Source of the DNA: Paramyrothecium sp. XJ0827
Lineage: Eukaryota > Ascomycota > Sordariomycetes > Hypocreales > Stachybotryaceae
Direction of reading: 5' to 3'
Assembly (NCBI GenBank): GCA_020881915.1
Contig: JAJFPB010000009.1
Location: 2,852,001 to 2,916,000, forward strand
Length of the DNA stretch: 64,000 nt
Shown: piece by piece, positions 1 to 64,000 of the stretch
How the letters are laid out: each line of letters begins with the position of its first letter
Position numbering within the stretch: the first letter of the stretch is position 1
Notes under the pieces: model-generated
The model's database searches: none
Seen by the model: only the letters and a program-made list of their open reading frames with translations
Told to the model about the DNA's origin: nothing
Translations under genes and position numbers: made by a program

Positions 1-933
1 GTGGGCGGCGCATCGAGGAATCAGCCACTGTACAAAATCGTCCTGTGTTTCGGGCTTGAGTCAGGACATGATGAATCGTGTGCTTTTCTCTGCGATACGT
101 ACTGGTAGATGGTCTTGGTCTATCTCACCTCGCGAATGCTTCTCCCACAGAGCTATGCGTTCCTTGACGAAGGGGACCATAGTCTTTTTGCAGCGAGCAC
201 CGTGTCGCCTAGCATTGATTGACAGCAAGGGCCCGAGGATAGGTCGCAGAGACGGAGGCGTGCAATCGATCAAAGCCGCTGCAGCAAACAGACTGTCGGC
301 GAACGCTCGCGTCTGCTCGAAGAGGTCCTTGTTGCGGCTCATGGGATATCCGCACAAGGAGCGCAGCCCACAGCGGGCAATGATGCTGCCGCACTTCTCC
401 CATGCATTGACTGTCTTCCACTCGTCCGTATCTGTGCCCCAGAGCTCGCGAAAGGTTGCGTCAATCTCACCGGCCGCGGGACCGCAGAGGCGCTCGACGT
501 TCCTTTTGGTCAGGTCTTTGCGGGAGACCTCGAAGTGGATGACATTCTCAATCACGTCGCGGTCAGTGATGAAGTAATGCAGCTGGATGTTCTCGATCAA
601 GGGCCAGAACCCCGAAAGTTCTTTGTCCGACTTGTTGAGCAGGTGAAGCTGCGAAGGGGGTAGGACGACGACAACCTTGCCTGTTAGCATCGTAGGGAGT
701 GCAAAGGGCCGATCATGCGCCTTGCAGAACTCATTGTATCCCCTATGTGCGTTCCTCTTCAAGCGCGTAATGGACAGCGCAACGGCTCGGCCCCATGGCT
801 ATATTCCTGAAGGCACCCCAACGCGATCGAGTTTGGTCCAAGGATCGCGATCGCTGGACAGAAGCAGAAACCGGCCCAGAATCAAGCAACCAACGACCAG
901 TGCTACGTAAGTGAGCTTTCCCACCTCCAACAT
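1..933 (-). CDS. Cytochrome P450, N-terminal part (runs off left edge), interrupted by an in-frame stop
   Basis: Minus-strand gene starting at ATG 933; only the first 277 codons plus part of the next exon are inside the window. A membrane anchor (YVALVVGCLILGRFLLL) is followed by a hinge with VGVPSG. The body then reads as a fungal P450: GYNEFCKAHDRPFALP, VVVVLPPSQL, and a helix-C-like stretch near WKTVNAWEKC. An intron fits at 102..55 (GTACGT donor, AAG acceptor), after which DDFVQWLIP continues, as in fungal P450s before the I-helix. The heme-binding Cys lies beyond the edge. Oddity: codon 45 is TAG (plus 799-801), in frame with both sides and with no intron able to remove it while keeping the anchor. 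As written the protein could not be made from this start; an ATG at 762 would lack the anchor. Family call is firm; substrate unknown. Neighbouring O-methyltransferases suggest secondary metabolism (inference). Confidence 0.75.
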
Positions 934-1725
934 TGTGTTTCTGCGTGCAACTTACGAGTTACCCGTCGGCTACTGCGGGAAGTAGTGCTTTACCACGAAA
1001 CTCTGTACTATATTTACTCATTGGAACCGATCCCTGCTTGTTAACAAACACTTCTCGCGCACATCCGTCCTTGTGACTTGTGCCCAAAGGATTCTGTGCA
1101 ACATGAGCGGAAAATGACAGCGGAAAAGCCTATCAATTTGCGGAGGTTCCAGGCACCACCGTGGCATTACACGGCACACCCTCCGCCCTGCCGCCCGGGG
1201 TGAGGCTTTGAAGTGACATTGTGATGACGCCCGAGAACCGAACTCCCAGTTGTCATTACGGACACTCCCACCCACACGCCCCCCTCTTCCTCTCCTCCCC
1301 TCCCCACCCTTCACGATCAACATCCCGGCTCCCCCTCACTTCCCCGGTCCCGCATCGTTGCAGCCTTGCGACTGTGATGACCCGGGGACCTGAGCATGTG
1401 CGGCTCGACCCCCTTCCCCTGCCTTTGGCCGTCCAGGATTGGGATACGTGTACCCACGGGCTCGTCGTGCAGAGTTGCCCGTCCACTCGGGGATTCTATA
1501 TTTGGGTCCGAGGGAGGCCGAATCCCCTCTCACCGAGTTGAGAATATCCAGAAGCCTCAAAAGAAGTATAAAGCGATACATGGAAGAAGACAGGAGAGTG
1601 CAACGATCACTGTGCGAATCATACAATAAGGCTATTTGCACACTGGTAGCAAAGCAAATCAATCATTGTAGACACCACCTTGACTTCCTCACACTAAACA
1701 GGCGGATATTCTAGACTAAGCGGAA
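934..1725. other. Intergenic region between P450 and O-methyltransferase
   Basis: No convincing gene. The overlapping open frames at 1018-1714 have no domain signal and conflict on both strands; the stretch 1260-1350 is C-rich (CCCT/CCAC) and low in complexity. It should hold the P450 promoter at its left and the O-methyltransferase 3' end at its right. Confidence 0.5.
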
Positions 1726-3172
1726 TCAAGGAGACTTTGGCAATCGAATGTCCATCACACATTCGTGGTGACTAGGGTTATACTGATAGACCTTGGTCAG
1801 CTCAAGGCCTACACTCTCTGCCAGAGCTCTCCATTCTGCCTCGGTCCTCTCCATGCTAGCGAAAGCCCCGAGCATGGTGAGATCAAGCGAGGCAGACACA
1901 AAGCCTACATTTGTCTCCGGAAGCACTGATTCGTCTACCAAGAGCACTGAGTCCTCTACCATCGCCTCCTTGATGTTGGCAAAGAGCTTCTTGACCTTGT
2001 GCGGTGGATGGTTGTGCGGCACGCCTCTCATAAAGTAGAACTTGGCACCTGGTTTGAAATTCTTGCCGTCAGTGAAATGATCCAAAGGTAGTCCAGTAGA
2101 CGGAGAATAGCATTGTCACGCACCTTTAACAGGCTGTGGTTGGAAAAAGTCATGAACCATGGCCTCCATCTTTGGCACGGGAAGCGCCTGGGAGATGGGT
2201 GCTGCCAGGTCTTGCAGAACGATCCGATCTGGTACGTTGGGGAACGCTTCCACAAATTGTTGGCATTGGTGTCCGATGCCACCGCCGACATTGACATAAA
2301 GAGGCCGCTCCGGATCAGAAAGCTCTTGAACCTCCTGAGCAACTGGATAGACAGTAAGCCATGATACGTCAGCCTGGCGACGCAGTGACATGTAGGTGTG
2401 GAAATGCTGGAGATTATCTGGGTGTTCCGACATCCATTGGAAGGGACTGTTCTTTGTATTCCAACCCTCGTGGAAAGCGGTGTTAGTCTCATCTGTGGGG
2501 TTCTTGTACCCGGTCTTCTTTAAATAAGACGCTGTGGCAAGATACTGTCCTCGACAGATCCCATAGCTGGAAGAAAAAGAAGTCGTTAGAGATGCACATG
2601 GAATCCTCGAAATCAGAACAAGTCGACCTGGAGTACATACTAATGACCCAAAGCAGCCACGGAGACAGGCTCGTTGAGGTTCTTGGTGATATTGCTGGCA
2701 GCATATGAGTCCTTGGAAATGGGTTTCACCAGGTTAAGAGTGTCATAGTAGCGCAAGATCCGCTCTAAGTTTGCTGGTTAGACAGACGAGAGGAAAGCCA
2801 CGGCATCACGATGAACAGAACGTACTAATAAGTTCTGCGTCAGCCCCCGTAGCCTGGGCGACTTCAGTAACAGTTCTGGGTCCATCGGCTTCGGCCAGAA
2901 ATTTGAAGATGCCCAAGTCGAGGCCAACTTGCACAAAACCCTGCTGGAGATTCTGAAGGAAACTTCCACATTAGCTCTGAACCACCATCGTGGGCCTTCA
3001 GTAGATAAGTTCTGATACTAGAGGGACTTACAAGATGACCTAGTCTGTGGATCGTGACGAACTTGTCCTCTATCGAGTCCGCTACCTCACGGAGAGTGTC
3101 AACAAGAGCACGACGAGACTCGTCGTCAGCCGCGGCTGCAAGCTGGGTGATTTGGTCAATGGCTGCTTCCAT
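1726..3172 (-). CDS. SAM-dependent O-methyltransferase (plant-COMT-like fungal family)
   Basis: Five exons on the minus strand: 3172..3032, 2952..2826, 2764..2641, 2566..2124 and 2048..1726, giving about 385 aa, normal for the family. N-terminal half is the dimerisation/winged-helix domain (VGLDLGIFKFLAEADGP, TVTEVAQATGADAEL, RILRYY). C-terminal half is the Rossmann SAM domain: motif I YVNVGGGIGHQ, an acidic loop VLQDL, then FFQPQPVKGAKFYFMRGV and the HNHP segment where the catalytic His of this family lies (usually HDWP). The last intron is placed so that VKG joins GAKFYF; the exon 2/3 acceptor could alternatively be the CCAG 10 nt upstream. Such enzymes methylate phenolic or indolic hydroxyls in fungal secondary metabolism. 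Its neighbours, a P450 and a broken paralogue, fit a metabolite locus. Exact substrate not predictable. Confidence 0.88.
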
Positions 3173-4082
3173 GTTGCTTATGCCAGTGATTCTGAATTGA
3201 CAGAAATATTTGTCCAAGAGGATTGGTCAAAGGCTGGGTTATCTGCTTTGGCCGGTGATCCATATACGCCCGTCATCCCCAAAGGTTTGATCCAGTGTTA
3301 CAAGCTACGTAAGACTAGCATGTGTCAAATCGTCCAGACAGCACAGTACATGATGCAACGATTACCAGGCGGTACCCCAAAGTCCTCAACCTCGTTACAT
3401 GGACCGAAGGTGACAGGCCTAATTTGGCGTATGAACGCTCACGTCAAGCGGGAAGGAATCAGGCGTCCCATGATGCTTGATGCCGGGATTGTTGTGTGGC
3501 CCGTGCTGCCATTTAAGTTGCACCCTCGATTCCTTTATGCAAGGTGGGTAGCATATGAAAATGCAACCTTGATAAAAACAGGTAGGCATTCGCCACCGTC
3601 TCTTCCGCCCCCAAAATACCATCGAGCAGTTGCATGATGATCGAGTCCAACTCCAGGGCTAGGCTCATTCGCACTGGGAGCAACGAGACAAGCTTGTCCG
3701 TCGGTGATGGGCATCCGACCAGGACTCGGGGATATTGCCTCTTCCGTATCACCCATGCCAACGTAGTGAGAACTCACCAGTAGGGCTTCCCGGAAGTCGT
3801 GAAAAAGCTGAGAGGAGGGTGGAGTGCCCTACATTCTAGGCCCTCTCCGTCCCCGATAGGTGGACACATGCTGACAGCAAGGCGGCCCTATTCCAAGACT
3901 GACGTATCATTGCACGTCAGCATCTTGGGCTACTGTTACAACGGGCTCGCTCGAACGGTTCGTACAACCATACTGATGGTCCAATAATTCTTTGCGATTT
4001 CTTACATGCACTGCCCTACCAAGAGTAATTTCATACGGCTGAACTTGTACAATTAGGCTCGAAAATTAAATCCCCCTTTCCG
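3173..4082. other. Intergenic spacer between two O-methyltransferase loci
   Basis: About 0.9 kb with no supported gene. The frame at 3535-3777 (minus) has no recognisable features. I looked here for the missing N-terminal half of the downstream O-methyltransferase and did not find it on either strand. Confidence 0.5.
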
Positions 4083-4722
4083 TCAGCGATTGGATGCCCG
4101 TTTCACCAGTTGGTGGTGATCGAGTCCAAGTTGTGGATATCGGTGGAGGACTTGGTGACGTCGCTAAAGCTCTAGCCGCACAATACCCCCATCTAGACTT
4201 CCTCGTACTAGATATGGAGAAAGTTGTTGCAGGCGCTGAGGCATTCCTCGCACCTGAACTGGCACGGAGCAAGCGTATCCGTTTCGAGGCACACGACCTC
4301 TTCGCACCCCAGACAACCTCTGCTGATGTCTACATCTTCCGCTGGATCATGCACAACTGGGGCGACAAATTTTGCCTTCTCATGCTCCAAGCACAAATCC
4401 CCGCGCTCAAGCCCGGAGCCCGTATCATTGTGATGGAGACAATTTTACCCGACCCTGCCGACACAGAGGTCAAACCCGTGCCCAGATGGGTAGAACAGGA
4501 TATGAGGTTAGTCAACTGCATCTGACAGAGGCCATGACTAACTGATCGCTTGTGAATAGGTCCCAGGATATGAATATGGGCAGTGTGTTCAATGGGAAGG
4601 AGCGCACTTTGTCTGAATGGAAAAGTCTATTTGCCAAGGCTAACTCTAGATTTCTTTTAAAGGGGTTTTCGCAACCTGAAGGTTCTGCCCTTGCGATCTT
4701 GGAACTCGTTTGGCAAGAGTAA
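4083..4722 (+). pseudogene. O-methyltransferase relic: SAM-binding half only
   Basis: Reads from ATG 4094 through an intron (4507-4559, GTTAGT..TAG) to TAA 4722, about 191 aa. It contains only the C-terminal catalytic half of a COMT-like O-methyltransferase: motif I VVDIGGGLGDVAKAL, LVLDMEKVV, the segment FRWIMHNWGD with the catalytic-His position, KPGARIIVMETILPD, and the usual C-terminus ending LELVWQE. The family's N-terminal dimerisation domain (about 150-190 aa) is absent. The frame stays open only 24 nt upstream of the ATG before a TAA, although DW just before the Met is what a longer family member would show there. I read it as a 5'-deleted gene; it could still be transcribed. Divergent from the intact O-methyltransferase, 0.9 kb away. 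Confidence 0.75.
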
Positions 4723-6832
4723 TAAAGGAAAGAGAAATACTTTGAATAACTACAAGTTGCTTTAACTGCCTCAAGATTTAGAAAACGTAACAGATTGAAT
4801 TCCCTATTACGGTAATAACTTAAAGAACAATCCTTAAGTAAACTTGATGATAGTCAGAACCTACCTCAAGAACAAAACCCTTAAGTATCTTGTTGGAATT
4901 ATATCTTGTCCCTCGGGGCAGGAACGTCGGGCACTCCTCAGACTATTGCTAGGCGTTTCTCCCTAGATGCAAAGGTTTAATCTAAGGGCTTCACACTGGT
5001 TTCTCCCCCACAAAATCTTGGCTAGGCTTCCCTAAAAAGCCCGATTACACGTGTAGTGGACCGAAGAATCCGTCATGAGCCATGCAAGAGTGATAATTCC
5101 CGAGTCACTCAGGCCCCATGAAACAGTATCTCGTAATGTACCAATGTATCTCATGAAACCATACGATGATTTGCTCTCATTAGTATGGAGGTTACACTTC
5201 TCCTGTCGGACTAGACATTAGCGCACATCATAAGGTCCCTGAGATTTTGTCCCCAGTGATCATGACAGTGTGTTGCCATTTAATATCAGCAGCCAAGAAT
5301 ATGAGGGCTGTTTTATACAGCCACAGGTCGTACCTGCTCGGGAATACTGGTCTCCAAGATGTTCAGGCCCTGGTGGTGGTTCTAGTCCAGCGAAAAACTC
5401 ACCGCTTCGTTGACAGGTTGGTCAATCACAGTCTCAGTCAAGATCAGAGTTATCATGCTAATGAAGGATACCCACCGAGCTGAGGAATTATTGATTACTA
5501 GAGTTTGACCGCTGGATTGTTTGGCTACGGATCTCCAGTTACCGGTCATCGCATTGTTACGAGCTCATCGAACATTGCTTCGTAGGCTCGCAGGCTCGCG
5601 AACACAGAGCACATAAGATTCAACGGCCCATTTGCTCATTCTCATTTGAGAAACACCGGCAGGGGATGGTCTAATTAGCGATTGAAATGCTGCTTGCAGC
5701 AATGCCGGGATTGTCATGTAATCTTCGCTCGGCTTCGGCGAATCGTCTCCACACACTCGACTAAAAACTAGGCAGCGGGCCATTATCCCAAAATGGTCGA
5801 AAGGCCAAGGAATTGACTGCAGCTCCCTCCCCGGAAGTCCCGGAAGGATGCCATGTATCCCCTCCCAACTTTGGTATCTGGCTGTTTTCCCATGGGCCCT
5901 GTCAACTTTAGGGCAACCGAACATACTACTCAATCACCCGTAGATAGACAATACACTCTTTTGGCACTTTAAAATGTTCAAGACGAGGATATAACGTATT
6001 CAGTACCATCAGACTATTTGGATCAAAGGTGGTGTTCACAGCCATGGTGCTATGTGCACTTATATGGTGCTATGCAACCTACCTGTTTTTCGGGCTCAGT
6101 ACTTCATCGAATGAAGGGAATGTTATAACGAAGTGCAAGTCTCGACCAAACTTGTCTTTTAATTGTCGTAAAAGGCCTGAAGAGACAAAAACTATGACTT
6201 TAGATGTGGAGACTGAATGACGGTCACGCAACGTTACAGCCATATCTGAGTCACAACATTATGATCAAGTCTAGCTTCAAGAGTTTGGCGCAAAGAATGC
6301 AAGACATAATAAGCATAGATTCCTCTTTGTTCCGTTTTGAGCTACACCTGACGCCGCCCTCTCGCCGACGATTATCATGATAGTTACTGCTGCCCGTCAA
6401 TATTCACTAGGAAGTTCTTTAAACCACGAACAGAACATTGTTGCCAATTTTATTGGCATTAATGTCTTCACTCGAATCTCGACGCGCCTACTGACACAAA
6501 CCGCCCAGGCAACCCCACTAGGCCGGGTTCTCCTGTTCTCACCGACATTATTCAGCCTCATCGAGCCGGGATGCGTGTTATATGACCTCGCTTATGACTA
6601 CACTACATGTACGCTTTACCAATTTCTAGCTACATCGTGCGCTTCCTAATGAGGCATTATGCTTGAAGTCACTGTTGGATGTTGAGACCCTAGTTCAACG
6701 ACGCTCAGGCTACTGAATCAAGAAATGGATGTCACACGTATAAAAGGCCAGTTTACCTCGCTCAGTTCTGTTAGAGGAACTCAGACCACAAGAAGACCAT
6801 TCATTCAATCTTCTCAAAGCCATACCTTCAAC
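4723..6832. other. Gene-poor stretch, AT-rich at its left end
   Basis: 4730-5000 is AT-rich with many TTAA/CTTAAG steps and no long frame, resembling mutated repeat DNA. Frames at 5247-5483 (+), 5565-5933 (-) and 6029-6220 (+) show no domain, signal peptide or coding-like neighbours. 6720-6832 holds the promoter and leader of the next gene. Confidence 0.45.
6739..6746 (+). promoter_or_regulatory. TATA box of the secreted-protein gene at 6833
   Basis: TATAAAAG, 94 nt upstream of the chosen ATG, an ordinary spacing for a fungal TATA promoter with a short leader. Confidence 0.55.
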
Positions 6833-7288
6833 ATGCAGGTCACGACCGGTCTCCTAGCTTTGGCTCTAGCCGTTACGAGCGCGTCTGCAGCTCCCCACAC
6901 TGCCCTTGAAGAACGCCAAACAGGCGAATATCGAGGATTCTTCCATATTCAACAGTATACCGGCACTGATTGCACAGGAACACTCGTTGCTGGAGATGTC
7001 TACATCGACACTACTACCAATAACGAATGCATCCGGTTCCCGAATGCCCCTTTTCATCGAAGTTGGAGAGTTCGGACAATCGATGGAAACCCACGACCAC
7101 GTGAGTTACATACATCTAGTGAGAAGTTGATAGAATGAAATTGTTAACAACGTACTTGTTTAGTGCGAGTTTACACACACGCAAACTGCATTAGTGTTGG
7201 TGGATCGCCTGTTGTTACTTTGGAGACTACGACACCACTCCTTACGTGCTTCAACCACGGACTCGGAGGTGGTCAGTTTCTGAACTAG
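6833..7288 (+). CDS. Small secreted protein with four cysteines
   Basis: Two exons (6833-7100 and 7164-7288; intron 63 nt, GTGAGT..TAG, phase 1) give about 130 aa. The start is the ATG directly before a signal peptide (MQVTTGLLALALAVTSASA|APHT) rather than the upstream in-frame ATG at 6725, which lies before the TATA box. A dibasic-like EERQ follows, possibly a pro-segment end. The mature part is small and polar with Cys in GTDC, NNEC, ANC and LTCF, so two disulfides are likely. Exon 2 opens with LRVYTHANC, matching in position, phase and sequence the second exon of the secreted gene at 25956. Function unknown; an effector-like or structural secreted role is only an inference. Confidence 0.8.
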
Positions 7289-7763
7289 ATTCTTACACCT
7301 GCATTGGGTCCTTCGGATCACAAGACACAAGATAGGTCAAGAAATTTAGGATCTTATGTCGACTACTACTTAGTTAATATAGAGCCATCCTACGGGGCTT
7401 AGTTATAAAGTGTAGCCCCTCCCCCAGCTGCCTCACTTTTGCCTCATTTTCTGCTCATCCTGCCTTGACAAGTCTAGCTGTTATTACTACACCTTACAAC
7501 GCTAATCTGACCCAGCCCTCGACTGATGACGGTACTCGAGGCCGGCTTTTCTAAGCTTAGTATGGCATGAATCTACTGACTAGAATACCCGCGGTGCATA
7601 TTCATGTCCAGTTATTTCTTTTCGACTGTATTATCAATGCCTTTGTAATGGCTGTCATCTCAGGCATTATCGTTTTTATTTCATCCTCGTAGAGTGTAGT
7701 CGCAAAATAGACCAGAGTCAGAGTGAGGGTTAGTGGAACTGCCCCAGTTATTTAGTTGATCTA
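7289..7763. other. 3' flanks of convergent genes
   Basis: Nothing coding seen. The secreted-protein gene and the ABC transporter end towards each other here, so this should hold both 3' UTRs. Confidence 0.5.
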
Positions 7764-10700
7764 TCAATCTATCATTTTCTGGACACTAGTCTTAGAAACA
7801 TCGCAGAATGCCCTAAACAAACTGTCGGACTTAGAAAAAAGCTTGGAAACGGAATCGAATTCCACAATCCTGCCACTGTCGATCACTACAACCTTGTCAG
7901 ATGTAGCAACAATGGTTTCCAAGCGGTGAGCTACAGTGAGCACTGTGACTTCCTTCATGACCTCGTTCAACATTGACTGAAGTTTTGTGTCAGCCCGGCC
8001 ATCAATAGACGATGTAGCCTCATCTAGAATGACAATCCTAGACCGCCGCACAAGAGCACGAGCGATTGATATAAGTGATCTTTGACCATGCGAGATGTTG
8101 GCCCCATTGTCCTTGACTTCTGACTCTAGGCAAAGCCCTGCGTTGCTGTTATTGTACACGGAGGCGTCGTTGTTCTTGTGTTCGAATAGCTCACTCTCCT
8201 TTTCGTTCAAATGTTCGTCGAAACTTGTGCTGCAAACGTTTTCCTGGGCACCCGCAAGCCCAACCCTTCTCAGACACTGTTGCAGCCAGTTGTCATCGTA
8301 CTGCCTGAATGGATCCAAGTTATATCGAATGGTTCCGTTCAGGAGTATGGCGTCTTGGCTAACTACAGACAGACTTGATCTGAGGATTTGTAGACCAACC
8401 GTGCGAATGTCGACTCCGTCAATGATAATCTGACCGCTCTTTGGGTCCGTAATCCTCAATAAGGCCTCGACCACTAATACGTGATTAGCCAAGTTCTTGG
8501 AATTGTCTTCAAACCATGACGCGTTGACCCGACACCTACAAGTGGTTTTCCCAGCTCCAGTGCGCCCAACAACACCAATTTTCTCGCCCGGTTCAATTTC
8601 CAGCGTCACGTCCCTTATCGATGGTTCTAGACCAAGGCGGTGGCTCAGAGTCACCGACCGAAACTGCACACGACCAGCATGCGGCCAGCCAGTTGCTTTC
8701 AAATCTTTGTCGACTGCGTCGACCTCATATGCTGGCTCCTGCTCGATGTCGTATGCATAATGAAGCATTCTCTCAACTGAGTTCATATTATTCTCAATCG
8801 CCGCGCTCTGCCTGATCATGTTTCCAAAGACAGCTTGCGTGGCGACGATATAGGACAACACCACTCCTCCAGAAGCCGGGTCAATTTTATCTCGAAGCCC
8901 AACAACAAGCAGGGCCGTGGCGAAGACAAGAATGGATCCACAGATATCCAACCGCAGATGGAACCATCGCTGACACGCTACTGATAACCAGTAGGCAGTG
9001 TTTTCGGCGTCAATCCGATGGGCGTTGCCATCGACGAAGCGCGACATGGCACCCAAGGTCTTGATCGTGGACAGACCGGACAGCGACTCCCCGAAATGCT
9101 CGTAAATTCGACTGCGGAGCAGGTTGTTCAGGCGACGCAGCTCACGGGATGAGGGTCGATAGTACATGCCAGTCCAGACATGGACCAGGAGGAGAGCGCC
9201 AGCGATAGGCAGAAACGCTGGCAGCACAATGGCTACCACAATAATAGTGCTAACCACCTGCACAATGGCCAAAGAAAAGAGCCGGAGCCCCTCGCCGACA
9301 ACATTGTCCACGGCATCGACATCCTTGCTGAAGCGGTGGATAATGCGGCCCTGCGGTGTCGTGTCGAAGAAGGCAACGGTCGTGTGTAGCACTCTCAGCA
9401 GAGCCGCGTGATGAAGGTTGTTCGAGCACCAGAAGCAAAACAAGGCAAATGTTGCGCTCATCAAAAACAAACCCAGTGATTGCCCGATGCCAAATGCTGC
9501 GTAAGTTCCCATATATGCACTCTCCGAGATGGAAGTATACTTCATTTTCTGCCACCAACTGAGCCACAGAGGCGAGAGAATGCTTGTTCCCAGATAGACG
9601 ATGACGGATATGATGAAGAGCGGCACTGTGATCCAAGCATTACCCATCTTGAGATAGCGGAGATAGATCTTGCCGCTGACATGACCAACAAGTCTCTCCT
9701 CGGTCTGCATAATATCTTTGCCCCGCCTATCTTGTATACCGGTTAGACTTGGTGTGCCGGTCTGTTTTATTTCCTCTGGTTTAGATGATGATAGTTGGAT
9801 CTCCAGTTGATCAGAGCGACGTTCATTTTGCTTTGCATCCTCGTTCATGTCTGGAGTCAACGAGGGGCCCGCGAAAAGCGAAAATGGACCATGGCGGTTA
9901 ATCAAAAGCTCATATGGGCCCTGCTCTCTTATGCAGCCATCTTCCATATAGACGATATGATCAGCCTGACTGGCGAGAAGCAATGAATGTGTCGCCAGGA
10001 CAATCGTGGCCTCTCCATTCCTCCGCGCCTCATTGATGACCATGTCAAAAACGCAAGCACTAACATGAGGGTCCAACGCATTAAAGCAGTCATCAAGCAA
10101 AAGCAGTGAACTCCTTCCGTAGATGGCTCTGGCAAGACTTATACGCTGCTTTTGGCCCCCGGACAAGGAAACTCCCTTTTCACCAACAACCGTCATGTCT
10201 CCGTCGGGCAGCCCCTTCAAGTCGTGTTGTAGACAACACCGTCTAAGCACCTCATCGTACCATGGTGAATCTAAGGGTCTGCCGAACACAATATTCTCCC
10301 GTACTGTTTCACTGATAAGCCAGGGTGACTGTGGGACGTAGGCGATATGTGATGGCGACAACAAGTCCCCATCATTGAGCCGGCATGCGCGTGCTTGGCT
10401 GAGATTCATATCCTTTGTCAGCGCTCTAAACACTGAGGATTTGCCTGATGCCACAGGCCCTAAAAGGCAGACGAGCTGATGCCTCTTTATCACGAGCGAA
10501 TCGAGGTACAGTTTTTGGCTCCAGGCTCGAAGTCGCTGACTAGGAGTGTCAATCGGCCCAGGTGATCCTACTGACTGCACGCCGGCCTCGTCTGATAGAA
10601 GATCCTCGTCATCAAAGTGGATAAATGTGGCATCCTCGATTTCAACCATATTTTCGGTCGACATACATTTGCCAAAATCCGGAGATGGCCCACAAGCACC

Positions 10701-12080
10701 CGTCGGAGCCAAGTCAGATACTGTCATGAAAACCGCCAAGCGTTCGAGAGCTGCTCGAGCATCCGCAATTGCCGAGAGCGCCATAGGGAATGCCAGCAGT
10801 GGCGTCCGTAGCAGCAAGAAGTAGGCGAGCACTGAGAAGACCACGCTAGCTTCCATGACATCCGCGTTTGTCGCCCCGTAGCAGATGATGGTGACAACAG
10901 CAGCAAGAGTTGGGGCCGTGTACGAGATTGAGGTGTTGAGAGCCCTCAGGAGCATTCTCTTGCGAATGTAGGTAACCTCGTCTGACCTCAACTTTCCGAT
11001 GTTTCCGAGCAGGACTTTCTCGTACGCATTGGTCTTGATGAGGCGAATCTTTGCAATAGCCTCCACGACTGCCTTGACCCTGGCGTCGGTGAATGGCATG
11101 CTGGCCCGGCGAAGCCGTAATAGCTGACCCATCATGAAGGATTGCAATGGATGCAGAAGCACCAGCAGCGCAAACCCTGGTAGAGCGCTGTAACCCACTG
11201 ACCATAAGGTTAGGGCAAAACAGAGAGAAATTTGAAGAATACTGGTCCAGAAAGAATGGAAGAAGCCACAACAGTAATCCACACGCGTGACATCTGCACT
11301 TATGAGACTCATCAGCTTCCCTGTACCGAGTCCATGCGTCACCTTGGACTTCTCGGTTAGTTGCATTGTCGCGCGGCGGTAGATGGCGTGCATGAGTGCA
11401 CCTCTGAGGAGAACACCAGTTGTGTACGACCGGTAGAAGCCATGGACGTTGCAGATGACGGAGAGGACAAGTAGGATGAAAAGGGCTACCGCGTAGCCAA
11501 AACCCTCGTGCTGAGCTTGCCGAGAGGTGTCGGAGAGGGTTTCAATCAGAAATCTGATGAAGAGTGGCGAGACCATCAGGGCTAGATTTCCACCCAGTTT
11601 GAATAGCCCACCAAGCCAGAACCAACGAAAGCAGACGTCATTGAGGGATAGAGCCAACACTGTAGCATCGGTTGTGCGCCTCATCCAGAAAGGCTTCCAG
11701 CGCGCTATCCTGGACGACTCCTTGCGATTCTTGTTTCCCTCCAACCTGGCGGACCATGACTTCTCAAGGCGTTCAGCATGGTTTTCAACCAACCAGTCAC
11801 TAGGCATCTCGTAAATGTCGTCAATTTGCAAAGGCCTAGTATAACCGATTCGTAGCAAAGGGTTCATCCAGTTGAATGTCAAGATTGACAGCCAACCGGC
11901 TGTTGACTCTGGCTGCGGGGTCTTCTTTTCCAGCTCGGCTTCATGTTCTGTATCTCCATCATTCGCAGTAGCACGTACATTCCGCGCCGTCGATCGCTTT
12001 TCTCTAGGTTTCGTAGATATGAATGGCACTTTCCTGTACCACTTCCTTGGAGGGAAGCTTTCTCCATAATTGCTCGTCAT
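7764..12080 (-). CDS. ABC transporter, ABCC (MRP) family, full length
   Basis: About 1416 aa after removal of one intron. Layout TMD1-NBD1-TMD2-NBD2 without an extra N-terminal TMD0. ABCC marks: LTFNWMNPLLRIGYTRPL before TMD1; NBD1 Walker A GPVASGKSS (near residue 540; usual is GPVGSGKS), LSGGQKQRISLARAI (about 640), LLLLDDCFNALD; NBD2 Walker A GRTGAGKTT (about 1170), ISHGQRSLISIARAL as a divergent signature, IVILDEATSSID and H-loop VAHRLETI. A 66-nt intron (8539..8474) has no stop and sits right after the NBD2 Walker A; splicing restores GKTTLVEALLRI. Start chosen at ATG 12080 (MTSNYG); the open frame extends 6 codons further but only to a TTG. Such pumps export conjugates, metabolites or xenobiotics across plasma or vacuolar membrane. 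It may serve the nearby P450/O-methyltransferase locus (inference). Confidence 0.92.
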   Translation of the reverse strand: MTSNYGESFPPRKWYRKVPFISTKPREKRSTARNVRATANDGDTEHEAELEKKTPQPESTAGWLSILTFNWMNPLLRIGYTRPLQIDDIYEMPSDWLVENHAERLEKSWSARLEGNKNRKESSRIARWKPFWMRRTTDATVLALSLNDVCFRWFWLGGLFKLGGNLALMVSPLFIRFLIETLSDTSRQAQHEGFGYAVALFILLVLSVICNVHGFYRSYTTGVLLRGALMHAIYRRATMQLTEKSKVTHGLGTGKLMSLISADVTRVDYCCGFFHSFWTSILQISLCFALTLWSVGYSALPGFALLVLLHPLQSFMMGQLLRLRRASMPFTDARVKAVVEAIAKIRLIKTNAYEKVLLGNIGKLRSDEVTYIRKRMLLRALNTSISYTAPTLAAVVTIICYGATNADVMEASVVFSVLAYFLLLRTPLLAFPMALSAIADARAALERLAVFMTVSDLAPTGACGPSPDFGKCMSTENMVEIEDATFIHFDDEDLLSDEAGVQSVGSPGPIDTPSQRLRAWSQKLYLDSLVIKRHQLVCLLGPVASGKSSVFRALTKDMNLSQARACRLNDGDLLSPSHIAYVPQSPWLISETVRENIVFGRPLDSPWYDEVLRRCCLQHDLKGLPDGDMTVVGEKGVSLSGGQKQRISLARAIYGRSSLLLLDDCFNALDPHVSACVFDMVINEARRNGEATIVLATHSLLLASQADHIVYMEDGCIREQGPYELLINRHGPFSLFAGPSLTPDMNEDAKQNERRSDQLEIQLSSSKPEEIKQTGTPSLTGIQDRRGKDIMQTEERLVGHVSGKIYLRYLKMGNAWITVPLFIISVIVYLGTSILSPLWLSWWQKMKYTSISESAYMGTYAAFGIGQSLGLFLMSATFALFCFWCSNNLHHAALLRVLHTTVAFFDTTPQGRIIHRFSKDVDAVDNVVGEGLRLFSLAIVQVVSTIIVVAIVLPAFLPIAGALLLVHVWTGMYYRPSSRELRRLNNLLRSRIYEHFGESLSGLSTIKTLGAMSRFVDGNAHRIDAENTAYWLSVACQRWFHLRLDICGSILVFATALLVVGLRDKIDPASGGVVLSYIVATQAVFGNMIRQSAAIENNMNSVERMLHYAYDIEQEPAYEVDAVDKDLKATGWPHAGRVQFRSVTLSHRLGLEPSIRDVTLEIEPGEKIGVVGRTGAGKTTCRCRVNASWFEDNSKNLANHVLVVEALLRITDPKSGQIIIDGVDIRTVGLQILRSSLSVVSQDAILLNGTIRYNLDPFRQYDDNWLQQCLRRVGLAGAQENVCSTSFDEHLNEKESELFEHKNNDASVYNNSNAGLCLESEVKDNGANISHGQRSLISIARALVRRSRIVILDEATSSIDGRADTKLQSMLNEVMKEVTVLTVAHRLETIVATSDKVVVIDSGRIVEFDSVSKLFSKSDSLFRAFCDVSKTSVQKMID
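8474..8539 (-). other. In-frame 66-nt intron inside NBD2 of the ABCC transporter
   Basis: GTAGGT donor, GCTAATCACG branch region, ATTAG acceptor. Removing it rejoins GAGKTT to LVEALLRI, the expected ABCC sequence. It lacks stop codons, so retention would insert 22 residues directly after Walker A. Confidence 0.8.
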
Positions 12081-13245
12081 TTTCGCTACGATATGCAATC
12101 AGTTGGGTGCGAGAGCATGCTGGTCAGGATAAGAAGCCATATTCTCCCTTAATTTTAAATATTTATCCGCTTAGCTAGAACCATACATGCGATTGATTCA
12201 TGGTTTAATAATCTCTCCGGATGTTGACCGAGACAAAGACCATGTCGAATGCTACGGCAGGGATTGTCGAACGTTCTGGCCATTCCCCCTGAGTCTTTAC
12301 AATGTAGCCTTCACATAGGGGTCATCCCGAACGTCCTATCAAAGCGGGTCAATGCGCCATTATGATCAACGGCATTCGTCCTTATCTTTTGCCACTTCGA
12401 CGACGTGCGTGTCACCGGATGGGCCGGCATAGACTGGAAAGCAGGGTTGCTGGAAAGTTCTTGAAATACGAGTAGGTATGACTTACTTGGATCATATTCG
12501 CTAGTTTCCAACATAAGGATGCGAATAGCTTATTGCATTCTCAGTATGAGCTCAAGTCTTGGGATCCCTATTCCATGTGAGTTGGTAAATCGACCCAACA
12601 ACAATCAACGGGGGGATGACCAATCGGGCAAGGGTCGTGAATTTTCCCCATCTAGGCCAGCTGCGAGTTCACCTAACTTGTGAATTTTGACGAGCGCTGC
12701 AAGAGTGGCCTAGCCTCAATACATGTCCTTTCAACGGGCACAGGGCCGTTAATACTCGGGAAGTCCATTGGCATCTGTTAATTACCTCACTTGCCACGAA
12801 GAGCACTGTTCATGCCCGTGCTAAAATTGAAAGAGTACTATACCTTGGCAAGTCCACATGCACATTGCTAAGTAGACATGGCTTCTTGGCCTTTATCAGC
12901 TCTTGCTTTGCTTGAAATCTGTACCAATTATGTTTCTGATGCTCTGTTGTCAAACAATCTCTGTGCCAATTTCCGCTGGCTATCGTTCAGGAGCTCTGAT
13001 AGCGATTGTGATTGGGTGGAAATGATTTTGCTTGAACTACCCTATATCTTCAAGAGCAGGACCTGGGTATTATGAGATTTTTATATATGCGCGGGAGAGC
13101 CTCACATCTCTATGCAAGGGAGCAGGCACTGTGTACACATCTCCCTTTTTCCAAGTTCAATCTTTGTTTGGGATCGAATGATTAAATGCTATATGACTTG
13201 GCCATTGGTTTGACCCACAGCAGGGAAAACACCTAGGTTTCTCGA
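12081..13245. other. Intergenic region upstream of the ABCC gene
   Basis: About 1.2 kb without a supported gene; small frames (12311-12514 minus, 12878-13075 plus) lack recognisable features. It should hold the ABCC promoter on the left and the 3' end of the glucanase gene on the right. Confidence 0.5.
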
Positions 13246-15190
13246 CTATGCTTGGCAAAGGGTAAAATCCACCAGTCCCGCGTCTTTGATGGACAAGGTT
13301 GGGAAACAAAGCTCTGTTTCCTCACCGTTCAGGTTCTTGAAAGACCTTGAGTACTCTCTCTGTAATGAAATGTATTAGCAAGATGACTTGAAAGGCTGCA
13401 GTATCCAAGCCTCACTAACCTCTACAACATGTACGAAATCTTCATAGATGCCTTCAAATTTCATCTTTTGCTGCGTGAATTTTGCGGCGCCGCCTAAGAT
13501 GGCGAGTACGGTGGTAATCTTGCTGTCCCATGTCACTAAGGCAGAGACAAGCTCTCCGTCAATTCTCGTGGACTCTGTGCTTCCATAGGGGTCTAGTACG
13601 TCAATTTTCAGTTACGACCTTCCCGATGTGCCATACCTGCAAACGTACTTTGCATTTTCTTGCTGGCGACGGTATTTCGCCACCAGGCGAGCCCTACCGC
13701 TTTGTCAAATAGCATAGTAGGCCACGCTCCATATGGCGTGATGACGTCAAGATATTGCTCGGTCTGATTGGCGATGGATGGGATGCCTGCCGCCGATATG
13801 TAGCTAATTATGGTGTCTGTTTCCGGATCTGTCGAGTTGTTTACGGATGCGAACAGTCCAGGTACTTTGGTAACGACGGAGTTGCATGTTCTGACCCGCT
13901 CTGCATTATGATACAGGCGTCTTTGATATAGTTGCGGACGTTAATACATCGCTAAGATTCATTTTCCTAGAGTTGGCTGTCAATCTTACCTCACCAAGTC
14001 AACGTCGTAGAAAGGTAGCTGCAAGACCTTCCATGGCTCGTGGCTAGAGAACCAGTACCCTGTGGTAGCACTAATATGAGCAACACGACTTGAACTTTGA
14101 ACAGGGGTTTGAATCTGTCGACGTACCGCGTTCTACGGTAATGGGCCCGACGCCACCTAAGTCGTACTCATCGTTGACCAGCTGGGGCCGCTTCAACTCC
14201 CAGAGCCTAGTTTTCTGGTTTTCGGACAAACCACCAAAGAAATAAAGGAAGTACGTAAACAGCTCCCCTTCGTATGGGTCGTTCAGGGTACCGCTACCCT
14301 CGCATCTGTATGTCTGTTTGGAGTCTGACACTGACAGGAATTGGTCTCCAATCGTAGTCACAGCGCAAACTACGCCATCTCCGGAGTGAAAAACCTCCGC
14401 TGCCGTGGTCTTCACATAGTTCAGCCACCTTTGCCAATCTGCAGCCAGTTTTCGAAAAGATGGTTTGCGGGTGTTCTCCAGCGCCTGAATGACACCATAC
14501 ACAGCCCATACCAGCTCTCTATGCGGACTGTTAGCAACCTTTGTACTGCTGCAATTGGTAGAACAAGGCATCACCCATTGTCTAACGCAGGTACCCGATT
14601 TATCCAGTCCCAAGCGGGTGAGATGTCTTCGGTGTTAGTTGTCACCCAAGGCAAGAATCCCCCAAAGCCAGGGTACGTCTCATTAAATCGTAGGTAAGTG
14701 TTGAGTTTTCTGGCCAATATAGATGCGGCAAACTCCGGTGCAGCTGAGCGGTTGTTAGGGGTGAGAAACCTGGCGGCTTCCGCGGACCCCGAAATAGCAT
14801 GCGAGTAAAGCATGATTTGTAGAGCCTACACGATATCGGTGGATCGTTAGCAACGAATTGTATCGCTTCCGGCCTGGGATCAACCTCTTTGCTGGCAGCG
14901 CTAAATGGGTGAAGGTGAGTCCGTTCGCCGGTGGCCCAATCTAACTGTGTGCCATCATACGACATCCCGTTTTTGGCGTTGTATGCAACATTATCCAGGT
15001 GAAATCGGCCCTCCCAGTAGAGCACATCCCATGCGAACTTCTCCGGCTCCCTCAAGACGTCGAGCTGAGTCCATTCGAGGGCGAATCGACATGAAGGCGC
15101 GAGGCTATCACCCAGAGCCGACGTCAAAGGCTCTACACCTGTCAACGCCATTGCAAAAAGCGCCAAAGAGGGAGTTCGGTGGAGTCTCAT
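13246..15190 (-). CDS. Secreted glycoside hydrolase, GH162-like (fungal endo-beta-1,2-glucanase type)
   Basis: Seven exons, introns 14884..14826, 14574..14519, 14126..14060, 13989..13921, 13648..13593 and 13419..13360; the joined frame is 525 aa. N-terminal signal peptide (MRLHRTPSLALFAMALTG). Body segments: WDVLYWEGRFHLDNVAYN, MSYDGTQLDWATGE, GFGGFLPW, WDWINRVPALDNGELVWAVY, TLNDPYEGELFTYFLYFFGG, GVGPITVERGYWFSSHEPW, AERVRTCNSVVTKVPGLFAS, NPYGSTESTRIDG and LVTWDSKITTVLAILGG. This order and the acidic, aromatic motifs match the fungal GH162 family as I know it, which cleaves beta-1,2-glucan with an (alpha/alpha)6 barrel. The Glu of EGELF is a candidate catalytic residue (inference). Every junction preserves frame, so the gene looks intact. 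Family assignment is from memory of the family, not an alignment. Confidence 0.72.
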
Positions 15191-17455
15191 CGCTTCTTAT
15201 GATAGTTCACGAATTGGAGAACAATGATATTGCAGCACCCGGAGTGTTGAAAACCAGCGACCGGAAGAAGAGACAATTATCCGCGTCTGATCGCGACGTC
15301 ATTAACATACAGAACAAGGCATGCGTTACATCGAACAGCCTCACCGGAGCCGTCCCCGCCAGCGTGCTGCTCAGCCCCTGCGGGTCGCCCGATTGAATGA
15401 ACCGCATAGGAACAAGATCGTCTTCCAGAAATGAAGAACAGGAATTTTTACCATTGTAGGCAGGACGATTTCCACTCGCAACCTCGAGGCGTGGATTTTT
15501 AGTCAGACAGCAATCCAATCGATGATCAAGAAATGGCTACTAAGATAATTTGATATTCCCTCAAGTGACGGGATCGTAGGACAAACAAGGCCGCAATCAT
15601 GTGGATTTGCGGACAGTTTCATCACAAGGTATGTTCCAGCTGGATATGAAAATGTCCAATACTGTAGCCTCAGGACTATGTTTATCGCCAGTGCAATCAG
15701 TCTAGCTGGTCTAGGGTAGGTGAAAGCAAACGCCACGGAGCACGATGCTCATCATCCTGCACTTAACACAAGATCCGGTTTTTGTTTTGTGTTATACTCA
15801 ATTTTATTTGCGACATAGTATGGGCGGCGGTGGCGCGGCATCATGGCGCATAAATAGCCGCCTGCTCTAATACTTGGCGTCATTGCCAGGCCTTTTGCAG
15901 GCATTGTCGCTGGACAAACCCACTGAACGGTTTGAGCAAACCGAGGTAATGCCATTGGGAAAGAATTCCAGTTTTGATAGTATCCGAAACCGGTGGTCAG
16001 AACTCAACAGCCAAGGTAAGCCTTTGATGCATTGCTTTCCAAAAGAGGCCGAAGCCAGCACAGCTTAATGATAAGGCTTTGCCGCACGAAATGCAATACC
16101 AGGTCTTGGTTTCAGCCCAGTTACTAATATGGCTGTCTGCTTATTAAGGTGGCATGAAGTAAGTAGGACACGTTCTTGTCCTTTAGTTACTTATAAACTT
16201 CGGACAGTCCACCAGCAGTGGGCACAGGTACAGCGTATGAGCCTTGTCCACTTCCTACATTTCCTATACTCTCAACTTTGCTGCTACAGCCGCAGCATAA
16301 AACTCACAATGCCTGCTCCTTCATGTAATGGGACAATTCTGTGGGGGAAAATAGTTGGACTACAATACTTTCGTTTCTGCGGTCGAAATTCCTGAATCTT
16401 CATCAACGCAACCTCCAAGCGGCACAAAACAGACACTGAACAATTTTCGGTAAAGAAATGCACACAACACAAGCTCTTTTCAAATGGTGATGTACGTAAC
16501 TGCCGAATAGTATGTGAGTATAGCAGTAGGTGAACCCTGATTCTGAAAGCGTAATAGGGTGAGAACTCAGCGGAAGTCAGACTTCCATGTAAGAGCCTCA
16601 CTGATCCTTCCTGAGACAAGCACTATACAGGAAGCGCTTCATCGTCTCTACACCACAAGAGTCAGAATACCGAAAGGCAGCCTAGACTCTGAATGATAAT
16701 TTGAAGCCTTGGCCATCTCAATGTCGATGTTTTCACTTCCAGAGCGCTGTTGCTCTACTACTACAGCAGGGGATACTCCATCTTCCATGGATTGTGAATC
16801 GACTGTTGGTCAACAGTTCAATTAAAAAAACAGAGCTCCCACAATCACATCTGAAAAACAAACGCTGGACATTCTCCGGCAACATTTCGACGTCACAGCA
16901 ATGGCAAAGTCTTATTGGTGCGCTTGTATACTAGAACGGCGGGCGAGAGGCTCCACTTGAGAAGGCGGACATTCCATTCCATTCCTACTAACCATGTCGA
17001 GGCCAACAAGCAGGACATTCATTATCAAATGAAACGCCAGCGTGCATCGTCATCCGACATTTGGGCCAGTTTTATTTTTAATCCTAACCGATCGGGCTGA
17101 AGCAACAGACTGGTTATCTGGCTAGCTTAGTGCTCAAAGTGAGGGGGCCTATGCAGATGGATGGTGGCTCAAGCTGCGTGGACTGCTGATTCGTGCGCCA
17201 AAGGAACAGGGCACGACAGCTCCGCATTTTCGTCGGCCTACCGTTGACTAAAAGATGATTTAATTATCCCCATCGCCGCGTCTCCACTGCGGAATCCCAC
17301 CCTGACCGAAGTCGTAGAAAAGCCAGGTGACCGTAAGAATCACATCGTGCTCCTCCAAAGGTCATACACAGATTTCACCTTAGATTTGAGCAACGGATAA
17401 TTGGCGTCGCTCTGGTAAGGCTTGCAAACAGAAAGTCAAGTTCCCACCGCCCAGT
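15191..17455. other. Long intergenic region
   Basis: 2.3 kb between the divergent glucanase and arabinofuranosidase genes. Frames at 15207-15518, 15503-15736 and 16284-16619 overlap each other and show no domain or signal peptide. It should contain both promoters; no obvious TATA box close to 17456. Confidence 0.45.
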
Positions 17456-19258
<1,803 letters not shown>

Positions 19259-19592
19259 TGAGTGTATCGAGGCTTGTTGAATGTACGTAAACATCATTAT
19301 TGCAACATTTTCCTGTTTAGATCCAGTTTGCTGGTGAATAATACCAGCATTGGTAGTATGCGAGCAGAGCGACCAAACATGAGATGTGAAATGTGCACAG
19401 TGGCATACTTATTGGATGCTGGATTAGATAACCCCGGAGCCATTTTCTAGGAGACAATCACAAAACACGGAAGAGTGCACCGAAATGAAGTTTTTAAGGA
19501 ACCATTGCTACAGTAAGATACCCAAGAGATTGCTCAACAGTCAAATAGCCGTTATCCCGTAGAAGTCTTCATGGGAATACATGCTCAAACCC
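19259..19592. other. Convergent 3' flanks
   Basis: Nothing coding seen between the ends of the GH51 gene and the secreted-protein pseudogene. Confidence 0.5.
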
Positions 19593-20342
19593 TTATTCCT
19601 CAAAAGGAACAACTACTCCATCAATCAGAACCGTGTTGTCCTGAAGATTGGATTGGATCGTGCCATGTTCTCCGACATTGTTGTATGAGTTATCCATGTG
19701 GTGGTACCTCACTGTAGGCTCCTTACCAGTCAAGTCCTTGAGAAGCTCCCTTATCTTCTCATCAACCTTCTCTAATTTGTCTTCATCTAAATCGTTTGAG
19801 AATGTCGAGAGGTCTGGGAGGCTTAGTCAAGCTCTCATGTTGGTCAATTTGTCTGCTTTCAACTTCTCCAGTAATTTATTCCAGGTGTAATCCATCGCCT
19901 CTGCAACACCATGAAAGTGAATCAAGAATCTGTTTGGAGGCCAAATTTCAGCTGGGGGATCGGCGATGATTACTACACCACTGCAAGTAACCAATTGGTT
20001 GGTCCACGCGCCATTTTCTTTTTGGTGTTCAAGATACTCCTTGAAATCTCCTGGCTCGACTTTCTTGTAGCCAGGAGGTGGAACAGCGCGAGCCTGCAGC
20101 TGGGAAATAGAGCGTTTGTCATCGAATCCTTCGGCTCACCCACAATACTCCGCCATGGCCTCCCAGAAATCATCGTCAAGATCAAGATCCTCGAAAGGAG
20201 TCTCGTCTCGGGCCACCAGTGTATTGCCCGTGGCCACGTCGTTTCGGACCACCATGTTATTGTCAGCAGGCAAGGCCAAGACAAAGTTCGTCAGGGCCAC
20301 GCCTGTAACGAGCATGGAGACAAGAGAAGGGTTAAGATGCAT
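19593..20342 (-). pseudogene. Secreted protein of unknown family, one 250-codon frame broken by two TGA codons
   Basis: From ATG 20342 to TAA 19593 is exactly 750 nt. Read straight through it is a coherent hydrophilic protein: signal peptide (PSLVSMLVTGVALTNFVLA|LPAD), an acidic segment EDLDLDDDFWEAMAEYC, then PPPGYKKVEPGDFKEYLEH, VTCSGVVIIADPPAEIWPP, FLIHFHGVAEAMDYTWNKLL, KVDEKIRELLKDLTGKEP and VLIDGVVVPFEE. The only interruptions are TGA at 20138..20136 and TGA at 19829..19827. Intron solutions were tried: GTGAGC at the first TGA gives the wrong phase with both nearby acceptors; a GTGTTG..CCCAG intron could skip the second. Best reading is a recently decayed secreted gene. Both stops could derive from CGA by C-to-T change. 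Function unknown. Confidence 0.7.
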
Positions 20343-21417
20343 TTTGGGCTTGATTTGAATGATGCGTGTGTCTCGAAATTTTGTGAAGTGTTTTGGAGAA
20401 GAAAGGTATTGATTGCTGTGATCAAAGTTGAGTCTGGTGTGCTTTGTTTGTTTTTGCTGATGATTGTGTTTTGTTCTGATGAGGTTGGAGAGAAGACATG
20501 GCGTCGAGACACCCTTCTTATATTCCATGGCTTCCAGGCTTGACGGCGTGAGAACTGTCTTCAGAAACCTCCTTCCAAGTTGCTGGACGCCATGGACAAT
20601 CATCACGGAGCACAAAGTCACCCGTAATAATCCAAATGTGTCGTGAGAATGTCAATATGAGGTAATGTTGATCGTGGGGGATATTTTAAGAAATTCCATC
20701 GGCACTTTTGATGGCACATAACATGCCCTGTCACGCAAATTGTCAACGCCTATTATTCTGCCTGCTTTGCGAGGCGGAGTCGATTTTCTCATTTCACTTG
20801 GCCACATGGTTCCAGGTAGATCCGCAAGCGTTTTATTGCATCGAAATGCCAATCTGGCCCCCGCGTGTTAGTGACAGGCAAGAAGATGCTGGTCAAGGGA
20901 TCAACGTGTTAGTAGACCCCTGGCAATAGATTTTAAGAAGTCAAGGGATCAACGTGTTGGTAGGCCCTTGACAATGGGTTTCTAAGAATATTGTTGCAAT
21001 GACATCAATACCACTACCAATTTTAGGGTAAATGCGCTCCTTGGCGATCACCAATTCTAAACTTTACGAGCTCTTGGGCAGGGGTCGAAGGAAAGTGCCA
21101 ACCAAATCCGCGAGTTGGTATGACATTGGTCTTTGGAAAGGTTTTCGACAGAAGTGATGTTTAAGGAAACTTGATTTTAGCTTGTGGGTTGTTTGGAGCC
21201 TGACGTGAGAACTGCAGCACTCACGAGCTTTGAGAAAATAGGGGGGATACTGAAAATGGACCATCCTCCCGATAAGTCATGAGTTTGTATCTTACAACAA
21301 TAGAAAATTCAAATAAAAAAGTGATGGTAAAATTATCAACGTAACTGAACTATGGAACGACAAGCCAGAAAACTTGGAACTTCTTAAATTTAATCTAACC
21401 ATAATGTGCGAGCTTCT
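20343..21417. other. Intergenic region with a short tandem duplication
   Basis: No gene seen. It contains the 48-nt duplication at 20893-20988 and an AT-rich tail (21290-21400). The 3' end of the 2EXR gene is at its right side. Confidence 0.5.
20893..20988. repeat. Imperfect 48-nt tandem duplication (two copies)
   Basis: Copies 20893-20940 and 20941-20988 both begin TCAAGGGATCAACGTGTT and have the same period of 48. They diverge mainly in the second half, at AGTAGACCCCTGGCAATAG versus GGTAGGCCCTTGACAATGG. Several differences are A/G and C/T transitions. No coding role seen. Confidence 0.85.
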
Positions 21418-22581
21418 CTATGCCAAATTGGCCAGCCCCAATTCAGGATGATGGGCCGATAAATCAGCGATTTGTGGTATAAAGCTCGTTGGTCTGTTTC
21501 CCGGATTCGACCAAGCAAAGGCCTTGGCAGGAAACAGCCAAAACCCAAAAGCGGTTTGTGCGGAAGACACCGTATCTTCAATCAAGGCCGTTTTGTTTCT
21601 TTGCCTCGCTTCCAACCAAGACTCCCGCATTGACTGCAACTCGGCGATTACGGACTGATGACGTTGGGCGGCATCGCTCGTGTGCAGACTCAACATTACT
21701 CGCTCCTCCGGCTGAACCTTCCCCAGATCACCAAGCCAATTATGACGCAAGCGTCTCCATGTTTGGATAGTTTCGTTGGGATCCGCATAAATCAACACTT
21801 TGGACAAATCGGCGCTGATTGATCGTGGATCAGGCCGTAGAACATCAAAATTAACCCCCGGCGCCTCCAGGGGCAACCCTAGGTTTTCAGCGAAGACGTT
21901 TAATCTTAGGCAGCTATAGATCCCATAAATATAGCGACCACATGTCTGCGCATGGGCGAAGAAGACCTGTCGAATTTGAAGGAGGGTCTCCTTGAAAGAC
22001 TCCAATACCGGAGGAGTGACAGTCGATGCATTAAGATGACACAAACCCGCGGGGCCAACTAAGCTGTCCTGACAAATCGCAAGGTTCAGGAGCCCCACGC
22101 GATGAGGATCGTAAATTTTCTTCAGGTCATGCCAAAATTCGTGGATCGGGCCATCATTGCCTAGGAAATGAAGGAAGTCGTGTTCTGGGTTGAAATAGAG
22201 CATGCCAGGTCCCTCGAACGCCGTACTTTCCTCCCGTTTGGCCATCCAGCAAGGAAGATGCACCCTGTAGAAACTCAAGGCCGCATCTCGAGACTCCCGG
22301 TTTACCCGGAAAAGCTTGCTGATCGTTTGGTAACAGGTTATAACCAAGCCGTAATTCAACGACGCCTGGTTTTTAGGCATGTACTCCGGTCGCGTCCGCA
22401 TCAACGCTTCGACTAACACGCGCGGATACACCTTGACCTTAATCATCCGCTGGCGCCGCATAGCATGGTACCATATCTTGTTTCGTAGCTCAGGCGGAAG
22501 CTTAGAAAAGTAATGGAAAGTACCACAACCTGCTGGTGAGGGTGGAGGTGTGTATATCTGGCTGTGAATAGGCAATGTCAT
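21418..22581 (-). CDS. 2EXR-domain protein
   Basis: Single exon, 387 aa from the ATG at 22581; the upstream in-frame ATG at 22737 would add a hydrophobic leader that looks like translated 5' UTR. After a proline-rich lead (IYTPPPSPAGC) comes FHYFSKLPPELRNKIWYHAM, the hallmark F-x-x-F-x-x-LPxELRxxIW start of the fungal 2EXR/F-box-like domain. RVNRESRDAALSFYRVHLP and MLYFNPEHDFLHF follow at the expected spacing, where family members have a second strand-helix pair. This is a large, poorly understood lineage-expanded family in filamentous fungi; some relation to F-box proteins has been suggested, but no activity can be read from the sequence. No transmembrane segments; likely intracellular. Confidence 0.85.
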   Translation of the reverse strand: MTLPIHSQIYTPPPSPAGCGTFHYFSKLPPELRNKIWYHAMRRQRMIKVKVYPRVLVEALMRTRPEYMPKNQASLNYGLVITCYQTISKLFRVNRESRDAALSFYRVHLPCWMAKREESTAFEGPGMLYFNPEHDFLHFLGNDGPIHEFWHDLKKIYDPHRVGLLNLAICQDSLVGPAGLCHLNASTVTPPVLESFKETLLQIRQVFFAHAQTCGRYIYGIYSCLRLNVFAENLGLPLEAPGVNFDVLRPDPRSISADLSKVLIYADPNETIQTWRRLRHNWLGDLGKVQPEERVMLSLHTSDAAQRHQSVIAELQSMRESWLEARQRNKTALIEDTVSSAQTAFGFWLFPAKAFAWSNPGNRPTSFIPQIADLSAHHPELGLANLA

Positions 22582-23337
22582 TCTGGAAACAATTGACTGG
22601 TAGGAGTGATATAACAGTGAAGTTGCAGCACACACTTCGTGTCTTCGTGAAGTGTTCAAGAAGAGTAAAGGTAGTGCGAAAAAGCGTAGCATGGCAAGGC
22701 TGTGGATGGAAAAGGTTGTTGGGCTGAAAAGGATCATATGGAAAAGGTGTCAGAGTACGCCACCTGCTACCTCTGCACAGCCACTGCGTGGTTTGTGTAA
22801 GTTGTTGGTACGACGGACTGAATTGGCCACAACCCAAAAAGTACACCATACTGCAGATCGTGTGGACCCTGAGGCCATGCGCGCCAAATACCTAAATCAG
22901 TTAATCTATTGTTATACTGTGACAGACCAACACTCAAGTTTGGCCAGGTGCATGGCCATGCTCTATCAATGATGTCAGGCTGGGGGCCGTATTCTCGTTC
23001 ATCTTGATATCATGTCATTTGACAATGCAATCATGGATGGGATGATATCATGGTCGACTACAGCCCACCTGGGGGCTGCAAGGAGGAGCCAGATCCCAAT
23101 TTGGAGCCAATATTGATCAACCGAGCATCATACACGGGCAGTTTGACTGCAGGTCTTTACGTTTATGGGCGCGTGGGATGACAAATTCTGGGCAACTCCA
23201 GCCAACAGCATATGATGCAATCAAAATTCTTTGCTCGTGTTGCCATAAGTAAACGATTCACCTCGTAGAATATCGTTGCGACCAAATATCGCACATCAAT
23301 CTCACATCCTCAAGCCTACCACCACTCCACCTTCGTC
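22582..23337. other. Divergent promoter region
   Basis: Lies between the 2EXR gene (minus) and the membrane-protein pseudogene (plus). ATGATATCATG-like motifs recur around 23000-23055. No gene seen. Confidence 0.45.
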
Positions 23338-24007
23338 ATGAAGATTCAAAAACCTACCCTTTTTTTGACCTTGTCTTCGGCAGCTACTGCTTGGGACCCT
23401 AGTCAACGAGACTGCTCTGATTTGCCCCTGTGCCTAACATCCTTCATCTGGTGCGATCGGGATGGGGGTGGCTGCTTCCTACCCGACGGAGCCTACCCTA
23501 TCCATCCCAATCCAGTCTTGGAGAATTCTCGATACACGCTTTAATTGGAGGATAAAGATTATAACATCTCCTGGCGAGTTGAAACCAGGAACCAAAATAC
23601 ACCCGTGCAAGTCACATGGCAAATCTCGGACGATGCTGAATGGAGAATCAGTATGTGAACTCATAGGTGCGCGGCTGCATTTCGGGGTGACTAACAGCCT
23701 TGCCAATAGACACAACAGAGTCCCATGTCATTTTCAACCCGGCAGAGATTATTCGATCACTCCAGCCAGCTGCCAGATACGATGCAGTGAGAGACTACGG
23801 GAACGTGATTGCTATTGAACAGCCCAATCTGGCAAACGGGGATGACTCCTCAGACAAGGCTCCATCTGACTGGTCTGATCAATTTATGATTGCAAATACC
23901 AACTTGAAGGACTTTCTCACTGTACAGAAAGAAACCGGGCATCAAGAGGAGTATGCTAAGTGGAGGCTTGGAGTTGGCGTGGGTGTTGGTATTGGAGTGC
24001 CAATTTG
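23338..24007 (+). pseudogene. Single-pass membrane/secreted protein of unknown function, with in-frame TAA and lost 3' end
   Basis: ATG 23338 begins a signal peptide (MKIQKPTLFLTLSSAATA) and an extracellular region with Cys in CSDLPLC, FIWC and GGCFLP. The frame is broken by TAA at 23542-23544, but the same frame continues naturally as LEDKDYNISWRVETRN and QVTWQISDDAEWRIS. An intron (23651-23709, GTATGT..TAG, phase 1) joins to VIFNPAEIIRSL, SDWSDQFMIANTNLKDFL and KWRLGVGVGVGIGVPI. This layout resembles fungal proteins with an ectodomain ending in a QF..xTNxxDFL segment followed by a Gly-rich single transmembrane helix. Here the helix is cut after about 12 residues by TGA at 24006, and unrelated sequence follows. 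Two independent breaks make this a pseudogene. Role unknown. Confidence 0.7.
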
Positions 24008-24368
24008 AAGAAGCAGTGCGGCGAGAATATGCAGGCGTGGGACGATGATAGAGGGCAGCAAATCCTGCCGGTACAGGCTGATAAAAGGCGCTCGGGGGCA
24101 CGACGCTCTCAGCGTTCCGACGATCGACTTGTCGTCAGCAAACTCACCAGCCACAATGCTACTGAGGTCTGCGAGTCGTGGACCTCGTGGGGACCAGACT
24201 TTGTCTCCGAGACAGAAGGTATCTACTGCAACATGGAGACCCCTCTGCAACGGTGCGGACAAGAAGATAGACTGCTTCGATCTGAACACTTCTCACGGTC
24301 CTGCCATGGTTCGCCGTAATGGGAAGAGGAGCCCCAGGAACCCAACCGAGGTTATCATATGGGATTAA
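24008..24368 (+). pseudogene. 3' relic of the orphan family represented intact at 51398-52707
   Basis: Abuts the preceding pseudogene. In frame 2, QCGENMQAW, then DDRLVVSKLTSHNATEVC and WGPDFVSETEGIYCNMET line up with YCAENNLW, SDRLIITGNKSHSAKELC and YGPDTASTVERLFCDMET of the intact gene product at 51398. After CNMETPLQRC the similarity moves to frame 3 (KKIDCFDLN ... TEVIIWD against TETCFNVE ... YTKVENWD), ending at TAA 24368, so there is a frameshift near 24260. Only about the last 120 residues of the family remain. Found by eye; an alignment would settle the extent. Confidence 0.7.
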
Positions 24369-25955
24369 TATGGATTGCTATTGCTATTTTCGAATAACTC
24401 AGTCGACTCTTTCTGCCAACTGCCGCCTTGCTTCTACACATGTTTCCTTGTTTACTGTCTGGTTTATGTCTAGCTTGTTGAAATGAAACATTTTACGCGA
24501 TATTTAGCTACAATTGACTTACTTTCCCCACTACCATCTGTGTGTATACGCAAGGAGTGCTCAGCTCAAGTCGATCCTGCATGTCCCCACTCCCAGCATC
24601 CCTTTAGAGCACATGGCATGTTTTAATTGCCACACCGCTTTCCCTTGCTTACCACCTTCCTCCTCGGGCGGTTTACTGTGAGCACCTGTGGGCGAAGGGA
24701 CCATGGACGCGCTTGTGCCGGATCGACATGCATATTTGCTAGGTTCACGGCTCCACAGATGCTAGATATCAGTTTTGGCATAAGGCGAAATGCACACAGG
24801 CCCCGGCACAGCTGGACTCATGCCTTTTCTATTAATCAATAATCTACTTCGGAGAAGACTCAGCAAGTCCCCTTGATGACTCGATAAGAAACAGTTATTA
24901 TAGTAGCTTGGTGATTGGGAGGGTTCAAACCATAGTAAGGTTGAAATCAGGCCATCACAAGTAAGAAACATGGCCATCGCAAAGTGGAGTCATGTATGAA
25001 GCGAGGTTCGTCAGGAATATCATAAGTACTTGTCACGGCTTTGTCGGCGCGAAATGGACACCGAGCATGCCCCCATCAAAAACACACTGCAGATGCCTAA
25101 TTTACAACCCAGCTCTATACGACAAGCCCCATCTCACACCGCGGGAGCACGGATGCACTCATGGCGGGCCTATTATATGCTGTTTGACCAACTCAGCGAG
25201 CTCAGCTAGATCCACCATGCATTCGCACCTATCCACTCGCCTGCAGCCAATACGACCCGCATTACTAGGGTTCGGAGAATTTATGTGTAGTCCAGACCTG
25301 CTACAGTACCGTGATTGATACAATTGGAGAGCGGCACTCCGGCAAATGGCTCCCAACCAGGATGGGCAATTGGACCCTTTGAAGCCGAACTCAGCTGAAG
25401 CAATGGATTACCCGCGTCTTCTTTCTCGAATTCCATGAGGGTGTGAAAGAATCGGCTTTCTCAAATAGATATGGTCGCTCTACTCCGTGAAATTGCTTTG
25501 CACTCAACGTGCGCCTTAGTTGAGCTTATGCCCATTTGATTAGTACTCAGTGCACGCCAAGTCACGAACCCAGCATTTTAGAATACGCGTACAGCACTTG
25601 ACATGACTTATACCCCGGACTCCGGCCGCGGCGGCAAAGTAAAACCGCCAAGCCTGCACGAACCAATATACTGTTCAAGGTTTGGCCGTAGTACTGGCTG
25701 TCTAGACCTCAAGTGATTTGCACTCCACCCTCATCTGTCAGTGTGGTTACAATATTGGTTTCAGCCGCAGACGCAATGCAGCAACGGAAGTAAACTGGAG
25801 AGACGGTCGCCCGACGACCCGATGGTCCCTTGGTTCTCTTAAGAGGGTATATATACTCTGTTCTATCCTACATTGCCCTGTCTACTTATCTCTTGAATAA
25901 ACGCCTTCACATATTCACTTTTGCCCTTATTTCTTTAGCTCAAACTAGAACAAAG
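24369..25955. other. Intergenic region
   Basis: About 1.6 kb; short frames (24627-24842, 24992-25318 plus) carry no domain or signal peptide. The right end holds the promoter of the secreted gene at 25956. Confidence 0.45.
25848..25855 (+). promoter_or_regulatory. TATA box of the secreted-protein gene at 25956
   Basis: TATATATA, 108 nt upstream of the ATG; spacing similar to the TATA boxes of the secreted genes at 6833 and 45411. Confidence 0.5.
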
Positions 25956-26391
25956 ATGCAGCCTTCGACTATCCTAGCAGCGGCAGGCCTTGCAATGGGC
26001 GTTCATGCTCAACAATTCGCTGGTTTTAATGACCTTGATACCTGTCTACGGAGCCCTCTACAAGGTGTTAGGTACACTTGCCCGAGCACTAACACGTGCT
26101 ACGCTTTCTCAGGCGGTATTGGCTATACCGTTCTCTCTCCCCGGGGCGGCCGAGGTATGTCTATATTCCGTAGAGGCTTAAGGTCATAGTCATAAACTTA
26201 CATGTTACCCAGTACTGGCTTATACCAACGGAAATTGCGCTGGCCCGTATACCTTCATAGGTAACACTATCAATAGCTGTATGCCGGCATCTGCTGGTTC
26301 CCAGTTCCTCAGCTTCAGATGTGGTGTTTTGTCAGCAAAGATGGGTTCCGTTGAGGGAATAGAGGAGGTAGAGAGCGTGGAAGTTGTTTAG
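25956..26391 (+). CDS. Small secreted protein with six cysteines
   Basis: Two exons (25956-26154, 26213-26391; intron 58 nt, GTATGT..CAG, phase 1) give 125 aa. Signal peptide MQPSTILAAAGLAMGVHA|QQFA. Cys lie in DTCLR, YTCPS, NTCYAF, GNCAGP, NSCMPA and FRCGV, allowing three disulfides. The C-terminal tail is acidic (EGIEEVESVEVV). Exon 2 begins VLAYTNGNC, corresponding to LRVYTHANC in the gene at 6833 with the same intron phase, so the two are probably distant paralogues. A TATA box lies 108 nt upstream. Secreted, possibly effector-like; no known domain recognised. Confidence 0.8.
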
Positions 26392-26649
26392 GTTTCTAGC
26401 AGAACCTAGTATAAATAAAGGAGATGAGGAAAAGAGAGCTATCATTTGATGCTTTCTACATTCTCTATTAACTGAAGTCTCTAAACCTGCAGTACTCGAG
26501 AGCTGTTTCAATGTTGAATCTGGTTCGAACTTCTAATCATCGAGAGTAAATTGACTGCGCCTTTGCCGACTGCTCCAGCCAGAAATGGTGTTTATGGGTT
26601 GAGGGTTTGCCCTCCATGGTTTATCAGCATTGTTGATATTTGACTTGGA

Positions 26650-27478
26650 TCAAAATTGAATGCAGTATTTATTGCCGGCTTAGCGGGTGTTTTCGTTTCC
26701 TTCTTCCTCATCATTCACAACCTCCAGACCTCGATCATGGAAGGTTTACAAGCGATAGACTGGTTGGGCACCGAAGCCATTGTCGGTGCAACTATCATGG
26801 TCCTGCTCAGCCTGGAATATGGAGGCGTGATCTTTCCATGGGGCTCGGTCATAGTGGCCCGCTTGAGTGTCTGACTATCACAACACTAGGAGTGTTCGTT
26901 ATCAGTAAATGCAAGGTTACTGAATGCCCGCTTTCCCACTTCGGCTCTTCAAATGTGCTTCCAAGATTGTGGTATTCGACATTGCAATTTTCACAGTGAA
27001 ATTTCCATTTCAACCCTGTTCTATCTCCCGACTTACTTCCCGGTTGTACGTGGGGCTTCGCCTATTTTGTCTGGCGCCTATCTGCTACCAGGAGCCAAAA
27101 ATATTGGTGTTGCTTTCCGTTTGACTGGCTGGTGCATTAGTAGTCCCGGGCGACAAAGGTCACCCATCTCTTCTGGACTAGCCTTCATGGTTCTTTGACC
27201 CGGCCCTGTACAAATCGACAGCCTTTTGTATCATGGCCACATATCATACCATTCCCGATCATCGCCGGTGTCGGCTTCAAACCAATTTAAAAAGCTCCTA
27301 CCGTTCTCATCTTCGGTCTGACAAAGCCGGTGGACAGTGCCAGCGCGGAAGCCAAGTTATACTTTGTTCGGGATCTTGTCGCGGCCATACGCGTGGCGTC
27401 GTAATCCAGAATCGTATGGCAGCACAACGAGGTATCCTTAGACGCGCTTTGTACGAAGAGAATGGCCAATGATAATTG
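26650..27478 (+). pseudogene. Degenerate MFS drug:H+ antiporter (DHA2, 14-TM type) fragment
   Basis: Fragments in three frames are colinear with the middle and C-terminal part of DHA2 transporters. They are: AIDWLGTEAIVGATIMVLLS with LEYGGVIFPWGS (26746-26850); TITTLGVFVIS after a stop; then YLPTYFPVVRGASPILSGAY (27025-27085) in another frame; then FPIIAGVGFKPI, stop, and SASAEAKLYFVRDLVAAIRV up to MANDN at 27475. There are at least two in-frame stops and two frame changes; the first half of the transporter is absent. It cannot encode a working carrier. An intact but different MFS gene begins 0.6 kb downstream. Confidence 0.75.
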
Positions 27479-28096
27479 ATAGCAAGGCCCCTGTCAAACT
27501 GGATGTCGTTCCGGCTCTGTCCGAAAGGCCAGTCAAGGAGTCATTAGGTTCTAGAATGAATGTATCTGAATGTATCAGAAATGAGTGGATCTTTTACAAT
27601 CTCCCAGTAGTATTGCCATCTTCCTAGATGCTGTGACCAGCAAGCAAGGTCTATCTGGAGAATTCAAGATGCACAAAACCAGGCTGTCAACAGAGGAAGC
27701 AGTCCGGTTGGAAGGAGTCCAGGGCAGCGGTAAGGGTAACGGATCAAGGAAGAACAGCGTAGCCGAGCCTTATTTCAGAGCATAATCATGGGCCAGCTTG
27801 CGGAAAATCTGCGTCCAGTTGGACGAGGTGTTGCAAGGGACCTTGGCTGTATCACTAATCATCTCAGTTCACTCCTGGAAACCACCACCCACGGACACCT
27901 TTGTATCACTAATCAATTCAATGTCCCCACCAGCAGCCGAGGTAGGCTTCGAGCATGACCCATATTTCCTATACTCTAACATTAAACATAAACGTCTAAG
28001 ATAACACGTACTCTAAGTTGAGTATCTTCCAAGTAAATTCGTCTTCCGTTCTGTTCTTAGAGTATCCTTGCAGAAGCAAATGCAACCCCAGGCCAG
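27479..28096. other. Intergenic region upstream of the MFS gene
   Basis: Small frames at 27585-27785 and 27798-28004 have no recognisable features. It contains two copies of the phrase GTATCACTAATCA (27847 and 27903). It probably holds the MFS promoter. Confidence 0.4.
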
Positions 28097-29755
28097 ATGG
28101 AGAAAGATAGCTCTGGCACCGAAAGCAGCTCCCTGGGCCCAGGCAACACAGGGCATGATATCCCGTGGAATGACCCGCGCGAAAAGAGAAACCCAAACAA
28201 TTGGAGTCTAGGATCAAAGGTATTCCACACAGTGGTCCCTGGCCTGCTAGCCTTCGAAATGTAAGATGCAGAGACCTCACCTCGTGTATCTAGCAACTAC
28301 TTACTCCGACAAAACAGCACCTTGTCGACATCCGTCACTGTCCCTGCCACAAATTTGCTCGTACATGAGTTCAATGTCTCGCAGACTCGGTCCCTTCTTC
28401 CCCTCACTTTGTATACTTTAGGCATAGCCTTCGGCCCCTTGGTCATTGCGCCCTTCTCGGAGGTTTGGGGAAGAAAGTGGATTTACGTTTTCACCTGCTC
28501 ATGTCTTCTGGCCTTCATCGGGGGCTCGGCAGCTGCCCAGAATTTTAGTACACTGTTGGCATGCCGCTTTTTGGCGGGGACACTTGGCTCTGCTGGAGTG
28601 GCCGTTGGCGCGGGTTCCATTGCAGACATTTGGTCGCTGGACAAGGAGGGCGCATATGTATCGCTCATTTTCATTCTATGTCCATTCCTTGGGCCGACAC
28701 TGGGCCCCTTGGCCGGAGCATACGTGCTCAAAGACCAAGACTACGACTGGCGATGGACTCAATACATTCTCCTTATTATTGGGGCCCCTATCTTGTTGGG
28801 GTGTCTTACCATGAAGGAAACTTCAAAATCATGGATATTGCGCAAAGAGATGGCTCCAAAATCCGCAGCCACGTTGCATAGCGTCATACAGGCTGCGTTG
28901 ATACGGCCCACTAAGATGCTCTTTACGGAGGTCGTAGTCATGTCTCTTGCGGTCTACACAGCTTTCGCGTACGCCATGATCTTCAGCTACTTCGCGAGCG
29001 CTTCATATGTTCTTCAGACCATGTATGGATTCAATCTGCGGGAAGTCGGGCTCAATTTCATCAGCGTCATCATCGGTTACTTTCTTGCCACCATACTATT
29101 TGGAGTTCTTGGGGCAACACTTCATGCAAAAGCCCAGAGAGCAAGCCCCGATGGCAGAGCTGCTCCGGAACATCGACTATATGCTGCACTGGTCGGGAGT
29201 GTTTTCCTCCCGGTCGGATTGTTCTGGTCAGGCTGGACTTTTTTCTTCTCTTTCTTATCGGCCAATGACTGACTAAACGATTTAGGAACGCTTGGGAAGC
29301 CCACGAGGGCGGCAACTGGGCGGCTCTGGTAGCAGCTGGAATTCCATTTGGGCTTGGTGCCTTCGCCCTCTTCGTAAGTGATGATTTTCCTGGATTGGTA
29401 CAGGTATGCTAACCACACGGCATTGGCGCAGTTGTCCGTAATTGTATACATGGTAGAATTTTATGGCCCAGGAACGGCGGCTTCAGGTATCAAACCAGAG
29501 CAAATTCCAATGTTATAGCACGAAGACTAATGCGTTTCAGCCCTCGCCGCAAACGGGATGCTGAGGTACACGCTGGGCGCCGTGTTTCCGCTGTTCACGA
29601 TCCCGATGTATGAGAATCTTGGCGTGCATTGGGCAGGCAGCGTTTTTGCCTTTCTTTCGCTGCTCCTCCTTCCAATTCCATGGTTACTGTTCAAGTACGG
29701 CGATAAACTGAGGAAGCGCAGCAACTTTGTTCGATGCTCGGCAAGAGGAAAGTAA
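28097..29755 (+). CDS. MFS transporter, DHA1-like 12-TM family
   Basis: Five exons with introns 28261-28317, 29227-29285, 29374-29431 and 29487-29540, giving 476 aa. The short hydrophilic N-terminus with WNDPREKRNPNNWSLGSK is typical of fungal DHA1 multidrug/polyamine-type carriers. Then LSTSVTVPATNLLVHEF, SQTRSLLPLTLYTLGIAFGP and the loop motif APFSEVWGRKWIY (loop 2-3). FLAGTLGSAGVAVGAGSIAD and LGPTLGPLAGAYV form the central helices. The C-terminal half ends FYGPGTAASALAANGMLRYT and WLLFKYGDKLRKRS. The second intron uses a weak GTCAGG donor but has a good branch site and restores LFWNAWEA. Looks intact; plasma-membrane proton antiport of drugs or metabolites is the family role, and the substrate cannot be told. 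Confidence 0.88.
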
Positions 29756-31042
29756 TCTTAATAGCTCGGAACAGTGGCTCCTCCTCATGGAGTAGGTAAG
29801 CCGAAGCATTACAAGGTGACCTATTGACTCACGCAAACTGCTCATGCAGGTACGTGTGTTGCTGTTCTGTGGCAGCCGTTGTACGGTTTCATTTTATATT
29901 GTACACTACTGTTCCGACATAAATTGGAGACTACTGTGGTAGAGTCAGGCACGAAATAGACCATTGCCCCTATGAAAACCTGCCTCGATACAACACCACA
30001 TGATACCAGGACGAGACTCGTCATGCGGATGTAGGCCCATATAAATTACGCACCTAGTGGTTACCTATACCGTCATTGGCCAAAATGAGAGCAGCAAAAG
30101 TGGAGATGCCGAGGTCTGCGTCTTCCGGGATCTCCACTTTGCCAAGGTTCATCCATGATCTCCAGTGTTCCACTTGCAGACGTGAACCGTGAAGCTTCAG
30201 AACGCTTAGAGGAATCCCAAAATGACACAAGAATTCAGGTTAAAGGGATGCATGACTTCTCGACACTTGGCGTCAGTTTCAACTCCGATTCTTGACAAAT
30301 ACCAGAATTCCTCCAGATGGGAATTATGCCTAGATCAGCATCCTGTTGTCTTCGCTCGCATCCGTTCCCATCAAGCGATATCGGCTGTGTCAAATCGCAT
30401 CGGGGGTATGCCGTAGTTCTTTTTCCCGCCGCCAAGGGTTTCCATCCTTACTTGTGAACTACGAAGGCGTGTACATGCATCAGCGTTATTCAAGATGACC
30501 AATTTTTCCTTCAATCAATGTCATATTGACACCGAACCGAGACCAACACACCACACCTTACCTAACCGACGACAAGATCAAATAGCATAAATTGATTTAG
30601 TCTTTTGAGAAGCTTGAACTTGATGAAAAGAAGACCTAAGCTCCGTGCCTGTCTTGCTAATGGGGGAGTTAGGCTTCCTTGCCTTACATATATGATTTTT
30701 ATAGTCAGCTCTGAGAGCTATAGGGTAGCTAGCGCAAGACGGATTTCTTAATTTTCTCTCCTTGAAGCCCGGCTTCTAGAAAATATGATCACCGATCTAA
30801 GTCGCTTCTGTTACAAGCCATTAGTCAAAAGTGCTCTTGCAGCTGCATGTCAAACCTATATAGGCTTGTCAGAACGTACCTAGTCCTTAAATACATGGTT
30901 GTATACCATTCGCAATATTGGCACAAGTGGTCATCCTTGCCTTCTCAACGTTCGTACAAAGAGGCATTTTGATCATGCTGTTTTACCAAATGCTTCAATT
31001 ACCTTTTGAAGCCACCTGGACACTCGTTACGTTAACATGCTA
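29756..31042. other. Intergenic region
   Basis: 1.3 kb between convergent MFS and HET genes; no frame with features. AT-rich from 30540 to 30900. Confidence 0.45.
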
Positions 31043-32999
31043 CTATAGACTAATTTCCTGCCTTGGATATTCTTGGGTAAGGTCTGCCCAATCTTGCTCA
31101 GTAAATTCCGCCTTTCCCGCACCGACGCGTTGATAAGCATTCGCCCTTACTTTGGAAACGACGAGGAAGTAAACGCTTGCCGTTCTATATTCTCCATCCC
31201 CGATTCGGTAGCTCCTCTCACCAATGAATCTGAGTCGCCCCAATGGGACGCAAAAAAGATCTAGACGTGGTTCATTGTCAAGATCAAACACAATGGTCCG
31301 AACTTCTTGCAAGTCAATACTTTGGTAAGGCAACAATCGTGCCCGAAAGCGCAGACTCGAGCCTGCAAACCAGGTGGCTCGGCCATCGCTCTCAAACACC
31401 CCGTTGGTATGAAAGCTTCCTCCTTCGACCTCGTAGACATCCATTGGAACGTCTGGAAACCCGAGAAAACTGACTTGGCAGTCCACAGAGGCCCATGACC
31501 ACGAGGGTGCGCGGTGCCACTGCCTTGGAGATTGCGGCGCTGGCCCAACTCGGATCCAGGCAAGCAGTTCCGGCCACGCGTTCTGCCAAATACCAAAGCT
31601 GTATATGGTCTGCCAGAGTTCCTGCAGCTGCTGTGCCACACCTTGCAGCGCTCTGAGTCGATCCTCCGGCTCTGCCAACGCCCGCGCCGTGTATTGAGAT
31701 ACGATCGATTTCCAAAGGCTACACTGCTTTGTGTACCGAGTTTGCATGTGCTTCTCTTCTTTCTGTTGCCCGTCGTTGGATAACATCCACATACGACTCA
31801 AGTCTTTTTTCATGATTTGGTACTCTGGAACTTTGCCCGTAGTCTCCTGCGACTTAAACGTATTGGGAGTCAGATACATACGATCAGCTTCGAAATTCTG
31901 GCGGACATCATCCAACCAGTTGGGCAGCTGATCGATCGTGTTTAGATATGTAGAGACAGATTTCCTCAAGCGCACAAGCCCTTTCTTTCTGCAAAACCAC
32001 AAGACCTGCTCCGGAGCGAATACTATCATCTTTTGGGAGAGAAAGAACTCCTGGAAGGCCCAGCCGCGTCGGCCAAGGGGCAACAGGTTGATGTCAATGG
32101 GTTGGGGTTTAAGGACGAGTGAAATCATCCCTTCTTTGCTTCCGCCAAGCGGAAACCGTGTCTTCAATGACTTGGGAGGCGATCGGTGGACACGGAGAAA
32201 CCCTTCGTGGCAGCCCGAAGCGCCCGCTGCGGCAATGGTGGCTGTGGCATTACGGTAGATACTGCCCATTAGTTCAATCTCTCGATCTTTGTCAAGGGCG
32301 GAGTCCTGCAAGATGCATAGTGCATCTACCCAGAGATACTTGTACCCTAAGCGTCGAGTCACCTCTATGGCGTCTTGCAACGTCTGAGGGAGAACACTGA
32401 CATCAAGACCAGCTCTCAGAGCAGCCATATTCTCCGTTGTCGCGCGGTATGTGGACTCGTGACCCCAGCAGTAGCTAAGGGTCAGGTAATCATCCCTCTC
32501 GTTCTGGCTGGATTCATGGACTCTAAAAGAGCGGTCCGACCCATTGCCTGTCATGACCACACGTCTTGGTAGAATCGGCTTATCCGCAGGAGTTTGACAG
32601 CGGCCATGGTTTTCATGGCATTCTATGATCGAGTTTTTCAGAGACTCAAAGACCTCATTGTTGCTGAGGTCCGTTGCCACAGGCCTAAGCGGGAAATGCT
32701 CGGCGGCCGGATCGCCTACGTCCTGGTCAAAGGATATTGCACGTAAAAGAAATGGAGCAGACTAGACAAGGCTTACCTTCTTCAGCAAACGCTTTTAATG
32801 TCACAGTATCTCTTTCGCGTTCTTCGTCTCCGATACTAGCAAGTTGCCTGAGCTCCTTACACATGGAACAACCGGGCCCCCAGACGTTATTGTGCACGTA
32901 ACCCTTGTCAGAGAGGAGACTGACGACATCTGGGAATAGGCGTGGATTTTTTGCCTGAGTAAAAAGCCTTTGACAAATCGTGCAATAGTTCTGCGCCAT
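31043..32999 (-). CDS. HET-domain (heterokaryon incompatibility) protein
   Basis: Two exons (intron 32776..32716; GTAAGC donor, GTAG acceptor), 631 aa from ATG 32999; the frame upstream to 33071 has only a TTG. The N-terminus is Cys-rich (NYCTICQRLF, GCSMCKEL), common in this class. The HET core is clear: YLTLSYCWGH near residue 150, LPQTLQDAIEVTRRLGYKYL, WVDALCILQDS, IYRNATATIAAAGA and GRRGWAFQEFFLSQKMIVF with VLWFC. The C-terminal part includes APSWSWASVD, also typical. HET proteins trigger cell death or growth arrest when incompatible nuclei share cytoplasm; many copies occur in filamentous fungi, mostly with unknown partners. The gene looks intact. No partner gene (NACHT, patatin-like) is adjacent. 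Confidence 0.93.
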
Positions 33000-35020
33000 C
33001 TTGCCAGCAGGTTGACGTTTCTGCAGGCGTTGCTGCGAGTTGTGGAAGATCGCTACCTTAGCGTCTGCCAACGCTCACCGATAGTTCTCTCCCCACAAGT
33101 ATAGCAATCACGAGGTGTTTACTCTCAGCCAGAGAAATGTTGAATGCTCACATTTATGGGTTGATCTTTGACGCTCACCCCGTAAATGAGAGGGGAGAAG
33201 AAATTGCGTGCAAACAACGAAGTAGGTATCGGAAGAGCGGGACGTAATGCGGAGCCAAGTCAGGGGTTGCTGGGATCATCAGCCACACTACGCAACCAGT
33301 CATGGTGACCCCGAAGCTCGAGGTGGCTCAGCAATACACCGCCCCGTGGCTTAAAACACGTAGCAGATGGGGTTTACAGCACCTCCGTTCTGCGTTGCTG
33401 GAACCAATTAGACTCCCACAACGTAAAGAAACGACTTTGTTCTCTTATGAGTAGTACTCAAGATTGGCTTTCTCGTCTCGGGTAAGGTCACTTCCCAATA
33501 AGTAGACCTCACCTAGACACGTCCCATACCATATCAGCTTCGCTGCACAGAGGCGCTAGACAGTGTTCCCTGATCAGCCAAAGCAAGCCTGACAGATCTC
33601 ATGGTATCAAATGGCGGAATGACCATTCAAGTAAGGTTACATACTTCATTATTTTTCGGTGGCCTCATCATTCTATCCTGCTCTACGTGACGCCTGTCCT
33701 GCAAACTACCGTACTCCACAAAGCAAACCCCCCTCCAGAGAATAAATTGACCAGTCAAGCCCAGGAAGAGGTTGCGGTGTAAAAGAATTGATTAAGCGCG
33801 ACAGGCCCTCTATCCGTAAAAATGTTCAAAATCGCTCCGTAGCGTGACACAAGAAAGTAATCTGGTCAATGCCGGTTCCCTTGATTGGCGTGCTTACTAT
33901 CCTGGGTCAACGTAACAGCCTCTGGAGGGCTAGGAGGATGTTGTATTGCAGTTGGCTTTGCGCATCAGCCACAGTCCGCGACCAACCATGGAAAGCTCCG
34001 GCAGTGGATGGGTTGATACCGCACACCGCCCAGCTAGTCGTATTGCACTCCCAGTCCCCAATTACCTACCATGCACAAAGAGCCCACACAACCACACACA
34101 AGCTACAAGTGCTGTCTGAGCGGCGCAAAGAATCAAGACACACGAGGACATGCAGACTCAGGGAAGGGGGTTCTAGGATAATATTACATGTATCCATTTC
34201 CTCGAAGCAACTGCCGCGGCGATTCTGCCTTGGCGAACGCCATTCAGTTGGACTTCTCAATTTGACCTAACGCCCGTCCAGATTAGGCCACAGCGTCTGT
34301 TGGATCTGGGGAAAAAATATGCGCCACAACGGCTCGTGCAGCGAGCTGAGAAGGCCTGTAAAAGGATTATTTATCTGTCAGATCTCGATGACATCAGGGT
34401 GCCTGTCTGAGTTACACGGTTGAGCGCCGCGATGCCGAGGGCAACGCCAGTTGTCAACAAGGAGGACATCGATCCCAAAACTGTCATTAAAAAAAGCTAT
34501 CACCATTCTTCAGACCAACAAAACCGATTATGCCCAGACCCAGGCTACTGGACTTTGATCGAGATTACTCCCCAGGTGGACTTGACGTTCTTCTTCGTGA
34601 TGCTCAAGTATGGCGCAGGTACAAGCATATTATTTCGCATAGTTCCTTTGGATCCACCACTCGCTTTCGCCCCTGGAACCAATATTCCAAGCTGAAAATG
34701 CGAGCTCAAAGCTGCGGGCTATGATGCGCCACGTCGCCTAAACCAGGTATATAAATGTTGTCCATTTTCTTACCTTTTCCCTTTCGCTGATCGATCGACG
34801 GAGACGATGAATATTCATCAGTGATTGCAATAAATTTTGCTCTGCAAGCAATTTTTCCTGTCCGACTTAGCTTCTCAATTCTGTTCGCGGAAATTGAAAG
34901 ATCCCAATACTACCGATACGTGTTCAAGCACATTCTCAACACAATGTAAGTATCAATTCTTCCCTCGTGCACGATTCAAACACCTAAAGTTGTCAAATCT
35001 AGCAGTGTTTATATTTAAGG
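33000..35020. other. Long intergenic region
   Basis: 2 kb. Frames at 33869-34270 and 34420-34695 show no domain or signal peptide and are probably chance. The right end carries a TATA box and the leader of the small Cys-rich peptide gene. Confidence 0.45.
34748..34755 (+). promoter_or_regulatory. Candidate TATA box for the Cys-rich peptide gene at 35021
   Basis: TATATAAA, 273 nt upstream of the ATG, implying a leader of about 240 nt. It is the best TATA-like site in this stretch. Confidence 0.4.
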
Positions 35021-35257
35021 ATGAAGTGTCCACATCTACTGTTATGGCTTATTGGAACAACGCTTGCCGCACCGACAGCGCAGCCAGACGAAGTTGCTCT
35101 CGTAAGTATATGCCATGATCAAGAAGAGCTCGTTTAACACGCACGATTATAGGCATGCTTTCAAAAATGTACTAGCGTTAGCAATTGTTTCTTTGGATCC
35201 CAGTCTATGCAAATCGCGTGTTTGGCGAAATGCTCACGGCAATGTGGTCTCAGATGA
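35021..35257 (+). CDS. Very small secreted cysteine-rich peptide (61 aa precursor)
   Basis: Too short for ordinary ORF calling. Exon 1 35021-35101 encodes a signal peptide MKCPHLLLWLIGTTLAA and a short acidic spacer PTAQPDEVAL. Intron 35102-35152 (51 nt, GTAAGT..TAG) is phase 0. Exon 2 35153-35257 encodes a compact Cys-rich domain starting ACFQKCTSVSNC and ending ACLAKCSRQCGLR, then TGA. Spacing is C-x3-C-x5-C-x10-C-x3-C-x3-C, six cysteines in 34 residues. The paired C-x3-C spacings recall helical-hairpin disulfide peptides, but no known family is claimed. Perfect donor and acceptor, a signal peptide ending exactly before the exon break and an even Cys count argue against chance. Possible antimicrobial, signalling or effector peptide (inference). 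Confidence 0.65.
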
Positions 35258-35545
35258 TATTATAAACTTGAAATTAGCTCGTGCGAGATTGGGAGCTTTA
35301 TTATAACTTGAGCGATTCTCTATTGAATTGTTGATTGACGGATGCTCGTAATATCAATCAGCCCCTCTAAATATCTTCTTTCGGGCCTCCAAAGTAAAAA
35401 TCCTTGGAAAGGACCATTAGGTCAATTGAAGTTCAATATGCTGTTGCGTGTGACTACACACCATAGAACTTGGGTAGATATATAACCCACAATTTACCAA
35501 GCTCGGTGCGGTAGCGACGGTGTCGAGCAGGTGCAGCTTATATAC

Positions 35546-36430
35546 CTATTCATCCGGCCTGAGCCCGACCATACAGTCCTCAGACGGCTTATGCCTGTCG
35601 AGGGCTGCTGCTTCAGTATCAGAATAGGGATTTCGTTTGACTTGGCTGTTTGTGGTAATGGGAGATAAGTCGCTGCGTAAACATGTCTCAGAGGAAGACG
35701 CGCTCAGTTTGTGCATAGAGCGCACCGCTTCGTTGGCTATATACTCTTGTATGAGGGTACAGTCGTGGTGGGTATGGCAGAGCAGCGCATCTTTGAGGAA
35801 GTAGATTTCAGAAGAGAGTGACATGTAGCTGGTGGTCAAGTACTGGTTGTGGTTTCCCAATGCCTGTTCATGGGAAGAAAGACCAGAGGCTTTGTCGCCG
35901 TTACGCACACGGCATCTCTTGGCGGCAATGCGATTGCGTGCTAAGATCTTGTGGCGTCCGGTATACCCAATATCTTGGATGTCTATGCCGTCAAATGTTT
36001 GGCTTCCATCATCGTCATCTTAGTCGAAGTTAAGGGGACCATCGTGAAGTCCCTGTAGGGGTAGGGCATGGGACGAGTGCGAGGAGATTTCTTGGGGTTA
36101 TGGTCGAACTTTTTAGGCTTGGCTTCGGGATTGATGGAGTTGATGTGGTAGCTCTCAGATAATAAGACTGGGGGTGAAGCGTGTGGGGAATAATCGTTTT
36201 TTCTGAAAGGTTTCTGACTATCCATTTTGCGAAACAGGTCGGCGTGTCTGGGTTGGCGCTTACTATGAGACTTTAGGGGCCCGAATGGTACTCTCGCTCA
36301 AAATTGACAACTGTAGGGCCTCACGTTCATGAGAAGTGCTTGGAGCGGTGGATTCCTGGGAGTAGGCAGTGCCGGAGGCTGACACTGGTGAGGAGGTATA
36401 AGCTGCTTGTGAAAACTGCTGACCCTCAGC
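35546..36430 (-). CDS. bZIP transcription factor, ATF/CREB-like (5' end and one junction unresolved)
   Basis: The C-terminal exon, ending at TAG 35546, has a basic region RHKILARNRIAAKRCR followed by heptad-like text: LGNHNQYLTTSYMSL, then SSEIYFLKDALLCHTHHDC and LIQEYIANEA, the usual C-terminal flank of fungal ATF-type bZIPs. Upstream, exon 36430..36264 (YTSSPVSASGTAYSQEST, rich in S/T/Q/P) joins through a GTAAGC..TAG intron (36263..36218) in frame to exon 36217 onwards (QKPFRKNDYSPH ... PYPYRDF). The step from there into the bZIP exon, which begins near 36018 after CTAAG, needs a frame change. Only a weak GTCCCA donor fits, so this is either a poor intron or a frameshift. Coding-like text continues further upstream to about 36880, so the true start is probably beyond the given end. 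ATF-type factors bind TGACGTCA-like sites, often in stress responses. Confidence 0.6.
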
Positions 36431-38513
36431 CTGTGATTGTAACGGGAAGGTTGATCAAGCCAAGACCAAACCAATGCCAGGGACCGCCTACTTCTTCAAC
36501 ACACAATGTCCACGCCAGAGGACGTGCAAGGGCCGAGAGGGTGTACACCTGGCCAGTTAATCCACAAGCCGTACGTTGGTAGTAGGATAGGGTCACGGCT
36601 CAACTTTCGTTGAGATCAAAAGCAGGATCTTGACCTTGTATGAAACGCAATGTAGCCTAGTAATGAGGAGCAGAGAGCTAAAAGAAGATAAGAAGTGACT
36701 GATCGAGTGATTGATGGTTGGTGGTGGCCTGAGCGTAGCTCCTAGGCGAAATTGGTAGCTGAAGCTGTTCATTAATCGCAGTCGTTCCCCATTCGTAGAC
36801 ACCAAAGCAATATAGCTCAAGGGTTTGTATGGTGAAGTGATGACGGAACTTGGGCAGACAGTAAATGTGAGTTAGAAGTGACAAGCAATTCGGATCAACA
36901 GGACTAGAAACGAGGAAGGCCCGAATTTTGCAATTACTTAACTTGCTCCATTGTAATGATGGTCAAATGTTGAAATTCCATCACCGTCTCGGAAAATTTG
37001 CTCCGAAATCATTGTCGGTAATAGGAGACGGGAACAAGACGGATGCATCCGTTCTGGAGGGTGAAGGCAAAACAGGAAGGTTCTTCATCAAGGGACCTAG
37101 CGACTTGAGGCGCACAAATCATGCCAACCATGCGTCAGTAGCTACAATTGCTAATGAATGAGCAGTACGAGCAGGATCATGCTTTGGAATTGCCCGTGAG
37201 ATCGAGATCCTGTGCTGTGGACCTGTGTAGTAGACAATGTAGGGAGTGGCGTACAGCCTGCCCCTGCACTAGTTCATTAGAGTAAAGTGAGTGGCCGACC
37301 TAGCAGTGCATCACGGAGTTGAAATCTGAGAGCAATGATTGGTTGCATGATCCGGGCCGGGGTCCGGCAGTGGTCAAATCCTTTGGTTCGGCTGTCTCTT
37401 TGCCCGGCCCCCGCTCCATCCCCATCTCAAATAACTAGGGTGGTGGGGGTGGCGACGGCTCACGAACATATCCACATCTCGACTGCGTGAAGTCGGGTGA
37501 ACTGTAGCTGCCCCAATTAAATCATCATGAACGTAAGGAAGGTAAACCTCGGAATCAGTATAATCCTACATTATGAGTAAGTACTTTGCATGTAGTAACA
37601 AAGAAAGTTGGTACATCCTTGGCCTAGTAAACTACTGCGGTACTTATCTCTTGAGATCTCCGCGGAGAATGTTCTGGTGTTGAAGTTGTGGTGCATTTTG
37701 AACAAGGTGGCCAGGACGTGGCTGCGCTAGGACGGAGCGGAAGGTTGTTTACGCTGTTTGATATGGAGCTTTTGGTGTATTAGCTGGACATGCTAGCCGT
37801 CTTGCTTGACGTGCTAGCTGCATCATGGCACGATGGGCTGGCGACAAGCGGGGCGTGTCCTCGCCCTCTAGAACCAGAGGCAACTCGATGTAGTAGAGGC
37901 GAATCGTGATTATGATGGTGTATGATGATACGGAGAACCTGTCGCGGTCAGTATTTCGCCTCGACGTCATGCACGACGTCGCAATTATCACATGAAGAAG
38001 GCTTTTGTACCGGTAATCCCGTATGCGTGTGCAATGGCATTGAATTTTGGCGTAGAGTAGGGAGAATCTCTGTGCAGATCCTATATAGAAATGACAAATA
38101 AATTATTAGGGAAACGCGAAGCGGTCCGTCTCAGACGCGCCCACATCCAGATGGATTTAAACAAAAGCTACCCCCATCCCTCTTGTTGGACTCTTGCTAC
38201 TCGTTCATTTCACATTATCTGGTCATCGAATGACTAGTTGCACCCTGTTGAGATTCGGAATACACATTTACTACAAAACCTGCTCATGTTAAGCTCGCCG
38301 ACCTCTCGGCCTTATTTCGACGGCCCTCTTACTCACTTCTTCTTTTGTTTTCATATACTCTCTAGTCCCTAACTCTCGGGGTTTCGGAAAGAGTATAGTT
38401 TTCTACTTCTCTTGCATATATTAAACACCTCTTGCGTCGCAATCAACGCTCGCTGTCGTACTTACTCTTAGCATTCAGGCCATTCCAAAATCCACCTCAC
38501 GTACAACCCAATC
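36431..38513. other. Upstream region of the bZIP gene and intergenic DNA
   Basis: 36600-36880 (minus) contains a coding-like frame with SPRSYAQATTNHQSLDQS that may be a 5' exon of the bZIP gene, not connected with confidence. 37000-38400 has no supported gene. 38150-38510 is pyrimidine-rich, ending in the leader of the Zn2Cys6 gene. Confidence 0.4.
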
Positions 38514-39360
38514 ATGAGTGCACAAGTCTTCCCGTGTCCGGCGACGGATGATTTCAACTGGTCTACGCCTCAGTCTAGAACAGGATCCTCTTCCGACTCT
38601 AAAACAAAACCAATTCACCGTGCTTCCAAGCGTGGTCATAGTAGCGCCGCAGCAGTCACCCATCGTGATCAGCTTACAAAGGCGGCTGGTCTCAAGAGTC
38701 GCCATCAGCGAGTCTGGAAGGCCTGCGAGAGGTGTCGTACGAAGAAAACGAGGGTATTTCATGCCGTTTCATCCCATAATGGTATTTGTCTAACGCCATT
38801 ATTAGTGCGATGGTGAATTTCCTTGCAAGAGATGCAAGGATGACGGCTCCATTTGCATTGCCGGAGTCTCTAAGAAGATGGAATACAAGCAGCTGCCGAA
38901 AGGGTGAGTTCATATCTGACATGTGTCTCTGACTGTAACTAACGGACAATTCAGCTACGCCGAGGTGCTCGAGAACACACAATTCGCCCTTATCGCCACA
39001 GTGTACAAGTTGTATTCAATGGTTCGTAATGGAGAGCAATGGGACTTGGATGAACCCGAAATCAATGACCGCGGTCAGCCCGTAATTCACAACATCGCCC
39101 AGAAGCTCGGCTGCATCCGCCCGAATGGGGATTATGATTTTCTCGTCCACTCGGCGTTCCCCGATGAGGTCGGTATGGCTGAATGGGCCCGTTACTTGGA
39201 AAAGCAGGAGGAGTGGGAAAACCTACTGAGAAGGGAATCAAGAAAGAGACTCATAGTCAATCCAACCGTGCCTCTTCTTTGGACCTCGTTTCTTCCGACT
39301 TCAAGCACGACTACTGCAATGCAGCCTTGGGGTGACCTCAGCTATGATATAGCCTTCTAA
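38514..39360 (+). CDS. Small Zn2Cys6 binuclear-cluster transcription factor
   Basis: Three exons, introns 38754-38805 (phase 0) and 38904-38954 (phase 2); about 247 aa. The zinc cluster is split by the first intron: WKACERCRTKKTR joins CDGEFPCKRCKDDGSIC, giving C-x2-C-x6-C-x5-C-x2-C-x6-C. Basic residues precede it (KSRHQRVWK). After the cluster YKQLPKGYAEVLENTQFALI and VYKLYSMVRNGEQW resemble the short linker/coiled region seen in a group of compact fungal Zn2Cys6 proteins. The large Fungal_trans middle domain is absent. It probably binds CGG half-sites; targets unknown. It lies next to secreted-peptide genes, so local control is possible but unproven. Confidence 0.85.
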
Positions 39361-39583
39361 CTTAATAGCTAGGGGTATATATATTTACTATGATGAGCAT
39401 GGCCACGGAAAGATAACTTCTTTACTTTTAATGGCTTAAACACTTTTGCATTTGCATCCAAGATATAGGGAAACCTATCTAGCTATAGGGCAAAACCCAT
39501 ACCAAAGTATTTAAGACTAGTAATAGTAGTGAAGTCCATTATATTCGAGCCTCCACTTCGCCCTAATCATAAGAGTCTCTCGC

Positions 39584-40040
39584 TTACTTGGAGGCAATGT
39601 ACTGCAAATGTGAGTATTTGTCACGCAAATAAAGAGAAGTGAGAGCTTACCGTCCAGCAGCTGTGAGGCCAGATTATTCCGTTGCCGCAGTGAATCTTGC
39701 TCTTATCACCCTATGCCAGTGAGTATTCACACTTGGGATGAATTCGAGTTAGGGACTTACTCCTGCCAAATCAATACAGTCCGCCTTGACCTTGCAATCG
39801 CTATCATCATTACACTATATTTTTGGTATTAGTCCGCTGCTGTTTGTCGATGGCCGCTAGTGCAGGACGTACCGTAACAGTCTTGGCGCAATAATCCCAG
39901 GCGGCAGCTTCAGCATTCTCATCGCTCTCTACGTTGTTGGCCTGATCAACTTGACGAGCTTCAGCGACCTGCTCGGCGGGGGACGCAAGGCCCATGGCTG
40001 CAGATACCAAGAGAATACTGGCTGTGGCTTGAAATTTCAT
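39584..40040 (-). CDS. Small secreted six-cysteine protein, four exons
   Basis: Start ATG 40040 (MKFQATASILLVSAAMGLA|SPAE signal peptide); the in-frame upstream start at 40067 would spoil it. All three introns are phase 0 with good ends: GTACGT..TAG, GTAAGT..TAG and GTAAGC..CAG. Spliced, the acidic pro-like segment VDQANNVESDENAEAAAW is followed by a Cys domain: WDYCAKTVTCNDDSDCK, KADCIDLAGGDK, KIHCGNGIIWPHSCW, ending YIASK and TAA at 39584. About 99 aa with six Cys, likely three disulfides. The third exon junction brings the last cysteines together, which supports the structure. A TATATAAA box lies upstream at 40181..40174. No known domain recognised; candidate effector or antimicrobial protein (inference). 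Confidence 0.75.
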
Positions 40041-42154
40041 TCTGGTGAGCTTGATGGCTAGACTCAATTACGGACTGAGTGTGAATGAAAGGTAGTTGAT
40101 GGGGGAGTGAGTGTGAATATGAGGTAAGGGAAGGACTCTGTACTGTTTCGACAGTTGGTCGAAATAGAGCTACTTTATATAATGTCATGGAGGCGGTCCT
40201 CCTCGGACACTATGGAATGCATGAGGAGGACTTCCCTGGATAGCGCATACATCAATCATCAAGGGTAAGACGATCGAAACCGCAAATTATACTGCATGAT
40301 TCCTACATACCTTTGAAGGTCTTGGGGCGGAAGCGGGTCATGAAGGTGTTATCAGGCCATTATGAGTCAAGTTTGGTACTGACCACCGCAGAACATTCTC
40401 CATGAAGAAAATGACTTGCATTCCCGCCAAAGCCAGGTGAAGACTACCAACCTATCGCCCAGCTCACCAAACAAACACCGGAAGAACTTTGAAAACAGTG
40501 ATCAGATTCCGGCATGGCCTCTTCAACCACCAAGGAGTCAGCTGTGGTATCCTTGTCTAGCAGATCCGTTGACCCCTGCTGACGGGCTTAATGGCAATCA
40601 GTGTTAGAAAACTGATCCAGACGGTCGAAAAGAGCCCGAGATGTCTCATCACGGTCTATTGAGCCTTGGTGGATAGCATACCTAGATGCGATGGTTAAGT
40701 ATCGTAACGTCTCGTCCTGCCGTGTCAGGCAGTAAGGCGCACGCGCCACGAACCCCAATTGCAATGATTGGCATTCAACGACAGACATAGAATGGAGGCG
40801 CAGATTCCATCTCCAAAACAAAAGAATACCGCTGATTGCTCTCATCTCACACCTTTTTATGAAGCCTCTTCATTGACTGGTCGGAAAGACAACTCTGGGT
40901 GGCGCCATTGTGATTGACGTTTTCATTACAGGCAGCTTGATTGACGGCACATTTTGGACGCCTGCAACCGCTCATATAAGGCTGAATGCTCCAAGATTCT
41001 TCGGAAAATATAGAAGCAGCATTCATCACCCCTTCACAGGGCTGGCTTCGGTTTATCTTGCCCCCATGTATGGTGGCGCATATGAGCCAAGAAATGAATT
41101 CACTGTCTCAACTGCGAGGCACATAAGTCGCACTTCTCCACGACACGATCTATGCTACGTACGTGGTCTGACTGCTATTGTTTGCATACACAACCGTCCG
41201 CAAATCTGAATTCCTGTTATTCATTCAAATCTGCATCAGTCAATTTTCTCTTGTTAGCTTCTCAACTGAAAAAGTGATGGTGGTGTTTGACCCCACGGCA
41301 CTTGTCATTGTGCTTGCGTGGGTCAAGAAATGCTCCGTCTCTAAGACGTCTCATCTTTGGGCCCAACCATGTCGGTTACCGTTGAAAATGTGTGCGAAAA
41401 AGCCCGTTGCCAGTACCACAAACAAGTCTTACTTCGGAAAGGGATGAAACAACTATACCATGAAAAGGTACCGTCAAGTTGAGACACGATCAGGTTGCGG
41501 ACGCAGCCATGCCTCCCAAGGGCGGACCATCGGCTAGCCCCTCTATTGGGTGAGTCAGACCGGAGTATCGGAACGATCATGGCCCAAAATTCGATTGGTC
41601 AACGTAGCACACAGCCAGGAAACTGTATCCAGGGTGGCATTACGTGTTAATGCGTTCATAGTCAGACAGCTAAAAACGGACAGTTGGTCTGGAGAACTGC
41701 AGCATATAGAATTCCAGGCTCGGAATTACCCTTTTCAAAGATGGACTGGGGTTCGTGGTGCTCAGGGAACGGCATGCTTCTCAGAAAGAGACAATGCATG
41801 TGCAATTTGAACCCAACCTGCATTCAGATCAGAGATTGCATACAATAGCATCCATTTAAGATTGACCTCTCACTCGCGCAAAATGGTTTCGTTCAGAGTG
41901 TCTTGAAGTAGTGGGCTCATTTAGTATTACTCAATTTACTTCACTTTGGAGAAGATCATTGCATCCCTCAGATTCTTTCGTTCTTGCAATAGGTAAGGAA
42001 TGAAACATGTTTGCATTGTTATCAGGTCATTTGTCTTAAGCCACGGGATATCTAGATACCTGAGCAGTGCGTGGCTAGACGTATACCATATAAAACACCT
42101 AATTGATAATAAGTTTGACGATTGGGTGCCCTGAGCTTTTTAGAGCTAGACCTC
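40041..42154. other. Intergenic region, one weak frame
   Basis: 2.1 kb without a supported gene. The minus frame 40788..40588 (66 aa, containing TLRYLTIASRYAIHQGS and ALFDRLDQFSNTDC) is compositionally protein-like and may be the end of a lost gene, but I do not recognise it. Confidence 0.4.
40174..40181 (-). promoter_or_regulatory. TATA box of the six-Cys secreted gene
   Basis: TATATAAA on the minus strand, about 134 nt before ATG 40040. Confidence 0.5.
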
Positions 42155-43270
42155 ATGTCATCATGTCATCACGCAGAAGCTACTCCATCCTCTGAGAACA
42201 TTTCAAATTTGATATCTTGTACAATCAAGTCAATTATATCTTTCTTCGGTTCCGTTTTGGCAATCCCGAGTCTTCAACTGGTCCTGGCGTCCTCCGGAGG
42301 TGGTCATTCTGTTGACAATGCGATTGTTGATCAAATGCCAAGCATGAAAAACATTTCTTGCAGTTTGGGCGCAAATCTAAAGCCTTTTTATGCTATCGGG
42401 CATCATATACTTCACGACTCGAATGTTATCGATGCACTGAATCACGGAGCCAATGCTATTGAGGTCGACATGAACCCAAGTGATGGTGGATGGTATGCTG
42501 ATCACGCCATGATATTTGACAAACGAGGCGATACGGCAGAGACGATCTTCCGGGCTGTGGCACAACAGAGGAGGGATCTGAGCAAACCATTCACATTTGT
42601 GTGGCTAGATCTCAGGGGACCAGATAAATATCTCGACACGGACCATGTTGGTAGTATCGAAAGCTTGCAAAGATTAGCCAGAAGCACACTGCAAGAAGCT
42701 GGTATAAGGGTTCTGTATGGTTTCTACCCTAAACAGGTCAAAGGAAGGGCTTTCGGCGTCGTTGCGAGCGACTTGAACAGCAATGAAACCATCAACATTG
42801 ATGGCGATAGCGACATTGTCGCAGACGCACGCTTTGGGCAAGGAAAATCGAAGCCTCAAGATCATAAGTGCGTAATGTCAAAGGGCTGTTATCACCTGAC
42901 ATCTGGGCCAACTCCATTTTGTAGCTTATTTGGCACATGTCAACCGGATAATGAAGGTATCTGCTCACAGCCCCGACTTGCGGCTAAAGGTGGGCAGTTC
43001 CAAAAAGTTTTTGGGTGGACGAATACCTATGATTCCAGGGACGAGGCAAGACTGCTCATGGCTAGAGCCGATGTCGATGGCCTCATATACGGATTCAAGA
43101 ACAGCGAATATACTGATCATGTTGAAACCCGAACGGCTCTTAAAACTATTTTCAATGGCTCGAAGATAATCAGGAGAAAAGATGCCTGGCAACAACCGAG
43201 GATCTTCCGTGGTAATACGCTTCGGAATAGCCTAGATTCACTATATGAGCAGGTATACAAACACCTTTAG
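42155..43270 (+). CDS. Sphingomyelinase D-like phospholipase D (GDPD-type TIM barrel)
   Basis: Single exon, 371 aa from ATG 42155; the frame further upstream has only a TTG. An N-terminal hydrophobic stretch (SIISFFGSVLAIPSLQLVLA) suggests a signal peptide or anchor. The catalytic layout of the SMaseD/GDPD fold is visible: first His in FYAIGHH (H83), metal-binding Glu/Asp in GANAIEVDM (E103, D105), second His in YADHAMIF (H117). VWLDLRGPDK, VLYGFYPKQVKGRA, VMSKGCYHL, KVFGWTNTYDSRDEARLL and DGLIYGF follow in the order known for fungal sphingomyelinase D-like proteins. Related enzymes cleave the choline head group of sphingomyelin or lysolipids. The conserved C-terminal tail motif of classical members is not evident here; the end reads differently. 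Likely secreted and lipid-directed; actual substrate unknown. Confidence 0.85.
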   Translation: MSSCHHAEATPSSENISNLISCTIKSIISFFGSVLAIPSLQLVLASSGGGHSVDNAIVDQMPSMKNISCSLGANLKPFYAIGHHILHDSNVIDALNHGANAIEVDMNPSDGGWYADHAMIFDKRGDTAETIFRAVAQQRRDLSKPFTFVWLDLRGPDKYLDTDHVGSIESLQRLARSTLQEAGIRVLYGFYPKQVKGRAFGVVASDLNSNETINIDGDSDIVADARFGQGKSKPQDHKCVMSKGCYHLTSGPTPFCSLFGTCQPDNEGICSQPRLAAKGGQFQKVFGWTNTYDSRDEARLLMARADVDGLIYGFKNSEYTDHVETRTALKTIFNGSKIIRRKDAWQQPRIFRGNTLRNSLDSLYEQVYKHL

Positions 43271-45410
43271 ATAACCTAGTTCCCAGACATTTATATGGGT
43301 TTATCTCACTATTTACAAAAGAATTAATATTCTACTGTTAATTTTAACTTAGGAAGATCTCTAGCAGGGATAACTATGCACTAAGGGGATCCGGCTATTT
43401 TACCATTACTCACATTGCTCTTATAAGACTATTTGCTGCGGCAAATAACTTAGAAACTAAGATTACTATTACTATGATTCCTAATTATACACACTTCTAC
43501 TTCTCCCGATCTAAATAGTATACTCTCAATTTATTCCCCTTACTACCGAACTTGCCTCCCTAGATGGCCACATCACTTCCGCAAGCAAATCCGAACCATT
43601 TGAAGATGCACTTGCGGCTACAACTCGGGTCACCCAAATTTTCGCATGTTGGATTACGTATATTGTAGGATGGCTTACTAACTCGAACCTGGACAAACAG
43701 GCCTTACCCCCTTGGCAGTCATAAGGTGCAGTAGATGTACCTCGCTCCACGGCAGCGGAGTCCGCCCCCACACGTAGGCAGAAACTTGTAATATTAGTAT
43801 AGAAATCTGGGGGGCTTCTTTACCTAGATATTGTGATTGGACAGACAGGAAATGCATTTTGCTTAGCCACCCTGGAGCTCTTCGCAGAGCTAATCTAGGG
43901 ATCATATTAAACTTTTGTATATATAGAGAGAGATTCGCTTTCCCTTAGTACGACAAGTACGAATATCACATCTTATTTCATCAAGTTCAGATTTCGGTTT
44001 GATCCAATCATTCCTTTTGTAGTGACAAATTAGGTAAATTTGGTGTTTTTGAGTCGGATCTTGATATTTAGAAAGAAAATGAGGTAATTTGCAATGTTAG
44101 TGACTTTAGATCTCATATAAGTGTCGGGGTTTCGCATTATACGACTTGCTTAAATCCTGGCTCAGTACACCTACTACACCTTCCAACTACCAAGGAGATT
44201 ATGTAGGCTCTAATTTTGTGTGGTAGTGTAGTAGCAAACAGAGAAACATGCTACACTATGCTCACAAGGTCGAGAAACAGTATCCGATATTAAATGTTGG
44301 CACTGATGGATGAAAAGTCTGGCTCATCTTTTTAATAGTTTGTTATGGGAGCTGATGGTCAAGCAATTGAGGGCAGTCTGACAGATCGACGACTTGAAAA
44401 ATTGGTTTCTGCCCGGGTTCTATTGGAAGAAAGACGCCGATCAGAAGCGGTGAAAATCGCCAACAGACGCCGCATTTTGCCACAATACCATTATTACGCG
44501 GTGACCTAGTCGAGGTTTCCATTTATAAGAGCATAACATTTCTGTGCCACTAGGTTTAGGAAAATAAGGCAAGTACGTCATGTAGATCCATGAAGGACTC
44601 TCTGAGCTGCGGCATGAAGATTACAAACTGCGCCCGAGCTTGGCCATGGCTCTAAATCGAGACTCATTATAGGGATCTCGATGACCTAAATCAAATGCAA
44701 AAAAGGCCAGAAAATCAAGTGGCAGTGCTATCGGCTTATACCTCCACCTCGTTTCCATCTTGCCCAGTTCTGAGGCATAATCCCTGGCATGGTTTCGATC
44801 GCAGGCGGAGGCGGAGCTTTGGAGAGGGGCCAAAAATACATACTTCGGGATATTTGAGATCAGATCAAACAGGTTTACGAATCGCTGAGCCGCATGAATA
44901 AGATGTGGCTTGCCTTCAGCTCGATCCTTTAAGCTTACGTGCCATTCATGAGGCGACCAATCAACAAAGAGCATGAGTAGCATTTTGACCTACTTCTAGT
45001 TACGATCTCCCCAGCTCTCGCCTTATTGAATTGTTGTGTAACAATAAAAGACGTCAATATCTGACTGGAGCAATAGGCTATCAGATTTCGGGCGCAAATT
45101 CACGTCTCGCACGAGTTTCCTGTTTGGCCGTCTGAGCTTACCATCCATCCAGAGACAAGTCAACGAGTTGAGCCAAGATCAACGATCTGGTGTGTCCTCT
45201 CCGTCTATGATCGCCAGAGATGCTTGCGACTTGTGTTCCGTCTAGACGGGTATAACGTCAAGCCCTCTGCTCTCTCGTCTATAAAAGGTCCTCGAAATCA
45301 TCTACAGGTTGATATTAGACAACAGCACACACACACGCCTTCTCGAGCCCTTCAAACTACCTACTTATTAAACCATTAAAACACCATTTGATTACATTTT
45401 CTTCGACAAG
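43271..45410. other. AT-rich, gene-poor stretch
   Basis: 43270-44320 is AT-rich with repeated TTA/TAA steps and resembles decayed repeat DNA. A possible broken Cys-rich peptide lies on the minus strand around 43560-43770 (see findings). The minus frame 44621-44983 has no recognisable features. The right end holds the promoter of the next secreted gene. Confidence 0.4.
45280..45287 (+). promoter_or_regulatory. TATA box of the secreted gene at 45411
   Basis: TATAAAAG, 131 nt upstream of the ATG; followed by a CA-rich leader (ACACACACACG). Confidence 0.55.
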
Positions 45411-45827
45411 ATGCAATTTTCCACCACCACCGCCGCAGCCATCATTGCTTTCATGGCCCAGCCCTCTATTCAGGCGAGTTGCGTCAGGCAGCAGAATGGC
45501 GGCATATACACCTACATTATTACGGGGCCAAAATTCGGCGACGGCCCAGGTACCTGCGGCGGCCTCTGGGATAATCTTGTGAGCTCATCCCTTGGCTCTC
45601 TGCTGGGACAATCTTGGATTTTCCTTTTGACACTAGTACTGACTATTTCTTACACTCTAAAGTATCCCAGGTTCGCATCCTGCGCCCCATCTGCCACGTT
45701 CTGTGGCAACAGAGACCACGACTTTCTTTGGAAGTTCGATGTTGTGACGAGCTGCGACGGGGGTTCCGTGGAGTCGGCCTGGTGGGAGCAGACCAGGAAC
45801 GGGAACGGTGGCATCGACTGCCCATAA
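45411..45827 (+). CDS. Small secreted six-cysteine protein with an in-frame 84-nt intron
   Basis: ATG 45411 starts a signal peptide (MQFSTTTAAAIIAFMAQPSI|QASC). An intron at 45579-45662 (GTGAGC donor, AAAG acceptor, 84 nt, phase 0) is in frame and free of stops. Spliced, the product is 110 aa with Cys in ASCVRQ, GTCGGLW, ASCAPS, TFCGNRD, TSCDGG and IDCP (six, ends at TAA 45827). Unspliced it is 138 aa with a strongly hydrophobic insert. The mature sequence is rich in Gly, Asn and aromatic residues (DHDFLWKFDVV, WWEQTRNGNGG). No known domain recognised. The TATA box and signal peptide support a real secreted protein, candidate effector (inference). Confidence 0.75.
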   Translation: MQFSTTTAAAIIAFMAQPSIQASCVRQQNGGIYTYIITGPKFGDGPGTCGGLWDNLVSSSLGSLLGQSWIFLLTLVLTISYTLKYPRFASCAPSATFCGNRDHDFLWKFDVVTSCDGGSVESAWWEQTRNGNGGIDCP

Positions 45828-46558
45828 TTTATCTGCCTTTGCGTTCTTCTCCTGGTTTCTGTCCTGGGCTACCAGATTGTTGCAGACCAGGGGCGCTAAA
45901 GGATACCAGCACGACTGGGACTTGTGAGGTGGAAGATTGTCAAGCACTCACTTTCTGTCACTATTTTCCCCCTTAGCATCACTACGTTCGTTACAAGCCG
46001 TCAGACTTCAATATCACATTCGTTTCTACCACCATTGATCATCACTTCTGCCCACTGAAACACCACTTCCGTGCCTGGCCTTTAGCGCCTGCGCCTAACC
46101 GCCACTTTCGCATCAATTCTTTCGCAAAGGACGAATGCACCAGTGTATCATTAGTCTCAGCTTGGCCTCAATTCGCCGATTCGTAGCACGCAAAATGCTC
46201 TATCAAATTCTTTACGGAAATAACAGCAAGCATTGTAGAAACGGGTCAAGTAGCAAATCATCAAGCTATGTGTAGGCTAGCTCATTTTGTCCCTTCGTGC
46301 CTCTGATAACGCACCGCCAATTTCCGTCGGCCTTTCTGCCACTTCCCGTTCATTCCACATAAGCCACGAAGAGACCATCGTCTATTGCTTTTGCGGCTGT
46401 CTTGTACCTAAGCACCAGCACGGTTGCCGAGAACGCTGGATATCGGAATCCACAAGAGCCTCTAGTATTCTACAAGTATCTGGTTGCCAATTGAGTCTTG
46501 AGAGCCTCATGTAGAATTTTACGAAGTAGGAAAGTTGGAGCTTACAAATTTGACCTAA
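45828..46558. other. Intergenic region
   Basis: No gene seen; the frame continuing after 45827 in another phase has no features. Confidence 0.45.
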
Positions 46559-46921
46559 TCACATTACATGCTCTTTAGCAGCATCTTCCAGTGATCGGCA
46601 TTTTGAAGCACCTACTGAGTCCGCAAATTTCCAAGAGATACTTTCCCTACGACGAAGAGGAGTGTTATCAGACGCAAATACCCAGTAAGTACCGTTAAAG
46701 CCGCCCCCGTGATAGTTTTTCGAGTGACAGCTGACCACTACCGGGATCATTGCCGACAAACTCTCTTCCAAGCATGGCTTGTGATACCCGCAAGGATAAA
46801 AAGTAGATCCAACCAACGAAGCTCCAGTATGCAAGTCACTGATCGAAAGGGGCCTGTTGAGGGCCAGGCATCTCAGATTGAGGCGGTTCTCAGGGTTTGT
46901 GGGAACGACTTTCTTTTTCAG
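46559..46921 (-). CDS. Possible terminal exon of an unrecognised protein
   Basis: A 120-codon frame begins right after an acceptor-like GGATAG at 46922-46927 and runs to TGA at 46559. Text is protein-like: VVPTNPENRLNLRC, TFYPCGYHKPCLEESL, MIPVVVSCHSKNYHGGGFNG, KFADSVGASKCRSLEDAAKE. It has five Cys and no transmembrane segment. I could not build a convincing 5' exon (candidates up to ATG about 47079 hit stops). It may be a gene remnant or part of a secreted protein. Confidence 0.3.
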   Translation of the reverse strand: MKKKVVPTNPENRLNLRCLALNRPLSISDLHTGASLVGSTFYPCGYHKPCLEESLSAMIPVVVSCHSKNYHGGGFNGTYWVFASDNTPLRRRESISWKFADSVGASKCRSLEDAAKEHVM

Positions 46922-47398
46922 CTATCCAGATCGTTGTCGCAATCACTTTCGTTGCCGTCATGGTCTACATGGAGAGCTTCCGGAAAGACGTCGTAGGAAG
47001 ATTAACGTGTCTCAGACTAACTTGTGCCTGAGTTGGCGGGACACTTTGGTGGCCACAGTGATAACAAGCGGTCTGTGAATACTTGCCATGTGAACAGCAG
47101 GAAGCGGTATTTTTGTAAAGAAGACGTTACTCATCTTGGCATATTAAAGATTATCAGGTTTGGCCTTATTTGATACGCCGAAATCTGTTGTTTAATATAA
47201 AAATAATGCCCCCTAACCCTTCTATATGTTCAGACACCCCTCTCACATTTCAGCCTCACAACACAATCGTGATATTATAAATGGACCTAGAAGTGAGATA
47301 ACTAAACTCATTGATTCTATAGAAGCTTATATTATCAGGCTCCAATTACAGTTTCAACGATCTTTACAATGCCCGAGGAAGAGATGCCACTAAAAGAT
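46922..47398. other. Intergenic region
   Basis: No supported gene; 47160-47290 is AT-rich. Confidence 0.4.
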
Positions 47399-48825
47399 TT
47401 ACTCCTCCCCTCCGCTTTCCCTGTAGTTCTTGTGTCGAAACTCTATACTCATTGCGGGTTGGGCATAAGTCTTTGAATTTAAATCCACAGACTTGATGCT
47501 AATGAGATCGTAATCCTTGAAGAATTCCGGATTGTGACCAGCAGCGTCTAGATAGGAGCGATTGTTATCTGTACCAGCGAGGATCCTAAACTGGTCCCCT
47601 TCTGGACCGGCTGCGCCTTTCCTAAAAACTGCAGGCTGGCCGACTTTACCAACCGCCTTGTGGGCTGATTGAACAGCAGACATAGTAGTGGGGTTATTTA
47701 TGGTATCGGATACAAAGAATATCCTCGTGGCATCTTTCAGTTTCCCGGAATCCTTCAGAAATTGTTGTTAGCTTGCTTATGTTCTCAGCATCGCGGGATT
47801 TGACTTACCAGAGCAGCTTTATACACGAGCTGAGAGACAGGGATGAACTTGGTGCGGTCAGGATCCTTCACCGGCTCCCCCTTGAATCTGACCACTCTGC
47901 CCTCTTGATCTTGCAAGTATCTGTTCCCATCCCTAACTTTGTGGCGCTCATGGGCGACAATGGCCACGTAGTTTTCCTGGCCGCTCTTCACGGGGTTTTC
48001 TACTCTTCCAACACTTACCTTTGCCGTGTAACCCAATTCAGTCTTAATTTTGTCAATGGACTTGATATCATAAGTCGACCAGCCGTCCTTCACCTTGAAA
48101 CCAAAACTTTTGTCGAGACCTAACTGCGGAACCGATGTCTCCACACCATAAAATGGTTTTGGTTGGATTTTATAGTTGCCGTAGCGCAGGATATAATCCT
48201 CGTTCCAATGTTCAGGTTTCTCTGCGAGTTTGATGCGTTTGTCGCCATCTGTGCGCAGTTCTAGCTTTTGTGCTTCGTCCAATGGAGGAACATTAGAGAT
48301 ACAGCCTTGACCTCTGCACTTGATGTCCGCCCCTGTGGCCTTATCAGGCTTCCTGTCAGGAGGATTTGCGCCAGATCCAGAACGACTAGGCTGGCCGGCA
48401 ATACTCCCTTGTCCCCCCTTCTTGTCAGGGGCATCAATTCGGACGGGTCGGGGCTCGCCGCCTGCTGCGCCAGCGGGAGTTTTGCCCGCTCCAGCGGCGC
48501 CGCCAATTCTCACGCCTTTTGGTCCACCGCCAAAGCGAAGAGGAAACGCCCGCGCATGATGGTTGTTGGTATTCTTGTAGACTTTTGCATCATTAGCTTT
48601 TCGATTGTGAAATACTGTAGGTGCACGGGAGGGCATGTGCTCACGATCAACTCCCACTGTGGAAGACTCCGGAACCACTCTGCCTGAGCTTCCGCGTAAG
48701 CTACTCGAGACAGCTAAGGTAAATCAAAGATGGTGAATATTAAACCGCATGATGCCTTACGTGCGATGGCAGCTGTAAAATTCAGTAATGGGTGTAGAAC
48801 TTGAACTTGAGAGAGTAGTGGTCAT
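47399..48825 (-). CDS. Unknown protein with a Gly/Pro-rich linker and a basic C-terminal domain
   Basis: The main frame runs to 47809, then an intron (47808..47753, GTAAGT..AAG) joins KAAL to DSGKLKDATRIFFVSDT and continues to TGA 47399. The main frame has no ATG at its left end. A short upstream exon (ATG 48825 to 48761; intron GTAAGG..GAG to 48703) fits in frame and gives about 438 aa; the alternative is ATG near 48639. Layout: polar N-terminus; low-complexity linker (GGAAGAGKTPAGAAGGEP); then a folded-looking region (ILRYGNYKIQPKPFYGVE, GWSTYDIKSIDKIK, ENYVAIVAHERHKV, YLQDQEGRVVRFKGEPV); last exon with SYLDAAGHNPEFFKDYDLIS. GAGKT here lies in low complexity and is not a Walker A. I recognise no family. 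No signal peptide in the assumed model. Intact, probably expressed. Confidence 0.6.
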
Positions 48826-49400
48826 GTATGATATATGCTGTAGTCATGGGTCTCTTCGTTCAAATGCTCGGTATCTAAATACCCATCATCTTGCTCGGGT
48901 TTCTACATCAGGGCTAATAATAAAACCAACTCAATCACGTTCTGAATACCGTCACCAACCGATGTGGCAGTGTGTTGTTTCTGAAACGATGTTGGCTCCT
49001 TTGACAAGGCCTAGGCCATCTTCATGGGAGGAGGAAAATGCTCAGGCCCCCAACTGGTGCGTCTTATATCCATCTTGGGAGAGGGCCCCAAGCAATGTCA
49101 TCTTTGGGTTGCATCATTACGAGCCCCCACTCGGCCTGTGCGGCGTTTCAGGGCATACAAAAGTTCATGGTGATGTGCCAACATAGCAAATCTACTAACA
49201 CATAAAGGAACATCATAAATTGGGGAACCAACACGTGCACCGCATCGCTTCTGTGTCATACGAGCTGAAGTTGGCTTGGATAAAAATATCCCTATCTTGA
49301 ACGAAGCAGAATCTGTGACCGCCCAGTCTCCTAATTTTCTTCGTCCACGCTCGGAGTTCTGTTAGAAAGTTCGATCGGTTGACGGTTGGGTAACTCAACA
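48826..49400. other. Divergent promoter region
   Basis: Between the unknown minus-strand gene and the ankyrin gene; the plus frame 48788-49186 has no features. Confidence 0.4.
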
Positions 49401-50641
49401 ATGAAGCTCATGGAGATTCCCTCAGAGATCTTCAAAGAGATTATATCTCTCGTGGTGCAACAACTGGGGTTACAACTAGCAATGCAAGCCCGTCTTACAT
49501 GCCGTATGTCATGTTCTGCCACTTGATGTCTCTGCTAATTGACGTAGGGACGTTCGCAGATGAAATATTCGATGCTCTTTTTGCGACGAGAGTTATTGAA
49601 CAGCTTGCTGATCATCAAGAAGCATCTTCTAGAATCCCTGATGATGTTACTGCACGATATTTATTCCACCGAGTCCGCACTGATCCTTCCGTCACTCATC
49701 CATGGATTACCACAATTCGCGAGACTTGCAAGCTGGTAGCCCAGCACAAGACTTGGGAGGAAAATGATCGATATGCTGCACTATTAGGGCGAAATGCCAG
49801 CTCTTGTTTGGCATTGAACTTCAATGGCAATATGTTCAAAATTTTGATCGGAGACGGCGCGAACGACAAGACTCAGCATGAGGGTGGCACTTTGGATAAC
49901 TGCCTTGCCTTAGGGGCATGGATGGGTGACTTGGCACTAGTTAAGACTCTTTACCAGGGGTCAGATGCGTTGTCATTTTTTGGAAGACCATCCTGGGCTG
50001 CGGCTGCCAATGGCCATATCGACATTCTACAGTTCCTTCTCGAACAAGGTGCATTACCATACGAACCCAACTATGTCGTCGGCCCTGCTTTCAAGTTGTC
50101 TGAATCCCCTATTGGAGTCGCGGCGTATAGGGGCCACGAACAAATTGTTCGACTCTACCTGGGACAGCCTTACTATTGCGCGGAGACACATCGGGAGGAG
50201 AGGAAAGCAATCATATACGCGGCATTGGGCGACCAGCCAAGGACACTTGAAGTTCTATTACAACATTTTCAACAGCAAGCGTCCATCGATTCATATCTCG
50301 GTAGTCTTGATGGATCATTGCTTCGATGTTCTTTAGAAGGGGCTGTTAAGTCTGTCCGGCTCCTTTTGAATTACGGCGCAAACCCTGATGAAACGGATGA
50401 CCATCCCTTCTCGTGTTTGCAACGAGCAGCGAGCAGCGGTCATTTACAGATCGTAGAGATGTTGCTCGATGCAGGTGCTTCAACCATAGCACCTATGTTT
50501 GTCCAATGTCGTAGTGTTCCTGAGAGGAGCCGCAGGAGACAACAAAAGAGCGCCTTGACACTAGCAAAGCTTGCGGGTCATGAAGCGATTGCACGGCTCA
50601 TAGAAGAAAGACAAGGCCAGTCGGCAGAAGAGGGAGTCTAG
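49401..50641 (+). CDS. Ankyrin-repeat protein with F-box-like N-terminus
   Basis: Two exons (intron 49504-49547, 44 nt, GTATGT..TAG), 398 aa. The first exon MKLMEIPSEIFKEIISLVV resembles the start of an F-box (LPxEI-type helix), as in many fungal F-box/ankyrin proteins. The body holds degenerate ankyrin repeats: AAAANGHIDILQFLLEQGAL, AAYRGHEQIVRLYLG, GAVKSVRLLLNYGANPDETD, AASSGHLQIVEMLLDAGAST and LAKLAGHEAIARLIEE. No enzymatic domain. Ankyrin stacks mediate protein-protein contact; with an F-box they may recruit targets to an SCF ubiquitin ligase (inference). Gene looks intact. Lineage-specific families of this kind are abundant in filamentous ascomycetes. Confidence 0.85.
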
Positions 50642-51397
50642 AATAGCTTCTCCTCGCGATGGGGGACCTAGGATCGATCGAGAAAGCCACGTATTTACTT
50701 GAAACGGCATCCCCTGTAGAGTTTTACGTGTCCGTATGACTTGAATGGTTGAGCGAAGAATGAAGAAGCCCTAATTGGTTTAAGGGGCAACGGAATGCAT
50801 GAAACGGTTACTTTTGATCAAGGCAATGCGCCAATCCCTATTTACCTCGTTTGTTGGGTGAAGTTTATTTTTATCGCATCTTACCAGGATTGACGGTCTA
50901 GACCACTTTCAGATGGATATGAATATCTGAAGACTTGTTATTTCCCATGTTGTTGGCAAGCCCCCACACGTGTTGGTGGTACCTTGTTTGTTCCACAGCG
51001 TCTGTCTCATACTGCAGTTCTCGCGCTATTAATACCACTTAATCCTACAGTAAGAATCCTGCCCGCGTGATTCTCCGCCGCCAGCTTCACGCTGTTGGCT
51101 TTCGTCTCAAGTCTCCCTGAAGGCGTGAGATTGCAAGTTATTTGGGCTGACAGAAGTCCTTTCTTAGAGGACGACGTTTCAGGTGAAATAAATAAGACGG
51201 GACAGATTACAGGAGAAGTGCGCGCGTGCCACAGTGAGCAAGCGATCTAGAAAGTATAAAGCCGTTGTGGTTTAAGCTTGTTTACATGACAGTCAATTCA
51301 TCAATCATTGAGTCAGGTCACTCGTTAACTGTGCTTCGGTCATTCACTTGAATAATTGTCTCTCTCTTAACAAACCAACTTCTCGTTCAAATCCGCA
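50642..51397. other. Intergenic region
   Basis: No gene seen; the right end is the promoter and leader of the orphan gene at 51398. GTATAAAG at about 51256 is a TATA candidate. Confidence 0.4.
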
Positions 51398-52707
51398 ATG
51401 GTTTTCGCATTCATAGTCAACGCTGCCTCCGTGGCACTGCTGGCAGTGCAAGTCAGCGACATGATAGGAAGCGAAACACCCTCCAAGCAGTCGACTATTG
51501 TGCAGCTGGTCTTAGGATCCGGTGATGATACTATGGTCAGTCACCTCGAGGTCCCGGTCCATGACGATCAGTGGAAGACTAACATTCATCTTAGGGCGGC
51601 AACGTACCTCATATTGCACTGTGGAATGAGGAAGGAAAGCGCCTTGGACAACATAATCCTAAACGGGCGAAAAGTTCTCCTGGGAGCGGCTACACAGTAG
51701 CCGTTGCTCATAATCAGGGGATTGTGGACGACTCAGCAGAGTATATCATGTTGAGCAATTTCGAAAACGATGCTGTCTGCATTTCTGCAATCTACATCAC
51801 GGACGACCATGTTAGTACAGCCTGGTTCGGCGACTACGGCAAGAAATGTGGCATGACGTGGGGCATCAGCAACGAGGAAATTGGCGCGGAACGCTCGAAA
51901 CCTAACTGTGTCTGGCTGGACGGCGATAATACTAATGGTATCAAAGCCCGAGCCATGAGTTTCCATATCAAGGATATGGTAGGCAGTGCGGATCGTGCGG
52001 AGCAGTACGATGCCATATATGAGACGATGTGTGGCAGCACTCCGCGCTTCTCCTTCTGGGGAAGTATGTTGCCCGACTCATGGATCCCATTCTTTGACCC
52101 GCCTCTCGCGTACGAAACCGACTCACAGTCGGGGGGTCTGGGGAGAGATGTGGAACCCTTTCGCGTTCTCGACCGAGGCAGCAATTACGACAAGAGCCAG
52201 TACATGTTCAGAGGCAAGGATTTGGGACGCCCCACAAAGGAGGACTACGACTGGAGGGGTGGATACTGTGCAGAAAACAATCTATGGGGGCAAAGCTACT
52301 GCCCCCAGAAACCAGAGAATAAGAGAGCTGTGAACAAGAGCAATGACAAGGGAGACTCCGACACAAGCGCCCATGGATTCACCGCTAGATCCACCAAAGT
52401 TATTGCCAAGCACAGACCTTACCGTCGCGGGATCAGCGACCGCCTCATCATTACTGGCAACAAGAGCCACAGCGCAAAAGAGCTTTGTGGGTCCGAGACC
52501 TCATATGGACCTGATACAGCGTCAACTGTGGAACGTTTGTTTTGCGACATGGAGACGAAGACACTGTACCCCTTTTGCAAAGACGTGGTCACTGAGACTT
52601 GCTTTAATGTCGAATTGAAGGAGCTAGTTCGGCCTATAAACTCGCGGATCACACAGCGCGATGCTACGATCCTGAAGGAGTATACTAAGGTTGAAAACTG
52701 GGACTGA
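51398..52707 (+). CDS. Orphan-family protein, probably secreted, Cys-containing
   Basis: Two exons: 51398-51603 and 51675-52707 (intron 71 nt, GTACCT..AAAAG, phase 2, CCTAAAC branch); 412 aa. Without this intron the two long frames are out of phase. The N-terminus MVFAFIVNAASVALLAVQVS is a likely signal peptide. Recognisable blocks: GSGYTVAVAHNQGIVDDSAE, CISAIYITDDHVSTAWFGDY, KKCGMTWGISNEEIG, PNCVWLDGDNTNGIKARAMS and WRGGYCAENNLWGQSYC. The C-terminal module DRLIITGNKSHSAKELC ... ERLFCDMETKTLYPFC ... CFNVELKELV recurs as a relic at 24008-24368. The linker before it is basic and low complexity. I do not recognise the family. It looks intact and is the functional-looking member of a two-copy set in this window. 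Confidence 0.7.
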
Positions 52708-53084
52708 TCATTCTTTTGTTAACACATGCTGTTTCTATTTTTTCGTTTCTTGGTTTGAGTGCTTTTCATATAGTTTACCTGCCTACCTCTTGAGTATTGG
52801 GGACATAAGACTGTTGTGGTTCCTGCGCTTCTTAGGGTCACGCGAAGTCCCACATGATCAGCTTGACTGCCACACCGGCTCATACAGATGTACAATACAT
52901 ATCGTTATACAGAAAGAACTGGAATCCTATTTAAATTCATCAGCAGGGTTAAGCGGAACGGCTGAATTTGCAGGAATCAAATATTATTCTCTTTGAATAA
53001 GTTAGGTCGTGATCTCGTTGCAGTCCAGATATGCCCATACCCAATATCGTTGCGAAGTATTAGCATGTAATTCGTGACAGATTA
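52708..53084. other. Convergent 3' flanks
   Basis: Nothing coding supported between the ends of the orphan gene and the S58 peptidase gene. Confidence 0.45.
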
Positions 53085-54308
53085 TTAAGATGAGTTTAAC
53101 AAAGACCTCTCCGCTTCCTTGAACTTTTCAATAATTTCCCTTGTTGCTCCCAATGGCAGCGCGTCAACTGTACGCCGCATATTGCCCGTCATGGTCTCCG
53201 CCATGCACAGCGCATTATAAATGGCTTCCTCCGTCGCATCAGCCGCTGCTTCAAACAAACCGTTGATTGTTTGATTATCTGTTGCATCCATGTTCAAAGT
53301 CCGAGGCTTAAACGGGTCGACTTCTCTGTGCTGGCCTGTCACCGTTTGCACTGGAATCTCAGTTGCGGTTGAGAACGCAAGAAACAAGTCCCCAGAAGGA
53401 TTGTGAGCGTATCCTCCTACCCGGGCTAGGCCGATTGTGGCTCGCTTGGCTAACCGTTGCAGTTGGATCGGGAGGAGTGGTGCATCAGTAGCAAGGATGA
53501 TGATGATTGATCCGTCCTTTTTATCCTTGGCTGCGTCGTACTCCTTGTTGTGAGCTGTTGCAGCCGCGTTATCTTTAGCCCGTTCTTGGAGAATTCGTCC
53601 GACAGGCACACCGCAGATCCGTAGATGCTGGAGCCGACCATAGTTTGCCTGCACGAGGGCGGCAACAGTGTAGGCTTTGTCCTTCTCTCCAGGAACAATC
53701 CTACTGCTTGTGCCGGTGCCACCTTTGAATCCCTGACACATCATACCCGTCCCACCGCCAACGTTACCCTCCGGTAGGGGATCTGCCGACGCCATAGTGA
53801 TACTCTCTACCACATGCTCAGGGGTGACGGCGAAGTGTCGTAGATCGTTAAGATGACCGTCAAATGTTTCAGCCACGACAGGCAGCAGAAACCAATCAAC
53901 CCCACCTGCGCCTTGTCCGTAGTGCTCAATCGCATACTTGTAGATGCCAGTGTAGCATTGGCCCACAGCAAAACTGTTTGTAATGAGGATGGGTGAATGT
54001 AACAAACCCGTTTCCTCGATCCAGTGCGTCCCGGTCATTTCTCCCGAACCATTGAGGCGGAATATGCCAGCGTGGCAAGCGTTGCGGAACCAACTCCTTC
54101 GGGGGAGAATAGTTGTCACGCCAGTGTTGACTTGCCCGTCTTGCTCTCGAAGTGTGATTGTGTGTGCGAGGACACCGGGAACATCTGTGATGCCGTTCTT
54201 GGCGCCAGGACTCCATGTTCCGAGGTACAGACCTGGAAAGACATCGCGAACGCGACCTCGAGAGTCCGATTTGGGCATTTGTTCAAAAGTAATTATTTCT
54301 CTTGTCAT
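53085..54308 (-). CDS. DmpA-like aminopeptidase, peptidase family S58 (P1 family)
   Basis: Single exon, 407 aa from ATG 54308 (A at -3); in-frame ATGs at 54341 and 54278 are alternatives. S58 features in order: GAKNGITDVPGVLAHTITL near residue 40; GVTTILPRRSWFR; GEMTGTHWIEETGLLHSPI; DWFLLPVVAETFDGHLND; and the self-cleavage region EGNVGGGTGMMCQGFKGGTG followed by TSSR (around 181-203), where the pro-enzyme normally splits to expose the N-terminal nucleophile Ser of the beta subunit. Late blocks GSIIIILATDAPLLPIQLQR, RATIGLARVGG and SGDLFLAFSTA also match. Such enzymes remove N-terminal residues, including D- or beta-amino acids, from small peptides and amides. No signal peptide; likely cytosolic. 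Looks complete. Confidence 0.92.
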   Translation of the reverse strand: MTREIITFEQMPKSDSRGRVRDVFPGLYLGTWSPGAKNGITDVPGVLAHTITLREQDGQVNTGVTTILPRRSWFRNACHAGIFRLNGSGEMTGTHWIEETGLLHSPILITNSFAVGQCYTGIYKYAIEHYGQGAGGVDWFLLPVVAETFDGHLNDLRHFAVTPEHVVESITMASADPLPEGNVGGGTGMMCQGFKGGTGTSSRIVPGEKDKAYTVAALVQANYGRLQHLRICGVPVGRILQERAKDNAAATAHNKEYDAAKDKKDGSIIIILATDAPLLPIQLQRLAKRATIGLARVGGYAHNPSGDLFLAFSTATEIPVQTVTGQHREVDPFKPRTLNMDATDNQTINGLFEAAADATEEAIYNALCMAETMTGNMRRTVDALPLGATREIIEKFKEAERSLLNSS

Positions 54309-55233
54309 GCTGATTTTTAATAATACGTTAGGATGGCACATTCAGTAACTTCCCGTGAAAGCGTCTGTACTTAAGGCCAATGAGCTCAGGCGCTGAACGT
54401 GCTCCCACATGGGTCGGTCAAGATGCTAGGAAGTCAATCCCATTAGATCGGGATGAGTCACGCCGCATTCTTAGTGGGGTTGGTTGTCATTGGCAGTGGG
54501 GTAACTGTTCGCTTGTATCAGACTCTTTGGGCAATTCCAGCTTGACATGCATGATCGCAGGGTACTGGACTGGAACTTCGGCCCATCGCAACCAGATACC
54601 GGGATCAATAAAGCATCCAGCATGGTGATCTTGCATATGTGAAGAACGTGCCTCGACTACACGTATATGTGTACATTGTGTTATTGAAGGATTAAAATTG
54701 AGAAATTTATGAGGATGTTCAAATTTGAGAATATCAAGTAGGGACACTGATACAATCAAACTTGACTCAGTCAGGGGATCTAATACCCAGAGTCTCAGAA
54801 CCAGTAACAAAGTCAAAATGAAGATGTGCACACAAAGTGCCACAGGCACTTACAAGGCTTGAGCCATCTGTTTTGTTATTGTCATAATCCTAACTTTTAA
54901 GGTCGCCACGCCATGAAACTTGAATTCTAACACACGACCTTGGCGTCATGAGAGCCCAAGGCATTTTGGGGTGTTGACATAATCATCCCATAAGCCTCCG
55001 GAGGGTTGCCACGTCGCGGAGGGTTTTCCGGCATCACATGAAGCCCCCCGTCTAGTGTAACCTGGGATTTATCCGGGACTGGAAGATCTATTCGGCCTTT
55101 CTGCGGAAGATTTAGTCATGGAATTCGGTCCAATCATGAGACCTGGGCCCGCCTCATCTGTGGACTCCGATCGAATTGAGATGGTCTCTCTATTCTCTTT
55201 TTAAAGCTAGCAACGACGCGCCCACCCCTCCAC
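54309..55233. other. Intergenic region
   Basis: 0.9 kb; minus frame 54487-54849 is hydrophobic but has no other support. No gene called. Confidence 0.4.
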
Positions 55234-56349
55234 TTAAGCTAGAACTTGAGCCCAGTCTTGCTTTTTAAAGTAGCTCTCCACAGTCTCCAGAGTTGGAGCA
55301 AACTTCAACTGCAGAGCACATCAGTTACAGTCCGTGCAAGTATGGTGCGATGACCGTTGACAACTTACATCTCGGGGGTGAATGACTGTGGGGTCGTCTC
55401 TTCCTTCGTATCCAAATTCATTGAAGCAAGCAAAGTTATCCTCCAGTTCAAGCTTCAGATCTGCGGGTATGGAAGGAGGAAACTGTCCCTTGGGCAAGGT
55501 GACAAGCTCCGCTTTCAGTCCAGCAGCTTTTTGGAAGGCGGCCACGATCTCAGGATGAGTGAACCATGCGCGATAGCCAATCAGGTTCTTTCCAGGAGCT
55601 TCCAGTACGAGTGACTTGACCAAAGGTCCAGTGTCTTCCTCAGCGACAATGAATGGGATCTTCACGTCTTGTTCAACGTGGGTGACAAACTGAACCACGC
55701 CGTCGGAGTTCTATAAGACTTTAGCCGTGTCATACTACGAAAAACAGTTCCATCCAGGTTGAGCGCTCACCTTGTTGACTTTAGTCAGCGGGTTGGTGAC
55801 AAAGTTGCTCAAGAACAGGCCAGCCTGAAATATGCTTGTCTTTGTCCAGAGTTCTGGGTAGGTCTCTCGGCCATATTCTTCCGCTCTTGCTTTCGAATCG
55901 AAGTGGTACACATGGGTATACTTCCCCTTGGACCATTTTGAGGTATTGGACAGAGACGAAAGTATGAATCGTTCCAGAGTGGGGACTTTTGCAGCCGCGT
56001 CGATGACATTTTTGAGTTGTTGCGTTTCATGCTCGCCCGCCCAGACATTCAAGGGCTGGCCTGGACTTGGCCGATCCTTGTTCGCCGGATCACCGTAGAG
56101 ACCCCAGAAATCGCTCACGGCGAAGATTGCGTGGGCGCCATCGAACGCGGCCGAGAGTGTGGCAGGTTCATCCAGGTCGGCTTGAACGACTTCGGCCCCT
56201 CGCGCGGCCAATTTTCCCGCCTTATTGCTGCTTGCATTCCGGGTCAAAGCTCGGACTCTCCATCCTGGCTCTTGTAGGAACACCTCTGCCACAGAACTAC
56301 CTTGATTTCCAGTGGCTCCAACAATGACGATGAGCTTTGAGGAAGACAT
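55234..56349 (-). CDS. NmrA-like family NAD(P)-binding protein
   Basis: Three exons with introns 55770..55711 (GTGAGC..TAG) and 55368..55309 (GTAAGT..CAG), 331 aa. Start at ATG 56349, directly before the Rossmann strand KLIVIVGATGNQGSSVAEVF with the NmrA GxxGxxG motif (residues 11-17). GWRVRALTRNASSNKAGKLA and GAEVVQADLDEPATLSAAFD give the NADP-binding and atypical-SDR pattern. Then AIFAVSDFW, LERFILSSLSNTSKWSKGKY, HVYHFDSKARAEEYGRE and IFQAGLFLSNF. Family members are redox-sensing regulators (NmrA) or NADPH-dependent reductases; the Y-x3-K catalytic pair of classical SDRs is not evident, which favours a sensor or isoflavone-reductase-like role. No neighbouring GATA factor. Looks intact. Confidence 0.9.
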
Positions 56350-57090
56350 GGCGAAGAACGATGGAATGAAGGTCAATTGTAAAAGCTAGTCAATACCCTT
56401 TTTATCTTCCAAGCCCCTTCAAACATATTTACGAAGAAGCAGTCACTACATCAATTCATGACGATGAAGGCTTTCGGGCGCGGGTTGATTTATCAGCCCG
56501 TTCAAATTTGCTCCGGGTCTGTCGGGCTGGAAAGCTCCACATCGACTCCACAACCATGTGGTTCATGGCTTTATTTTCCGAAACACTGGGATTAAGCCGG
56601 GGCAAGTCGACCTTTGACCCAGTGTCGGGGACTGTTTAAGTCACTTCATGCTAATTGAATCTTCTAATCTAGCATCTTACCTTTGCATACAGTGCCTTAG
56701 TTAAGCATGTGTTTGCTACTATAATCAAGGGATGTACGCCGTTCTTTTCCGCCCCGAAATGACTAACTCCTGTCTAGTCTCGGAAAGATTAGAATTCAGA
56801 AGCTGGCATCATTTGTCTTGATTATTGGATCTTATCGTGATATTTGTCATCCAGAAAAACATAGCCTATGACTTCAAGGCCTGTTTCGCTCCCCTGGTTC
56901 TTGCTCTTGGCTCTGCCTGGAATCGAAGTTTTCCCTTTGACCCATTTCCTCCCGAAGTTCAACTCCAACAGCATCAGTATCCCAAAGCCGTTCAAGCTTA
57001 AATCTTCTCTAAGTTTGAACCTCTAGCCTCTGGCGCTTCCTTATCTCAGATTGAATTAACGGGAGCTCATCCGCCCCACCCAGACCTTCA
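56350..57090. other. Divergent promoter region
   Basis: Between the NmrA-like and DUF4267 genes; no gene seen. Confidence 0.4.
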
Positions 57091-57495
57091 ATGGCATTTC
57101 CAAACATCCTCTTCACCAAGCAGACATGGCGCTGGCTTGGCCTTGGACTATCAACCACGGTCTTCTCCCTCGGGGCTTTGGCCATATTATCACCAAAAAT
57201 GGCTTCAGCTTCTCTAGGAGTTGAGCCCTCTACACCTGAGGCGCACATCGTAAATCAAAAGGCAATGGTCTTCCTAGGGATACGTGACCTGGCCGCCTCA
57301 GCAGCGCTGTTCTACTTCTATTACGATGGAAAGGAGAAGGAAATGGGCGTGTTAGCAACTGCGTGGACTCTTGTGTGTGTGGTAGACACTTGTGTTGCAA
57401 CGCAAGGACCAAAAGGCTGGGACAAAGGCATCTGGACGCTGTGTGGCGGAGCGGCAGCGGTTGCCTTTGTCGGCCTGGGACTTCTGCAGGCATAG
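57091..57495 (+). CDS. Small four-helix membrane protein, DUF4267-like
   Basis: Single exon, 134 aa. Four hydrophobic helices: WLGLGLSTTVFSLGALAILS, GIRDLAASAALFYFYY, VLATAWTLVCVVDTCVA and WTLCGGAAAVAFVGLGLLQA. The segment between helices 1 and 2 includes the substrate-independent family pattern AIVNQKAM/LGIRDLA (here QKAMVFLGIRDLAAS), typical of DUF4267 proteins. These occur widely in fungi and bacteria with no known biochemical role. Charged KEKEMG lies in a loop. No signal peptide separate from helix 1. Gene complete; no conserved operon-like context. Confidence 0.8.
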   Translation: MAFPNILFTKQTWRWLGLGLSTTVFSLGALAILSPKMASASLGVEPSTPEAHIVNQKAMVFLGIRDLAASAALFYFYYDGKEKEMGVLATAWTLVCVVDTCVATQGPKGWDKGIWTLCGGAAAVAFVGLGLLQA

Positions 57496-57943
57496 GATGA
57501 GGATTAGTTGTAAATACTTAGCTTGGCAAAGACTTCCAGGTTCATCACACCTGATGAACGATCCTAAAAATTCACGAAATTCAAAACATACTTGGAAAGT
57601 CTTGCTCATATGGGTGAAAAGTAAGCAAGATAATCCTTAAAATACTAGACGAGGTAAAAAAATAAGAATCTTATAAAGCAAAATTTCTATGCAGTGTAAT
57701 AGTATTCCTCGCGATACAATTTACATCCCTGTCGTCAAATATATGGCAAATCGTGCCAACCGTCCACAACTTACTACCTAGACTAGCACAATGGCGACCA
57801 CTTCCACTGCTCTGTCATCAACTTGTGAGCTCGTAATTTGTTCCGGCATAATACTCGGTATCCTACGCCAGCAATGAATTGCCAGCGGTCAAAGCTATGA
57901 TAATCTACAACAGGAGCACAGCAGATTGCAATACGGAGAAGTA
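57496..57943. other. Convergent 3' flanks
   Basis: AT-rich 3' region of the DUF4267 gene and of the Zn2Cys6 gene; nothing coding. Confidence 0.45.
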
Positions 57944-60505
57944 TCATCCATCAACTCCATATAGATGCCCAGTAGGGTTAAGAAACTCCCAGTTCCAGTC
58001 CATGCCATAAGCCTCGAAACCCATACCGCCAGTTACATCCATCGCATCTGCCACCTCAGCATCGAACTCATCCTCCTCCCCATTCACTAGCATCACCTCA
58101 TCTGCCCTCTCTCTCAACACATCCCGACAAAATCTCAAACTCTCCAACGCCCCCCTCGCAACCGCCATTCCTATCCCTTCATCGTCAGCACGGCCTTCGG
58201 CCTCAACAGCCTCCACCTGCGCAAGCACCATACTCATGAACATATGCCCCTTGATATTCGTCTCGCCATGTCGGACGCGGCGCTCCTCCAGCTCGAGCAG
58301 ATCGCGCACCGCGGCCTTAAGCAGCGCACGATGCTGCGGTGCTCGGTGAAGCATGCCACCTGCTTGCTGCGACGTGACGTGCACGAGAAGCTCGAGCGAG
58401 ATGGCTGTCATTGCCGCGCGGAGGCCTTCGCGGAAGAGTCCGCCTGCGGTAGAGAGGAGGCGAGCGAAGAGGAGGGCATCGTTGTCGTTCTCTGAAGAGG
58501 AGGAGATGGCGGTAGTGGTTGTCGCAGGCAAGACAAGGGCGAGGGCGGCGTCGAGGCTGAGGGTCAGGGAGTAGTGGAAGAGAGGGTTGGAGCGGGATTG
58601 GTTTGCGAAGAACATGTGTAGGGGGATCATGAAGCGGCGGACGAGGTAGTCGAGAATGTTGCGGTGGAAAGGGGTGAAGGAGGGGGACATGGTGGTGTTG
58701 GCCTCCTTGTCATCTTTGTGGGCTTGGTTCCGGGATTGTGCCCTGGTCATTCTGAGACTGTTGCACACACAGAGTGCACTGGTGAGCTGGGAGCTCAGTG
58801 ACAGGACGCTCGAGTAAGACTGCTCCGAGTGTAAGCCGTTGAGATACTCGACGATAGCAAGGCGTACCGGGAGCGTGTCCAGCAATGTAAGCTGAACCGA
58901 AGTACCGGTGAAAGTCGTCCTTGGATGCGGCACGATAATTGTGGTGAACTCGTCTATCTCCTCGTCGTTGATATTGGACGGTGGCTCGACGTCGAACTCA
59001 TTAAGCGATATTCTGGGGGGCATTAAGGCGTCCAGTGAAGCTTGGACAACCATGTCGAGAATGGTGGCCCAGAGTCTCCGGCGGAGCTCAGCGTGGAATA
59101 CCGATACGCCTGGGAGATGCCTTGGCTTACGATGCAGTCCAATTTGCATTGCTCGATGGACGAGCGAGCCGACTGAGATCCATATCAGGTCCCCGCCTAC
59201 GGAGAAGATTTGTCGCGCCAAAATGGTTAGGCAGTAGACTTGACAGCCGCCGAGGTTAAGACGGTCCTTTTCTAGTGGCCCGGCGAGCCAGTTCTCTGCG
59301 GCGTAGATCCATGGGCGAGTCATTTCAGCATTGTCGAGCACTGCTCTGCTGTCTTCATGATTGTACAAACTCGACCCAATAGCAACGACGAGCAGAATTT
59401 TGAGATACACGGCGTTGGTGACAGATTCAACACGTTGCCAATACTTCTCATAGTCGGCCCAGAAGGTAGGAACGTGAAGGATTCGGTAGGTGGACTCGAA
59501 GGACTCAAAGTAGAGCTTGGCCATGGCATCTGCCCTTTCGCGTGAGGGAGGGACGAGGTCTTGGCGAAGTTTAGGCGCAGCAGACGGGGTTGGAGCTAGC
59601 CTGCTGGGCCGTCTTTCCTTGAGCCGCTGAGCTATATGCTTCGATTCGACCAGGAGGTCGCCACTTTCAACAAGGAGCGCTTTGATCTCAGGTTTATTGC
59701 TGAATGTATCATTGCTGGTCTTTCCCAGCATGGCTCGGTAGCATGCAATGATGGCCGCAAAATCCGGAGCTTCGCCCGTCCGGCGATTTCTCCCCAGGTC
59801 CCTTGATTTATTCAGGACGACATCATGCCAATCTCGCGTCTCGCCGGCATTGGCGTGGCGCACAATAGGGTCTTCGCAAACAGGGCCCGGCTCAGGTGCC
59901 TCAATGATGGAGCTGGCTCGGCTCTCGACGCTAGCAGTATGCCGTGATAAAACAGTCGCGTTTGAGTCTTCTAGCCGTTTGAGACGTTGCAAGATATCCC
60001 GGATTGGGGCACTGGACGATGATGACGGGGTGTATACCGATGGCGGTAGTGCCACGGACGTTGGCTGTAGCACATGAGTGATTGTTGCTGTTGCCTCTGG
60101 TGGAGAGTGGTAGGCCTGTGCACTTTGCCCAAGAGCCGCTCCATCTACAAGTATTCTCTTTGGGTGGGTTGTTACAGTGGCATTCGGCAAATTTGAAGGG
60201 GAGGAAGCACCAGTGGTAGCAGAGCCACAAGAAACTGAGTTGGACGACGGCAGCGCCGCAGATGAAGTCGAACCAGCACCAGTTGTACTGTAGGCTATTA
60301 GTCCAGGTTCCTGTCCTGATTTTGTCCGCGAAATTTCAAATTCCCTGGTATCTCCGTACATGCTGAAAACGCACTGCGACTTGTGACGGACACAATGGGC
60401 ACAGGGGTCGTTGAGGTCGCATTTGATCTTGCGGCGCCGACATTTCCCGCATGAACGCGCGGGTCTCCGGCGCCGGCGCGGCTGCTGGGGTTGTGGCTTA
60501 TCCAT
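57944..60505 (-). CDS. Zn2Cys6 transcription factor with Fungal_trans domain
   Basis: Single exon, 853 aa from ATG 60505 (MDKPQPQQPRRRRRPARS); the frame extends 4 codons further only to a TTG. The cluster is canonical: CGKCRRRKIKC then DLNDPCAHCVRHKSQC (C-x2-C-x6-C-x5-C-x2-C-x6-C), preceded by an Arg-rich stretch. A Ser/Thr/Pro-rich linker follows to about residue 170, then ILQRLKRLEDS as a short coiled coil. The middle homology region is clear: LYFESFESTYRILHVPTFWA, YLKILLVVAIGSSLY, RQIFSVGGDLIWISVGSLVH, RAMQIGLHRKPRHLPGVSVF and ELRRRLWATILDMVVQASLD. The C-terminus is acidic (EEDEFDAEVADAMD), a plausible activation domain. It is divergent from a PDR transporter and is a reasonable candidate regulator of it (inference). 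Confidence 0.93.
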   Translation of the reverse strand: MDKPQPQQPRRRRRPARSCGKCRRRKIKCDLNDPCAHCVRHKSQCVFSMYGDTREFEISRTKSGQEPGLIAYSTTGAGSTSSAALPSSNSVSCGSATTGASSPSNLPNATVTTHPKRILVDGAALGQSAQAYHSPPEATATITHVLQPTSVALPPSVYTPSSSSSAPIRDILQRLKRLEDSNATVLSRHTASVESRASSIIEAPEPGPVCEDPIVRHANAGETRDWHDVVLNKSRDLGRNRRTGEAPDFAAIIACYRAMLGKTSNDTFSNKPEIKALLVESGDLLVESKHIAQRLKERRPSRLAPTPSAAPKLRQDLVPPSRERADAMAKLYFESFESTYRILHVPTFWADYEKYWQRVESVTNAVYLKILLVVAIGSSLYNHEDSRAVLDNAEMTRPWIYAAENWLAGPLEKDRLNLGGCQVYCLTILARQIFSVGGDLIWISVGSLVHRAMQIGLHRKPRHLPGVSVFHAELRRRLWATILDMVVQASLDALMPPRISLNEFDVEPPSNINDEEIDEFTTIIVPHPRTTFTGTSVQLTLLDTLPVRLAIVEYLNGLHSEQSYSSVLSLSSQLTSALCVCNSLRMTRAQSRNQAHKDDKEANTTMSPSFTPFHRNILDYLVRRFMIPLHMFFANQSRSNPLFHYSLTLSLDAALALVLPATTTTAISSSSENDNDALLFARLLSTAGGLFREGLRAAMTAISLELLVHVTSQQAGGMLHRAPQHRALLKAAVRDLLELEERRVRHGETNIKGHMFMSMVLAQVEAVEAEGRADDEGIGMAVARGALESLRFCRDVLRERADEVMLVNGEEDEFDAEVADAMDVTGGMGFEAYGMDWNWEFLNPTGHLYGVDG

Positions 60506-61778
60506 TTGATCTGACAAAAACTGATGCGTACTTCAGAATCGAAGTTAGACTGAGTACCGGGGAGGCCAGAGCAGACTTGTGGTGGGCTGAATGGAAGTCC
60601 TCGGTCCTGTGAGCTTTGTGCGAGGTGACTGCTCGGCCCTGGGAAGTCGGAAAACGGGAAAACCAAGTGCAGGAGGATGAGGAAGACGGATTTTGGAGAT
60701 TTCGGTCGTTTACGGATTTCGGAGGCGAATGAACGAATACTGGGGGCACTCGCTCGGCTTATTCGGCCTTGGTGACAGTCTTTGTATCAGTACCATGATG
60801 ACCGCGTCTAACATGGCCTTATGCCCGCCAACATCTCGGCCGAAACTTCCCCTCTTTTTATGCAAGGGGCTGCCGTCAGCCTGCCGCCCATCCCTGGCTT
60901 TTTGGTCTAGCTCTCTCGTCCTTGGGCAGTGCTGACCACGTTGTCCGCAAATTCCCGAAAGCCCCCTGCAAGGCGAACATGCAAGCCTTGCCAGGGTTGC
61001 ACACCGAACACTCCCTAATGTACGCTTGGGCCTTATGAAAAGGAGATGAGGTCGTTGGTTGAACAGGTGTAGACGGTAGACGAGCTGTGTGGCCAATATG
61101 CAGAGCAGGTGGCTAATGGCCAATACTCCCATGTAGGTTCCTTTCATGAATTGCCTCCTGAGGGCGGCCTTCCTGTTCGACGGGTGGGTTAAACGTCAGC
61201 GAGGCGTTTCGTCATCTTAGCTGGGTAGTCGTACGGGGTCATCGTAACATTGCAGTCATGCACCTCCCGGCGTCGCGATCACGGTGTCGCGAACTTGAAA
61301 AAATATCCTGGACATCCACAACAAATTGATTGCCAATATACTCCACACAATCCAAGGACCGGGAGGTCTGTCAGCCTGCTCCTAACGTACGATACATGCT
61401 CGGGCGCTTGTGATGTGTACCTTCGTACTTTACTTCCCTTTCGGCCGAGGGCCTCGTCTGTTAAAATGAATTGTCCGAAGTTGACGGATTTAACAAAAAA
61501 AAACGGGCTGTATCAAGAAGACCGATTAGGCTGGTGACGTATTTGAAGAGTTATGATTAAGGTGGTAATCATTGAATCGGAATTTAACCATCTGGTGACA
61601 CGCGTTTCCATCTGATCAAATTCCGAGGTTAAAAAGCCGCCTTGTCCCTTTTGCATTGCACACGAAGATGTTGAGAATGAGAAGCAAGAGCAGGATATTT
61701 ATAGTCGTCCAGAGCTGCAACTCAGCCGAACGCCTCGACACTTGACAGGAGAGAAGCGGAAGACCACCAAACGCGACG
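60506..61778. promoter_or_regulatory. Shared divergent promoter region of Zn2Cys6 and PDR transporter genes
   Basis: 1.27 kb between the two divergent starts. It has several CGG triplets, the half-site of Zn2Cys6 factors, for example ACGGATTTCGGAGGCG near 60713-60728 and TCGGCCGAAAC near 60837. No perfect palindromic TCCGCGGA was found by eye. Frames here (60710-61147 minus, 61250-61537 plus) have no features. Confidence 0.4.
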
Positions 61779-64000
61779 ATGGCTTCAGCTCTTGACTCAG
61801 CAGAAGCTCGCGCTCCTGACAAGTCAAAGACCGTCCTTATCGACAACAGCCACACAACCAGTTCCGGATCCACGAACTCCCAGTGGCCGCACTCGATGAC
61901 CAAAGATGTTGGTGCCAGCAATGCCGAGGTCCAGCCCATTTTCGGGACCAACGACCCGGCATCCTCCCTAAACCCTTCCAGCAGCCAGTTCAACGCACGT
62001 GCCTGGGCTAAGAACCTCGCCAATGCCGCACACGAAAGCGGCTACGACTTTCGTCGGATGGGCTTGTGTTTCCAAAACCTGAATGTGTTTGGCTACGGCA
62101 ACCCCGCCGACTTCCAGAAAGATGTTGCCAACATCTGGCTGGCTCTTCCCGGCATGATGGCGGGACGCCGCACGCGTCTCGACATATTGCACCAGTTCGA
62201 TGGGCTCATTCGCACTGGGGAGATGTGTGTGGTATTGGGACCACCGGGCTCAGGCTGCTCGACTTTTTTGAAGACACTTTCTGGGGATAGAGATGGCCTG
62301 TTCACGAGCGAGGAGAGCTATTTCAACTATGAGGGAATCCCGGACAAGGAGATGCACACGGCGCATCGTGGTGACGCAATATACACGGCAGAGGCCGACG
62401 TCCATTTCCCGAACTTGACCGTGAGCGAAACATTGAACTTCGCCGCACAGGCTCGATGTCTGAGGGAGCTCCCGCAGGGAATGTCGCGTCAAAGGTAAGT
62501 CACCTGCTACACTCCCAAGTCGACTGACTTGCTGACGATATGACATACATCCAGATATTGCGAACAGCTCCGTGATGTCGTGATGGCAATGTACGGAATA
62601 AGTCACACGGCTCACACCAAAGTGGGCAACGATTTTGTTCGCGGAGTGTCAGGTGGCGAACGAAAACGAGTTACCATCGCGGAAGCCACATTGTCAAACG
62701 CCCCTTTTCAATGCTGGGACAAGTAAGCTGTCTCGTCTACCCCTAGTCACTATCATACTGGGACCACTCAAACTGATCTTGACATCCTCTGCCTAGTTGC
62801 ACCCGTGGTCTAGACGCAGCCAACGCAATAGAGTTCTGCAAAACACTCCGTCTGCAATCCGAGTTCTTCGGCCAAACGTGCGCCGTCTCCATGTACCAAG
62901 CCCCCCAAGCTGCCTACGACATCTTCGACAAAGCCACAGTCCTCTACAGTGGCCACCAGATCTACTTCGGCCCAGCGTCCCAAGCAAAGGCCTACTTTGA
63001 GAGGCTAGGCTTTCAATGCCCTCCACGACAAACCACGCCCGACTTCCTCACATCTATGACCTTCCCCACCGAGCGCATTCCACGTCCAGGCTGCAACCCA
63101 CCACGCACAGCCGAGGAGTTCGCCGCCGCATGGCGCTCCAGTTCCGAGTACAAGGCCCTCCAAGCCGAGATAGAAGAGTACAAGACGCAGCATCCCATCG
63201 ATGGTCCTAGCGCAAATGTGTACCGCGAGCGCAAGACGGTCCACCAAGCCAAGGGCCAGCGCGCCAAGTCGCCGTATATGCTTACATATATGCAGCAGGT
63301 GCAGATCTGCATGTGGCGTGGATGGCGGCGCTTTCTGGCAGATCCTGGCCCGACAATATTTGTGATGGTAGGGAATCTTGTACTGGCACTCATTATGTCG
63401 TCGCTGTTTTATAATTTGCAGCAGACCACGGACTCGTTTTACGGCCGGGCTGTGGTGCTGTTCATGGCGGTGCTGTTTAACGCCTTTGCCTGTGTTTTGA
63501 AAGTCATGACGCTTTATGCTCAGCGGCCCATTGTCGAGAAACAGGCTCGATATGGGTTCTATCATCCCTCGGCTGAATCCTACGCTTCCGTTCTGGTGGA
63601 CCTCCCGATGAAGGTCATGGGGTGCATATCTTTCAACTTGGTCTTTTACTTCATGACGAATCTCAATCGGCACCCGGATAACTTCTTTTTCTACTTATTG
63701 GTAGTGTTTCTGATTGTTCTGGCCATGTCTGGAATCTTTAGGTTCATGTAAGTCATTCAGTCGGTGAGATGAGCTACCTGCACACAGCATTGTGACCCTA
63801 ACAATCTGCTCCTAGCGGCGCCCTTTCCCGGACGGAACAGCAAGCCATGGTTCCCGCTTCGGTCCTCATGGTTGCTCTACTAGTCTTCTCGGGGTTCATC
63901 GTCCCCATCGACTACATGCTTCCCTGGTGCCGCTGGATCAACTACGTGAACCCAGTAGCATATGGCTACGAAGCTCTCATGATAAACGAGTACCACGGCC
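61779..64000 (+). CDS. PDR-type ABC transporter (ABCG), N-terminal NBD1-TMD1 part; runs off right edge
   Basis: Starts at ATG 61779 ([16 protein letters not shown]); introns 62495-62554, 62723-62796 and 63748-63815 keep frame. About 670 aa are inside the window, of about 1400-1500 expected. NBD comes first, as in PDR pumps: [13 protein letters not shown], then degenerate Walker [17 protein letters not shown] with Cys in place of the Lys (normal for PDR NBD1), [40 protein letters not shown] and [21 protein letters not shown]1 follows ([18 protein letters not shown] and later helices), then [19 protein letters not shown] and [20 protein letters not shown], just before the edge. PDR pumps export azoles, terpenoids and other hydrophobic compounds at the plasma membrane. 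The adjacent Zn2Cys6 factor may control it. Confidence 0.93.

Follow-up and report, generated by a model that had tools for sequence, protein, structure and literature searches.

Among the described peptides that come closest to the locus considered here are the α-hairpinins of plants, for which two cysteine motifs have been given: a four-cysteine (4C) form, CX3C-X4-20-CX3C, with no cysteine in between, and a six-cysteine (6C) form, CX3CX3C-X4-20-CX3CX3C, with X10 in 558 of the 1057 predicted peptides (PMC11591084, in part; here and below, 'in part' limits a statement to the portion of the source available to us). The filter of the same study also required a signal peptide (PMC11591084, in part), and Nigellin-1.1 (PDB 2NB2) is a solved six-cysteine example. 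In animals, the κ-hefutoxin-type hairpins are bonded Cys1-Cys4 and Cys2-Cys3 (PMC7191063, in part), and in fungi Cin1 is a genus-restricted candidate effector (PMC4617103, PMC9632046, both in part). At the level of titles and the beginnings of abstracts, we found no fungal peptide of the same kind (α-hairpinin, helical-hairpin or ShKT) in the open-access literature.

Here, we examine a locus in a 64-kb stretch of fungal DNA (the window). The reading that we prefer, with a probability of roughly one half, is that the locus is a genuine fungal gene, probably lineage-restricted, which has two coding exons and whose product would be a secreted helical-hairpin peptide held by a ladder of disulfides. 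That the gene is real, taken alone, is more probable than this full reading.

A two-exon model for a 61-residue peptide

The model comprises the following features, the exons by translation and the intron by inspection of the sequence:

35021..35101, plus strand: exon 1, with a signal-peptide-like N-terminus (MKCPHLLLWLIGTTLA) and a short pro-segment (APTAQPDEVAL)
35102..35152, plus strand: intron of 51 nt, with a GTAAGT donor, a TTTAACA branch-like site and a TATAG acceptor
35153..35257, plus strand: exon 2, with a 34-residue six-cysteine domain (ACFQKCTSVSNCFFGSQSMQIACLAKCSRQCGLR), then a TGA stop

When re-translated, the exons reproduce exactly the coordinates and the translation given in the first-pass annotation, namely a product of 61 residues made up of 27 and 34 residues (MKCPHLLLWLIGTTLAAPTAQPDEVAL followed by ACFQKCTSVSNCFFGSQSMQIACLAKCSRQCGLR and the stop). 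The division of labor claimed there, with a signal peptide and pro-segment in exon 1 and the six-cysteine domain in exon 2, is likewise borne out, the signal peptide being called by a home-made hydrophobicity rule and its boundary with the pro-segment being a putative one. The splice sites had been described as textbook, and both the donor and the acceptor are indeed canonical; the branch site matches the loose YTNAY form only. The intron is a multiple of three in length and, when retained, brings in two in-frame stops, so that the 61-residue product would come from splicing only. The second of these stops is the TAG of the acceptor itself, and the frame of exon 2 opens exactly at the splice site. 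Such a tiny spliced gene is easily overlooked by annotation.

Exon 2 contains the claimed C-x3-C-x5-C-x10-C-x3-C-x3-C pattern, with cysteines at positions 2, 6, 12, 23, 27 and 31 of the 34-residue domain and no adjacent cysteines (CC) around the core motif. Four of the domain's residues are basic and none is acidic; including the pro-segment adds two acidic ones. The calculated mass of the secreted product lies at roughly 3.7-4.8 kDa, less 6 Da if three disulfides form. As a separate observation, should signal cleavage follow residue 16, the stretch up to the first cysteine of the domain (35069-35158, plus strand, across the intron) would divide into six dipeptides, five of them of the X-Pro/X-Ala type (AP, TA, QP, VA and LA, the exception being DE). 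In other peptide precursors, dipeptidyl aminopeptidases remove dipeptides of this kind; their run here may be a coincidence.

Leader and neighboring genes

Three further features frame the peptide gene:

34946..35005, plus strand: putative 5'-leader intron of 60 nt, GTAAGT...CAG, by inspection of the sequence
31043-32761, upstream of the peptide gene: ORF with a HET domain
35546-36019, minus strand: bZIP-like ORF (PF00170, E 1.9e-6)

Splicing of the leader intron would remove the nearest upstream ATG, at 34944, whose next codon is already TAA; with an alternative acceptor, the AAG at 35019, this ATG would instead fall in frame directly before the start codon (MMKC...). A TAG lies in frame above the start codon at 35000, a TATA-like stretch is found near 34750, and further ATGs at 34755 and 34807 would be part of the leader if transcription begins above them.

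The bZIP-like ORF is downstream of and convergent with the peptide gene, their stop codons lying 288 bases apart. The window itself occupies 2.85-2.92 Mb of a 3.17-Mb contig. The best matches of two neighboring proteins are to Hypocreales: the HET protein to Paramyrothecium foliicola (54%), and an S58 peptidase to Clonostachys byssicola (83%) and Stachybotrys chartarum (82%). Elsewhere in the window, a second small secreted-looking six-cysteine protein, of 99 residues, would be encoded at 39584-40040 on the minus strand, by four predicted coding exons separated by introns of 58, 50 and 49 nt whose GT-AG ends are canonical. A short gene at 38514-39362 (plus strand) shows a Zn2Cys6-like cysteine cluster with an intron running through it, its three pieces being without a Pfam match, and a single-exon ORF at 42155-43270 (plus strand), likewise without a Pfam match at E 0.1, resembles, to judge by eye, the fungal phospholipase-D/sphingomyelinase-D-like proteins.

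Chance expectation, codon usage and homology searches

The rival explanation that survives best holds that the exons are no gene but owe their start, their splice signals and their six cysteines to chance, any transcript being non-coding; we regard it as unlikely, albeit a serious contender. To gauge it, we scanned for six-cysteine models of 40-100 residues with a signal-peptide-like start and at most one intron, itself subject to rules for donor, branch site and acceptor; through its one-intron limit, this scheme misses multi-intron genes such as that at 39584-40040. The window yielded exactly one model, the 35021-35257 gene, and 190 kb of background from the same genome (19 stretches, one of which shares 8 kb with the start of the window) also yielded one six-cysteine signal-peptide model, an unspliced one. 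Forty order-1 Markov resamples of the window gave a mean of 0.325 models, none with twin CX3C, and 64 Mb of order-1 sequence gave 263 models, six with twin CX3C (the six printed being unspliced) and two with a GTAAGT donor. Both strands of 100 Mb of order-2 sequence yielded 517 models in all, of which 63 were spliced (0.33 and 0.040 per 64 kb).

Signal-peptide-like six-cysteine models of any kind are thus hardly rare, at 0.26-0.33 per 64 kb of random sequence, which speaks for chance. Against it, the spliced models with twin CX3C number only three in the 100 Mb of order-2 sequence (0.0019 per 64 kb), which makes a local chance origin of such a six-cysteine model unlikely, and the nested cysteine ladder occurs in two models (0.0013 per 64 kb), in none of the 63 that are spliced. 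The TATA-like stretch and the plausible leader intron, which would take out an upstream ATG, point the same way. These statistics are good but not conclusive evidence for the gene, because the rules of the scanner were set after the peptide was seen, so that the figures flatter it, and because one striking accident is to be expected somewhere if many windows are screened.

Codon usage, in resembling that of non-coding sequence, sides with chance. With nine ORFs of the window as the training set for codon log-odds, eight of them having a Pfam match, the two exons score -0.108 bits per codon and fall among the non-coding windows: 82% of 646 stop-free non-coding windows equal or exceed this score, and 1.3% of 457 coding windows, drawn from these nine ORFs, do not rise above it. 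With amino-acid composition removed, these values become 68% and 7.4%, a neutral outcome; overall, codon usage lends the two exons no coding support (neutral to negative).

The searched collections also yielded no homologue or paralogue, as the chance explanation would have it. Among the best-scoring candidates in the 51.8-Mb, 15-contig genome, queries with exon 2, the 61-mer and 600 bp of DNA recovered no second copy besides the locus itself, a scoring that a diverged paralogue could escape. Among 5.8 billion proteins, which do include those of Hypocreales, there was no candidate with three 5-residue words in common with the peptide; as such a search depends on words in common, and as the database would lack a spliced gene that had escaped annotation, this is weak evidence of absence. 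The peptide had no match at E<=10 in Pfam, where the HMMER filters remove most weak matches, or among PDB sequences. Rfam gave no match over the window at gathering thresholds, and Vicilin_N (PF04702) had none in the genome, as it had none in the control genomes.

Predicted fold and disulfide pairing

The first-pass annotation had suggested a disulfide-locked helical hairpin and had proposed structure prediction of the 34-residue domain as a check. Single-sequence AlphaFold2 returns a confident helical hairpin (pLDDT 93.6), with helices at domain residues 2-9 and 17-31; one chance six-cysteine stretch, the one nearest the gene and picked by us from the stretches of the codon test as the single control, is modeled poorly (pLDDT 68.8), a difference that again argues against chance. 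Foldseek against the PDB gave only two matches, a plant α-hairpinin and a walnut allergen fragment, neither of them significant (E 5.8 and 8.7). The near-constant register of the cysteines (33/33/35) fits nested disulfides, and from it we predict the bonds C2-C31, C6-C27 and C12-C23 (1-6/2-5/3-4). The hairpin of the earlier suggestion thus stands as a prediction, in keeping with the model, the two Foldseek matches and the register, and its lock as a putative pairing.

That the secreted peptide is real but has its disulfides connected differently, as in the ShKT-like 1-6/2-4/3-5 topology, appears improbable. ShKT domains have a first spacing of x8 and last four spacings of x4-x10-x3-x2, include a run of the M-x3-C-x3-C kind, and also contain short helices. 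The peptide resembles them in its last four spacings (x5-x10-x3-x3, a likeness of spacing only) and in its own M-x3-C-x3-C run; however, its first spacing is x3, the Pfam search described above drew a blank within the reach of its filters, PF01549 has no match in the genome (nor in the control genomes), and the long predicted helix pair and the cysteine register favor nested pairing. The Foldseek list contains neither ShKT nor other six-cysteine folds, an absence that is no evidence against such folds. Small Tims have a CX3C-x16-CX3C spacing, and nested disulfides occur in them; a non-secreted mitochondrial protein of this twin-CX3C type would fit the 16 residues between the CX3C pairs and the predicted nesting, but it can be dismissed as highly improbable given the signal-peptide-like N-terminus, the two extra cysteines, the lack of long flanking helices, the lack of a Pfam match for the peptide and the four matches of PF02953 (zf-Tim10_DDP) at E<=0.001 that all lie elsewhere in the genome. 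We rank both of these readings low.

Possible function and significance

If the preferred reading of a secreted laddered hairpin holds, the signal peptide would be taken off in the secretory pathway, the mildly acidic pro-segment may be trimmed, and the cationic 34-residue domain would fold into an antiparallel helical hairpin with the three nested disulfides. The result would be a small protease-stable scaffold on which the loop joining the helices (NCFFGS) is exposed, together with a second helix of basic character, as in a six-cysteine α-hairpinin; it would most likely be deployed outside the cell, with competitors or the proteases of a host or an insect as targets. The loop carries Phe-Phe where the trypsin-inhibitor 4C hairpins have Arg (PMC7191063, in part). 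The absence of Arg makes trypsin an unlikely target and favors enzymes of the chymotrypsin or subtilisin type, which the Phe-Phe loop would suit. Replacing the loop Arg of FtAMP with Ala or Phe led to a gain of chymotrypsin and elastase inhibition, and native BWI-2c is no inhibitor of either chymotrypsin or subtilisin (PMC7191063, in part). By analogy, the peptide is perhaps a secreted cationic scaffold acting as a chymotrypsin-type inhibitor or an antimicrobial; as the main alternative to protease inhibition, we infer a membrane- or wall-active antimicrobial.

More tentatively, we propose an independent origin, in a fungus, of an α-hairpin with a ladder of three disulfides. Secreted as a peptide in its own right, it would inhibit chymotrypsin- or subtilisin-type proteases through its Phe-Phe loop or act as an antimicrobial. 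This reading is possible, if rather doubtful; were it true, it would provide a fungal counterpart of the plant 6C α-hairpinins and point to a class of intron-split mini-genes absent from fungal annotations. Should the gene be real, it would represent a fungal convergence on a scaffold described from plants and animal venoms (PMC11591084, PMC7191063, both in part), with a third disulfide rung used to build the hairpin, and would indicate that splice-aware scanning combined with single-sequence folding can find short intron-split secreted peptides in fungi. As it stands, the putative peptide gene is one orphan locus.

Comparison with known cysteine-stapled hairpins

The κ-hefutoxin-type channel blockers share with the peptide a helical hairpin (predicted here) with twin CX3C, but are animal peptides of 22-27 residues with two disulfides (PMC7191063, in part), likened here by description and not by sequence homology. 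Cin1 of Venturia inaequalis (PDB 2LHT) likewise consists of cysteine-rich fungal helix-loop-helix modules, but in the form of eight repeats of 52-64 residues that fold as three-helix bundles (PMC4617103, PMC9632046, both in part); a single 34-residue domain with two predicted helices does not fit a Cin1-like repeat. The lybatides (PMC5507927, in part) were set aside as relatives, since their cysteine pattern and single helix differ.

The 4C α-hairpinins BWI-2c (2LQX), VhTI and EcAMP1 have in common with the peptide the predicted fold, the twin CX3C and the constant cysteine register, and together with the leader parts of vicilins (Jug r 2, Ara h 1), which we take to be hairpins, they are the source of the Foldseek/VIA matches. 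They have two disulfides where three are predicted here, and, in the portion of the literature available to us, are often cut from multi-domain precursors, whereas the fungal peptide has a single domain. Its CX3C-x16-CX3C departs from the 4C motif in that Cys3 lies within the 16 residues.

The closest likeness is to the plant 6C α-hairpinins: six cysteines, a second half of the form CX3CX3C, a signal peptide (here by the hydrophobicity rule only), no CC, an antiparallel pair of helices with a connecting loop (here by prediction only), and X10 between Cys3 and Cys4, the commonest value of the predicted plant set (PMC11591084, in part). The pattern, CX3C-X5-C-X10-CX3CX3C, departs from the 6C motif by one spacing, that between Cys2 and Cys3, which is x5 here and x3 there; the two extra residues place Cys3 in the loop of the model. 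The peptide differs further in its fungal origin, in its one domain behind an intron and in showing no sequence similarity in our searches, Nigellin itself being likened by description only. Because it falls outside both the 4C and the 6C inclusion rules (PMC11591084, in part), we do not file it as an α-hairpinin; by analogy of predicted architecture, it probably works like a six-cysteine one, without being classed as such.
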